A stretch of 64,000 nt of DNA from Sodiomyces alkalinus F11 (lineage: Eukaryota > Ascomycota > Sordariomycetes > Glomerellales > Plectosphaerellaceae). Within the stretch, counting starts at the first letter, position 1. Every line of letters starts with the position of its first letter. Below, one piece after another: positions 1-64,000 of the stretch. The stretch lies in assembly GCF_003711515.1 (NCBI RefSeq), contig NW_021167082.1, positions 877,310 through 941,309 on the forward strand, written 5' to 3'. The notes under the pieces are model-generated. The model was not told where the DNA came from, did no database searches, and saw only the letters and a list, made by a program, of their open reading frames with translations. The translations under genes were made by a program, and so were the position numbers.

Positions 1-150
1 GATGAATCGGTGGCGAGACACATATCTGAGTAATGGTCGTCTGTACCTGTCGTATATTGCACCTCGCTGCCCGGAGTTATTCCAACTCATCCTATGGATA
101 CTTGATTGAGGATGTAATGTGTGAAGTGCCTTACGATGAAGTATAGAGGC

Positions 151-703
151 TCATACATCCCGGAGATCCTCATTCCCGACCCTCTCCCTGCCCAAACCTC
201 CGTCAACATTGACCCCTGCGCTCCTCTGCGCCTTGATCTTTTCTCGGGCATCAGCCTGTTCCCTCTTTTTCCTATGACAAGGGTTAGCTATGTTGAAATC
301 AATCCATCACACCGCAGCTCGAGACAAATCATAGAGACGGTTGAGAAGTGGCTCAATAGAAGAGACAGAAAGAAAAGGGGCACTGCAATTGGACGAACCT
401 ATCAAGCTCCTCGGTAAAGTCGTGCTCGACAACTTCTTCCCCGGGCGCCTTCTGCGTCCCGCTCTTTCGTTGGACAGCATGAGCAACATCTCCCTCGGCG
501 AACGTCTCGAGCTGTTCGTCGGCATCCTCGTTTTCGTTCTGAAGTTGGAAATTTTCGTCAACGTTCTCCTGCTGGGTGGTGTTTCTTGCTTCGGTTGCGT
601 CGGAGGGGCCAGACGACCGGATCCCCTGACCTTGTGGTTGGTGGGTAACTTCGTCGTGTGAGTATGGGGCATAGCCCGAGGCGTTCCTATTCTCGGACGA
701 CAT
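151..703 (-). CDS. Small conserved hydrophilic fungal protein, 141 aa, two exons
   Basis: Exons are 703..399 and 271..151. The 127-nt intron (398..272) has GT at the donor and CATAG at the acceptor, and joining keeps frame. The protein starts MSSENRNASGYAPYSHDEV and ends NEDLRDV. It is hydrophilic and likely disordered: an acidic stretch (NENEDADEQLETFAEGDVAHAVQ) is followed by FTEELDRKKREQADAREKIKAQ, a short charged helix interrupted by the intron. There is no signal peptide or membrane segment. The chosen ATG at 703 sits in a good CACCATG context; an in-frame upstream extension looks like 5' UTR. It resembles small unnamed proteins widespread in filamentous fungi, but I cannot name a family or function. 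Structure is well supported, function unknown. Confidence 0.75.
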
Positions 704-1625
704 GGTGCGTGATTTGTATCCGTAAATCTCTCTTTTCTCGAGTCGTACGTTCGTAAGTTTGAAGAGATGGAGAGACAATAAAATGGTCGGCGAATTCGCG
801 TAGTTTGTAGATGGGCAGAGAGCGATATGTGTGTGGCGCGTTGAGGCGTGGGAATGAGATGTGATGGAGGATAGCTTACCTTAAGGTAGCCTTGCGTTAT
901 CACCCATACGTTGCTATGACGTCATCTTGAAAGTGCATTGTACTCGAGGGGTTGGCAGTGGCAGTGGCAGTGGCAGTTCGGATGATCGGGGCCGGTCCTC
1001 ACACCGGCCGTCTCTTGCTCCGAGTGGGTAGGACCCCTATGTCTCCGTCTCTTTTCTACGGAGTAATTGAGTAGTTCGTGACTTTCTTGTCGCCATGACT
1101 GTCGATCATGCTATATCTTGTCAACAAACGATCTGAACGTGGAAATCGCTGACCTCGGTGGCCCCCACGTGTCGTTGCAACCTCGAGGAGAGAGACGTTG
1201 AGTAGACGAGTGCTCGTGATCCGGTCCAAAATCACACCACTTCGATATGTGCTTCTCAATCCACCTTTCTCGATGCTTCGCCACAATGACTTTCTGTTGC
1301 ACCGACCTACGCGTGCACCATCAATTTGTAATCGCCGACCGCTATCGGGTCTCGTGGCGAAGAGTCGAAAAATGAGACCGGGGTGGTGATGATCTCCATG
1401 TGCCTGGAAGCAGGCATGATTCGTCGATTGGACTTTGCGGGGTTGGTCGTCACGACCTCTTATCCCGCGACAATAGACGCGTCGTCACGTATTCTCATGG
1501 GGGAGCATAATCTCGAAGCGAATGATTGGTGTCTGGAGTAGTGAACGAGTGAACTGTGCCAAATTGACTCGAACTGATACTGAGACTTCAACCAAAAGCC
1601 TTTTGCATCTCTGCAAGTTAAGACA
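704..1625. other. Intergenic, divergent promoters
   Basis: This 0.9 kb lies between two divergently oriented genes. It holds a fourfold 6-bp tandem repeat GGCAGT (954..977). I see no credible coding exon. Confidence 0.6.
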
Positions 1626-3055
1626 ATGGCTCCATCTGCCACCGAGACGCCCCAAACCGCGGCTGAGAGTGTTCAGGTGAAGCAAGTTCCCGCGGCCGAG
1701 AGAGAAGCCGACAGTGGTTGAGGCATCGGAGGTGCAAGAGGAGCAGCTGCCCGAGCTGCGAACCGGGCACAAAGAACCCCTCCAACTGAGCGGCGCCCTG
1801 GATAAGTATGAGCACTTCGAAGTGACCCCCGTGATCGGGCGCGAGTACGTCGACGTCAACCTCGTCGAGTTGCTAAGAGCTCCCAACTCGGACGAACTGC
1901 TCCGTGACCTTGCTATCACCAGTAAGCACAGACAACTCACTGCCATCGCAATGCAATGTATCCATTTACCCTCCATGCTGAACCCCCCCGGGGGAAACCC
2001 CCCTGATGCATAGTTTCGCAGCAGGCGTCGTGTTCTTCCGGGAGCAAGACGACGTGACCAACGACATCCAGAAGGAGCTGGTCCAGCGCCTGGGCGAGCT
2101 CAGTGGCAACCCGGCCACCTCCAAGCTGCACATCCACCCCATCAACAATGCCGGCCGGGGCGACGACAAGGATGACGAGATCAGTGTCATCTCGTCGGTG
2201 CGGCAGAAGGAGCTGTACCTGGATTGCTTCCTCAACTATACCAAGAAGCAGAGCCAGAAGACGCAGTGGCATTCGGACATTACCTTTGAGCCGATTCCTA
2301 GCGACTATGCTCTCCTCCGTCTGACGCAGCTGCCGAAGACGGGCGGCGGTAGGTTTCCTTTTTTTTCTTTTCTTCTTCTTCCCCTCTCCTTTTTTTCTTC
2401 TTCTCTACTCCCTCCCCCTGTTTTCAAGGGGTACTGGCAAGACTAACCGTGTATTTCGAACTGGGCATGTAGACACACTCTGAGCTTCCGGCTATGAAGT
2501 GTACGACCCGCATCTCAGCGCCGCTGCAAAAGTTCCTGGAGACACTAACGGCGACATACGCGCAACCCGGGTTCAACCGAGCCGCCGAGCGCAACGAGTT
2601 CCAGATCTACAGCGGCGAGCGCGGCGCGCCGGAAAACGTCGGCGAGGTGCTGGAGGCGATCCACCCGGTAATCCGGACGAACCCGGTCACGGGCTGGAAG
2701 AGCGTCTTCGCGGTAGGCCACCACGTCCAGAAGATCAACGGGCTGAGAGACGACGAGTCCAAGCACTTCCTCGACTGGTTCGTGCGGCTGGTGGTCGACA
2801 ACCACGACCTGCAGGTGCGGTACAAGTGGCAGAACGCCAACGACGTCGGCATCTGGGACAAACCGCTCGGTCTACCACGCCGCCACGCCCGACTACATCT
2901 CCGAGCCGGGCTTGGGCGAGAAGCAGGGCGCGCGGTCTGTCAGTCTGGGTGAGCGGCCGTATTTTGACCCGCAAAGCACTAGCAGGCGCGAGGCTCTCAG
3001 GGACCAGGCTATCGCTCTTGTGCGAGAGAAGGGGATTGAGGCGCTGCAGGTGTAG
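1626..3055 (+). pseudogene. Broken alpha-ketoglutarate/Fe(II)-dependent TauD/TfdA-family dioxygenase (sulfonate dioxygenase-like)
   Basis: Fragments in changing frames align in order with fungal TauD/JLP1-type dioxygenases, which release sulfite from sulfonates such as taurine. Visible are the N-terminal EVTPVIGREY region, the Fe-binding HxD (QWHSDITFEP), the distal-histidine region VGHHVQKINGL, and the C-terminal ISEPGLGEK...REKGIEALQV ending at 3055. Introns appear at 1922..2013 and 2349..2472. Lesions: the 1626 ATG frame shifts before 1705 and meets TGA at 1719; one base is missing just after the intron 1 acceptor (2014..2023); a TGA (2481..2483) replaces the tryptophan codon expected there; an extra C near 2507; an extra A near 2860. 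With four frameshifts and one nonsense codon the gene cannot make the full enzyme. Two lesions lie in short homopolymers, so sequencing error could explain some but hardly all. The lesions are single-base, with no insertion element visible. Confidence 0.8.
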
Positions 3056-3945
3056 ATGTGGTTCGAGCGTGACTACTCGGTCGTCAAGTACGGATAGGTA
3101 GCAATGTCATTGAACTGGTTGTCCATGGCGAGAATTTGTTTTGCAATAAGCACAGTTTCTGATTTCCGGAGTCTCAAAAGGGTCCAGTGTGAAAATGATA
3201 AATCCGGGGAATAACGACGGAACCTGGAGTGGGTAAAGTTGTGGATTGTGCCGACGATTTGGCGATGTATTAATGTATCGGGAGTAAGACGGCCCGGTGG
3301 CCCCTTAAGCCCCTTGCTTCGTTTGTCCACCGACTGTAAGTAGAATCTCCCCCGGTTCCCTTCCCCGCGGATAAGGTATCGTGGCTTGGGTAACATCCAA
3401 TCCTTGGGCACAACTGCCAATTATAAACCGTCAAGCATAAAAGACACTGTAAAGAGCATGGATAGTATTCCATTTGTTTGGGGAAGGCGATCTAGTTACT
3501 TTCTCAATACTATAGCGAGAATATAGTATAAAAAGGTGGCTGAACACTATACACCCTAAGGTATGTTTGTCTCCTGACCTGGTGTCGTATTCCCAAATTG
3601 CTTGATCCTTGTCTCCTGGAGTAGTATCCTTACGTACTTTGGACGCTTAATATGCGGTACTCGCAGTAAAGCGGAGGAGCTTGGTCCAAACCCGCACTGC
3701 CTCGCTGTGTCTTTGGGCAGAGGATTTTCTCTCTTGTCCTCCGCATTGCTCAGCGAAGGCCATTGGCAGATGCGATGCGAGGGCTCTCGGTGAATTGGGT
3801 CGTACTGAGATCAGAAAGCCGTCGCTGTTAACCGATTGTGTCCCTGTGTCATCTCAGCCTGGGGTTCGTTCATTGGGGTCCGACTCACGCCTTGCAGATT
3901 CACTCATTGTGGATCTCGATTCTCGATTACCAGGAGACGTAGAGT
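3056..3945. other. Intergenic, probable promoter of the WSC gene
   Basis: A TATA-like run TATAAAAAGG starts at 3527, about 420 bp before the WSC start codon. No convincing coding exon is seen; short frames here have no recognisable composition. Confidence 0.5.
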
Positions 3946-5218
3946 ATGAGACGCGTAACACGGCCATCACCATCGGCGTCAGGGACCCTGTCAGCTCTCT
4001 ACCCTTTCCTGGCCCTCCTTGCGGCAAGCAGCACCATGGCGATGGCGGGCATCGCGCCAGCGCAACCAGCTGTCAACTCGGCCGCCTTCCTCTCCGTCCC
4101 AACCCCAACTCCCATCGTGATGACCTTGGAGCCAATTCGGGTCCTCGACGCCCGCGCCCCGCAGCCCAGCACCGTCTCCCTGGCCGGCTACTCGGCGGTC
4201 GGCTGCTTCCAACACGGCAGCAATCACATCCTGACCATCACATCGCTGACCGACACCGGCATGACGCCGCAGTTGTGCCGCAACTTCTGCTCGGTCGAAT
4301 CGGCCTCCATATTCGGGGTCGAGTGGGGTATGAGGTGCTACTGCGGCAATGAGCTCGAGCCCTTTGCTGCTCGGGCTCCCGACGACGAGTGTACCGCGTC
4401 ATGTTACGGCGCTACTAGCTACGTCTGTGGTGCGAGAAGTCGGATGAATCTCTATGCCCACACCGACATTCATATCTCTGGTGCGTCACTCTTTGCTGCT
4501 ACTGTTACTGGCAATGGTACTAGCTCTTCCTACCTACCGTCACTGCATCCGAAGGGGATCGCGGGGAAGGAGGGGATAGGGCGGGTGCGTGCCGACAACA
4601 AGTATTAATGTTGCCGCTGCAGGTGGCACTTCCGCAACCGCGACCGGCGACAGCAACACTCCTCCGAGTCCTACAGCCGGTTCCAGTTCGGGATCTAGCA
4701 GTGACGACGGCAGTATAGACGAGGATGGGAACGACGCCGCCGCCGGACCCGACCCCGGCACCGACCCCAGTGTCAGTCCCGACACAAGCGCGGGCACGTC
4801 GCCCGGTCATGACGAAGACGAGCCACCCACCACTTCCGCCCCAGGAGGGGCCAACCTCTCGGTGGGAGCCGTGGTCGGCATTGCCATTGGTGCCGCAGCG
4901 ATATCCGGTTCCATCACCGCCGCCGTCATGTTCTTCTTCTGCCGCCGACGCGGATTCCGCAATAAAAACGCTGCCGTCTCTTACCCGGCTGCCAGTTCGT
5001 CTGGAGGTCCTATGGCCGGGTCCTCTCCCGAGCTGGAGTACGCCCAGGTGACGACGACGCAGTCTGGGAGGCCGCGGGATCATCGGCCGTCAATGGCGAT
5101 GCCGTATTCGCCGCAGAGCCGCACTCATGAGTTGGGCCATGAAACCTACGAGATGCCGGGTAACAGGTGGCAGGACGAGACGAGAGTGACCGATATCGGG
5201 AATTATAAAGAGGCGTAG
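3946..5218 (+). CDS. WSC-domain, single-pass membrane cell-wall stress sensor, 376 aa
   Basis: Exons are 3946..4480 and 4623..5218; the intron starts GTGCGT and ends CTGCAG. The domain order is that of Wsc/Slg1-type sensors, which sit in the plasma membrane and report wall stress to the Rho1-PKC pathway. An N-terminal hydrophobic signal (about residues 15-36) is followed by a cysteine-rich WSC domain (about 78-170: GYSAVGCFQ, CRNFC, RCYCGNEL, CTASCYG, YVCGA). Then come a long Ser/Thr/Pro/Asp-rich O-glycosylation-type stalk, one transmembrane helix (LSVGAVVGIAIG... to MFFF), a basic stop-transfer CRRRGFRNK, and a cytoplasmic tail of about 100 residues. The short acidic stalk is a little unusual. 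The first ATG was chosen because it precedes the signal; a second Met at residue 31 would lose most of it. Wall-sensor function is inferred from architecture. Confidence 0.85.
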
Positions 5219-7804
5219 TCGAAGAGTTGAAGAGCGCAGGGATAAGGAGGAGGGCTGAATTCCCGTGTTGTTCACGATTTTACGGAATCATCATCTGCGT
5301 AAACCGTGCCGCCCAGCGCTGCATCTTGTAGAGACGTCATGCAGACCGGAAAACAGGACCGCAACCTGTTCTCCTTTTGACTGTCATGTCATGCTCGTCC
5401 GTGACAACGTTGAGTCAACGGTGATTTGAGAACGAAAAAAGGTATCAAAGTACCTTATCCTTATTGGTACTCCGTACCTTAGGTACTCGGTAACTGCGGG
5501 TTATACGACGTATTCGGAATACGGGTTGTCATGTGTTCCGGCTGAGTAATCATTTCGGAGGTTCATGAGCCGCAACACCCAAAAAGGGAAAGTCCCCCCA
5601 CTTCGCACAACTGTAATTTCCCACTTTCGGCGAACGTTCCACATTTCACATTCCCCATTCCACACGCGACGTCCACCCCCCTCGTCCCTCGTCCCTCGTT
5701 CCTCTTTTCTCATCCTTCACGATTCTAGCTCCGATGGAAGTCTTGTCAGACAGCCTGCCAAGGCTCTCCATAAGGCAATCGACCTTCACTTCAGCTCCGA
5801 CAAGTCTGCGCCACGCATTAGGGGCGGCAAGGAAAATGATATTGGGCTTGCATTCGGACATGCGGAACTAATACCGGCGTCTGAAGCGAATGCTATCACG
5901 ATGAGTACAACTGACATTGACAGTTCATTATACCTAGTGCATTTGCTGGTCTCGGGAGATTATCGAGTCCCCTGATTCCGGGCCTGGGATCTGGCGTACC
6001 AGGGACGTCAAAAGGATCGGCTTTCAGGGCTTGACCCCGCGCATTGCGTCTTCTTCTTTCTTCTTTTTTTCTTTCTTTTTTCACGTGGCGCTTGTTGCTC
6101 TGGATCATTCTATGGACCGTCAATCACATCCATCCCATGGTCCCCAAAATCTAATTATCTATCACGTGGAGGGGCGCCGGCTGGTCGACTCGCCCGAAAG
6201 TCACCCGCCGTGGGCCTAATATGGGGGATTGGGCAATAAGTCCGTGATTGACGACAGTGCGAAAGTGGAACACGTCGAATCCATCAGAACCTCTTGGCCT
6301 GCCGAGCCGGGCTTGTCGTTCTATCTCCGGTCCTCTTTCTCCACCAGAGTTCTGGTCTTCGAGAAGAGTACGAGGAAATTAACGAAGTACGTTGGAAGGA
6401 GACTCGGAGACTGCTCTTTCATCACCGATGAGGGAACAAATCGTCTAGGCTAGTGCCGACTCCTCCGCCGTGGCAGACGGAGACGCCAACATCCTGACAA
6501 CCACCGTCTTCCTAAACTCACTGCCGGCCTATGTTCGGGCTTTCCTACTCACACGTTACTTCGTACCACTTCTCGAATCCGGGGTACATGTGGAGAGAGA
6601 TGACCAACGTGTCTCTCCCGAGTGGAAGTCGTATAGACTGCTCCATGAAATGCCATTGTCTGGTTATGCCCAGCTGTCTATATTGCAAGGCATCCCATAC
6701 TCTGTATTCAACCCACTCTTACAGCGCGATTCGCTCGATCCGTCCTCCTCGTCGGCTTATTCGATCATGACCAAACCAGAGTCTCAGTTTCTCCGTATCT
6801 TACAGAGTTCGAATGCATCCGCTTCCGTTGGCGGGTGCCCATGGGGCCCCACCCCGGGCAGCCACCTACCGAAGTTGCCTTTTTGACGAGTAGCTTAATT
6901 CTTCGCTTCGATGGGTTTCCCTCCGGCGCCTCCACTACCTTAGCCACCCAAGTCCCGACCTCTATCGACCTCTGGAAGCCCTGATGGCTACTGGGGGGCC
7001 TGCATGAAGTACGGATACTCCATGCGGAGTGCAGCAACCCTCCATCTTTCCTGTTTCAGTCACCAGTCCTTGTTCCCGTGGTTCATTACGGGACCTAGGC
7101 GCCAGCTTCCTCTTCGGGGGGTCAGGGTCCGTTCTTTTAGCCTGAACGCAGGCTGAGGAACCTCCCCCCCTTCGAGTCGCCGCTTTTTGCCTGGTTCCCA
7201 GACGTGGTCACCAGATGTCTGGATATTTTCCCCCTTGATCGCGGGCCAAGCCTCTTGGATCGGGCTTTGGTTTCTCTCCTACGGACCGTCAATGCGGTGG
7301 ATGCCTCGTCTCAGTTCGCGTCAGTCCTCGTCATTTGCGCATTGCCTCAACCGGCTTGGGCGAGCCGCCCAGTAGTCCCTCTTACCCAATGGGACGCCGG
7401 GGTTTTCTGTCCAGGCAATATGGACCATCGTGGGGACGCCCCGATGACAACGACGAGCCCGTTTACCTACCTAGGTACTTGCCATCCGGTGCCTTGCGTT
7501 GTTGAGCCTGGGAACCTGGGCCATCCAGGTTTGTCGGACCGCTTCTCTTGCAGGGGGGGGCCGGTGGCAATGTGACTACCACATGCCCTTCGAAAGAAGA
7601 ATGGGGGGCGCATTTCTAACTAGCCAGTCGAGGGGCGATCAGAGAGCTCGAGAGAAATATATAAAGGTCGCTCATCATTTCCTCCTTGGTCTTCTCGTTC
7701 GGCAGGGAACTCCTTAGAGATCGTCGCTGTCAACAAGTCAATCTCCTCCTTCTCCGTGTCGATCCCTCCTCGTACCTACCGCCTTCTCTCAACAATCAGA
7801 CAAG
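5219..7804. other. Long intergenic region (2.6 kb)
   Basis: There is an AGGTACCT-type palindrome cluster at about 5451..5485 and a C/T-rich tract around 6050..6080. Several frames of 70-140 codons exist on the plus strand, but they lack good starts, codon bias and recognisable motifs. No gene is supported. Confidence 0.5.
7658..7665 (+). promoter_or_regulatory. TATA box of the AA9-CBM1 gene
   Basis: The sequence TATATAAA lies about 140 bp upstream of the start codon at 7805, a plausible spacing for a strongly inducible fungal secreted-enzyme gene. The site is seen; its role is inferred. Confidence 0.55.
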
Positions 7805-8991
7805 ATGGTTCTCAGCAAGCTCGCTGGCCTCTTCACGGCCCTCGCCGCCGTCGGACAGGTTGCTGGCCACGGCTACGTGTCCAACATCATCATCAACGGC
7901 GTCTCGTACACCAACTACAACCCCAACAGCGATTGGTACCAGCCTCCTGCCAGCCGCCCCGTCCGGTATGTGATCACCAGTCAAAGAGAGAGCCCGGCTG
8001 CAACTTGTCGACCTCCTCCCCCGATGTTACGGGACGCAAATATTTCTCTCTCCCCGTCCCAGGAACTCGGAACGCTAACGCTGACTTGTCTATTAGTGCC
8101 GGCTGGGCTGCTGAGCAGATGGATCTCGGCTTCGTTGCCCCCAACGCCTATGGATCCCCCGATATCATCTGCCATCGTCAGGCCACCCCCGGCCAGGGCC
8201 ATATCCGCGTCGCCGCCGGCGATGTCATCACCCTCCAGTGGACTGACTGGCCCGAGTCGCACAAGGGCCCCGTCTTCGACCACCTGGCTCGTTGCGACGG
8301 CCACTGCTCGACCGCCAACAAGCAGGACCTCCGCTGGTTCAAGATTGACGGTGCCGGCCTTGTCTCGGCCCCCAACACCTTCGCTGCCGATCTCCTGGTC
8401 CAGAACAGCGACCAGTGGTCCGTCCGCATCCCCTCCAACGTTGCCCCGGGCCACTACGTCCTCCGCCACGAGATCCTGGCTCTCCACTCCGCCAGCCAGC
8501 CTAACGGTGCCCAGTCGTACCCCCAGTGCATCAACCTCGAGATCACTGGCTCCGGCTCCTCCACCTTCCCCGGCACTGCCGGCACCCAGCTCCTGTCCCC
8601 CAACGAGGCCGGCGTCGTCTTCAACGTCTGGGCCCCGGTCTCCAGCTACCCCGTTCCCGGCGGTGCCATCGTTCAGGGCGGCACCAGCATGATCCCCCAG
8701 TCCGTTGTCCGGGCCACCGCCACCGGCACCGTTACCCCGGCCGGTCAGGCTACTCCTCCCCCCGGCCCCCCTCCTACCAACCCCCCTCCCACCAACCCTC
8801 CTCCCACCAACCCTCCTCCTACCAACCCTCCTCCCACCAACCCTCCTCCTACCAACCCTCCCCCCTCCTCCGGCGGCGCTCCTCACTGGGGCCAGTGCGG
8901 TGGCCAGGGCTGGCCGGGCCCCCACACCTGCCAGTCGGGCGCTACCTGCACTCCTCTTAACGACTACTACCACCAGTGCATTCCCAACTAA
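7805..8991 (+). CDS. AA9 lytic polysaccharide monooxygenase with C-terminal CBM1, 351 aa
   Basis: Exons are 7805..7965 and 8097..8991 (intron GTATGT...ATTAG). The enzyme is a secreted, copper-dependent oxygenase that cleaves cellulose chains oxidatively. A signal peptide (residues 1-21) ends so that the mature protein begins with His22 (HGYV), the first half of the histidine brace. The second brace histidine is H178 in [11 protein letters not shown], and the axial tyrosine is Y195 in the QxY motif GAQSYPQC. After the catalytic domain comes a linker of tandem NPPPT units, then a CBM1 cellulose-binding module ([10 protein letters not shown]...YYHQCIPN) with four conserved cysteines and aromatic residues. 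All known active-site residues are present. The encoded linker repeat is 15 bp at DNA level (about 8770..8860). Expression on cellulose is expected from the family. Confidence 0.95.
8768..8862 (+). repeat. 15-bp in-frame tandem repeat encoding a TNPPP linker
   Basis: About six near-identical 15-bp units (ACCAACCCTCCTCCC type) encode TNPPP between the AA9 catalytic domain and the CBM1. Synonymous C/T differences separate the units. Copy number could vary between strains. Confidence 0.85.
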
Positions 8992-10245
8992 GCGCCGCGC
9001 CAGGTCCCGGGCGAGAAAGTGGTTGACGGAGATGGCAACAACGGTTCAACGCTTCTATGTGTCTAAGCTTTGATGATGAAACGGGGAAAGGTTCACATGG
9101 CTAGAGATCTTTTTCTGCTGTGGCCTTCCCACAACTGTACATAACTTTGCATACATAGAGCACATCTACATAAATAATCCCAGTTAGGGTGCTCAATCTT
9201 CTACTGCTCGCCTATGAGTCTCTGCTGTGTTTCTGGTGATGTTTGTTCCCGATACGAGAGACGTGACTATGAAAGCAGTATGTGGTTAATTGCTTGAGCC
9301 CTCGGGCATAAATCAGTCGAGCGAAGGGGCTTTTGAGGATCCCCGATGTCTGTTCGAACAGTTGCCCCCTGAAGACCTCGCCCTGCCATCATCCCTGGGC
9401 CTGCCACTTGCACAATGTTGTCAATCGCACTTATGTCCAACCAACAAGGCATGATGGGATCGATGGGTAAATACCTCTCTGGGAAGGTCGATAAACCGCC
9501 ACGGGGCAGGATTGTCGGACACAACCCACTCTTCTCACCACATACATCCCTCTTTCTGCTAATAACCCAGGAATCAGGTGGTCCACCACCGACCGCACAT
9601 TGTCGAATGAAGCCATTCCCGGCCCACCACATCTTTCTTCCAAGCACTGCCAGAGAAAACCCCAGATTTCGGATCATGTCGTCCCATTTTTGCTGCTGGT
9701 AAACAAGGTCACTTCATCCGGTTGAAGTTACAAATTCGAAAGTAAGGAGTATCCCTACCGCGATGCGACTGCAAGTACGTGATCTATAGCTATACCGTTA
9801 ACTCCCGCCGCGGCAAGTGGGTGTGTTCCTGTCGACGGTACGACCAACATGGAATTCTCAGTTGGCTTCGTTTCGAAGGATGAATGGGGGATGGGGATGT
9901 ACTGGAAGTCATGGACGAGAAGACAAACTCGGTACTGACAGGAGAGATCCTTCGCCAACGAAGGAAGACCGATAACGAGAGTGTAGATCGCTATAATGGA
10001 AAGACGTCCCAACGTACAGAAGTGGTTGGGAGTTAGCTTCGCAGGGTTTGACACGCCTTGCAACGGAGCATTCCCGGAACTCGGAAGCATTGTTGAGACG
10101 CGATATATGAACATGTTCTCTTATACGGTATCAACAGACCCTACATATGTGACTCTTCGGTTTAGCACTCGGGAATCATTTCTGTGATCCCGGAGTCTTG
10201 CCCTCCCCCCCCCCTCTCTTCCCAGCACCCAAAGCGTCGTCTCCC
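8992..10245. other. Intergenic between convergent AA9 and glutamyl-tRNA synthetase genes
   Basis: This holds the 3' ends of both flanking genes. No supported gene. Scattered open frames up to 136 codons lack recognisable features. Confidence 0.5.
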
Positions 10246-12229
10246 TTATTTCTTGCCAGTTGGGATGGCAAACAAGACAAGCTTATCACCCTCGTTTAGG
10301 CTCTTGTCAACGCGGTAGAATCCCCGCCTCTCGAGCTGAATAATGTCGTCCTTCTTCAGCTGCGCAGTCCCCTCATCGCACCAGGCGTTCTCACTCCACG
10401 CGGTGTTGGGGTTGAGGAAATCCTCCAACTTGTCGTCCTCCTCCAGCTTGTCCTTCGTCAGGAGGTAGTCAAAGTCCCAGAGCTCGGCCGGTATGAGCTT
10501 GGTGCCCTTCGCCGACAGCCACGTCACCTTCTTCTTGGTGCTCTTGAAGTCGCCCTTCAGGTTCAGCTCGGCCGTGATGCCGGCGACCGGGTCGCTGCCC
10601 GTGATCTCCCGGATGATGACGTTGCCCCACGACATGGCCGTGATCTCCTCGTCCTTCGTGAACGTCTTGGCGTCCGCCTGGTCCAGCCAGATCTCGTCGG
10701 AGAACACCACGTTCTTCTTCCCGACCTCGGCGTTCTTGGGGTGCTTGGGACGCTCCTCGGTCCGCGGGGCCTCCGGCACGTCGGCGCCCGTGAGGGTCAC
10801 CTTGACCCTGTCCTTCTCGGCGATGGCGGTGTGACGCGGCGCGATCGGGTCGATGACCTTCTTGTTCAGCGCCCAGAGGCCAGCCCAGTCCATGTTCACG
10901 ACGTTGCGGCTGGGTCCCTGCTTGATGATAAACTCGCGGAGGGCCGGGATGGTCAGGCCACGACGACGGATACCGCGGATCGTGGGGAACCTCGGGTCGT
11001 CCCAGCCAGACACCTTGCCCGCGTCCACGAGGGAAGCCAGTTTCCGCTTGGAGAGGAACGTGCGGACGAAGTTGATACGGGAGAAATCCCACATGTAGAC
11101 TTTGCGAATCTTCAGCGTGTCGATGAACCACTGGTACAGCGGGTTGCGATCCGTGTACTCGGTAGAGCGAAGGGCGTGGGTCACGCCCTCCAGTGAGTCG
11201 ACCAGCGGGCAGGCGAGGTCGTAGGTGGGGTATACCTTCCAGGTGGTGCCCGTCCGGTGATGCGCGTCGTCGACGTTGCAGCGGTAGATGACGGGGTCCC
11301 GCAGGGCCTTGTTGGGATCGTCTACGGACACCTTGGCGCGGATGCAGTTCTTGAGCCCTTCCTCGGAGCCCTTGGTCATCTCCTCGAAGATACGCAGGTT
11401 TTCCTCGACAGTTCGCTTCCGGCGCTTCGATTCAATGCCGTCCATACGCTCGGCTCTCATGGTCTCCTGGTCGGTATCATCGGCGTAAGCGCGCCCTTCG
11501 GAGATGAGGCGCTTACACATATCGTATAGGTACTGGAAGTAGTCGGACGTATAGGTCAGGGTGTCGTGTGTGATGCCCATGAGATGCAGATCCTCGACGA
11601 TGGAGTCTTGGAACTCTTCCTTCTCCTTCGAGGGATTGGTGTCATCGAGACGGAGGCGAAGTTGGCCCTTGTAGGCCTCGTGGGCGAAGTAATCGCTTAA
11701 TAGAGCAGCCTTGGCGTGGCCGATGTGAAGATAACCGGACGGCTCGGGCAGGAACCGGGTAACAACGCCCTGATCGACATTCTGAAGCGCGAGATCGAAG
11801 TTTCCACCTGCCTTGCTGCCCGCCACGATCTTTGCCTTCCTGGCAGCTTCGGCGGCTTGGATTTCAGCCTGAATCTCGGGATGTGTTTGTTCGATGAAAT
11901 TGAACCTGGGAAGCAAGCAACCGAGTTAGGAGGAATTGTCCTGGAGTAAGGACTGGCTTGGATCAAGGGATGCAATCTTGCGCAGTCTGTCAATTCGATT
12001 TGACGCACCATCTGGTCAGGTTGGCAAGAGTACCCTTCCGCAGGATTCCGACGGTAGCCTTGTTCGTCTTAAGGGTCTGCCAAATCTTCGTTTCAAGCTC
12101 GCTCAGCTTGTAGCCCTCAATGTACGTTCGCAAGGTCAAGTGTTTGTCGAGGGCGCGAAGGTGCGGTTCAATGGACCTGAAATCCCCCGCGAGAATCGTC
12201 GGCAAGGCTTGAAGCTCGTCGGGCGTCAT
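10246..12229 (-). CDS. GUS1: Cytosolic glutamyl-tRNA synthetase, 626 aa
   Basis: Exons are 12229..12009 and 11905..10246; the 103-nt intron runs from GTGCGT to CCCAG and splits a Trp codon. The enzyme charges tRNA-Glu with glutamate for cytosolic translation. It is class I: the HIGH signature is in PEPSGYLHIGHAKAAL (about residue 134), and the KMSKS equivalent is FLSKRKL in the middle of the protein. The C-terminal half carries the beta-barrel anticodon-binding domain typical of archaeal/eukaryotic GluRS. The N-terminal region of about 75 residues precedes a linker and would correspond to the shortened GST-like appendage that docks on Arc1 in yeast; it is shorter than in yeast. No mitochondrial presequence is seen. 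Identity is very secure from motifs and full-length colinearity. Confidence 0.96.
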
Positions 12230-12534
12230 GGTGGGCCAGTCGAGGGTGCGTGGAGGAAAGGAGATGGGGGTTGAAAGGGATCAGAAGGGGAAAAGGAGTG
12301 GTCACGAATGTCTCGTGCGTTGGCGCGGGGTGTTGTGTTGGTTAATGTCGGGAGTGACACGACTGATATTTTGTGGCGGGGTCGAAAACCCAATGGAGGG
12401 GTAAGTGCTGTGCTTTGCGTACCAGCCAGTCACTAGGTACCTAGCCTGCGGAACAGCCCACTTTGCCGATAAGAAATAAGATAACCACGATAAGCAGCTA
12501 GTAGCTCCTTCGTACCTTACCAAGGAGGTTACTA
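12230..12534. other. Promoter side of GUS1, junction with the RIPped element
   Basis: About 300 bp upstream of the synthetase gene. It contains one TAGGTACCTAG palindrome (about 12434..12444) and ends at the left terminal inverted repeat of the degenerate element. No coding signal. Confidence 0.5.
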
Positions 12535-12620
12535 ATAAACTGATATTAAACTCGGTGGCTGAGCTAAGGGTAGGTATAGGGCTAGTAGGGCGACTTATTA
12601 AGCTAAGGATAGGTGTAGGG
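12535..12620 (+). repeat. Left terminal inverted repeat (mutated arm)
   Basis: This 86-bp arm pairs with the reverse complement of 17685..17770. Relative to the right arm it carries A in place of G at nine positions; eight of these are clearly TpG to TpA, and the first terminal base is ambiguous. Confidence 0.85.
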
Positions 12621-12740
12621 GGTAGTTAGTGCTAGGTTATATAATATACGTGTATGCCTTAACTAATCTTTAGGTATTAATAGAGGGGTAAATAAGTAAG
12701 GGGTAGTATAGTAAAAGATAGTGATAAATTAAGGCGATAG

Positions 12741-15700
12741 GAAACGATTCGGAAACGATTCGGAAACGTTTCGAAAAGTTTAAATAATTTCTTTAGTATA
12801 GATCTCGACTCGGAAATACATCCTAATAGTGAGATTTAGTAAAGGGAGGACTTACTAGAGCCAGAAAGTTAAGAAGACGACTTTTATAACTTAAGATTTA
12901 TTAAAAATAAGAATCTAAGACTATATCTTTATAGACTATATCCTAATCGTTAACCTCCTCTAGATATAATCTAAAGGAATTAAGTATAGCAGGTATATAT
13001 ATAATAAATCATACTTTATAGTATTCTTTACTAACTAAGATTAAATTCTATTAGATATATAAAACGACCTTATTCTTATTTCTATAGCCGCGTATACTAA
13101 TAGAAGACTTACCCCGGGTACTCGAGCTATAAAAGTGTAAAAAATCCTATATATAGCTAGGATTTCTAAGATGCCTAAAAGCTGTGTTAGAGGTATAGCG
13201 ATTATTATCCTATTAGATATTTTAAGTAACGAAGAGAAAAATACTCTATAGAAAGTAGTAGGTAATACCTTTTATCGCGTTATTTATTATTAGTACTAAT
13301 ATACTCTACTCTAGATTTAGTACGAAATAGCTTAAAAATATCCTACCTTATAAACTATAAGTGCTGCACTTAGAGACACACCGGTATAACGACATATATA
13401 CACCTATTAAGGGGGGAAAGCTTATTAATATCTTCCTACTATAGACTTCTATCACGATCGCGTCTTTAGTTAGCTACTTAATTAGATTAGTTAACGAAGA
13501 GTATAAATAAAAGACCTTACTTTATAGAAAAAGGCCGTTAGGTAAGTTAGAAAGCGTATTAGAATACCTTTTAAAGCAGAACTAATAGAGTCTTAGATAA
13601 ACGCAGGTAATATAATTAAGATTTAGTAAAAAGTCTACGTATTTTAAGCCGGAGGAAACTTATACGCTTATAGTAGATTCTAGCGGCTACCACGTTAGTA
13701 TTACCTATAAGACCTAAGATTATTTTAAGGTATTTCTAATTAATTAAAGTATCTTACGGATTTCTAATAATATCGTGTACGGTGCTAGTCTTAGACCTTA
13801 GCGGATACGACGCGTCGTTATCTAGTTACTATTATTCCCTCGATTTTTTACCCTTATCTTAATCTTATTCGATAGACTCTTAATCCCACTTTACATGGTA
13901 TTCTTATAAATCCCGATAAGATATACTATTTTTTCGTATCGAATCGTAGAAAACGCCGGATATATAGTACGTTAGCCTGGAAACGTTTCGGAAACGATTC
14001 TAAAGACCTATCCTGATATTTCTAAATAGACGAAGTGTATATCGTGGGCCCTAGCGAAATCCAAATACGATAATACGATATCTAGTTTAGATTTTTTATT
14101 CTATACGATTTTAATATAATACTATAGGTTATTATAACCTCCTATAGAATATACACCTATCTTCCCCTACCTCCTTTAAAGGCTCCCCCGTCTATTATTA
14201 ATAGAATTACTCGAGTCCTCGCGAAAATTAAGAATCCGATAATTATATTAAATATATTCCTTAAATTAAGTGAACTAAAAGAGTTTATTACTAAGTATAA
14301 AAGGAAAATAATTATAGATATTTATATAAGTCTTACGAATACGGACTACCTTCGATATATTATTCGTAAATAATAGATTATTCCTTTCCCTTAAGGCGGT
14401 CGGAGTCTTACTTTAGCTCTAGAGCAGACTAAAAAGGCTAACTAACAGTTATACGTAAGATTCCGCTACTATCTTAAGATATATATATACTAATCTATAT
14501 ACTATATTCTAGTATATCTAGTACTTATACTAATCCGAGCGTAACTATATAGTAATCTGTTTTTTTTATAAGTAAGTAAAATAATAGACTTTTCCCGATA
14601 TAAAGTCTTTTTTTATCGATACTAACTATAAACACGTTAATAGTGTAGAGTAAAAGGAAATTATTTAGGCCTAGTATAGTTAAAACTCAGAAAGAGATTA
14701 GTCCCCGAATTATTACTAAATCGTTTTGGAATCGTTTCTAAACCGTTTCTAATACCTTTTAGTGCTTCCTCTAGCTAAATACTATACTAACTCCGAGATA
14801 GCAGAGATATATCTTTATATATTCTACCAGGTTTTTAAGATCCTTGGGGATAAGTATAATATATACGTAAAGTGGAAATACCTTCACGGAACTAGACTTC
14901 TTAGGGTAACCTTAGATTAGGCTTTACTAGTAATCCAGGGGTTTAGTAGATACCTCTAGTAAAAATACCAGCTAAACGAATCCTAGGAAATATAAGTCTT
15001 TTATAGTCTACGTCTTTATATAGTTTATTTTAGGCATAGTATTAAGAGTATTCTAGGCGGTAATCTAGTAAGAGGAGAAGGCTTTACCTACCGGATTATA
15101 ATAACTCTACTAGAATACCGGACACGGGAGGACTATAATAAGTTATATAACGCGATTAGCCGTGAGTTTTATCTTTAAATAATTCAGAAACGACTAGGAA
15201 ATGTTTTAGAAACGATTCGGAAACTATTTAGGATACTTATATATCTTCTAGGGATAATACCGTAGTTCCGAGACTAGACTACTTATAAGCGCCTCCTATG
15301 TATCGCGATAGGCTTTTATTAAGCTACCTCGAATATCCCGTATAAGGATTAGAGACTTATTTCTGATAATTCGAATACGGTCGAGGTTATATATTAAGCC
15401 TTATACGCGTGGACTAGGCGAAATATTTATATCCTTAAGGTTATTAAGGGGTAAGTTTAATATAATCTCTCGTATACCTACCTTTTAACCTTACTAGATA
15501 TCACGATTACGATTAGAATCTTATCTTAAGAGATTTTACGACGCGTTCGCTATAAATCCCCGGCTTATAGAGAAATACTAGTATTAGCGGTCGGCTTAAG
15601 AGTTAAATGAATCGGAATAGTAAGTTCTATTCTTTTCTACTATATAAGGGAAAAGTCCCTAACCTAAGAATATTATAGAAAGAAAATTTCTTTAGGTGGA

Positions 15701-17403
15701 TACCGACTATAATAAGGCTATTCGTGATCGTTTACGTAGTCGTCCTTTAACTATTAGCCGATTAATTTCGAGATTACCTTTTAACCCTCCTAGCGATTTT
15801 AGGGGCTTTAATAATAATAGTATAGAATCAGATTCGCGAAGTTCTCTAGTAAGAAGCGTAAGGAGTATATCGTTAAGTGGAGTTCCTTTAAGACGCTCTC
15901 GAAGTTAACGCTAAAATACACGTAATCTTTACTAGCAGGCTACCCTTAGGCAGGTTTAGGCTTTATAAGCTTCCTTATCCTATAAGGAGAGAAATCTTAC
16001 TATAGAGGAATACCATCGCGAAATAGAACGAAAAGATCGTGAATTATAAGCGTAAATTAAGAGGCAAAGGCTTAAAGATAAGCGGCGTTTCTAGCTAGAA
16101 TTAAGGTGTATTAAGCTAGAGAGGGAATTATTACTTTATTCCGATAGTTAGAGGTAAATAGAAGGAAATTCTTTAGGTATCGTAATCGTGGTTTATATTC
16201 TTATAAGAACGTAAAATAAAAAAAGACCTATTATAAGTAAAAAACTCCTCTATATATACTAAATTATTATTACCGTCGCTATAAAAATAGAAGCTCGGCA
16301 GCTTAGAAACGTTTCCTAAATATTTCTAGGATATCTAGTTACTCCTTATTATTAGGAGTACAAGGACGGGCTCTATTAACCCGATAGTTATAAGGGGGGG
16401 GGCGGGCAGGAGCCGGGAATTCAAATATAAGAATTATTAGCTAAAGACGTCTAATTTATATAGGAGTTACTAACTTACTAGACACTATTTCCCTATCCGC
16501 TATATCTTTATAGCGATATTTAGCCTAGACCTTATAAAAGTGGTCGTAGTTAGAAGGAGGGTAGTCTAGAGAATATATCCTATTAGTTAAGTATAGTATT
16601 AGGGTAAGGAAAGATAATATACTACGGCCGATAGAGTTCTAGTCTGTATAAGCCTAGTAACGTTTATCGTTCTGCTAGCTAAAAACGTCTATTTTTATAT
16701 AAACGATATCGGGCTAAGATTTCAGATATATTAATAATAGTCTCTAAATCGTTTCGGAATCGTTTCCTATATTTCTATTATTATCTTTTAGGATAACCCT
16801 AAGATATATATCCTTAGCCACTACTTTAGCCTTATAAGAGGTATTAAGCTATTTATTAATACTAAGGGCGAGGTTCTATATAGTCTTATAATATTAAGCG
16901 GTGCGAGAATCATTATAAGCGTTAAGAGAGCCCGACACGGAAGGAGTAGCTTAAGTATAGTAGGTATAGTAAATATATTTCTTAAAGGCACCTAATAACG
17001 AGAATTTAAAGCGCTAAACAGATACTATTAGCTAAAGCTTTTAAGCTATCTCGTAAATAATAAGCGACTTATATTAAAACAGAGCTCTCTATTTTCCTTT
17101 AGGTATCAGTAAAACAGCTCTCCCGCTACTATAATAACCTTACCTGTCTTAAGAGGACGTTAGTATAGGATAAGGTATTAGAATACTATATATACTTATA
17201 CTATTAGTCTTAAACTCAGGAAGACTATTATAGCGTTAGCCACTATCCTCCTTAGCTATATACTATTAGTATATAGCCGTGCGTTTATAGTTCGAGGGTA
17301 TCTTACTAAAGATAATAGACGTGGGTATTAGAGGGAATAAGGGTGGTTAGCGTCTAGATCAGAATCGTTTCCTAATCGTTTCCTAATCGTTTCCTAATTA
17401 TTT
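12741..17403. repeat. Seven clusters of an 11-bp motif (GGAAACGATTC or its complement) inside the element
   Basis: Clusters lie at about 12741-12773, 13979-14000, 14718-14750, 15186-15232, 16306-16330, 16745-16775 and 17368-17403. Each has one to four units of GGAAACGATTC, GAAACGTTTC or GAATCGTTTCC, commonly spaced 11 bp apart. The GGAAACG sense predominates on the left and the complementary CGTTTCC sense on the right. Confidence 0.75.
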
Positions 17404-17684
17404 CTAACGAATTTCGTTCAGAAACCTAGTTCGAGTAAGAAAATATACCTAATTATAATAGATAAACTAAAAAAAGTGATAGAGTTAATAGAAAAACTAT
17501 TAAAAAATAGATATTATAATACTATAAAATCACTATATATAAAGATATAGAGTGGTGATAATAGGAAAAGGTCACGAAGACGTGTAGGCTACGAAAAAGA
17601 GGGGAAAAACACGTTAACCTGTTATAACGCGACTCGTGGCTATTAAGAAAACGTTTCCCTATTACCCGAGCTAATCAGAATTTA

Positions 17685-17770
17685 CCCCACACCTATCCTC
17701 AGCTTAACAAGTCGCCCCACTAGCCCCACACCTACCCTTAGCTCAGCCACCGAGTTCAACATCAGTTTAC
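17685..17770 (-). repeat. Right terminal inverted repeat (less mutated arm)
   Basis: The 86-bp reverse complement of the left arm. It still keeps its CpA dinucleotides (for example CCCCACACC), so it seems to have escaped most of the mutation that hit the left arm and interior. Confidence 0.85.
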
Positions 17771-18247
17771 ATATAGTCTCCTTACCTAGGTAGGTACCTG
17801 AGTCTATTTGCGAAAAGATCGATACATAGGTACATACTGTACCTTATTAGGTACTGACCGAGTTATGGGTTCATTCCTCAAGCCTTAGTAGGTAAGGTTA
17901 CCTTAGGTACGATTCGATATTAATACATTCCATAATGTATTATACCTTGGGTCTCACGAGGTACTTATTAATAAAGAAGTTATCCTCGCTACCTGGTATA
18001 TTCGGCGCACACAAGAAGGCTTTGTGGGACATAAAAAAAAGCATAGAGTATGTACACCTTGCAGTATGGGGCAGGCCTTTGAAGTATTGCTACGCGCGCC
18101 ACGCGCAATAGGCATTGAGAAGAAGAAAAGTAAAACCCAACTCCCCCACGGGCTGAGCCCTGATCTCTACCTTATGCTGCCCATATTTCCTCCGGCAATG
18201 TCTGTCGACATGCCTTTACGCAGGCCTGCCAAAGAATAGCTCACCCC
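17771..18247. other. Intergenic, rich in AGGTACCT-type palindromes
   Basis: The segment contains CCTAGGTAGGTACC at about 17785, TACCTTATTAGGTAC at about 17840 and TTACCTTAGGTAC at about 17899. No coding signal is seen apart from a weak 71-codon frame at 18024, which I do not accept. Confidence 0.5.
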
Positions 18248-19006
18248 TCAGTTCCACAGCTCCGGCCCGGGGAAGGGGTACTCGGTCAACCCGCTGTAGA
18301 CGTTGATGTGCATTCCCGGCTCGGCGGGATCATAGAAGGTCGTCGGGGAAGTCCCCTCGGTCATCTTCCTAGTTCCGCCGTTGGTGACGTTGAGGTTGAT
18401 GCACTGCGGGTACGCCTGGGCACCGTTGACGTCCCAGGCGCTGTGCAGGGCAATGATCTCATGTCGCAAGACGTAGGTGCCGGACTCGATCTCGGCGGGG
18501 ATCTCGACGTCCCAGAGGAAGTCGTTCTTGATGAAGTCGTCGACGACCCAGGCCTCCAGCCAGTTGGTCTCCCAGGTGACGTTGGGCTTGAGGCCGGCCT
18601 GGGCGATCTTGACGAAGCGCAGGCTGGTCTTGTCGTCCGAGGCGCAGCCGTTGGCGGAGCAGGGCGCCAGGTAGTCGAAGATGGGGCCGACGTGGCTCTC
18701 GGGCCAGGTGAACCAGTGCAGCCTGATGGTCGAGCCGGCTTCTACCTGCACGTACTCCTGGCCGGGAACGGCCGACTTGTGGCAGATGATGTCGGGGTGG
18801 CCGAAGCTCTGCGGCTCCACGAAGCCGATGTCGGGGTTGTCGGCGGACCAGCCCGGGATGCTGGGCAACGGGTCCTGGTACCGGAAGCCCGGGTCCCATC
18901 CGAGGTACTGGGTGGAGGCGGAGGTGATGTATTGCACGAAGCCGTGGGCCGCGACTGTGGAGCTGAGGGCCAAAGCCGCGCCCGAAATCCGCAGGAGCTT
19001 GGTCAT
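18248..19006 (-). CDS. AA9 lytic polysaccharide monooxygenase without CBM, 252 aa, single exon
   Basis: This is a second secreted copper monooxygenase of cellulose-degrading type. The signal peptide (residues 1-20, ending TVAA) exposes His21 (HGFV) as the N-terminal histidine-brace residue. The second histidine is in TYVLRHEIIALHSAW, and the axial tyrosine is in GAQAYPQC with the QxY spacing. GFVEPQSFGHPDIICHKSA is the family's characteristic N-terminal block. The protein stops soon after the catalytic domain (FPGPELWN), so it has neither linker nor CBM1. It is clearly divergent from the AA9 at 7.8 kb, with different substrate-loop sequence (NWLEAWVVDDF), so it is not a recent duplicate. The ATG is fixed by the signal peptide. 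Confidence 0.95.
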   Translation of the reverse strand: MTKLLRISGAALALSSTVAAHGFVQYITSASTQYLGWDPGFRYQDPLPSIPGWSADNPDIGFVEPQSFGHPDIICHKSAVPGQEYVQVEAGSTIRLHWFTWPESHVGPIFDYLAPCSANGCASDDKTSLRFVKIAQAGLKPNVTWETNWLEAWVVDDFIKNDFLWDVEIPAEIESGTYVLRHEIIALHSAWDVNGAQAYPQCINLNVTNGGTRKMTEGTSPTTFYDPAEPGMHINVYSGLTEYPFPGPELWN

Positions 19007-19100
19007 CTTGTCGTGGAGTGGTGCCTGATTGACTAATAAGGTACCTAGCTAGCTGCTGAAGTCCCCGGGGAAAATGGATGCGGGAAGAAGAGCCACGGAC

Positions 19101-19106
19101 TTTATA
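19101..19106 (-). promoter_or_regulatory. TATA box of the single-domain AA9 gene
   Basis: TATAAA on the minus strand, about 95 bp upstream of the start codon at 19006. Confidence 0.5.
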
Positions 19107-20612
19107 GGAGTCCATGGCCCATTTCATCCCCTTCTCTGAGGCCGTTCGGGATACCAAGCATTGCCATCTTTGATCTCGACATGGACAAATCGAGCTACGG
19201 ACGACAGCGCTCCCGAGTTGCCCATAAGAACCAGGTCTCCGTGACGCAATGGGCTGGATGCGACACCAAAATGGACACAAGTGCAAACGTCGGCGTCGTG
19301 ATGTTGTCGAAAACTGGAGGACACAAGGTCCGTCCACAACTGCCGATAATCGAGCACGGGGCAAGTCAAAAGCGTTTAACCCGACTTGGACAGCGCCCCC
19401 GAGGAGCGGGAAAATGGCGCTGTAAAATCACGGCGACTGGCGGAAAATCAATCCTCGATAAAGTGTTAATATATTGTACACGTACCTGTAGGACGTCTTG
19501 GTGGAGGAGGAACGGGTCGAAGTGTGTGTGTCAACCATCTTGATTCTGCCTTCTTTCTGGGGAATGATTAAATGATCATCCGTGTGCATGTGACAGCAGA
19601 GCCTGCCAACTCGTTCCAAACGCCTTGCGTCCCTGAAGCGTTATTACGTTACGTTATCCACTCGATGCCAACCCCATTACCTACCTTGTCAGCGACTGAC
19701 CGCAGCTCAAAGCCGAACCAGAGCCTACATTATGGGAAAGACGGAACCACCCACCGAGACTCATCCACCCCCCCTAAATTGGTACCAGGTAATTATACTG
19801 GGCTCCTCCACTCCTCAGGACCCAGCACCCAGTTGCTGTCATTCATGGCTCGCCATAGTAGGGCGCATGATATCTGACCTGCGCAAGGTGCATATATATC
19901 ACAGAAGGTCGATGTTTCTCAGACCTTCCATGAGCACGGCCTGATGAGTGCGTAGGTTAAGTAGATAGAGGGCATCAGTGGACGGAGTGCCCTTTTGGAG
20001 ACCTATGTTCGTATACCCTTTCGCCAGAGAAATATATGTCTCGATGTGTGGATGGAGGTGTTCTTCTCGATTCTACGACATTTTATAGCGCTGGTTATTT
20101 AGAATGTATAGTCTTTATAGTTGATAAGGCGCAGTGTCCGGTGCGTATACGTGTCAGGGGGTAGTGAGGACCGCGTAAGAGAACGTGGTCAGTGATTTGG
20201 TTTCGATCTGATTTCTGGCCCCAGGTGTATGTATAGGCGCTCTATACTCTCTTCATCACTCATGCCGAGGGCATATATGGGTCCTAATCAATCTCTCTCG
20301 CCGAGCTAGTTGCACTGAGAAGTTGCCCAGACGGTTAACAGGGCATTGAGGGATTTATTGCCTTCTCCGGGAAAGGGCATTCGTTTACCTGTCTAACATG
20401 TCTTGACATCGCTTCGTTATCATGTCCTGCGGGTTATGTGGGTATGCACCAGCCTCCCCAAAAAAGAAACCACGAGTTTTCCCCTTCTCGCCCCCCCCCA
20501 ACGGCAAACGACGGGACCGGAACCTTTGTCCATGGGGTCGTAAATTCAAACTCCTGCGAGATCGCTTTAATTTCAACAGACGCTCCTTGTTTGCTTGCTT
20601 CCCAGCCCACCA
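19107..20612. other. Intergenic, AA9 upstream region and MSO1 downstream region
   Basis: 1.5 kb with no supported gene. Short plus-strand frames lack start context and family features. Confidence 0.5.
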
Positions 20613-21359
20613 TCATCTCATCTTCGGTCCACTAGGGAGACCGCCTCCCCTATGCCCCCCCGTGCTCCAAGGCGCGTTCGCCCCGACGTAAGGCCTATCA
20701 CCACCGCTGCCCGCCGCTCCTCCTCCCCCGGGGCCATACCCGCTAGACCCAGAGCTAGGTGGCTGAAAGGGACCTTGCGTCCCGGACCCCGGGCTCGTCG
20801 TCCTCGACCCCGAACCCCAAAGCCGCTGCTTCAGCCTATCCTGCGCCGACCCGCTGCCCGAAGGGTTCGTCGGCGGCGCCGTAGCCGTAGCCGTGTCTCG
20901 TCCATATATATCACCCCCCGAGCTAGCCCGGTCGAAGGGGCTCGGCCGCGACGCCGGAGACGCCGCAACCCGGCCGTGACGCAGGCTCTGCGAACCTGGC
21001 AATGGTCCTTGCTGCTGTTGTTGTGCTTGGGTCGGGTTCGAGTCCCACAGAGAGCTGAGCGAGGCGGACGGGTTCTGCTGGTGCGTGAGACCCCCGTAGC
21101 GGGATCCCACTTGTTGTTGTTGTTGTTGTTGTTGTTGCTGCTGCTGCGAGGCGACGGGGGCGGCGGGCGGCGGGGCTTTCGGGTCGGGGGGCAGCCAGGG
21201 CGGGAAGGGCCGGCCTTGCTCGGTGTAGTATTGCCTTAGCACGCGGCACACATGGGTGTCGTCTTCGGTGTCGCCGTCGTTTTCGCTCGCGAGGAGGCGG
21301 CTCTGGAGGCTGCTGATTTGGGAGGTGGTGTTGGTCAGGATCTTGCTGTACCACGACAT
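20613..21359 (-). CDS. MSO1: MSO1-like Sec1-binding exocytosis protein, 248 aa
   Basis: The N-terminus MSWYSKILTNTTSQISSL, followed by GDTEDDTHVCRVLRQYYTEQGRPFPPWLPPDP, matches the Sec1-binding region of Mso1. Mso1 binds the SM protein Sec1 and assists SNARE assembly at plasma-membrane fusion sites. After about residue 65 the protein is low complexity: a run of 12 Gln (CAA/CAG), Pro, Ser and Gly, with one ordered-looking motif AQDRLKQRLWGSGS near residue 165. It ends in a Gly-rich tail. The first in-frame ATG is at 21359; upstream in-frame sequence has no ATG. An acceptor-like CCCCGCAG lies 26 bp upstream, so a 5' UTR intron or an upstream exon is possible. The C-terminal half is fast-evolving in this family. 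Confidence 0.8.
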   Translation of the reverse strand: MSWYSKILTNTTSQISSLQSRLLASENDGDTEDDTHVCRVLRQYYTEQGRPFPPWLPPDPKAPPPAAPVASQQQQQQQQQQQQVGSRYGGLTHQQNPSASLSSLWDSNPTQAQQQQQGPLPGSQSLRHGRVAASPASRPSPFDRASSGGDIYGRDTATATAPPTNPSGSGSAQDRLKQRLWGSGSRTTSPGSGTQGPFQPPSSGSSGYGPGGGGAAGSGGDRPYVGANAPWSTGGHRGGGLPSGPKMR

Positions 21360-22112
21360 CGTTTTGTCTTGCTCGCCCTCCAAGGGGCGTTTCTGCGGGG
21401 TCAGACAAGAATGATGTTCAGACGTTTGGGGGGGGGATCAGCTGAGTGGTTTGTAGTCGTATAAGGCGTAGTAACGTATTGGTATGATTGATTGTGTAAT
21501 GGGTAGCGTAGTGTGGAGGAAACTTTGGTTTTAGAAGTTGAGATGCAAGCAAAGAAGGGCGAGGGGTTGTGGGCAAGATGATTATCGGTGTTTCAGTGTT
21601 CATTAAGGCGCAAGCGGTACGTACTCCTTAGCGTATCCGCAGCTACCAAGGTACGTATTTACCTGACGTCCCTTAGCAGGCAACGGAGAACGAACGTCAT
21701 GATGGATGGACACCACGCCGACAACCAGATTATTTCCTGAATGAAAGACGTAAAGGCAGGCAAGTTAAACTCGTATTCAGTCGAAGAAGTTCAGGCGCGC
21801 CTTTTGCGACTCGTTTTACGATCCCTCAGTGGCTTCTTCCACCGGCGTCTGGAGGCACATGGAAACCTCAGAGGCATGAAGACGTCCCTATAGCATCGCA
21901 CCACTAACACCAAAGGAGTGTACATGGCTGAACGAACATTGACAACCCGAAAGCCCAGAGACAAATCATTCGTTACGGGTATAATTTGCAAGGCCAACGA
22001 AGAAGGAAAAAGAAAGAAAAGAGAAAAGAAAAAAAAAAGATTTGCAATGCCCTCCCACTTTTGTTACGCCAGGTGTATAACGAGTTCCTAACATAATTCG
22101 GAATACCACCTC
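21360..22112. other. Intergenic between MSO1 and MAK16
   Basis: It holds the MSO1 upstream region and the MAK16 3' region, with an A/G-rich tract at about 22005..22045. No gene is seen. Confidence 0.5.
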
Positions 22113-23143
22113 TTACCAGGTCAACTCCTGGGCAATCTTGGGCCGCTCGAGTGCCTTCTGCTTGGCTCGCTTGTTGTTCATCTTGATAGCCTTGCCACGC
22201 TTGCGCTTGTCTCCCGCCTTGCGCTTGGCGTCCTCCTCGTCCTCGTCCTCGTCCTCTTCGTCCTCGTCATCATCATCGTGCTCCTCGTCGCTGCCAAGCC
22301 AGTCCTCAATGTCCTCAAGTCCCTCGTCCTCGCTCTCCTCAAAGTCGGACACGTACTCAACCTCCTTCTCAAAGTCGTCCTCGGACTCGGCCTCGCTGTC
22401 CCTCTCGTCTTCCTCCTCCTCCTCCGACTCGATGCCAGGGTCCATGTCCTTGTCCCGCTTGGCCTGGCCCTCCTTCTCCATGGCGCCCAGGACGCGCTTC
22501 CAGATGGACTCGCTGACGTTGAGCGGCTGGTCGCCGTAGGCGCCGGACCGTAACCGCTCCACGAGCTCCCGCTCAATGGTGCGCTCCAGCCGGGCCGCCG
22601 CCTCGGCCTTGCGCTCCCTCGCCTCCTCCCGGTTCCGCACCTTGTTCGGCAGCTTGGGCACCAGCTTCTCGCCCAGCCGCGCCTCCTCGGACGCGATCTT
22701 GCGCATGCGGATGTTGACCTGCGTCAGGCGCGTGAGGCGCTGCTTGCACTTGTGGACCATGAACTTGGGCCAGTAGATCAGGCGCTCGTCGATCATCTCC
22801 AGCGCCTTGGCGTAGTTCCGCGGCAGCTTGATCTTCTCCCAGAGCCGCGACGGCATGTGCGCACGCTCGATCGTCTTCATGTACAGGTAGAGAGTGTCCT
22901 TGGTCGGATGTCTCCTGACGGTGGCATACCGGGAATTGGCAAGCGGGCAGGATTGCCTGTTGCAGAAGCCAGTGACGTTCATCTCATTGCGGCAGAATGT
23001 CTGTTTCTTGTCCGTGCTAAGGCATTGTGTCAGCAAAGAAATAGGTGGCTGGCAACCCAGGACGAGACGATCAAAACTTACTGGATCTTGAAGGCACAGA
23101 ACTGGTTGTTTATAATCTCCCAAATCACGCTGTCGCTCGCCAT
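22113..23143 (-). CDS. MAK16: MAK16, nucleolar 60S ribosome-assembly factor, 321 aa
   Basis: Exons are 23143..23082 and 23016..22113; the 65-nt intron runs from GTAAGT to CTTAG. Mak16 acts with Rpf1 and Nsa1 in early pre-60S particles and 27S rRNA processing. The N-terminus [20 protein letters not shown], then [33 protein letters not shown], is the Mak16 signature with its cluster of cysteines. [23 protein letters not shown] follows. The middle is a basic helical region, and the last 110 residues are an acidic Glu/Asp tract ([19 protein letters not shown]) followed by a Lys/Arg-rich nuclear/nucleolar signal ([18 protein letters not shown]). Length equals the family norm. It shares a 527-bp upstream region with the divergent MSS1 gene. 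Confidence 0.96.
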
Positions 23144-23670
23144 GGTGGTGGTATTTGAGGCGTATGAAAGATTAAAGAGGAGAAGAGTAAAAAGAGAGAG
23201 CAAAGAGGGTTTCGTATATGTATACTGGAACAGGAACAAATCTGCCGCTGTCAAACTGTTAGAATGTTTAATTGTGAGAAATGAATTATTTTGTTGCCCA
23301 CCTCGACAGTACGGAGTAGAGTAGGTAGAGGTGCCAGAGATTTTTCTCGCTGGAGGCTGGACTGAACGGGCCAAGCAAGTAATTAGGTACTAGAAATTTT
23401 CGAGAGCTCACAAGACAGTGTCAAAATGATTGCTTGGAGATAAGATAAGGATAAGATACAGGATAAGATAGAGGCGAAGCGGACCAACCATCCAATGAAG
23501 ACGACCAGAGGCTGGAGCTCTCCACAAATACAAAGGTACCTATGATGTGCTTCACCAACATCGAGTGTCCACGAGTTTCATCCTCGTCCAAGTTAATGCT
23601 GTTTATATAATATATTTTCTTCCTTTTTTCTTCTCCTTTTTTCAAGCGATTGGGCTGCGAACCGCGGTCA
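23144..23670. promoter_or_regulatory. Divergent promoter between MAK16 and MSS1
   Basis: This 527-bp interval serves two genes transcribed away from each other. It contains tandem GATAAGATA-type units (about 23440..23470). No coding exon is evident. Confidence 0.5.
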
Positions 23671-25632
23671 ATGCTGTCCTCCCGTTGCTGGACGCTGAGT
23701 CTCGGCCGGATCGGGAACACCTCTCAGCAGGCATGGCGATCTATGAGCATCGCATCAAACTCTATACCCGGAGTATCTTCGAATTCTAGACAAACTAGAC
23801 GGGTTGCTTCAAAGACGACGGCAACATGGGCAGTTCGTTTTCTAGTAGGAACATTAAGAGGAACACGGGCTGCACCATCGTCAACATATTCTCTGCGGAA
23901 CTATAGACGCAATTATTCAACGCTCCCGGCCAAGCAGAGCTTCGCCGAGGACACTATATATGCTTTATCTACGGCCCAGGGACGGGCTGGCATCGCCATA
24001 ATCCGTATTTCAGGTCCAGCTTGCCTCGACGTAGGTTTTGCCCAACTGCTAACTCATTGTCAAAGACATACCTCACACTCTTTAACTTAGATCTATCGGA
24101 GCCTCTGCCCATCCAAGGCGCCGCTCAAGCCCCGTTATGCCACTCTTCGGACTCTCATCGACAGTCATGCGCAAGACGGCCCGAATGTCCTCGATTCTGA
24201 CGCCATCGTGCTCTACTTTCCGGCCCCGAAGACCGTGACGGGCGAAGATGTACTGGAACTGCACGTCCACGGCGGCCCAGCCACCATCAAGGCCGTACTA
24301 GCCGCCATCCCCAAGTGCGCCGAGGGCGTCCGCTACGCCGAACCGGGCGAATTCACCCGCCGCGCCTTCCTCAACGACCGCCTCGACCTAGCCCAGGTCG
24401 AGAGCCTGGCCGACACCCTCTCCGCCGACACGGAGCAGCAACGCCGCGCCGCCGTCCGCGGCACCTCGGGCGCCCTGGGCCGCACCTACGAGTCGTGGCG
24501 CGCCCAACTACTGCTGGCGCGCGGCGAGATCGAGGCCCTGATCGACTTCTCCGAAGACCAGCACTTCGACGAGCCCCCCGCCGAGCTCCTCCGGAACGTC
24601 ACCGCCCTCGTGGACGGCATGCTGCGCGGCATCCGCCACCACGAGGCCGCCAGCGCGCGCGGGGAGCTGCTGCGCGGCGGCATCCGCATCGCCCTCGTGG
24701 GCCCGCCCAACGTGGGGAAGAGCTCGCTCATGAACCTCGTCGTCGGGCGCGAGGCGTCCATCGTCTCCGTCGAGGCGGGCACCACGCGCGATATCGTCGA
24801 GGTGAGCCTCGACATTCGCGGGTACCTGTGCTCCTTCGCCGACACGGCCGGGTTCAGGGGCGGGTCGTCATCCTCATCCGGATCGGGCGCCGCCGAGCCG
24901 ATCGGTATCGTTGAGGAAGAGGGCATCCGTCGCGCGAAGCAGAAGGCGCTCGAATCCGACCTTGTCGTCGTGCTGGCCGCCGTCGAGCCGACTGTCGAAG
25001 GCGGGTTCGGCATCGCGTACGACGAAGAGACACTGGAAATTGCGGCGCAGGCGCCGGAGTCCCTTTTGGTGGTCAACAAGCGGGACGCCGTGGATGAGAC
25101 GACGTTCTTTGCCCTTCTTGAGAAGTTCCGTGCCGTCGTACGTGCTCGAGCGCCGGCGCTGGAGAAGACCGAAGTGATGGCCATATCGTGCAAAGAGGCC
25201 CAGGCCGGCTCGTCGGTGGACAGTGGCGGCGTGCACGCGTTGACCGACGAACTGGCAGGCTCGTTTGCCGGCATGACGTCCATGCCTGCCGACATGCAAG
25301 ATCTTCTGGGTGTCACCGAAAGGCAAAGGCAACTGCTGGAGCAATGCCGGAACTGGCTCGAGGAGTATCGCAGGGTGACGCAGCCATCGGACCAAGCAGA
25401 GGAGGAGCCGGACATTGTACTTGCGGCGGAGTACCTGAGATATGCTGCCGACTGTCTCGCCAAGATCACGGGCCGAGGAGAGTCTGGTGATGTTGAGGAG
25501 GTACTAGGAGTTATATTCGAAAAGTAAGTCTCAACCCCCTTCCTTTTCTTTTTCTTTTCTTTTCTTTATTTTTTCTCCCGGATTTTGGGACCTGACGGAT
25601 CAACAATTTGCAGATTTTGCGTGGGAAAATAA
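23671..25632 (+). CDS. MSS1: Mitochondrial tRNA-modifying GTPase (MnmE/GTPBP3 family), 603 aa, three exons
   Basis: Exons are 23671..24030, 24091..25523 and a 19-nt last exon 25614..25632. With Mto1 this GTPase makes the 5-substituent of wobble U34 in mitochondrial tRNAs. An Arg/Ser-rich presequence of about 90 residues precedes DTIYALSTAQGRAGIAIIRISG, the tetrahydrofolate-binding N-domain. The G domain shows the P-loop GPPNVGKSSLMN, the TTRDI switch, DTAG and NKRD. The helical domain ends CLAKITGRGES, and the last exon supplies FCVGK and the stop, i.e. the conserved C-terminal CxGK with its functional cysteine. Reading straight through 25523 would stop at TAA and lose the motif, so intron 25524..25613 (GTAAGT...TGCAG) is required. 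The start is the first in-frame ATG; an internal Met is possible. Confidence 0.95.
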
Positions 25633-26227
25633 AATTAAAAAAAGAATAAAGAATATGTAAGATATAATGGAAATCTATAATTCTATGAGGAATTAGATTC
25701 TGTGAACCGGGGACGGTGGCGTCCTCACAGATCTAGCTCTACATGTCTATCTATGCTCCTGCGCCACCCATGCTTCGACCGCCTCATGAAAGTGCAAGCA
25801 AACGCCGAGTTTTGCGCCCAAGAGAAGACAGAACTCCGCCGTTTCGCGCCGTTGCTTATCCCCTCCATCCATGCAAAGGCAAGAGCTCAAAAACCAAACG
25901 TAATCCAGGCGTTGAACAATAGAAAGAAGACAACATGAGAAAGGGAGTGGAGGAAAAACTTTTTTGGCGTCTGGACAGTCTTGGTGTCCTGGTAGTCTTT
26001 GGCCTCTCCTCCTGGGAGCGTGGGAGGAAATGCTGCAGGACGCTAAGACGGCTCTCCCTCGGGGAGACCAGCAGACTGAGGAGATGCGACATCGTGTGGG
26101 TGTATAAGTCGAGAGGCGGCAAGGGAGGGAAAAGGAGATGCCGTTCTGAGTTGAGAAGCGGGTGAAGGGGGGCAGAGGAGGTCCTGAGGTGCCTCAATGC
26201 CGTGACATGTATCGAGGGTTCAGATGT
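25633..26227. other. Intergenic, 3' flank of MSS1
   Basis: AT-rich 3' flank (AATAAAAT-like polyadenylation signals at about 25627..25655). No gene is supported. Confidence 0.4.
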
Positions 26228-26371
26228 TCATTCGTCGTCATCGTCGCCGTCGCCCTTGTTATAGCCAGAGCGGCCTCGGTTCTGACGTTCATCGTCGTCT
26301 CCGTCTCGGTTATAGCCGCTACGTCCATAGACGGCCACTGTGGGAGCAGACTTAAAAGCGAATGCAGCCAT
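26228..26371 (-). CDS. Candidate 47-residue peptide with duplicated GRSGYN motif
   Basis: A short intact frame on the minus strand encodes a hydrophilic peptide beginning MAAFAFKSAPTVAVY. It contains two copies of the module GRSGYN, each followed by a basic/Gly-Asp then acidic stretch (RDGDDDE and KGDGDDDDE). The internal duplication and the clean charge pattern look selected rather than random. It has no signal peptide or membrane segment. A TATA-like TATATAAT (minus strand, 26731..26724) lies about 350 bp upstream, and the presumed 5' leader carries a long GT/GA microsatellite. I do not recognise the family. It could be a stress- or clock-type small hydrophilic protein or a peptide precursor, which is speculation. 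It may also have upstream exons. Confidence 0.45.
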   Translation of the reverse strand: MAAFAFKSAPTVAVYGRSGYNRDGDDDERQNRGRSGYNKGDGDDDDE

Positions 26372-26546
26372 TGTGTCTGAAGTAGGGAGATATATGGGAT
26401 TCGATGTGTGGAGTTGGATTGTTAAGCCTTTGGTCTAACTGGGAGAGGAGCAGATGGGTAATATGTCTTCAGTCGTTGCTTGGGAAGAGTGAAGGAAGAT
26501 GAAATTCCGTAAAGGCTTTGATGATGGGGTGAAGGTATGATGGTTG

Positions 26547-26548
<2 letters not shown>

Positions 26549-26590
<42 letters not shown>

Positions 26591-26606
26591 GTGAGAGAGA
26601 GAGAGA
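26549..26606. repeat. (GT)n followed by (GA)n microsatellite
   Basis: About 18 GT dinucleotides (26549..26584), then a short interruption and about seven GA dinucleotides (26592..26606). Confidence 0.95.
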
Positions 26607-26723
26607 GTGAGGATATATTCTGAGGAGCGGTAGGAGAAGCTTAAGACTTGAAGCTGAGTGAAGGCTGTGATGTTGTTGGTGATAGGGATATCTTTTCTCG
26701 TCTGGAGGGGGCCATCTCGGGAT

Positions 26724-26731
26724 ATTATATA
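26724..26731 (-). promoter_or_regulatory. Possible TATA box of the small-peptide gene
   Basis: TATATAAT on the minus strand, about 350 bp upstream of the 26371 start codon. This implies a long 5' leader containing the microsatellite. Confidence 0.3.
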
Positions 26732-28153
26732 GACGAGATGGATGATCAAGCATCTTCTCTGACGACCTGGACCCTTGATGTACGGTATGTACCTCATCCG
26801 TGAAGTCATCGCCTCGCGTCTAGGAAATAGGGCCGGGGACATTGATCGGGAGGAAGAGGTTCTGGCCCCCGCGGCCACGGCCACGGTCACAACACGGTAG
26901 ATCCCGAGCGCGAGACGTCATGGCAAGGATGCCACGAGCCAGGCAGAGAAGTCCTATCGGTAGCGAGCGGTCAAGATGCTAAGCCCTGTACTCTGGAGTG
27001 GTGGCTCCTGCTCACCCAACCTAGAATCCGCGGATGCGGGTCGTCCGGTTGGATTTCGAAGAGCCCCAAAATGGAACATGGGGCCCAGGCCCTTGGGAAG
27101 GGTAGGGGGTCGGTCCCTGAAAGGGTAACACACCCGCGCCATGGTACGGCAGGCGGCCTGCGGTCTGCGGTCGGTAAGGATGGAAAAGGGGGGGCTCGGG
27201 ATTACGGCTACTCGAGCGGGATGACAGGGAGCAGGGGTTTGAAATGCCGTGAGGAAGTTGACTAAGGGTTGACTCCCTCGAAGCTAATAAGCAGAGTCCT
27301 GAGAAATGTGAGGAATCCCAGAGGGTGCAGGTTGACGGACAGGCATGGTGTGAGATTCGACTGGTCCGCTGCAGATGAGAAGGGTGAGGCCAAGACCAGC
27401 AGGTAGGCAGAAGGAACAGAAAGAACCCAATCACTAATCGCAGGGCATAGGGCTGAATGAAGGTGAGAAGTCGAGTCATGGGTAATTTAGGTGGCAACAG
27501 ACAAGGGAAGGGGAAGGACAACGTCTAGTCGCACCATGATAGGCGGTGCAGAGACCAGGATGCGAAAGTGCTAAATACGGACAAGGTGCTCTAAACGCGT
27601 TTCCGTAGTATGACGTCGGATAAGACCAAAGAGAAAAACTTATCAGAAAAGAAGCCGAAAATAATAACTATACTTAGTAGATGGTGTCGTAGGCAGCAAT
27701 GAGCCAAGAAAGAAAAGAAAAGAAGAAGAAAAAAGGGACCCCAAGGACATGGCCACATGAGATGTTTCCTTTTCGGTTGTTTGTAAGGTTTGCCACAGAT
27801 CTACAACTTCGTGACAAGTCAGATGTTCGGTGTTGCAGCAGACGTTGGTACGTTGTGTAAGCTTGCGATCTATGCTTACTTCAGCGGGCTTCGACAATGC
27901 CGAATTTAGAGGAAGTCGAAGGAAAAGCATAGGCTGATAAATGTCGCATACAATAGGTAGGTAATAACCCGGGATTTGCGCCATTGGATTCGGGATTTGA
28001 GATGACTGAATTGATGCATTTGTCTGGAAAACTTTGGAAAGAGTGACAAAGAGAAACAAAGGGAAGGGCGAAGAGTACCTACGGTAAGGTACCTTAGGTA
28101 GGTATGTAATTACTGATAAATCCGGAGCCTGCCATAAGGTACCGGTACCTAGG

Positions 28154-28201
28154 TAGTCGCGAGTGCACGGCCGAAGCTTAGTCGCGAGGTACGGCCGAAA
28201 C
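28154..28201 (+). repeat. Imperfect 23-24 bp tandem duplication
   Basis: The unit TAGTCGCGAG...ACGGCCGAA occurs twice head to tail, at 28154 and 28179, with two to three differences. Confidence 0.7.
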
Positions 28202-29600
28202 CACGGAATGGAGGTAACTAAATCCGAACCCACTCACTTGAAGTCCTGCCAGATACAGATGGATTTACCGGTATTCGTTGCACACAAGAGGTCGAGTTTA
28301 TTCTCGGTGCCTGGATGGGAATTCATTACCCAAGACGAGCATCAAGGACGTCACGCGACAAACTGCAGATCGGTGGGATACCGAGTCGGCCGGTGACACG
28401 AAGAGTCAGATCCACACCTTGATCGAGGCACCGATCCTCGTCCGAGACAACTCTGGACGTACACTACATTACAACGTATGTACTCTGAAGATGGCGCACC
28501 AGATGACTGCAAGTTGTCTATTTTCTTTTCTTCCCAGTCTCTACGTTCTCGGTCTTCGCCGTCACATGATGACAATAGGCACCGCATCAACGTTGGCTCG
28601 ATGCATCTACGAGGGAGGAGATGCGCTGCTGTTGACCGCCTCAATTCGATGACGGACTCGCATTAGATCAGCCAAGGAGGCGGTACATTGGAAATCCCCG
28701 GAAGACCGGAGGCCTGGTGAAGATGTTCTTCGTCATTGCGGTGGCAGTTAACGGGGACACTCCAATAACGAGGGGAATACCCAACCAGTGGGGATCTCAA
28801 ACAAGGCGCAGCCAAGGGAAAGTGATGGTACTTCGTAAGCGCTTGGCAGAATCCCAGTCAGAACAGCCCAATCCGCTGGCGAGGGGAAAATAGGTAGATT
28901 GTTTGGATTCATGATGGATGGTGATGGTGGTAGGTATGGTAATAGTGGCATGCCATGCACGGCTTCATCCGCGTACTTGGGACGGAAGGGTCCATTGTCC
29001 ATTTCCAGGCCAAGTACAAGTACACTTACTCTGGTCATACATAGGTGAATAATAGCGGTCTACTTTACACGTGTAGATGCAGACGGCATACAAGTGAAGA
29101 GATGGAAAAAGCCCGGTTCGTCCATTGGATTGGATCGACGTCAAAATCCCCCCTCCCCTTGTCGGTGGGTCCACCAACGACCTCTTTGCCATTTCAGGAG
29201 AGGTTCCACCTCGGCAAGGGGGATATGGCGTCTAACAATAGGAACTCTCGAGAGTCGCGACGCCATTGGCCAGGGAAGCATCGCGACTAATTTGGGTAGT
29301 ACCAAACATTAAGTACCTTACCTTACTTACACTACAACGTACTGTAATCTTAAGGTACACGTTATCAAGTATTTCTCGTCAATATTCGGCGTAAAAAGCA
29401 TGGGAGCGACTTGCTGTTAAGTACCTACCTGATCTGAACAGCTATCCGTCATAGCTGACAAGAACCCTGTAATGGCACTGCAACGGTCATCACAGGACCT
29501 TTTTATTTATTTATTTTTTATTGTCGTTTGTCCGGCTCCATCCGTCTCCATGACTTCTATTCTCCGTTCTGTTTTACGAGCAATCGCCTCACCAGCAGAT

Positions 29601-29975
29601 TCAGGAACCAAACTTGACACTCGTAACATCCGCAGCATCCGTCCCCTGAGTCACACGTTGACGCTCCAAACAGAACGCCATCTTCGCATCCATCCGTTCC
29701 GTCCCCCTTCTCTGCATCCACAATATATTTCCGGGTGGTAGTTTATCGACGCCCACTTCACGAACTACCTTAGTATAGAACGAACCGAACCATGAGGCCC
29801 TGGCCCCCAATCCCATCTTAGTGTTTCTTCGAAACGTGAGGAGGGCCTTCCAGAAGGCTTCGGTACTGCTCGCCACATGGAATTCCTGTGGATCGACCCC
29901 TGGTAGGATTCGCCAAGCCACACCGATCAGATCCCTTCCCAACCAAGTTTCATCCTGGTACACGTGTACTGCCAT
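29601..29975 (-). CDS. Doubtful orphan open frame, 124 codons
   Basis: The frame runs from an ATG (MAVHVYQDETWLGRDLIGVAW) to a TGA. Its composition is protein-like: several Trp, no low complexity, and predicted amphipathic segments such as STEAFWKALLTFRR. I recognise no domain, and there is no signal peptide or TM helix. It sits alone in a gene-poor stretch. It may be a relic, an orphan gene or chance. Confidence 0.2.
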   Translation of the reverse strand: MAVHVYQDETWLGRDLIGVAWRILPGVDPQEFHVASSTEAFWKALLTFRRNTKMGLGARASWFGSFYTKVVREVGVDKLPPGNILWMQRRGTERMDAKMAFCLERQRVTQGTDAADVTSVKFGS

Positions 29976-32522
29976 GAGTACGCGTACAAAGTACAACGCA
30001 ACAGAGAACGGACGATTTCGTTCGTACGACCCATGTTGGTCGACTCTAGCTCTGATTTGCGTCGTTTTGATTAGACCGGCTTCCGCCGTCCGCGCGTCTA
30101 CGACGACATCTAACTAGGGAGTTTACCGCGATCACCGGCCCACACGCATCTGTATCGCCCGCCCTCATGTTGAACGCTTTTGGAGCATCAGGATTCCGCC
30201 ACAACCTATTTCAGGTGAAAAAGCCCCGAGCCCTTTTTTGTCCGTCTCTGGTTGAATCACTTGGGAGGATTCGCATCGCAATCGCCCCGGATGCCCTTGT
30301 CGACTTCTTTCTTTACGTCTTTCGTGGGAGTGTCTTCGTTCCCGCACAACTTTGATGAGATTGAGGTCCGAGTGTGTCGTGCGTTGAATGCCCCCCATGC
30401 GGCTTATCCACCACGTGGAAGTGCGACGGTATCAGCGAGACAGTGCTGCATTTCCCCGGGAGGGAAGAGGAAGCTCCCCAACTCCTAATGGGTTCCCTCC
30501 TCATTTCATCGATCGTCCAACCCCATCGTGCAGTTTACTGGCAATCATTCTAAGCCCAGACCCCGGTCATCTCACCCGCTGCATTAGCGTCACTTCTCTC
30601 TGCTTCAACCCCTTGGCACTTCATCACATCGGCCTCAAACTGGCACCTTACTGTACACGTACAGGCGGAAGCCCACAAGACCCTGAGTGTTCCCGATAAC
30701 CTGCCTCCGTTCCATCTTCCTCACCTCACAGCGGTCCTAAAGAGGATCTTCTTCTCACCCCTGGCCCGGCCGAGTTTTCGGATGCCTACCTCTGCTGATA
30801 GCTATTGGTTCAGTGGAAGTCTCCGTACTGCCCCCAACCCACGTGAGCACTAATGCTGCTGTCGACAATACGCGGGTAGTATCCGTAATCTTATTGTCAT
30901 CACTGTGAACCGGGGTATAGGCAGCAGCAGTGCTTGCAGGCAGGCAAACCCTCCTCCCCAGAACAATACGCAGAGATTTAGATTTCTGCAGGGCCCTCCA
31001 GGCTTCTAGGTTTCTAGGCTTCCATTCCGAAGTCAAGGGTCTGGGAAGCACCCCCCTTTTCACCGGTTAAGGGCGCTGGAGCCCATTGAGACAGTTTCGC
31101 TCCTCGTGTCGGCGCAATCTTGTCAGCCTCAAGTTCTGCTTGTTTTGATGGCTTTGCGTCTAGCGAAAACTCCGTTCATCGGTTCTTGACTATGTGGACT
31201 TCAGCTGTGTCTAGGCAATTGCCCAACGACTTCTCTAAGGTTTTCTTCCACTTTTTGGTGTTCATGGGGACGAGTAAGCAGTCAGTCTTCAAAAGGGGTT
31301 GAAGAAAGGAGCCGCCCGTAAGCAGAGACATGGTTCCCCTGACGCCGCGGCTTCTTGCATAAGGTAGCATGGGGCCTAGCAAGGGAACGCAAACTTCTCT
31401 GCAAGTTGCCCTTAGTCCTACGCTCGAATGAACCCGATTACGGCCTCAGACTCCGAAACGAGTGTCACTGGTAGGGTTACGACTACGCACACGGCCGAAA
31501 TACCAGTGACGCCAGGGAAACCCCAGTCGTCCTCGATACGCGGTTAAGACCTTTTATAGATGCACCAGGATACACAGACAACGCCACAGCCAGGCTTCAC
31601 CTGCTACAGGCTCTGTAGTGCGACCCATACGCCAATTCAGACGTAGGGGCAAGACCTGCGCAACAGCAGTCACAAATTCAGGGGCAGAGACACACTCACC
31701 AAGAACTTGAATGAGGCCCCAACCTAGACAAGGGGAACATATGATGGCACTCGGGGGCCCTCTCCGCTCTCGGCTGACGGCTTCAGATCCTCAGGGTTTG
31801 CACCACACCCGGCGCTCCCAAACGGCCGGGCCACAGGGCCCATGCTGTGCAGTGCAGGCCTACCTTCCCAGATCCCCAAGGGGGACCTGGTTCGGCGCGA
31901 TCGAGCCGAGAGCAGCCCTACCTCGGTCAGATACAGCCGAGTGCTATGTACCTGAATGTACAGGGGTTTTCCTGGAAACTCGTACCTTTTCCGCGTATTT
32001 CTCGCTGTCATTCATGCTTTGTGCAGTTTCCGGGGCCGCCTCATCGGGCCAAACCACGTCCATTGGGTGTGCCCGGGACCGTTCTTTTCATTCGGATTGC
32101 TTCACGTGTTATGAGTGTAGACGCACCAGCGAAACACCAGTTTCCTTTTCACATACATGCCCAAGTTGTTATTCTCCTGGTATAGCCACATATATCAGAA
32201 GCGTTTCCCGTCGACCTCCCAGTAACCTTCCGTCACTCATCCAGGGAGTAGCGATATCTGAAAGGGCGGCACAGCCCTAGAAGCTCCACCTACGCATTCC
32301 TCAAAAGCTCTAGAGGTCAACGGCGCCCACGGGTAACCCCCTATTACAACTACAACTAAGACTCAGGAACATCATTCATCATGAAATGTGCGTCAAATCA
32401 TTCGGTCACCTATTTCCGGTGACATGGTCTATGTCCAGGCTTCCCATGCCAGCAATGTGAAATGTGTATACGCCCAGAGATTGGCTCTCTTGCTGAAGCC
32501 CCTTTCTCATCCAAACCCCGTT

Positions 32523-35171
32523 TTACAGCTCATCTCTAACGTGTCCTGCTTCGCCAAGGTCATCCATGGCCATGATCGAGACGACAAGACTGGTCCAGCC
32601 AGTGAAGTGCTGCGTCCTCTGGCCTTTGCCGTTCTCGGGGTTGTACTGCTCCCAGGCAAAGCCAGTCTCCTGCCAATTCTTGAATACGTTGTCCACGACA
32701 TTCTTGCGGAGGCGGGTGTATAGGTCCTTGGCTCGGTCCTGGAAGGGGCCTTCTTGGGTGGCGACGTTCTGCGGATAATGTATTAGAATCCAACCTCGTC
32801 CCGCGCAGAGAAGGGTGTTACTTATACAATACGTACCTTGAGTTGAACGATGACCATGTAGTTGATGTTGATCCAGATCGGACTCTTCCAGTAATTCTCC
32901 CCAGTTCCGTAGAGCTCGTGCTTCTTGCTCAGGCTTCTAATTCCGTAGGGGCTGAATAGTTCTTTCTCATCGCCGATGAGATCCAACAGCCTGCCCAGTT
33001 TAGGATCATCGGGCTGCAGAAGGCCGACGAGGAACGGGAACAGAGAGATATAGCCCCTATGGCACACCAGGGCGTGTTCCTCGAATTCGTCGATGGTTGC
33101 ATCGCAGTAGCAGCCTTCGTCCTCGGACCAATGCAGGTCGTTGAGATTGTGTTGAATGGCAGTCAGAATCTTCTCGTACTCCGCTGCCTCATCTGTGAGG
33201 CCAAGAGCACCGGCAATGTTCATGAGCGACTTGGCCATCAAACCCACCCAGGACATCAAGTCAACGTGCAGCTCGCCGGGATGAGGAGGCAGCGGACGGG
33301 GATAGTCATCCAGGCCGCTGGTCAGGAGGTGGCTTTCGGTCCGGCCGCGCCATCGGTAAGCCTCCTTGCTCGAGAATGCTTCACGGTCATAACCCTTGAC
33401 CTCACCGCGCTGCGTATCTCTAAACCAGAAGAACTGGCGTCGAAGCAGTGGGTACAGATGGCGCAGGTACGATTCGCCGAGCTCGACATTATCGAGAAGA
33501 GCAGTTCGCAAGTTCCCCGCTGTCAAGGGCTCCTCTTTTGCCACTGGCTGTGTCCCATTTGCCCTGCGCACGCGTTCCATGAAACTCTCGATGATGAGGA
33601 AAAGGGTGGGCGGATTAGCGTAGTGAGGGTACTGAACCTGAAATTCCTCCGGAACCCTGCTTCGGGCTTCGTGTCCAAGGATCATTTCCCGGCCAATCCA
33701 GCCATCCTCATCCATGAGATTGTACCAGCTACTGACAATATCAAGCGTCAGATCTATGTCCCACTCGGCGATGGGGACCAAATGGAAGCCCTCATCCCAG
33801 AGAAAACCACGGGGAAAGAATGGGCGAGAAGGGACACTGGTGTAAAGTTCGAATGGACCTTCGGTGACCGGGCGGTTGCTGGCTCTGGCGGCCGCGGCCT
33901 CCTCCCAGAAACCTTCATTCTCCTCCTCGTATTCGGGGGCATTGGACCGGTCAACCAGATGGTCGCCATAGAAGTATCCGATGCCGCCCATCAGGTTGGA
34001 GAGCATGGTCTTGCCGAATGTTTGATATTTCTCGGCAGTAAAGGGAGCTTTCAAATCGAAGATGGAAGAGAACCTGCTGCCGAAGAATTCGCTGTTGGTT
34101 TTGATCTCACGAGTCACATCCGCGCTCGTCAATTCGGACCCAGCAGAGGCAGATGAGAAGATGAAGTCAAACTCGAAAGCGCCCTCGAACATTTTCTGCA
34201 CAATGTGCACATTGCCCTTTCCTGGGCTATTTTCCAGCTGGTATGTGACCCAGGGAGGGAGAGGTTTTTCCAACTCGTAGTCAGTCTGCAGCGCTTTGAC
34301 CGAATCTTGAATCTGCCGGTACACGACGCCGCGTGCCTGCCAGATTAGTTCCGGAGGAAAGTTGAGGGATCGGACTGTTGTCAAGGCACCGTTCCTAGTC
34401 TTCGCGAGAGGGTGATCGTTAGGTGGGCGGCCGCCCTCGCCACGGGTGACGACAAGCTTGTAATTGCCTAGCTTGTCCGATCGACCTTGAAAAGTGACAT
34501 CGCCCTCGAAGCCAGGCCCGCTAGCTTTCTCGTTGACGAATAGCTCAGAATCAGGCTCTTCTTGAGCAATGTAGTAATGGACCATGGTCTTTAAGTCGGC
34601 AGAAGCACCCTCTCTGGGAACGCCTTTGATTCTTGCTGCCCAGCTGCCGCCATGAGCACCAGCAGGGACCTTGACGAACGAGGTAGTGATGTCAATCTGG
34701 TTGTTTTCGTCGTGGATCGACTGAATTCCGCCTCGTCGGGCATCATATTCGTCCCATCCGTAGCCGTCAATTTCGTGCTGCTCGCAGGTGTACCGGAAGC
34801 CTGGGAGAGGAAATGTCAGCCATGACCAAGGTGGGTTGCCTAGGAATAACAACCAACAGAAGAGACCGACCTTTTTGAACATCCTGGTAGTCATCAACCT
34901 TGGACCACATCAATCCGGTCCAAAGAGCCTTAGGGATGCGGGGCTGAACACCAAAGTACAAGTTCGGCTTGTAAGGACCCCAGAAAAGACTCTCATTGTT
35001 CAGGCGCGCAATTTCGCTGTTCAAGATGGAGGCCGGCCCAGGTCCTGCCTCAGAAGCATCCCAATCCAGCTCAGCACCATCAGCAGTCCCCGCTGCCAGG
35101 GAAAGGTGCAGTCCATTGATGTGGAGGAGGATGAAAGCCAGGAAAGCGGCCAACCGTCGCCTTTGGGCCAT
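32523..35171 (-). CDS. CWH41: ER alpha-glucosidase I (GH63 mannosyl-oligosaccharide glucosidase), 836 aa
   Basis: Exons are 35171..34871, 34800..32837 and 32768..32523. The enzyme removes the outermost alpha-1,2 glucose from Glc3Man9GlcNAc2 just after transfer to nascent glycoproteins, the first N-glycan trimming step in the ER lumen. An N-terminal hydrophobic segment (residues 8-27) acts as signal or anchor. The N-domain shows [18 protein letters not shown] and GLMW. The catalytic (alpha/alpha)6 domain shows [32 protein letters not shown] (carrying the conserved Glu and Asp of the active site) and [18 protein letters not shown] (the base glutamate). The last exon adds [21 protein letters not shown] and ends GHVRDEL. 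That final DEL looks like a weak retrieval-type tail, though this is only a visual observation. Length matches fungal orthologues. Confidence 0.96.
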
Positions 35172-35838
35172 GTTCACGGCTGCGCAGGAAATCAAATAGG
35201 CAACATGTGAGCTCTTTAGTTGTGTGCGTAAACCCAAGAATCTTCACAGACTCAGGTTTTGGTTGTACGCGTTAAGGTGTTGGGAATTGATAGAGCTCAA
35301 GATTGGGGGAACACGTTCAGCAAGAGCTCCAAGGAAGGAAGGCACGAGGCTAGAAGGTGGTATGTGACCAAGGTACCTAGGGCAAGGCTGACCAATCAAG
35401 TTCCAGTTTGAGAGCTGAGCTCATCGTAAGGCGAGGGCCTAGGTACCTTAGTGGAATCCAAGCTTATCGATAAGACTATCCCTGATTCCTTTAATTCTGA
35501 GGTCGTTTTTGGTGTGAGACTACCAAGCTCGGGCCCCCAGGACTCGATGCAGCATAATGCGAGAGATCCTAGTAGCCTCGTCGCATCGCGTGAACACAGT
35601 CCAGATCGCAACACATCGATCAGGAAGACATTCGCCCAATTTTCGCCGACGGATCCTATCACTCTGCACATACTGCATATTTCTTGCAAGCCGGGTTCCG
35701 TTTTATTCCTTTAACGAAAGACGCTGCGCTGCCATCCTGGAGCAGCAAAACACGTACACCGACTTCTGCGATATGACCAGATAATTTCGTGATAGCTGTG
35801 CTGGACGAAGATGCTGTTGGGCATACACCTATCCTAGG
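35172..35838. promoter_or_regulatory. Divergent promoter between glucosidase I and TRS120
   Basis: This 667-bp shared upstream region contains AAGGTACCTAGG (about 35370) and GCCTAGGTACCTTAG (about 35437..35451), members of the dispersed palindromic family. No coding exon. Confidence 0.5.
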
Positions 35839-38800
35839 ATGAGCTCGGATCCCCTGCTTCCCATTGCCCCCGCCAGGGTTAGGGCATTGGCTTTGCCCGT
35901 CGGCCGCATCAAGACCGAGCGCTTCGCATCTTTCGTCGAACGGCTTCGAGAAGAACATGTTGTCTACTTACGCGATGTCAGCCCGGACGGGCGTCCGAAT
36001 AGAAGTCTGCCTTCTCCCTGGACCTTCCCCTATGTGATAAAGATGATAGGACCCTGGGCTGATTATTCCGACCTGCAGACATGTTTTCACCCTTGGCCTT
36101 CCCGGACGGTGCCATGTTCTACGACGTTGTCACCCACCTACCGCCCCCCTCACACCTCGCCTTGTCACCCTTCGACCTATACCGAGAGCCCCTTGCAGTT
36201 ATCGCGATAGCAGACGGCGCTGAACTCGATCGGGGCGTCTTCAACAAGCGCAACTCGCCTATGGCGCCGACCACTTTCGAACAAAATATTCGGGCGCTGT
36301 ATCAAGACCTTGAAGACCTCCGCGATGGCTACGCGAAGGCGCTGGTTCATAATGTCGTTATATTCGATTATATGCCCTCCACCGAGCAGCCGCTACCCCT
36401 GCCGGAAGGCATCATGACTATTCCGCCGCCGGAACACTGCAAACGGACGACCATGAAAACCGTCATGTGCGACGTGTCGTCCCTTCTATTGGCGGAAATG
36501 ACGACGCTGGCCAAATCCTTCGAGGCCATGACCGTGATCGAGTCCCCAGGCTATGCCTCGTCTGCTAGGCCCACGAATGGTTCGGCATGGGGGGGGGATG
36601 AATCTGCCTCGGCCATGAGACGGAATTCCCAATATTCCCTGCCGTCCAATCCACAGCGATCGAACTCCACAAGCGGCTTGCCCGATCGAAGCCAGGCTCG
36701 CATGTCCATGCCCCCAGTCCCCTCCAAAGGGTCCCCGTTGCCGTCGAGCAGCTCGACGCCCCTTCGTCCCTCTACCCCCGTCCGAAGCGGGCTATCTAAC
36801 CCACCGACGACTTTCGACGAGATATCGGGCGGTAGTTTCAGCAATCCCCCGAGTCCCGAGCAGAAGGGCGGTCCGCGCCCGGGATCTGGTGAATACGCCG
36901 GTAAAGCAGCGATTCAGGACAGGGTCTCAGTTCAAGGCTTTGGGCCTGGTGGGTTGAATGAACGCTGGAGGAACAAGGGCCGGGGAAGAGTCCTTGTCAT
37001 TCTGGGTTCGCTCTACCTCCAGGCTGGTCGTTGGAGCGACGCATTGAAAGAACTCTCAGACGGTGCCACCGTTGCGAGATCAATAAACGACCATATTTGG
37101 CATGGCAAAGCTCTGGAGCTGATCGTGGTCAGCTTGTTACTTCTGGGATGGGCGAAAATCGAGTTCCAAATCCCAACAGTCTGTCTGCCCCAAGACAAAG
37201 CTAGCACGGCGATCCTGGCGGCGCAGGAAGCTGCTGTGCCCGAGGATCCATTGCAGCCGAAGCACCTGCGGCGCCTACAGCTTGCTTTGCCTGACCTCCT
37301 GGACCGCATCGTTGGCCTGTACTCGCGACTTACTGCTGAGCACCTACCCCCCCTCCCCATGGCAGAAGTCACTATTCGATGTTGCAAGCTCATGTCGGCA
37401 CTTCATCTGGCGGACGGGAAACTGGGGGATCGTGCATTCGAAACGATGGTTCTCGGCAGGCTGCCGACTCAGTCCCTGACGACGTCTCCTCGGCTGACGA
37501 TAAACCCCAGCCGCCAGCAGATTGTGACTTTGCTCTTCCGCGCATTCCCTTCGTCGGCGTCGGAACTTTTGACAATTGTCGACAGGGCGACCATATTAGC
37601 GGGCATTGCTTCAGTCCTAGGACCACTTGGCCATCAGCGAAAGAAGGCAATGGTCATACGCGAGCTCGTCTCTGTGCTCATCAGTGGTCTTGTGGAGGCG
37701 CGAACGCGCGGCGCGGCAGACGTCGGCATCCATCCTGCCGCGGGCTTGGTGGCCCTCAATGCCGCTATCGGGCGCGGCAACGGCTCCCTTGCCCTTGAGC
37801 TCGGTGAAGGCGACGTGGAGCAGGGCGTGGATGCCTTTCTCGGCATGCTCTGCAAATCTTATGGTGTCGTGGGCTTTGACATGGCGCGGAAACTTGCGCA
37901 GAAATCTCCGCCCGAGGACGGTGATCAAGGCGACGATTCCAACCAGGCTGTTATTGCTAGGATTGAGGGACAATCGGCAGCCCGGTTTTTTGGTTTCACG
38001 GGGGTTAAGCTCAACATCCTCAGAGCATGCATCAACTTCTCTGAGGCTCTCCCTGATTTCAACGGGGTATTGAAATACTCCAGCGATCTGCTTCGCTCTG
38101 CAGGTTCGGGTATCGCTCCAGGTCCGCGAAGGGAAGATGCGTCACCGTGCATCGCAAGGGAAGAGCAAGTCCGCCTTGCCACCAACATTTCGAGGACGTT
38201 CTCTCTAGCCAACCGATTGGGACTTCATCATCTGGTGGCGGAGTATTGGGACGAGTTCTTAGTACGGGGGGTAACATTGGTAGCGCGCCCAAGCACGAGG
38301 GTGCCAGTTCCACATGCCAAGGCCATCTTGCCCGGGGCATCGGGCGCTCGCACATCTCAAGACGTGGACCCTTTCATATATAATCCTTTCCTCAAGAAGC
38401 CCGATGACGCCGTCGTCGAGCACATACTCGTCGCCAATGAGCCGGCGACGTTCAAGGTCACTTTACAGAACCCTTTTGACATTGAAGTGGAAATCGAAAG
38501 CATCCGTCTTGACGCCCAGGGCGTCGAGTTTGAGTCCTACGCCCAGGCCCTAGTCCTTGGACCCTATCGGACCCAAGTCGTCAAGCTGGTAGGAGTGCCC
38601 AAACAAGTGGGCGCTCTCACAATCACGGGTGCCGTGGTTCGCGTCCATGGCTGCCGGGAGAGAAGCTTCCCCATCTTCCAGCAGCCTTTCACCCCCAAGA
38701 ACGAAGCAAAGGTCAAGGCTATTGGGCTGGGCGCTTTGGAAGAAAACGTCTCCACCGCCCTGTCTCGGGAACCTTTGTTGACGGCGGAGAAGATCGGCTT

Positions 38801-40244
38801 GACTGTCATCAGCCAACAACCGGTTGTCGTAGTGAAGTCCACGACCTTGCCGCAATCCTCCATGATGGTCCTTGAGGGCGAGAGGCAGCTCTTCTCCACC
38901 ACGCTGGAAAACCTGTCGACAACAGTGGCAGCCGACTTTATGCTTTTTTCTTTCGAGGACTCTACGCAAAGCCCGTTACAAGCCGCCATCAACAATCGAG
39001 AGGCATCGCCTGCCGAGCTGTATGAATACGAGTATATCCTTATGAAGCGACCGGCTCTGAGGAAAGTGACGAAAAATAGCGCAGAAAAGCGGTACATCGC
39101 TCCTGGAAGGACGGCCACGTTTGACTTTGAAATCCTCGGCAAGCCCGGATTGACAAAGGCGACTTTGCAAGTCGACTATGCGCATCTTGGGGTCCCCCCC
39201 GACGAGGTCGTGGACAAATTCCACACACGACGGGTGTCCCTGGACCTGACCGTCACGGTCAACGCAAGCGTCGAGGTTGCTAGGTTCGACGTGCTACCAC
39301 TTCACGGTGTCATTCCACGCAACGTGTGGGCAATGGCGGGATGCGAAGGCGGCTCGCAGAAGGAGGCCTCGCCTGAGGATTACTGTCTACTAACAATGGA
39401 TCTCCGGAACGCATGGCCCAGCCAGATGCAGGTCCGGATTGAAGGAGAAGACGGCGTCGCAATACAGGAGCACATCCTTCCGGGAAACACCACTCGAGTC
39501 ATGGTCCCCGTCCGACGACTGCACTTGGAAGACCCCCATGCCTCCATACCAGCGCTGAACCCATCGCGACAGCGCCAGTTCGTTGTCAGCAGCAGCAAGA
39601 TATCCCCAGACATGGAGCGAGCGAACCGGGAAGCGTTCTGGTTCAGGGAGAAGCTGCTTGACAACCTCTCGGCCAAGTGGGAGACGGTGTCGGGGCCCAA
39701 ACGAGCGGGTTTCGTCGAGCTGCGGATGATCCGGCTCATACCTCGTATGTTGGAAGCCCTGAAGGTGGAAGAGGTCGGAATCGACATTTCCGTGGCCAGT
39801 CAAGCTGCGCAGGCGTCGGAAGTGTACGTCGACGAATTCGTTCCGCTCAAAGTCCGAGTAACGAACCGGACAAACCGCCCTATCTACCCTATGCTACGAC
39901 TCATGCCTGCGCTCTGCCATCGGCCGCTCAACGTCGCTCTCGACTTTACACGGAAGTTGGGGTGGAACGGCACGCTTCAACAGCCACTCCCGCTGCTCGA
40001 TGCGAGGTCGAGCACAGACGTCGAACTCTGCATCACGACGCTGTGTAGGGGCGAATTCGAAATCACGGCATCGGTCGAGGAGATCCAGGTCTGGGAGGAG
40101 CAGCCGAAGAAGGAGGAGAAGGAGGAGAGCGGACGCCCAAGATCGGATACGCAGACCATGTTAGAGGCCGCCTTGGGTACTAAAGAGCGTCGTGTCTGGC
40201 ACTCTCGGCAGCCGTGTATTATCACGGTCAAGGACCGCCCGTAG
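35839..40244 (+). CDS. TRS120: TRAPP II complex subunit Trs120, 1443 aa
   Basis: Exons are 35839..36004 and 36079..40244; the 74-nt intron (GTCTGC...CTGCAG) sits within the N-terminal DGRPNRNMFSPLAFPDG motif, which is restored on splicing. Trs120 is a TRAPP II-specific subunit that, with Trs130, makes the complex an exchange factor for the Rab Ypt31/RabE at the late Golgi (HypA in Aspergillus). The protein starts PIAPARVRALALPVGRIK. The typical PPSHLALSPFDLYREPLAVIAIADG block comes next, then a Ser/Pro-rich disordered insert (about residues 190-290), an alpha-helical TPR-like middle, and an Ig-like beta-rich C-terminal half (FLKKPDDAVVEHILVANEPATFKVTLQNPFDIEVEIESI). Length agrees with filamentous-fungal orthologues. 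The second exon is a single uninterrupted frame of 4.2 kb. Confidence 0.95.
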
Positions 40245-40803
40245 ATGGTCCTATTTTCGAGCGATGACACCTGCCTTGGGATTGCCGGGGGATGAGATGA
40301 ATATACCCTAATCTCAAAATTCCCTACCACGACGTCCACGCACGATACAGCTTCTGTGCTTCAGCATTGCAACAAGCAAGGGGCGTGATATGACATGATT
40401 CACCTTGTGAATTGCCCAACTCTCTTACTAAGCAGGATAAGGTAGCTCAGACAATTTATTACCTACCGTAGGTACTTTGATGATTCCGAACTCGGGCCCG
40501 CGGGAACAGAACCACAAAAATCCCCCGCCCTGTCTGTCACGTTATCGTTCCGGTGCTAGCCGATTGATAAGATACGCCAAGGGACTTCCGGGTTCGCCCC
40601 CCTGGACCCGGAGATTTCATCTCAAAAAGTTCTGATAAGACGCGCATGCTTCATATGTGCATTACAGGACGTAGGGTCCCCAGGGATAGCAACTTGACAT
40701 CCTCGCCGCTCGCGAATCAAGGGCATGTCAACGTAATTTCTTTTTCCTCCCTAAAGGGTCAAACAGGACGATTCGGCCCGCCATAGATTAAAAGGTACAA
40801 AAA
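40245..40803. other. Intergenic between TRS120 and PABA synthase
   Basis: 560 bp with one ACCTACCGTAGGTAC palindrome (about 40461). It provides the TRS120 3' end and the PABA synthase promoter. No gene is seen. Confidence 0.5.
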
Positions 40804-43368
40804 ATGTCTAGGCCTCAGGTCCTGTTCCTCGATGCGTACGACTCGTTCACCAACAACATCGTCTCGCTTCTGACGACCTTGCTACATGCCGATGTCCACG
40901 TCCTCCCGATTGATAACCCCTCACTCGACCAGAACTCGCCGGATTTCGAACGTCTTCTCCGCCTGGAGCTCGCGCAGTACCATGCTGTAGTTTGCGGGCC
41001 CGGTCCAGGGTCTCCGGAAATCGATCGCGATGTGGGGCTCATGAGGCAGATCTGGAGTCTAAACGAGGACGATCTCCTTCCCGTTCTTGGTGTATGTCTT
41101 GGTTTTCAGAGTTTGGTGGTTGCTTCAGGCGGGAAGGTAAGGAGGCTGCGGAGGGGCCTCCACGGCATGGTGCGGGATATCGAGCACCAGAAACCACCAA
41201 CGGCACCGTGGTCTCTCAAACGAGGAGACATTTTCCACGGTGTTGATGCATTCAAGGCAACCATCTATCACAGCTTGTGTGCCGATGTCGGCCAAGACGT
41301 CCTTTCCGAGGATGAGTGGAGGGTCAAGAAGTGGGAGGCTCCCAGCGACACTCCTGATTTGCTGCCCCTGGCATGGACTCTTGAGGATCGAGAGGATGGC
41401 ACTGAGCGTATCTTGATGGCGGTCAAGCACCGGACGAAACCTTTTTGGGGGCTGCAATATCACCCAGAATCCATCTGCACCGAAGTCGAGGGCCATGCTG
41501 CCATCAGGAACTGGTTTCGAGAAGCTCTCAGGTGGAATGTGGAAGCCGGTCGGAAGGTCGTGACGGGAGAATCCAGCTTGGCACGAAACGCCACGAGAGC
41601 AAGCCTCTTGTCCGAGGTGCGACTCCTGCGGGATACTACGGCAGCAACTGGCTCGGCGAAAGGCGCACCGTGGACCGAGTCCATGTCTCCAGTTGCAGCT
41701 GTCGGTCTAGATTGCGGGTATACGCACCGGACGATTCCACTGCCGGCGCATATCAAGATCCCCGATGTAGTTGAGATCCTCCGTCGCGAGGCGTCGTCGG
41801 AGCATATCATCCTGGATTCGGCGAATGCAGACAAGATGGCTACGGGGGCTGCGGACGTCAGAGGCCGCTACAGTATCATTGCCCTGGATGTCGCGGAAGC
41901 GTTGCGGATCGAGTACCATGTGGGGGACGACTTCGCCACGGCTCGAATACCCGCCATTCAGGGTGTCGCTGTTGATCTTAAGGAGACCATACCGTTCACC
42001 TACCATCAGAATATCTGGCAATTGCTAGCTGATTTTCTGGAGAAGCGGCAGCTAACGGAGAGCATCCCCGTGGAATCGCCGTTTAAGGGCGGATTCATGG
42101 GCTACATCACATACGAGATGGGGCTCCAGGGTATGGATGTCGAGGTTGGAGACCGAGGACACAGGAGACCTGACTTGTGCTTCGCATGGGTCACGAAGAG
42201 TATCGTCATGGACCATTTGCGAAATGTGGTGCACGTCCAGCACTTGCAGAAGAAAAAGCTCATTCACGACTTTTGGGTCGATTCCATTGTGGAGTCGCTA
42301 CAAACCTCAGATCTGTGGCGGGATACCAACCACGACCTGAACGGTTTATCCACGAATGGCGGTATCGAGACCTCACGTGCGGTCATCACGACCCCCATGG
42401 CGCACGAATATGAGGAGAAAGTCCGTCAATGCCAGGATTACATCGCGGCGGGGGAATCCTACGAGCTGTGCTTGACCGACCAGACCACAATCACGTTGCC
42501 GGCGGCGATGACGGGAGCTCCAGCCATGCGCTGCCATCCGAGAGCAGCGAACGGCCAGACCCAACCTTGCACGAAACCCCCAACCTCGGACACCGCGTGG
42601 AACCTCTATCGCACCCTGCGCACGCGCCAACCAGCGCCCTTCGGCTCGTTCCTACGCCTCGGCGGCGCCACCATCGTCAGCTCCTCGCCCGAGCGGTTCC
42701 TCGAGTACTCCTGCGGCGGGCTGTGTTCGATGCGACCCATGAAGGGCACGGTCCGCAAATCGCCCGCCGTGTCGACACTTGCGCAGGCGGAGGAGATTCT
42801 GCATGTGCCCAAGGAGGAAGCCGAGAACCTGATGATCGTGGACCTGGTCCGGCACGACCTCCATGGCGTGTGTGGGTCCGGTAACGTCACCGTGCCGCAT
42901 CTGATGAAGGTCGAGGAATACGCGAGCGTCTTCCAGATGATCACCGTCGTCAACGGACAGCTCCCGGAACCCGAGAAACAGGGCCATGGAGGAGCGAGGG
43001 GGGAGTGGTATACGGGACTCGACGTGCTGGCGGCGAGCTTGCCGCCGGGGAGCATGACCGGGGCGCCGAAGAAGCGGAGCTGCGAGCTGCTGCAGGAGAT
43101 TGAGGGGCTCAAGGAACGAAGCATCTATTCCGGCGTGGTGGGGTACATGGATGTCACAGGCAAAGGAGACTGGAGCGTGACCATCAGGACGATGTTCCGC
43201 TGGGATGACGAAGTGGCGGCTCCCGGAGAAGGAGAATCGGAAGGCACGGAGGTGTGGCACATCGGGGCAGGTGGTGCTGTGACTATACTCAGCACCCCCG
43301 AGGGAGAACGAGAAGAGATGTTCACCAAGCTGACCGGGCCCTTGGGAGTGTTCTCGTCGGGCTCATAG
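40804..43368 (+). CDS. PAB1: para-Aminobenzoate synthase (fused glutamine amidotransferase and ADC synthase), 854 aa
   Basis: This is a single-exon bifunctional enzyme that makes 4-amino-4-deoxychorismate from chorismate and glutamine, the step leading to p-aminobenzoate for folate. The N-terminal class I glutamine amidotransferase has CGPGPGSPE, the nucleophile Cys98 in VLGVCLGFQS and the His220-Pro-Glu222 pair in QYHPESI. The C-terminal chorismate-binding domain shows FKGGFMGYITYEMG, GESYELCLTDQTT, SSPERFLEY, RPMKGT, LMIVDLVRHDLHGVCG and PPGSMTGAPKKRSCELL (about residue 747). YELCLTDQ is the tryptophan-free pattern of PABA synthases, which separates it from anthranilate synthase. The fused arrangement and length are normal for fungi and plants. 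The start is the first ATG after AAAAA and fits the conserved MSRPQVLFLDAYDSFT. Confidence 0.96.
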   Translation: MSRPQVLFLDAYDSFTNNIVSLLTTLLHADVHVLPIDNPSLDQNSPDFERLLRLELAQYHAVVCGPGPGSPEIDRDVGLMRQIWSLNEDDLLPVLGVCLGFQSLVVASGGKVRRLRRGLHGMVRDIEHQKPPTAPWSLKRGDIFHGVDAFKATIYHSLCADVGQDVLSEDEWRVKKWEAPSDTPDLLPLAWTLEDREDGTERILMAVKHRTKPFWGLQYHPESICTEVEGHAAIRNWFREALRWNVEAGRKVVTGESSLARNATRASLLSEVRLLRDTTAATGSAKGAPWTESMSPVAAVGLDCGYTHRTIPLPAHIKIPDVVEILRREASSEHIILDSANADKMATGAADVRGRYSIIALDVAEALRIEYHVGDDFATARIPAIQGVAVDLKETIPFTYHQNIWQLLADFLEKRQLTESIPVESPFKGGFMGYITYEMGLQGMDVEVGDRGHRRPDLCFAWVTKSIVMDHLRNVVHVQHLQKKKLIHDFWVDSIVESLQTSDLWRDTNHDLNGLSTNGGIETSRAVITTPMAHEYEEKVRQCQDYIAAGESYELCLTDQTTITLPAAMTGAPAMRCHPRAANGQTQPCTKPPTSDTAWNLYRTLRTRQPAPFGSFLRLGGATIVSSSPERFLEYSCGGLCSMRPMKGTVRKSPAVSTLAQAEEILHVPKEEAENLMIVDLVRHDLHGVCGSGNVTVPHLMKVEEYASVFQMITVVNGQLPEPEKQGHGGARGEWYTGLDVLAASLPPGSMTGAPKKRSCELLQEIEGLKERSIYSGVVGYMDVTGKGDWSVTIRTMFRWDDEVAAPGEGESEGTEVWHIGAGGAVTILSTPEGEREEMFTKLTGPLGVFSSGS

Positions 43369-43935
43369 GCCGACGATTCCGAAGCACGCTCTTTTCTTAG
43401 AAAATTACTGTGTGGCGCTTTAGATGCGGTACGAAGATGGCGGGGACTTTAGATATTGGGGTTTTCAACCATGTTCGGGGGGGGTATGGCGAGGGGAGCA
43501 TTGCATGGCGTTATAACGGAAGGATACCTCAACGTATCGAGCTCCTGGTTCGAATTAGATGGGATAATGCCAATCAGCTCACGCAAAATATCGCATTCCC
43601 AAGCGAAGTGTCGTTCGAAGGAATTGATGCTTGGTATTGCTTCCACACCTGGTCCGCGTCAATTAATCCAGTCATGAATTATCATGGCATACCCCCCCCT
43701 TGCAACTGATGACTATGCCCGCCTGTCCCTCCAGCCATTCTGTTCCCCACCACAAAACCAGAAGTCGCAACAACAAAAGCGGTGTTCCGTATTGTACAGG
43801 CTCCCTCCTCTTGGATTGTCGCCAGAGTCCCCTTTCTCTGACTCCTACAGCACGAATCACGGTGTCTGAGAGACACGGTTCACAGTGTCCTTTGCCTTTT
43901 CATCCTCGAGCCCCGATTTGCGCCAGGTATTAGAA
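43369..43935. other. Intergenic between convergent PABA synthase and VPS55
   Basis: 570 bp containing both 3' flanks. The short frames here are not supported as genes. Confidence 0.5.
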
Positions 43936-44449
43936 TTAGAACTCCTGATCCTCCTGGAAGAACATGCCGAAGCTGATGATGGTGCCGTAAATGAGCAAGC
44001 CACCGGCTATGGACATGATCATGGCCTCGACTCGGATAAGGTCGGAGTGCGCAAGGACGACGGGCAGAGCTGAAAGCGAGGGTGTGTTAGCAAAACATGA
44101 CTAGGCGTACGAAGCGAGACGAGACCTCGTGGTGACATGGAGTTGTGCAGAGCCAGCATCACGCAGGAGCAGGAAGTGTGTGCAATGACGAACCAATGCC
44201 CATGACAACGAGGAAGCCAGTGCAGAAGCGGCCGAGATCGATGATGGCTCCGCCGGAGCTCTCAACGAAATCATCCGGGTTGGCGCAGCGAGAACAGATC
44301 CAGTTGGGGAGGGGCGCGATCACGTAGGTCGCGACGACGATGAGGGGATAGTAGACCTTCCATAGGGCGCAGGAGAGGATGACGAGGAGGAAGCCGATGG
44401 CGAGGACGAAGGAGAGGGCGATGATGGTCTTGAGGCCTGCGTTGGGCAT
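43936..44449 (-). CDS. VPS55: Vps55 endosomal membrane protein (LEPROT/OB-RGRP family), 129 aa
   Basis: Exons are 44449..44194 and 44069..43936; the intron splits the alanine codon of MGIALPVVLAHSDLI. Vps55 forms a complex with Vps68 in late endosome membranes and is needed for endosome-to-vacuole traffic. Four hydrophobic segments fill the protein: TIIALSFVLAIGFLLVILSCA, YYPLIVVATYVIAPLPNWIC, IIDLGRFCTGFLVVMGIALPVVLA and MIMSIAGGLLIYGTIISFGMFF. The family hallmark PLPNWICSRC...DDF lies between the second and third. Length and topology are those of the family. No signal peptide is expected beyond TM1. ATG at 44449 gives MPNAGLKTII, the normal N-terminus. Confidence 0.95.
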
Positions 44450-45358
44450 GGTGGGCGGATGGAAAACCCCCTTGGTAGGGGTGCGAGACCTATTGAGGCT
44501 ATGTGATTTTGTGTTCTTCGAAGAAATGGAGACGACGAGATTCGAATGGTAGTGGTTCTGTGTTGTTTGATTGTTCGCCTTTCGTGGGTTGAATGGATTA
44601 GAATGTTGACGACATATGCGAGACCGGCGGTTCTGGTGCGAGTAAGAAGACCAGAAGACCAGGCAGGCGATCAACAAGGTCCCGGGTCCGAAAGAGGCGG
44701 CCGGAGTCGTCACAGTGCAGTTGCATAAGTGGGTAAGGTACGTACCATAATTGCACGGACCACAATCTTGGGCACTTCTGCCGCCAGCCCGGTAAACTCA
44801 TATCGCTAAGGTGCATACGGAGTACGCAGGGGCACCTCCGAGTTGGGATTTGAGGTCCATAAGGTAGTTGGCACTGTTACTCTGTATATTGCCTAAATAT
44901 ATTATACAAAAGGGAGATATTTGAACTACTTCGTAAAAAACGCACGGAATGACATTGTTCTTTCAGCAAGTAAAAGTGTATCGTATCATCCCAGCCCAGA
45001 TTACGACGTATAATGTATAATCGGTTATCCCCCATATGCACTACCAGCTTTGCAACAACAAAGCTCTATGCAGATAATGGGGCACTAATACTACTTCGGT
45101 ATGGTCACCCCACGACCAGCACCCCCCTGCACCAGGCTGAAGGTGCAACGCAAAGCTCAAGCTGCCTGCTGCTGAGAACCAACCACTTACGGTGATGGAA
45201 CGAACCCCCCAAGCTCTATCAACCATCACCACCGACTACTACAACAACCCAAGTTAACGCCCGACTGTCGCTGCACCCGGACCACACGACCTTCAAATTC
45301 AACGAACAAATATTCGCTTTCGATAAACGCTTAGTAGGCCGCAGGGAAGAGGACCAGG
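44450..45358. promoter_or_regulatory. Divergent promoter between VPS55 and proteasome alpha6
   Basis: 0.9 kb with a GGTACGTACC palindrome (about 44737..44746). No coding exon is supported. The PACE-type proteasome element (GGTGGCAAA) was not noticed here. Confidence 0.45.
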
Positions 45359-46328
45359 ATGTTCAGGAACAATTACGACAACGACTCGGTCACATTGTAT
45401 GTCCTCCTTCCGTCGGCCCTCTCGAATAGCCTCCTGGGGAGCAATCCGCTAACGGGGAGCCCTCTGTGCGCCTTGACTTCTAGCTCGCCGCAAGGCAGGA
45501 TATTCCAAATCGAGTATGCGGCCGAAGCCGTGAAGCAGGGTTCAGTGGTCGTCGGTCTCGTCAGCAAAACACACGCCGTCCTAGTAGCAGTCAAGGTATG
45601 CATAATCTCCGGTCTTTTGTGTTTCGCGCCTATCTAACACTGCCGTTTCCTTTCCTCCTTCACAGCGCAATGCCGAAGAACTATCCTCCTACCAAAAGAA
45701 GCTCTTCGCCGTCGACGAGCACGCCGGCATCGCCATCGCAGGCCTCACCTCCGACGCCCGCGTCCTCTCCAACTTCATGAAGCAGCAGTGCCTCGGCCAC
45801 CGCATGACCTACGGCCGGTCCATGCCGCTGCGCACCCTCGTCGACCTGATCGGCGAGAAGGCCCAGATGAACACCCAAGTCTACGGCAAGCGGCCGTACG
45901 GCGTGGGGCTCCTCGTCGCGGGCGTGGACGAGACGGGCCCGCACCTCTTTGAGTTCCAACCGTCGGGCATGACCGAGGAGATGTCCGCCTTCGCCATCGG
46001 CGCCCGGTCCCAGATGGCCCGCACCTACCTCGAGCGCAACGTCGAGTCCTTCGCCGACTGCAGCCGCGAGGAGCTCGTCCGCCACGGCCTGCTCGCCCTC
46101 CGCGAGAGTCTCGTGCAGGACCGCGAGCTCACCGTCGATAATACCAGCATTGCCATCGTGGGGCTGGAGGAACCTGCCGATGCCGAGAAGACGAAGAAGA
46201 AGACCCTGCGCCCGTTCCAGTTGCTCGATGGGCAAGATGTCAAGGAGTGGATTGATGCCTCTAACGTGCCGGCTGAGGGAGAGGGTGAACAAAGCGGTGA
46301 CGGCGATCGTATGAATGTTGATGAGTGA
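45359..46328 (+). CDS. PRE5: 20S proteasome subunit alpha-6 (Pre5/PSMA1), 270 aa, three exons
   Basis: Exons are 45359..45396, 45484..45595 and 45666..46328; the first intron splits the Phe codon of DSVTFSPQGR and the second falls after AVLVAVK. This subunit forms part of the alpha ring gating the 20S proteasome core. [33 protein letters not shown] is diagnostic for alpha6 among the seven alpha types. QIEYA is the general alpha-subunit N-helix motif. [30 protein letters not shown] and [16 protein letters not shown] follow. The C-terminal tail ([16 protein letters not shown]) is acidic and disordered, somewhat longer than in yeast. No catalytic Thr is expected in an alpha subunit. Confidence 0.97.
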
Positions 46329-47084
46329 AAGACAAGCGGAAAAAGAAGAGCGTTGGGGAAGTAGAAGAGGACAGTAGGTTTGGCCAGGGCAAGGCGAGGT
46401 TGTCAAAGAGACGCTGATATCTCGAGCGATTGGTACCACTAGATGAGGCTGTCGCGCTTCTGCGTCCTATCAATGCAAGCATGCATTACTACGGCCCATT
46501 CCTGCGCAAAGCAGGTGGAAAGAAGGAGTCGGGGAAACTCGAAAGGCCCCCATAGGGTCTAAATCTGTCAACTATGTTCTGCGATGAAGGCTGATCAGAG
46601 ACATCGGGACCGGACGTTGACCGTGGTAGCCTGATGCGCTTTCGTGTTGCTAACCGTCTTCTCTCGCGGTCTTCCATATACACTTGTCCCCGTTCCCGAC
46701 TATCGGGGATGGACATGCAGCCTGACAGCCTGACAGCTATCTAGATGAATCAAAGAAGATGATGCTACCAGACCCAGGCCTGACCCCGGTGCAAAGTACA
46801 AGTCTCATAAAGCACCCCTTCTATTTTCCCGTCTTATATCGTTGCGCCTTTTGCCATATACATCTAGTAAGCGTTACAGAAAAGAAGGAATAACCCAGAG
46901 AGTTAAGACGGACCGAGGAGCACAATGCGGTGGCATAACACGACCTTCACCTCTACCGCCGCCTGATAAAAGCACCCAGATGCATGCCCAAACATGATCT
47001 AATCCCATCTCATCCTATCTCACCATGCTGGTACTTCGCCAATGGATTCGGACAGATCCAGGGAGACCTCTAAATACTGACCAT
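46329..47084. other. Intergenic between convergent PRE5 and the LOG-family gene
   Basis: 755 bp containing both 3' flanks. No supported gene. Confidence 0.5.
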
Positions 47085-48055
47085 CTAAGTCTTGTTCCAC
47101 TCGAGCTTCATTGTCGATGACGGCACCTGGTATACCTGCAAGGCGCGAACAGCCTCTTCGGCGGTTGAGGCAGTCACGAGGATGTCAGCGTTGCCACCCT
47201 TGATGAAGCCCTCGTCGACGGCGCGACGGACCCACGCCAGGATGCCATCGAAGAAGCCGTCAATGTTGAGGAGACAGATCCCGCGCTCGTGGATGCCGAG
47301 CTGAACCCAGGTGGTCGTCTCGAGGACCTCCTCGATGGTGCCAAAGCCGCCGGAGAGGGCGATGAAGCCGGAGCCGGGGCCGCCGGCGATGACTTCCTGG
47401 GCCATCATGCGCTTGCGGGTGTGCATGTCCTTCACGACGGTGGTGCGTCCGTAGACGGACTCCTCGGGGATCTGCATTTCGTTGGCATCGACGCTCTGGT
47501 AGGTCCCGTCACGTTCGTACTTGACGAGGGCTTCGGGGATGATGCCGTGGGCCCAGTCAGGGCCGGATAGGGCCACGAGGGTTTTGGCGACCTCCCCCAT
47601 CAGACCTACGGTTCCGCCGCCATAGACTGAAATTTGTATCTTGTCAGCTGAGGTCAAGTGGGTGCAAAAGGTGTACACATTGGGTCACCCCGGGATGGAT
47701 GTCGAGGTGCCAAAGGAAAGAAAACGATAAAGAAGAAAAGAAGAAAGAAGAAAAAGAAGAAGAAAAAGAAAAAGAAAAGAAAAAAGCAAGGCCTTGACAT
47801 GTCCACTACCGTGGGTTTGGTCTGCTAGCGAAGGGGAAGAGCGATAAGGGCGAGAGGAACATTACCCAGAGCGATTTTGTTTGCTGCCATAACTCTCGCC
47901 AGCTGACGAGCCGCTTCCATGTGCGCCGGGTTGTAACCAGCCGATGCTCCGCAGTACACACAGATCTTTGTCCTCGGCGTTGTGCCATTGTCGGCCACCG
48001 TGGTTTCGCTTGGGTTGACTTGCGATGCCGCCGCGGACGACCCGTTGGTTGCCAT
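47085..48055 (-). CDS. LOG-family nucleotide 5'-monophosphate phosphoribohydrolase (lysine decarboxylase-like fold), 243 aa
   Basis: Exons are 48055..47866 and 47626..47085; the 239-nt intron contains a long A/G tract. The family (often mis-annotated as lysine decarboxylase) hydrolyses the N-glycosidic bond of nucleoside monophosphates; plant members activate cytokinins. The Rossmann-like start ICVYCGASAGYNPAHMEAARQLARVM is followed by ALVYGGGTVGLMG, the phosphate-binding loop. DMHTRKRMMAQ carries the catalytic Arg, and ALSGGFGTIEEVLE is the fungal form of the PGGxGTxxE motif, with Ser in place of the usual Pro as in other fungal members. The N-terminal 27 residues are disordered. The true fungal substrate is unknown; cytokinin release is possible but unproven. 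Splicing restores VYGGGTVG exactly, so the structure is secure. Confidence 0.92.
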
Positions 48056-49736
48056 GTTGAATTTTTGCTTAGGTATAGTGCAGCTTGAGATTGGTGAAAT
48101 AAGACGAACAGATCCAATAAAAGTAAAGCTGGATTGGAACGAGCAAGATTGTTCGCGACTGCGGGTGGCGATTCTAGTGTGTTTGGGAGGGGGGGGGTGA
48201 GGTCTTGAAAGTGGTAAACACGTCCAACCCCTGCGCAATGGACAACCAACCACACTTCTGGCTATAGAAAAGGGGTATCTGAACTGACGGAAGCCGGCTT
48301 GCGTCGCTGCGGGAGCTGGTTTCCCAAAGTGAACTCTGGCTGAGAGAGAGGTTCGATGGTGAGGTAGAGTGATGTGGAGGAGATACGGGGACACGCAGAG
48401 TGAGTCAGAGTGAGCAGTGTCAGGCAGAAAGGGGGGATAGTAAGCCGCGAGTGAGGTAAGGGCTTCTGAGACGGGAGTTTCGTGAGAGCCAGGCAACCCT
48501 GCAAAATGATAACAAGTCCCTGGATGCTTAGCCGTTAGAAGGTGTCAGAGAGGAAAGGTGAGTAGTCGTAGCTCTAGCGGTGAACGGACTTGATTTGTCG
48601 CAGGGTAATTACACATTTAGGCCGTGGATACCCAGTGAATAAGTTGTTGGTTGAAGAAAACGGGCGGTCAGATCAAGTGTGAGAGGACAAGGTTCTGGCT
48701 AAATGGCACGTTTCGTAATTGAGAGACGAGTCTTTTTCAGAAATGTTATTGCCTAAGAGTTATTTCTTGATTGTCTTGCCGTCGGGGTTCAGAGGTAAGA
48801 GAGTGAGAGACTTCTATGAAGTATCGGGACAGTGACGTCGCCATCTCGGTGTAATTATCGCACTCGAAGGCCCGGGTTTTGTGGAGACAAAGGCACCGAG
48901 CAATGCAAGGTACAGTACCCCGGATTAGGTACCTATTGTTGATATTACCTAGGTAGTTTAATGGTCCTAGCACAGGGCTCGATTCAACCCACAGTCGAGA
49001 CCTTTATTAATCGGGTTCAAAGCTACTACTACATCTACAGTTGTCGGTGATGAAGCATCGGGAGTCAACGGTCGAAGTTTGATCCTCTGGTTTAAGAAAA
49101 TTACAAACCGCCAAAAGGGTATCGGTCTTGCCGAGCAAGGTGCCACCGCTGATTAGACGTCGGTCGGGTGGTGTTTCGACTGTGTAACTGGACGCCCCTG
49201 AAGGAGCACAGTTGCGTGGATGATTCGGTATTAGCCAGTTTACGTTCGGTATTCCCGGACTCTGCTGTGCTTGTAGCGGCTCCGCAAAACCGTCCTCGTC
49301 CTGCTCTTCCTCATTCATCAGGAACCGGAGGATGGGTAGGGCGATGGTCCCCTGGGAAATTGGTAGGTGTTGTGTCGAGTTCACGGCGGGATCCCGGAAC
49401 TGATTGGCCCCGCCCCACGTGCAAACGAGCGGGCGACCTATAGGTACGTATTTATCGATCCTGGTCCGTGCGAGCATGCATCGAATGACGCTAGGTATAC
49501 CCGATACGCATGGGCGTTTTTCCTGGATTGCAGCAGCATGTTTCTTCCTGCATTACAACATACGAATACAACGTGCCTCCAGAACAACGCTTGGCCGTTC
49601 TTTTCATCGCAACGTACCTATTTCACGACGACAAGCGATCGGTACCGGCCTAGGTATCGTTCATCTGGCTGTCGGCAACCGCTATAGACCAACTTTACGA
49701 ATTGTCAAGCTGCTTTGCCGCAACTGGGTCTAAACC
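48056..49736. promoter_or_regulatory. Divergent upstream region of the LOG and CLPTM1 genes (1.7 kb)
   Basis: Contains a C/T-rich stretch just upstream of the LOG gene and AGGTACCT palindromes at about 48928..48956. Open frames of up to 156 codons on either strand have no recognisable family and poor starts. No gene is called. Confidence 0.45.
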
Positions 49737-49771
49737 ATGCCTCAACCGAACAACCCGGCTGCAGCTGGCCA

Positions 49772-49802
<31 letters not shown>

Positions 49803-50746
49803 GAGCAGCCATGGGTGCGTTTTCTCTGCTCCGAGACCTCCTCGTACCTCGTAGCAGGCGTTTTCCTAAGCTGATACTGATTCTGATGGTCGTCCGCAAA
49901 CAGGGTATCAGCAACACTCAAAAGCTCATCATCGGTGGCGTGCTCTGGCTCGGCATGAACATCGCGAGCAATGTTTACTTCAAGAAGCCTGTTGGTGTCG
50001 GCACCCAGGTCACCGACCCCAACGGCAAGGTCTACACCGTTCCGGACAACATCGACGATATTCCTCCCTATCTCCTTCGCCCTCGGACCCTGAATGAAGG
50101 CGCAACCTACAGTGCGGTGCCCCGAAAGCTGGCGCCCATGTGGCCCATGGACAGCTACATCGACATCACCGTGACGGTCTCCGAGTCGCCCAGGCCCCGG
50201 CCCCTCGAGGCCACCCCGTCCGAGAAGGTTGTCATGCAGGAAACCCGTTTCCACATGGGAGATTCCAGCGATAAACGATCCGTCGACACGACCATCGATC
50301 TGCCCCAGTCTGTTCAGAACAATGGCACGCTGTGGGGCCATTTCTATGTGGGCCTCACGGGAAGCCCTCTCGATCCTCTCGGCCCCGGCTTCGACTTGGC
50401 CTCTGCCTATCATTTTGCCTACCCCCTGACGCAATATCTCCCCAAGAAGAAGGAAGTCAAGGCAAGGTCTTTGCTCGAGGGTGTCCCGGAAGATGCCAGC
50501 GAGGCGGGAGAGCAAGAGAAAGAGATTGACCGGGAGGAGAACGTCGGCCCTATCATCGCCAACTATTATCACCCCAACTTTACCCTGTCCATCATTCCCG
50601 ACTCGGGCGTCTTGGACTACCGGACTCTCCATCCTGCGACCCGTCACTTCTTGCGAACAGAGCCCACCGGCGCTCGGGACGGCACGGGTCAGAATTCGTG
50701 GTACTGTAGGTTTTGATTTTGATTTTGAGTGGTTGTGGACCCAACC

Positions 50747-50783
<37 letters not shown>

Positions 50784-51995
50784 GTTCACTCGCCTCCCTG
50801 GTGCGAATCCTTGTGCTGACTCAAGAAATGCTTAGATCCCGTCCTCTTCGTCAACAACTTCTGGCAATTGAAGAACCATATGATGTTGCTCAACGAGACT
50901 GTCACGACCGTCCCCATGCACATCGACCTCGGCAACCTCCGCCACTTCCTATTCGGCATAATGTCGTCCCTCGAGCTCAGCAGCAAGGAGAGCGCGCGCC
51001 AGGTCGCCTTCGGCCAGTCCGTGCCGGGCGGCGGCGACGGCTCCGAAATGGAGATGGTGAAGACGATTTTCCTCGACTCGAACCCGTACCTCCTGGCCAT
51101 AACGGCGGTCGTCTCCGTGGCGCACATCATCTTGGAGATGCTCGCCTTCGGGTCGGACATTGCGCACTACCGCAAGAAGAAGGACAACGTCGGCATCTCG
51201 GTCCGCTCGATCCTGGCCAACGCCTTCATGCAGGCGGTCATCCTGCTGTACCTCATCGACAACTCGGAGAACACGAGCTGGATCATCCTCGGGTCGCAGG
51301 GCATGGGCATCGTCATCGAGCTCTGGAAGATCACCACCGTGGTCGACGTCAAGGTGGAGCCCGGCGGCCCGGGCTCCTGGCTGCCGTTCAAGATTGTGTT
51401 CGCCGACAAGTACAAGCTGAGCGAGACGGAAGAGAAGACCAAGGAGTACGACGAGATTGCGTTCCGCTACATGTACGTGGCCGCCGTGCCGCTGCTCATC
51501 GCCTACGCCATCTACTCGCTGGTCTACGAGACGCACAAGTCGTGGTACTCGTACATCATCACGAGCCTGGTCGGGTCGGTGTACGCGTACGGGTTCCTCA
51601 TGATGGTGCCGTCGCTGTACATCAACTACCGGCTCAAGAGCGTGGCGCACATGCCGGGCAAGGCCATGATGTACAAGTTCCTCAACACGTTCATCGACGA
51701 CCTCTTTGCGTTCACCATCAAGATGCCCGTCCTGCACCGGCTGGCGACGTTCCGGGACGATGTCATCTTCTTCATTTACCTCTACCAGCGCTGGGCGTAC
51801 CGCGTCGACTACACGCGGGTGAACGAGTTTGGGCAGGGTGGTGATGAAGAGGTCACTGCGGCGGAGAAGGCCAAGGTGCAGGAACTGTTGGAGCAGGATG
51901 CGGCCGCGCAGGAGGGAGAGAAGGAAGCCCGGGAGGGAACGGCGAAGAAGGCGACGGGGGCTGACACGGGGAAGGCGAAGAAGAGGAGAGCGTGA
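49737..51995 (+). CDS. CLPTM1-family multipass ER/Golgi membrane protein, 679 aa, three exons
   Basis: Exons are 49737..49814, 49904..50705 and 50836..51995. CLPTM1 (cleft lip and palate transmembrane 1) proteins are conserved ER/Golgi membrane proteins; the human homologue retains GABA-A receptors and CLPTM1L is a lipid scramblase. The first exon encodes MPQPNNPAAAG and 11 Gln. Exon 2 starts with TM1 (LIIGGVLWLGMNIASNVYF) and a large lumenal domain with YIDITVTVSE, LWGHFYVGLTGSPLDP and NYYHPNFTLSIIPD. Exon 3 begins PVLFVNNFWQLKNHM, then carries several TM helices (YLLAITAVVSVAHIILEMLAF, SILANAFMQAVILLYLI, YVAAVPLLIAYAIYSLVY and others), FRDDVIFFIYLYQRWAYRVDYTRVNEFG, which is diagnostic, and a Lys/Glu-rich tail. 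Both introns were placed by preserved phase. Fungal function is not established. Confidence 0.95.
50749..50780 (+). repeat. (AC)n microsatellite in CLPTM1 intron 2
   Basis: About 16 AC/CA dinucleotides lie in the 130-nt intron between exons 2 and 3, upstream of the acceptor TGCTTAG. Confidence 0.95.
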
Positions 51996-53025
51996 GGTTG
52001 AAGGAAGCAAGGGGAAAGAAAACATGTTCCAATTTCCCCCATTGGGTTATTTCTGGTGGTTGAGAAAAGTAATGGCATAACAGGGGGGATTTCTGCACCA
52101 TATTTATAGACTAAGGTAGGTAGGCGGTCATTGTAGAAGAGGAGGGATTGTGCCTTATGGAGCTAGACAGACGGCAAGGCAATGTGCTGCAAGCTGATAT
52201 TCTTTGCATATAAAGACCACCTCTGAAGCCACATGCACGTTTCAAGTGTGGCTCAGCACCACCCGCAAGAAACGGGCCTACCTTAGCTACTGGTCCTGGG
52301 AGGATGTACCAGGTAATTAAGGTAGGTACCTACCTTATTTAAGGCAAGGTACCTAGGTACCTACCTTACCTGATGTGGGTTACTGAACGTGGTACCTTAG
52401 GTAGTCCGTAAAGACGGAGACTGAAGGGACAGAATCGAAGGTGTTGACGATCAGAGCGACAGTTGTCTCCTCGACTTCACTCACGTCCCATAGCTTCATG
52501 TCCAATATTGCTGCGCCGCCACCGCTCCACCATCCGGGCGGTGCAACAGACGGCAGGTACCGCTATACTATAAGGACCCAACTACCTTAGGAATACAAAC
52601 TACTCAGTAATTACTGCGTATCTTGTACCCCATACCTTCCTCTTACTCTGTAATCTAATTAAGGCTGCGGGTTCGTCATCTTCCCCACCCGCCTGTCAGA
52701 CGACAGGAACGGATCCTGACACCGAAGGGGACGTTAGCATTGAGCTCAGAGCTAAGCACAAATCTGCTCCGACTCGGGAAGCGAACTCCCTCCTCGCTCC
52801 TCCCTCCTCGCTCCCCCCTCCCCTTTCTCCTTCGTCCGTTTGGTTTTCTCGTCTTGTTGACTCCTTATTCACCCCTTACTCTATCCTCTCCCAGTCTCTG
52901 CCACGATCCCCATACCCAGTCCTCTCTCTCTCTCTAATTACACCAGACGTCCATCTGGCTCCACGACAACACGGCCGCCTAGCGAGGGGCCCGTGGCCCA
53001 CAATCACGCCCTCCTTTCCCTCAGC
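51996..53025. other. Intergenic, with a dense AGGTACCT palindrome cluster
   Basis: 1 kb between CLPTM1 and the polyglutamine gene. The notable content is the palindrome cluster at 52277..52405. The last 200 bp are C/T-rich, as in fungal promoters just upstream of starts. No coding exon is supported. Confidence 0.5.
52277..52405. repeat. Cluster of AGGTACCT/CCTAGG palindromes
   Basis: GGTAGGTACCTACC (from 52321), AAGGTACCTAGGTACCTACC (from 52347) and GGTACCTTAGGTA (from 52391) are nested palindromes built from AGGTACCT and CCTTAGG units. The whole could fold into long hairpins. The same units recur in many other intergenic regions of this window. Confidence 0.8.
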
Positions 53026-53730
53026 ATGAGCAAGGCCACCGTCGGGTCCTTGCTAGCTGACACTGCAAATTCCATTACCGACAGTCTACGCATTCTCGAT
53101 GGGTCCGACAAGAGCCAATGGGGCGCCGACGAACATGAACAGCTCCGACGCCTCGAACATGCCCTCGACGAGGCCAGGAAGGATTTCCAGGAGCTTTCTC
53201 CCTTCCTTGATGGCCAGCGCTACTATATGAACGACCGCCGACGTGAGTCTTTACCTACTGTTTTGCTTTGCTTTGCTTTGCTTTGCTTTTATCGCCCCAC
53301 CTTCCAGTTTCACTGCCTCGTCGACAGTCGAATGCGCCCAGCTAACCCTTTCCACCAACTCCTCTAGCCCAGTCGATTGAAGAGCTATCCATCTTGAATA
53401 CCAAGTTCCAACACCACGCCGAAAGCTTCCGCCACTGGGCGCATCAGGGCGGGCCCATCAATCCCCTCTGGGCCGTCGAGACCTCCACCCTCAGCCGCGA
53501 ACTGCACCGCGCTCAGTGTCGCGCGGCTCGTCGTATTTTCGCGTCGAAACAAGAGCAGGCCGCCCCGCGCTGTCTCGGCGCCTTCCTCGTCTTCCGCAAG
53601 CAGCGCGAATGGGCCCTCAGGCGAGCGCAGAGGAGACGTCAGCAGCAGAAAAGGTCCAGCGGTGGAGATGCCAGTCACGACCAGGTTCCGGTCCAACAAC
53701 AGCAACAACAGCAACAACAGCAACAACAGC

Positions 53731-53786
<56 letters not shown>

Positions 53787-54506
53787 CGACCCCCGCCCAC
53801 CCCAACAGCTAGGGAGCTTCACCGGCATCGGAGGAAAGGGTCGAGCTTGGTCCCCGCCGACGATCGCGCCGCCGATAGCGCAGCGGACGATGAGTACGAG
53901 GAACAACGTTTCCGCATGGAGGAGCTAGCACTGTGCAATTCCATCGGTAAATTCCAGCGGTTCGGCGACCGCGACATTGCTTTCGTTTGCGACTTTTGCG
54001 ACGGGCACATCATATGGGAGGACCTCGAGACCATGCCGTCGATGCGAACCGTGGACGAAGAGACCGCGGCGGCGGCGGCGGAGGCGCATCCGGGAGCCGT
54101 CGACGGCGGTCCCGCGACGCAGGGGCACGATAGTACGGCCGTCCCCCGCGCCACGCGACCGCTGCCGCCCGAACCGCCGGGGATCCTGCATTGGCAGGCC
54201 ACGGGGTTCACCGTGTCGGGACACGGGGAGAAGAGCGTGGTGTTTCCGCCGCTGGCGATCGCGAACCATGTTGCGCCGACGACGCAGATCGATTGGGTCG
54301 CGCAGCTGCGGTGTCCCGCCTGCGATGAGCCGCCGGCCGAGGGCGGGGAGGACGAGGGGACGGGCGTCTGGCGGATGGACGACGAACTTGTTTTCGATGA
54401 CTTGGCGGCGTTCGAGGAGCATTTATACTGGCAGCACACACCTACATACGTGCCGAGTATACCCGTGTCGTTACCGCTTCCATCGACGAGCTGCCTGTTA
54501 ATGTGA
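53026..54506 (+). CDS. Uncharacterised fungal protein with a 31-Gln tract and paired CxxC motifs, 451 aa
   Basis: Exons are 53026..53242 and 53368..54506; the intron (GTGAGT...CTCTAG) splits a Pro codon and contains a fivefold TTTGC repeat. The first in-frame ATG gives MSKATVGSLLADTANSITDSL. The N-terminal 200 residues are helical and rich in Arg/Gln (ELHRAQCRAARRIF, RKQREWALRRAQRRRQQQ). An uninterrupted run of 31 Gln codons (53694..53786, CAA/CAG) follows. The C-terminal half has FVCDFCDGHIIWEDL, then LRCPACDEP and FEEHLYWQHTP, spacing that suggests a CxxC...CxxC...H-x3/4-H zinc-binding unit. DDE-rich patches lie between. I do not recognise a named family; a nuclear role is plausible from the polyQ, the basic stretch and the possible zinc site, but is inference. 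Confidence 0.85.
53694..53786 (+). repeat. CAA/CAG trinucleotide repeat encoding 31 Gln
   Basis: 31 consecutive Gln codons: regular CAA-CAA-CAG units at the start turn into pure CAA repeats. It is the longest homopeptide in the window and a likely length-variable site between strains. Confidence 0.95.
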
Positions 54507-55274
54507 CCAGAGCGGAGGAGGGATGACTCTACGCCGAGACGGATGGAGCGGGAATGTTACGGAAAGGTGCCCGTTATCGACAAGCAACTCACCTGAGGGA
54601 CACGTTTACTAATGGGCGGGGTAAGACAAATTCGGGAATTCGCTGGCGACACGGCGTTCTGAGGGTTAAAAGGGAGGGGAAGGCTTGTGGAGAGAAGGGA
54701 CATGAAGCCCCGCCCTGTGCTGTGACAGGGCGGGAAAGGAATGGCTATTTATGATGTTTTTGACGCTTCACGTTGTGACGACTGGGCTTTTTGTGAAGAA
54801 GCATTGCATACATGGGTCTTTTAGAGGAGGGCCGCTGTGGAGGACTGTCCATATACCCCTGTAGTCGATTTTTGATCAAGATTTTTGTTCCTCTGTATTT
54901 CATGACCGAATAGACAGCGTACTTCGGAGTATTTATTTTCCTCTCCTGCTTTTGCAGCCCGTTGGATAAGAGGAGACAGCCGCTGGTGTCCGGTTTACGA
55001 ACCCAGCTGTACATTTTTCGTTCCATGGTAAACAGAAACAGAAGGCAAGAATGTCTCCTGTGATGATGCAGAACTATATGCAACCTGTTGAAGCACAAAG
55101 ATTCGTATACTCGCTTGCCCAAATCTTCCCGCCATCCGCCCTTGCCGAAAACAAGAAACAACAGACTCGTTACACTTCAAAACACCTGAACCAGACAGGG
55201 GATCCCATAGGCTATATAGTAGGGCAGTGGTGGAGGAGTCTCCAGATCCCCCCCGGACGAAAAGACGCGCAACA
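54507..55274. other. Intergenic between the convergent polyQ gene and SEC22
   Basis: 770 bp with no supported gene. A 138-codon minus-strand frame (54745..55161) has no recognisable features. Confidence 0.5.
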
Positions 55275-56074
55275 CTACAAAAACCGCCACCACAAAAAGA
55301 GAATGATAAAAAAGCCTAGCCCGGCCACGGGACCGTATTGCTTCAGAAGAAGCTCCCAGTTAATGCGCACGGCGGCGCGTCGGTACTTCTTGCTGTCATC
55401 ACGGAGGCGGGAGCTGATCTCGCCCATGCGCTCGAGCGAGTCGCCGCGGTAGAGGAGGTCCTCGATATTCTTGGTCATGATCTTGGTGACGTCGCGGAGC
55501 TCGGTGTTGAGGCGGTCGAGGTTGTTGGCGGCGCGGGCGTCGGCGTAGGTGGCCTTGGTGCGGGAGATGAAGGTGTCGAAGTCCATGAAGGCGTAGGGGC
55601 GGAGGGTGGGGCTCTGGACCTGGGCGGCCGGGTGGGTCTGGTGGAACTCGCGGGCGAGGTCGGCGAGGTAGGTGAAGGCCAGCTCGCGCGGGTAGGAGCG
55701 GTCGGTGATGGTGAGGAAGATGACGTCCCCGTCGATGAAGTAGTGGAGGGTCGCCTGGCCCAGCTCGAGGCTCGCGCGGGGTTCGGATTTGCGGGTGACC
55801 TTGCGCAGCACGGCGCGGATTTGGTCCTTGATCTCTATCACGTCGTCTTCTTGGTGCTCGTCGTCGACGGAGGCGCAGAGCATTAGACCTGGAAAGGGGG
55901 AGGTCGGAATGGAGCCCGAAGGTTAGCTTGGTTCCATGGCTCATGGATGGTGCGATAATAGGAGGGCGGAGAAAGGGAAAGAAGAAAGAAAGAAAAATTG
56001 GGAGATCGGAGCTATGGCATGGCCTACATACCATCGAGCCTTGCTATTTGTGTCGACCGGATAGCTCTCGACAT
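55275..56074 (-). CDS. SEC22: SEC22 R-SNARE of ER-Golgi vesicles, 218 aa
   Basis: Exons are 56074..56032 and 55888..55275; the intron (GTATGT...TTCCAG) splits the Gly codon of LDGLMLCASVDD. Sec22 is the longin-type R-SNARE pairing with Sed5, Bos1 and Bet1 in ER-Golgi fusion and acting in retrograde traffic. MSRAIRSTQIARLDG then LMLCASVDDEHQEDDV begin the longin domain (about residues 1-125: LHYFIDGDVIFLTITDRSYPRELAFTYLADLAREF). The SNARE helix runs from about 135 to 190, with the zero-layer Arg in NIEDLLYRGDSLERM. A C-terminal anchor GLGFFIILFLWWRFL has no lumenal tail, as usual. Yeast Sec22 is 214 aa, so the length is normal. Confidence 0.97.
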
Positions 56075-57004
56075 GATGGGCTATGGGCGTAGATAGAAGA
56101 GTGCGACAAGATCGATTCCCTTTGGGGGGGGCAGAGCGTCGGTTGAGGGAACTGAGGCCGACGTTGCGGGTATCGCGTGTCGTGGGATATTCCCTGACTG
56201 TCGACAAAAAAAGATGAACGGGAGAGAAAGAAGTAAAATATATGACGTGTCCTCAAGGCTGGAGAAGCTATGTGTCTTCCGCTGCGTACCTAGGTAGAAG
56301 CTAGAGTTGAGATATGATCCGCGTTTTGTAGGCAGCCAGATGAATACCGTCGCCTGGCACGTGTCGTGCTGTGTAAGGTACTAAGGTGTGGCTTCTGTTG
56401 AAATGGTGATTTCTTGTCGATGGGCGCAATTGAAGACGTCCTGCCTTTATTAGCATCTACGAAGTGGTACGGGGGTGGGGGGTGGGTACTGGTGGTAAGG
56501 TACCTTATTATCCATGCAAGTGAGGCTGATGCGGAGTTTTATACAATACCGTACCGTAGTTGTGGCTTGTAATGAAGCTTTCCCAGCCTCCATTTGCGAC
56601 AACGGCGGACAGGAGCTCAGAGCTCTCCCCTCAATCGCCAGAGCTGTCCCCGAGACAAGAAGGAACATCTCAGATCTCACCATTTTTCAATATCTGCTCA
56701 ATCTTTTTCCGAAGCTTTCATTTCCTTATGCTTTATAGTTGATTCAATGTGGCCAGTTCTTATACACCCTGGGAATTGTTAATCGGGGTTTTCTTCTGGC
56801 TTTCACCACACATCCATGCCCTTGCTTTCCCCAAGTCTCAAGTTCTCAATATCAGCGGATCAACGGTCTCTGGCGTCTACCTTATATTGGCGAACGTACT
56901 ACCAACGGATTTCTCATTAGGCTTCTCATTCGTCCGAGTCTTATGGAGGCTCAAAGTTCGATGCTGAGATCATATTCCTGCCACCGACCTACCCTCGGGT
57001 AACT
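56075..57004. promoter_or_regulatory. Divergent upstream region of SEC22 and the ASXH-domain gene
   Basis: 0.93 kb containing TACCTAGGTAG (about 56286) and GGTAAGGTACCTTA (about 56493..56506). No coding exon is supported. Confidence 0.45.
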
Positions 57005-58235
57005 ATGCTTGCCCCTTGGGCCCCCAGGATTCTACGTGAAACCTCTTTAGCGACACCGGGCCTTAGAGACACAATGAACAGCATAAACAACGCAATGGAG
57101 ACGCAACACAACATAGAAAGGCCCGATGACAACATGGCCCGGCCTCCAAGCCCTACCTCCAGGTCTTCTAGTCTTTCTCCGCCACCATCTTCACCTTTGG
57201 ACGAATTGCCCATACCCTCACCCCCACAGAGCCCTTCCCCTGAACGCCACGATATATCTCTCGATAGTATTACAATATCATCGCCGAAATCCACCATCGG
57301 TCTCCCGGATATGGCACCAGTAACACGAAGCGCTTCGCGGAAACTCGTCGCCCAGATAGACCCTCAAGAGCCCCACGAAGTGGAACAGGAAAAGGACACT
57401 AGGGACACGACTTCCATGTCCAAGCCTAAAAGCAGCGGAAAGGGCATTATCAAGAAGATTACCAATAAGGTTCCGCGACAGAAATGGACACCAGAAAGGC
57501 TCCTGGCTGACCCAAAGTCTCCGGTTGCGCGAGCGGACATCAGAGTACGTCACCCCTCTCAAGGCCTGTCATTCTCAGCGTCGTAATCGTAATTATAATT
57601 ATTTCTTTACTTGTCTCAAGTCTGGGTCCGTCTCCATTACGTTGGCTTCACTTGATCCACGCCGATGACTAACTTCAACAAAGAGCCTCCTCTGCAATAA
57701 CCCACCGGCATGGGACATCCTGACTCCGCAGGAGAAGACTGAAATTCTTGCCCTCTTTCCGTCGGGGACCCCTATCATCAATGCCGGTACACCTGACGCC
57801 CGACCCGACATGGCTCTTCTCGCTTCAGACGACAACTTCCGGCACGACTGCGCACGATACGCCGAGAACCTGGCCGAGGGAAAGCACGATCCCCAGTGGT
57901 TAGCCGAGGCTTGGGCCGCCTCCGAGCAACGTCGGGTCGGGGAGTTCGAGAAGTACCTCGAAGAGAAGTTTGAGGAGGAATGGGGCGTCAAGTTGCCGGA
58001 CCACATGAGGCGTAGTACGGATCGCCCAGCCACTTCACAGGCGGGCAGTCAGGACTCTGCGCCCTCTAGCCACCCGGGCAGCCAAAATGCCGACAATGCG
58101 CCAGACGATAGGAACGATGCGGGGGATGCTGGAAGGGGAGAGGTGAATGGTGACTGTGAATCGGGCGGCTCTTACGCGGCAAGATCTCCCGCTGCCGAAG
58201 GTGCTTCCCCTGCTAAGAAGCAGAGGATCTCCTAG
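57005..58235 (+). CDS. ASXH (Asx homology / DEUBAD-type) domain protein, about 363 aa
   Basis: Exons are 57005..57544 and 57684..58235 (donor GTACGT, acceptor ACAAAG, phase 0). The ASX homology region is the DEUBAD adaptor that activates BAP1/Calypso-type deubiquitinases in animals; fungi carry single-domain relatives of unknown partner. The domain spans the splice junction: KWTPERLLADPKSPVARADIR, then SLLCNNPPAWDILTPQEKTEILALFPSGTPI, FRHDCARYAENLAEGKHDPQWLAEAW and RRVGEFEKYLEEKFEEEWG. The N-terminal 150 residues are Ser/Pro-rich and disordered, with RSASRKLV and a KPKSSGKGIIKKITNKVPRQK basic patch. The C-terminal tail is disordered and ends SPAKKQRIS, a nuclear-localisation-like signal. Two in-frame starts are possible: 57005 used here, or 57074 (MNSINNAMETQ), giving 340 residues. 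Confidence 0.85.
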
Positions 58236-59334
58236 GGGGTTGCGGGAAAACGGCTACTGCTCTGAAGTTTTTGGAGATAGTTATCGCTATACGAGGTTTC
58301 GCCAGGGCACAATGAAGTAAGAGCATTTGATGGCCGAGTTCTGAGACCGAGGACTGTTTTAAGGGAGGTGTGGACACCCAGCACAATGTAGCGATCATAT
58401 GAAGCACTAATGCTAATTTTCGACAGATTGATGTTCTCCTGAACGGTTCCCAATGCGCCACCAGAGAACTACCAACCCCGGGGGTGGCTTAGATTCAATA
58501 TCCGAGCTTGTGACCCTGGACCGCTGGTATTCCCACGCTTCTTCGCTGGCGCTTACATGGCCCGCTTCCCATTGCAAAATTCTGGGCGCCATGTTCGTCA
58601 CCGGGGGGGCTTGTGAGGGCTATGAGCATCTAGAACTAACTTTTGACAGTATGCTATGGACCGTCACGATACGAATTCGCTGGAGGATAATGGCAGACGC
58701 TAGAGAATGTCCGCTACCCCTGGGTAGCGTCCGGTAGGATATGGTTACCTTGGCCTTCGTGTATCAATGAACTGTTCAGTCCATGTGTCCACGTGAAGGA
58801 GCAAAATTGGCCTGGCCGTTTGGGTTTGCATTTGCTTTGTTTGTTTGGCAGGACCTATAAGTCGCACAGTTCTTTATTTCCCTGTATCGAACGCGCCGAG
58901 GCACAATCAAGTGACGTTGCTGAGGAAAGACCAGAGATCTTTATGCTTTTTCGAGGGTATCGTATATTAAAGTCTGTTCGGAACGTCTTTGACAGGCATC
59001 TCTACGGTAAGCCGCAGGGGGCTATGTTTGACCTTCTAAAAATAGTAATCCGTGTATGTATCTAAGGTAGGTGATCGTGCGTCGATCTCCGCCTTTGTAC
59101 CAACCGTCCAAGCCCCCCCGCACCCCTGTTGTCTGACCATGATCGCATCTTCAAAGTTCTAGATCACCTACTTCAGACTCCGAGGGATAGGTATTTCATA
59201 CTTCGCTTCGTAGCCTCAGCCTCATTCTCTGTTATTCATCTGTGAGCCTTGTCAACACAGGCTTCGGCCGATGTGCCCTCCTTCCATCAACTCCTAAACA
59301 TATTGAATGAAGACGCTGGTTGTGGAATATAACA
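58236..59334. other. Intergenic upstream of the HET-domain gene
   Basis: 1.1 kb. Small frames under 100 codons show no features. No gene is supported. Confidence 0.5.
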
Positions 59335-61554
59335 ATGCAAGAATGCAACGTTTCGCAGCCCGGATCCGGTCTCGTCTCTCTAGATTCGCTGATTCCACCT
59401 CGTCCCAAGAGCCAGCCATGCCCGTGTTGCTTTGATTTGGATGCGCCGACTGCTCTTCAAAACACCAACGACTTGGCTTGGAGCCAGAGCGAGTCCGTCA
59501 TCCGTCTAAGCCGGAGTCGGAGAAACCTCGAGAGCTCGGCAAGATACGGCTGTCCAATATGCTCGGTTCTTCTCGAGGTATTGATGTTCTTTGGCTTGGA
59601 CTCCCCAGGTGACGACAGGGCCCGTAACATAGAGCTGAGAGTGCCTACCGACTCGGGAAACGTGGAGATATCGGTCGACGTCTACTACATGGAAGTCTAC
59701 GTGCAGTTATATATGTGTACGCGGCTCTGCTTCTCTTTGGCTTGGGGAATACGGTAGCTATGCTGACACGGGTAGTTTGCAGCTCATCAGAAGTCATGGA
59801 ATCGGATTCGACCCCTGCCAGACTTAAGTACTGATTATCTGTCGGAAGAAAGTCTATCGTTTATCAAGTCTCACCTACAGACATGCCTTGCTAGCCACCG
59901 CCTCTGTTGCCAGGGCGACGGTAGCCTGCCAGCTCGGCTTCTCGAAGTAGGCCATCGTGGCGATAGCCACATACGTCTTATTGACACCGACAGCGTTTCC
60001 TCTGCAAGGTACATTGCTCTTAGCTATTGTTGGGGCAATGCTATCACTGTGAGGACTACATTGGCTAGTTTAGAGGATATGCAGTCGGGTATTGACGTCT
60101 CCATGCTGCCACAAGTGTACGTGGACGCCATCGCCTTGACGCGAGAACTTGGAATTCAGTATCTCTGGGTCGACGCACTCTGCATTATCCAGGATAGTAT
60201 CGAAGACTGGGAGGCCGAATCCGCAAACATGTCCGACATCTACGCCGGCGCCTATCTCACCATTGCGGCGGCGTCGTCTGGGTCGGCCGACAGAACCGTC
60301 CTTCGTCGCCATCCTCGCGCTGAGTCGTATGCCGACCAATACTACGGGCGAGTGTTCACGAAACGGGTAGCAGACGAAGAAGGCGCCCACATGCTGAAGG
60401 CGAGGGTCATCCCGGAAGTCGGCGTCCATTCCAAGTGGCAAGACCGCTCCGATGAGCGTATTCCAAGAGAGCCATGGTCAAGGCGAACATGGACCCTGCA
60501 GGAACAGCTGCTTTCGACGCGGTTGCTCTCTTTCTCCACGGCAGAGATGCAGTGGACCTGTCTGGAGGCCGTGGCCTGCGAGTGTCGCTCCCAACTAAAC
60601 CACCGTCGCCTGTTCGGCCCGAATCCGGTTTCGCAGATCACGCGACCTGCCGATGCCTTCCGGTTCTGGCACAAGCTCATCGAGAACTGTTCCGACCGGG
60701 ACCTGACGGATGCGCGGGACAAACTGACGGCGATATCCGGGATCGCCGCGATATTGCATCGGAAAACACGATCCCGCTACGCTGCGGGCTTGTGGGCGGA
60801 CAACATTGACGCGGATCTCCTTTGGCGGAGGGCCCACCCGACGACGACTGAGCCACCTCGGCCTGGGTACGTTGCGCCGTCTTTCTCGTGGGCCTCGGTC
60901 GAGGGGGAGGTGGATTACTGCTGCTTCAAGAACGGCAAATTGCCTTACCATAAAAGTGCATCTGTCGAGGCCGTTGAAACGGTCGCTAGTCGGAACGCTC
61001 CCTTGGGTCGCGTAGAGGGTGGACGGCTTACGATTCGCGGACCGCTCATTCAGGGATGCATGGAAGAGTCGTCCCGTCCCGGGGTGTATGTTGTGAGGCT
61101 GTGTCAGATGCGGTTGGTGGAAGTACTCGCCGACGGCGTTCTTCAGCAAGTTGTAGTGGCAGGACCAGATGGCAGCCTTGAGACGACTGTCTGCAGATGG
61201 AGTCCTTCGGGGTCCGGGTCCACCCAGAACTTGTCAACTGACACGGAAGGAGATCCAGGCACGGAAGAGGAAGAAGTGGAAGCGACTGGTCAAATACTCA
61301 TCGCCGCCAAACCAGATGTCGCGGGTCCGAGGATGAGGTGCTGGGTGATGAGACTCGGTTATTTCTCTTCCGCATCAGATCTAGCAAGTCCACAGATCAG
61401 GGACCACGAATTGTTGATACTAGGCAAGTCGCCGAGGAGTCCAGGGAATTTTGAGAGGGTTGGCCTCGCCACATATCCTGTTAAAGAGGGAAGAAGTTCA
61501 GTGCTTGAGGAAGTGAGCGAACAGGAACATATAGCCACCATCACGATAGTGTGA
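59335..61554 (+). CDS. HET-domain (heterokaryon incompatibility-type) protein, 717 aa
   Basis: Exons are 59335..59716 and 59783..61554; the 66-nt intron (GTACGC...TTGCAG) is the only one that keeps phase with the downstream frame. HET proteins act in non-self recognition and programmed cell death in filamentous fungi. Before the domain lies a cysteine-containing region (PCPCCFDLD, YGCPICSVLLEVL). The HET domain runs from about residue 204: ARYIALSYCWGN, VTLASLEDM-like spacing, LPQVYVDAIALTRELGIQYLWVDALCIIQDSIEDWEAESANMSDIYAGAYLTIAAAS, then RTWTLQEQLLSTRLLSFSTAEMQW. The remaining 350 residues contain VAPSFSWASVEG and have no NACHT/WD40 partner domains. Members often lie in accessory regions; this one sits directly upstream of conserved ELP5. 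The specific allorecognition role is unknown. Confidence 0.9.
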
Positions 61555-61933
61555 GTTGGTTCATGACATACTGTACGGACATCATATAGTGGAGGAGTAT
61601 AGGTAGTCCTGTTCAGCATAAGAATAAAAAAACGGCCGGAAATAGAGAGACTGATGAATTATTCCACCGTTTGAAACGCGCAGTAAGTGATGATTTCTGA
61701 GTAAATTATCTTGACAAAAATATACTTGGAATGTGTGAGGATTGACAACTACGTACGGTGAGCACTTCCGTACCTTTACGCTACGGTACTACGCTGAAAC
61801 AGTTGCGGCGAAACCCAACATCCTCCTCTGTTCCAAAGGGTTCGTTTCTTCAACAAGTCAAGCCAACCAACTCATCCTCTATTCAGTTGCCCGACGACCA
61901 AGCTCCAGGCATCTTAAAACTCTTCATACCAGA
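61555..61933. other. Intergenic between the HET gene and ELP5
   Basis: 380 bp containing the HET 3' flank and the ELP5 promoter in tandem orientation. No gene is seen. Confidence 0.5.
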
Positions 61934-63301
61934 ATGGTTTCTTCTACTCGATCTCATAGTAGATCCCACAGTCTCCTTCTGATCCAGAAATTACTAAATT
62001 TGCGCGACAGTGCGAGTCCCTTGACTCTGGTATTAGATACTCTAGAGCAGGGCGCAGCACCCGTGGTTCGAGAGTATATTTCCAGGGCGAAGGTGAGAAA
62101 CACCCTCGGTCACTGGACGTTGGGGAGCATATGCCTCCCTCCCGCTCTCGTCGTGGCAAAAAACATCCTCTTTACCCGGGCCCATTTCTCACGCCTGTCA
62201 TTTCCATAGGCCTCAAAGACAAAAGTCATATTCCTCTCGTTTGCTACCCTGCGAAAACCTCGAGATGCGGATGTGTTCGTGAAGGGCCGAGGAAAACCCC
62301 TCACGTCGCTGAGAAAAGAGCTGGTCTCTCACTATCCAAAACCTGGAAAGTCTGCGGGTAGCGTCAAAGAGAAACTTTCCATGCAGAGTGAGTACACGGT
62401 GCGCCCTCTCTGGCTCTTGTGGAGCCGAATGATGCAGAGGAAGAAGAGGAGAAAAGGAGAAAAGGGGCGTCATGCTACATGTATTATGATACTTACTCAC
62501 ACAACTTCCGCAGGAGTGCTCCTCATAGTCGACTCGCTCAACGAGCTTGCCACGACAGCCCCCCACTCTCTCCCCGGCTTTCTCTCCAGCGTCATCGGCC
62601 CGGCCGTCTCGATGGTGGGCGTATATCACACGGATGTCCCTCTCGTTCTCCCGAGGACAGTGAGCGAATACGAGCCTCACCCTCTCACCCTTCTCTGCCA
62701 CCTGGCCACCTCCATCCTCCGGTTGTCTAGCCTACGGCAGGAGATTGAGCGACAAAAAGCACGGAACAGGAGCCTACAGGAGCCGGAATGGGGGTTACAG
62801 GAGGAACGGGAGGGCGTGCTGATCGGGCTGAAGGGGGAGATCAAGTCTGGAGACTATGGGGGAGTGGTGCTGGACATGGAGCTCCGACGACGTAGCGGCC
62901 GGGCGGTGAAGGAGAAGTTTGCACTGTTTCCTGGAACACGGGGACCGCCGGGGGGATCGCACCTGGCGGCGGCGGCAGCAGCAGCAGCAGCAGCAAAACT
63001 GCCACCACCATCAGGTGTAGGCCAGGACAAAGGCACGCCGTCTAGGCTGATGCTGCTTTCAGACCACCATGCATTCGCACCCTCGGACGAGAGTGGCCAG
63101 TCTGGCGGAGGGGCTGGCGGCGATGAGGGACCGGAGAGTACCTTCAATCTAGGCCTGACGGAGAAGCAGAGACGAGACCGAGAAGGCATTGTACTGCCGT
63201 ACTTTGATGCGCAGACGGATATAGGGGCTGGTGAGGGAGGCCGGATTCTGTACGAGATGGGCCGGGAGGACGATTTCGATGACGAGGAAGACGAGATTTG
63301 A
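61934..63301 (+). CDS. ELP5: Elongator subunit Elp5 (Iki1), 374 aa, three exons
   Basis: Exons are 61934..62092, 62210..62387 and 62514..63301. Elp5 belongs to the Elp456 RecA-like hexamer of Elongator, which helps place mcm5 groups on wobble uridines of cytosolic tRNAs. The N-terminus SHSLLLIQKLLNLRDSASPLTLVLDTLEQGAAPVVREYISRAK and VIFLSFATLRKP...DVFVKGRG give the RecA-like fold, and VLLIVDSLNELATTAPHSLPGFLSSVIGP follows in exon 3. A disordered segment has an 11-Ala run (HLAAAAAAAAAAAKLPPP). The C-terminal motif is FNLGLTEKQRRDREGIVLPYFDAQTD, then the acidic DDFDDEEDEI tail typical of Elp5/Iki1. The second intron (62388..62513, GTGAGT...CCGCAG) is 126 nt with no in-frame stop, so retained transcripts would stay open. 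Confidence 0.92.
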
Positions 63302-64000
63302 GTTGGCGGATAGATAGCATCGATATGTCAGTCAAACACTCATTTTCGGTATCATTTCGTGCAACCTAGCAGTCTACCCTACCCATTGCTGGACGATACT
63401 GTCAATTCATGGATTCCACGCGTCGGGATCGCAGAGGCCATGATTTCCTTACGTGCCCCCGAGGTATGCACCTTGGCGCAAACCCAGTGGGCCATGGTTC
63501 CTAACATCAAATCCAGAGACCTATTGCGGAATGACATGACTTTCACCAAGCTGGATCAACCCAGAGGGTAGCATTGATGAGGAAAACCAGCAGTCCATCT
63601 TCTTCACAACACCACATCAAGCAGCGTCACAATGAAAATAGGAAATGCAAAATCAAAAATTGCGCCCACGATGGCCCCGAAGGACAATCGAAGGAGGCCG
63701 ACTCCGCGATGTGCAATGCAGGCCTTCCTCCTTACTCCGCGGCCTTCTTGAGCGCCCCAGAGTTGGACAAGGTAAGTATGAAGAAGAAAAAGAGAAGAAA
63801 ACAAAACATAAAACTTGGGTAGGGTTGGGGGTATTTATACTCCCCAGGGCAGCTGGGAAACGGGGAGTGCACGGTCCATCAAATATTGATTACGTAGCTC
63901 GCACAGGCAGCAGCGCTTTCCCTTGCTCATGGACCGTTGTTGCCACCTTCAACGGGTCTTACCTAATGCATCGGGACGCCTTGTTGAAACATCAAGGTAC
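63302..64000. other. Right-hand end of the window, possible partial gene
   Basis: A plus-strand frame (63574 onward) ends at a perfect-looking splice donor AAG|GTAAGTATG at 63770. A first exon starting near 63574 or at an internal ATG (63708) is possible, with the rest of the gene beyond the window. Alternatively it is chance. No recognisable domain. Confidence 0.25.

Follow-up and report, generated by a model that had tools for sequence, protein, structure and literature searches.

A RIP-mutated DNA transposon with two unequally mutated arms, most likely Mutator-like, in Sodiomyces alkalinus F11

How can one end of a repeated element be ruined by repeat-induced point mutation (RIP) while the other end remains readable? 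The window analysed here, a stretch of 64,000 nucleotides of contig NW_021167082.1, poses this question. Positions 12535-12620 align with the reverse complement of 17685-17770 over 86 bp without gaps and with nine differences, and all nine are A on the left and G on the right, exactly as the first-pass annotation had described. Our preferred answer, with a probability of roughly 0.7, is a non-functional cut-and-paste transposon, most likely a Mutator-like element (MULE), that is saturated by RIP and whose arms were hit unequally and independently of each other.

The boundaries of the element were revised by comparison with related copies. The right 171 bp gave at least 42 matches in the host genome (43.4 Mb, 22 contigs), with 40 of 52 candidates scored. 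This search recovered the expected sister copies, but it did not uphold the 86-bp repeats as exact ends. In the family alignment the likeness continues 10 bp outward of 12535 and 17770, which had been taken as the element ends, and short direct repeats follow beyond. The true ends are 12525 and 17780, and the comparison of family members together with the RIP indices defines a RIP-mutated DNA transposon of 5256 bp (12525..17780, plus strand). It is enclosed by a target-site duplication, CTTACCAAG on the left (12516..12524) and CTTACCTAG on the right (17781..17789), which agree at eight of nine bases. An 8-bp duplication with at least seven matching bases and an offset of up to two bases was found in 17 of 21 two-ended members, versus 1 of 420 mismatched pairs. 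Without the offset, which is required for the window copy and two other members, 14 of the 21 reach this level and nine duplications are exact. L027, L030, L035 and L038 show no such duplication even with the offset. The copy on contig 16 was outside the 21-member count and was checked afterwards (7/8, with AT-rich flanks). The duplications are 8-10 bp long across the family, with 9-10 bp in the window copy and in the copy on contig 1 at 6.08 Mb. If the insertion reading is true, an empty site would carry a single CTTACCNAG. A Trs120 gene is a neighbour of the element, with a 100% match to Sodiomyces alkalinus F11.

Copies of about 5.2-5.4 kb include that in the window, two on contig 1 (3.40 and 6.08 Mb), one on contig 3 (1.95 Mb) and one on contig 16 (0.36 Mb), and a copy on contig 12 at 0.52 Mb extends to 8.4 kb with extra internal DNA. 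The nearest sister of the window copy, also on contig 12, is 92% identical by BLAST and 93% in the multiple alignment, with 307 transitions and 25 transversions over 4870 aligned bases. This sister is split into a left part of 0.46 kb and a right part of 4.9 kb lying about 20 kb apart, and one perfect 8-bp duplication, CTACGCAG, encloses both halves. Reverse-transcriptase and RNase H domains were detected in the analysed part of the gap, together with an integrase below the cut-off. Nine sites separate the right arms of the two sisters; at each of them the window copy has G and the sister A, and each is a CpA on the other strand.

The family copies also share an 11-bp motif, GGAAACGATTC, which forms subterminal arrays on the left (12740..12772, plus strand) and, inverted, on the right (17362..17394, minus strand). 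At up to two mismatches, the genome contains 85 occurrences of the doubled motif. Of these, 81 lie no farther than 6 kb from an anchor listed for the family, and the reversed control occurs nowhere.

RIP indices are extreme inside the element and normal in the flanks, as predicted. In the 1-kb bins from 13001 to 16001, TpA/ApT is 1.50-1.60 and (CpA+TpG)/(ApC+GpT) is 0.18-0.23, and the corresponding values in the flanking bins at 11001 and 18001 are 0.60-0.70 and 1.05-1.16. The composition turns normal at or near the element borders, yet the first 200 bp past the right end remain rich in TpA (31 TpA in 17801-18000). C to T transitions favour CpA in this repeated DNA, in keeping with RIP. The interior transitions between the sisters lie mostly in other contexts (CpG 105, CpT 92, CpA 83, CpC 27) because CpA is nearly exhausted there. 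The C-to-T changes common to both sisters exceed the number expected under independence. An ancestor RIPped ahead of the two insertions may account for this excess, but shared descent would give it as well, and CpA is nearly exhausted. Three genome loci match the DNA-methyltransferase family PF00145 above the cut-off; the matches, which contain no stops, lie in open frames of 1307, 769 and 775 aa, and these loci are plausible candidates for the RIP machinery at the level of the family, at which RID and Dim-2 are not told apart.

The two terminal inverted repeats are 96 bp long, and neither is in a pure state. The left one (12525..12620, plus strand) is heavily RIPped, with 4 TpG and 10 TpA at comparable sites, which are those where the four closest arms have TpG; the inward strand of these arms contains TpG and lacks CpA. 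The right one (17685..17780, minus strand) is nearly spared, with 13 TpG and one TpA. The earlier description of a fully ruined left and a nearly pristine right end was correct as to which arm was hit, though the left arm is not wholly ruined, nor the right wholly pristine. Among the 38 G of the right arm, 13 are in TpG, and all nine differing G fall among these when the outside base is counted (P = 4.4e-6). Eight of the nine differences look like RIP. The ninth, at 12535, had already been called ambiguous and is probably an old difference between left and right ends, since this column has A in 22 and G in nine of 31 other ends of the family, with A prevailing at left ends. At seven of the remaining eight columns the same 31 ends most often have G, and the eighth (alignment column 64) falls in a region that varies between subfamilies (T 12, G 11, A 6, C 2).

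No other type of difference exists within the 86 bp, but the statement fails for the outer 10 bp, where five positions outside CpA distinguish the left arm from the right: 4 (G/A), 5 (T/C), 8 (C/T), 9 (T/A) and 10 (A/T). The two ends of the sister differ at the same five positions, and the outermost 10 bp are end-specific in both copies, with GAGGTTACTR in the left arm and GAGACTATAT in the right one. The proposal that the arms were once identical and that one was then mutated accordingly fits the 86 bp, which are alike and carry the RIP signature, and not the outer 10 bp. Reading the ancestral end from the right arm alone is not supported. It carries at least one RIP-type change, its outer 10 bp are end-specific and, as judged by eye, there are other subfamilies in which left and right arms part from about base 57 inwards.

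A spared arm beside a ruined one had been called unusual, and the other copies contradict this. TpG and TpA were counted over 22 columns in the left and right arms of eight copies and compared by Fisher tests with uncorrected P values; at least ten further family copies are outside all arm counts. The arms are unequal in the window copy (4/12 on the left vs 13/4 on the right, P 0.005), in the copy on contig 12 at 522 kb (4/10 vs 14/2, P 0.002), on contig 16 (2/14 vs 12/5, P 0.001) and on contig 3 (11/7 vs 3/15, P 0.015). The right arm is the spared one in the first three, which pass the Bonferroni correction, and the left arm on contig 3, which fails it. Inequality is therefore found in either direction, in four of eight copies at P<0.05 and in three of eight after correction. 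It is not significant in the sister, which leans opposite to the window copy (7/9 vs 4/13), in the two copies on contig 1 at 3.40 Mb (2/11 vs 6/9) and 6.08 Mb (11/7 vs 13/4), and in the copy on contig 12 at 303 kb (6/6 vs 7/6). Arms paired at random are nearly as unequal as the real pairs (P 0.19), so the arms behave as if independent, and a special cause is not needed. The asymmetry of the window copy is an ordinary outcome. Note that a comparison of RIP between arms and interior is skewed, the arms being rich in TpG to begin with.

Between the arms lie the remnants of two convergent genes. The larger, a putative transposase, spans 12919..16151 on the plus strand with in-frame stretches at 12919-14440, 14519-15499 and 15681-16151 (edges approximate) and is broken by many stops, and the second was followed for about 213 aa on the minus strand (16501..17139). 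Both are recognised by frame-wise conservation and by translated matches in other copies, and the larger also by a three-base rhythm. The transversions between copies follow this rhythm, and amino-acid likeness is kept best in plus frames between about 12.9 and 16.1 kb and in one minus frame between 16.5 and 17.1 kb. Every listed translated match contains stops, at least 75 for the large gene and at least 36 for the second. In other copies, translated matches break near three arrays of the 11-bp motif, at about 13.98, 14.72 and 15.2 kb, and these breaks may be introns, a guess made from the sequence.

The layout and the lengths of arms and duplication point to a MULE. In MULEs, long terminal inverted repeats are common though not universal, and the duplications of the family (8-10 bp; 8 of 9 bases in the window copy) fall within the 8-11 bp given for MULEs in a survey (PMC6446971). 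Some conserved stretches of the large gene look like a MULE core to the eye, among them a C..H. Codons for H, C, Q and W are lost under RIP, which would turn this C..H into Y; none of the tests gave the likeness significance. When profiles were compared by hhalign with eight MULE domains from the host genome, the expected aspartate came into register at a non-significant E of 0.35, and other stretches gave E of 0.75 and 0.44. Pfam returned no family above the cut-off for the six frames of the window copy, nor for ten pieces of other copies and two distant relatives. The MULE transposase domain PF10551, which is marked by DDE and C..H motifs, has 44 matches elsewhere in the genome and none inside the two-ended family copies. 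No homologue of two read-through queries was found in a protein database including fungal proteins. NCBIfam, solved structures and, for the first stretch, a plasmid tblastn search gave nothing relevant, and the one search outside this genome that included the second gene, against solved structures, gave no relative of it. Duplications of 8 bp are typical of hAT elements, and the lack of a significant Pfam or hhalign match to MULEs would also suit hAT, KDZ or an undescribed superfamily. We regard this assignment as rather unlikely, because a MULE fits better with the long arms and with duplications as long as 9-10 bp, seen in the window copy and in that on contig 1 at 6.08 Mb. The hAT dimerisation domain PF05699 has no match in the genome, in a search that also recovered none of 14 controls.

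For the unequal arms of such an element, we propose that insertion with a 9-bp duplication would have been followed by RIP saturation, C to T mainly at CpA and on both strands, because the genome contains related copies. The 96-bp arms, situated at the edge of the repeated unit, would then have been hit to different degrees and independently, the left being mutated and the right nearly escaping. Arms would tend to escape for two reasons, their position at the edge of homology and the fact that only copies with working arms could insert. We infer that these two conditions give the simplest account of spared arms, with gene conversion as the main rival.

According to this rival, the right arm was ruined too and was then restored by conversion from a less mutated family member. 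If C to T is the direction of change, the window copy is mutated as far as 17661, also at the poor contexts CpT, CpC and CpG, which is 24 bp short of an arm with 13 surviving TpG sites. In addition, from about base 57 inwards both arms of the window copy and its sister look by eye like the left type, a feature that sets them apart from other subfamilies, and arm-to-arm conversion may have occurred in their lineage. However, right-type sequence is retained in the outermost 10 bp, no donor was identified and spared arms are common among the examined copies, so that we consider this restoration unlikely.

Strand-wise RIP is less likely still. The CpA of the two arms lie on opposite strands, and one round acting on a single strand would ruin one arm and spare the other. 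The copy-specific changes lean as expected (G>A 70 and C>T 58 in the window copy; C>T 98 and G>A 81 in the sister), but neither lean is significant (P 0.33 and 0.23). In three of the four significantly unequal copies the interior counts of CpA and TpG are tilted the predicted way (57/50 in the window copy, 46/33 on contig 16, 45/92 on contig 3), whereas the copy on contig 12 at 522 kb leans the opposite way (148/167, extra DNA included). The first 500 bp of the contig 16 copy, arm included, show G>A 21 vs C>T 7, and of the four copy-run tests made at CpA, one fell below 0.05 (G>A in the pair of contigs 1 and 16, P 0.022). Against this, the strand runs of all four copies reach or surpass what shuffling predicts, whether the arms are included or left out. 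Run and lean tests on two sister pairs do not support strand-wise RIP overall as the cause of unequal arms, and it is largely refuted for the surviving mutations, with the proviso that many overlaid rounds could hide a strand-wise pattern. Base-composition drift or CpG-methylation decay in place of RIP would suit the CpG- and CpT-rich interior transitions between the sisters but is hardly credible, since the near exhaustion of CpA leaves just these contexts, eight or nine of the arm changes are at CpA and the flank indices are normal.

Eight two-ended copies of 585-618 bp, outer 10 bp included (L017-L020, L022, L024, L026 and L027), share the family arms, contain no stop-free frame longer than 38-76 aa and, in seven of the eight, show a duplication of at least 7/8, as MITEs do. 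Three MITEs of about 590 bp on contigs 3, 7 and 1 are about 98% alike. Compared in pairs over 584-589 bp, they show transitions and transversions of 3 and 7, 6 and 6, and 9 and 4. The cores of these three contain 10-12 CpA+TpG per 365-370 bp versus 39-43 ApC+GpT, and their 106-bp ends hold 12-17 CpA+TpG, the arms being rich in TpG. Because three near-identical copies share the depleted core, the depletion predates their multiplication. Further CpA-to-TpA changes in the MITEs on contig 3 at 2.55 Mb and on contigs 4 and 14 indicate that RIP, or something like it, still reaches some of them. Beyond the arms, the core is weakly like full-size copies (63% to window positions 12525-12733, 62% to L031) and can be aligned with other short members in numerous shifted registers, in the manner of tandem repeats. 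Its depletion may also have been taken over from already mutated DNA.

A tentative reading, which we rate a little short of even odds, is that RIP sterilises this family incompletely. The genes are destroyed, one or both arms often stay readable, RIP-scarred DNA is moved by an outside transposase, and the MITEs of about 590 bp are the product. A RIP-saturated core between intact arms would have multiplied after the mutation, and its short length would draw less further RIP. One study (PMC9970103) describes Zymoseptoria tritici MITEs as less affected by RIP, which it attributes to their length, and states that Neurospora RIP weakens under a length of about 500 bp, slightly less than that of the present MITEs. 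A partial precedent for our reading is found in the same study, in a retrotransposon that was strongly RIPped and underwent a burst afterwards. Among the titles and abstract openings in the literature covered, several treat MITEs and RIP, and none concerns this element family or MITEs multiplied after RIP. The copy-by-copy arm counts matter in that RIP can spare the ends that a transposase needs, which predicts how short non-coding elements arise and survive in RIP-bearing fungi.

The element resembles several known systems. Maize MuDR also has two genes between long arms, and these are convergent, a likeness of layout only. The ascomycete Hop subgroup appears in a table of the survey mentioned above with arms of 85-99 bp and one or two ORFs, duplication length not being given (PMC6446971). 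The present element is like Hop and other ascomycete MULEs in its 96-bp arms, its 8-10 bp duplications and its large gene accompanied by a second one; it differs from them in having no significant MULE-domain match, a second gene without a relative among solved structures, and family-specific arrays of the 11-bp motif. With the RIP-mutated transposons of Neurospora and other ascomycetes it shares CpA to TpA changes, high TpA/ApT and broken genes. There is no difference in kind from these, the arms being tabulated here for each copy. The MITEs of the family are like other fungal MITEs in being short, in having two arms and in their duplications, and unlike them in that the core is itself depleted by RIP and is common to the copies.

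A recurrent 11-bp motif without CpA or TpG, GGAAACGATTC, was found in both orientations in the window element. It occupies positions 12740-12772 in the left subterminal region and 17362-17394 in the right one, with orientation inverted between the two, and is also present at 13979-14000, 14729-14739, 15208-15218, 16306-16316 and 16757-16767. Genome-wide, the doubled motif was counted 85 times with at most two mismatches, and its reversed control was not found. Most of these sites (81/85) are no more than 6 kb from one of 39 listed family anchors; of the remaining four, three are on contig 2, flanked on either side by a family fragment, and the last adjoins a match to the terminal arm on contig 3.

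The transposase-like gene has two distant relatives, L041 on contig 3 (1.173-1.177 Mb) and L042 on contig 1 (1.805-1.808 Mb); both contain stops and share 31-42% identity with it over short stretches. A Pfam search of these two loci returned nothing above the cut-off. The MULE domain PF10551 has 44 matches in the whole genome, 42 of them with stops, and none is inside a two-ended copy of the window element's family.

Eight MITEs of 585-618 bp (L017, L018, L019, L020, L022, L024, L026 and L027) possess RIP-depleted cores and mostly TpG-rich arms, and seven of them display a target duplication matching at no fewer than seven of eight positions. The sister element is split into two halves on contig 12 (L012 and L009, 315565-340758), separated by about 20 kb containing retrotransposon domains. 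Despite this gap, a single perfect 8-bp duplication, CTACGCAG, encloses the split element.
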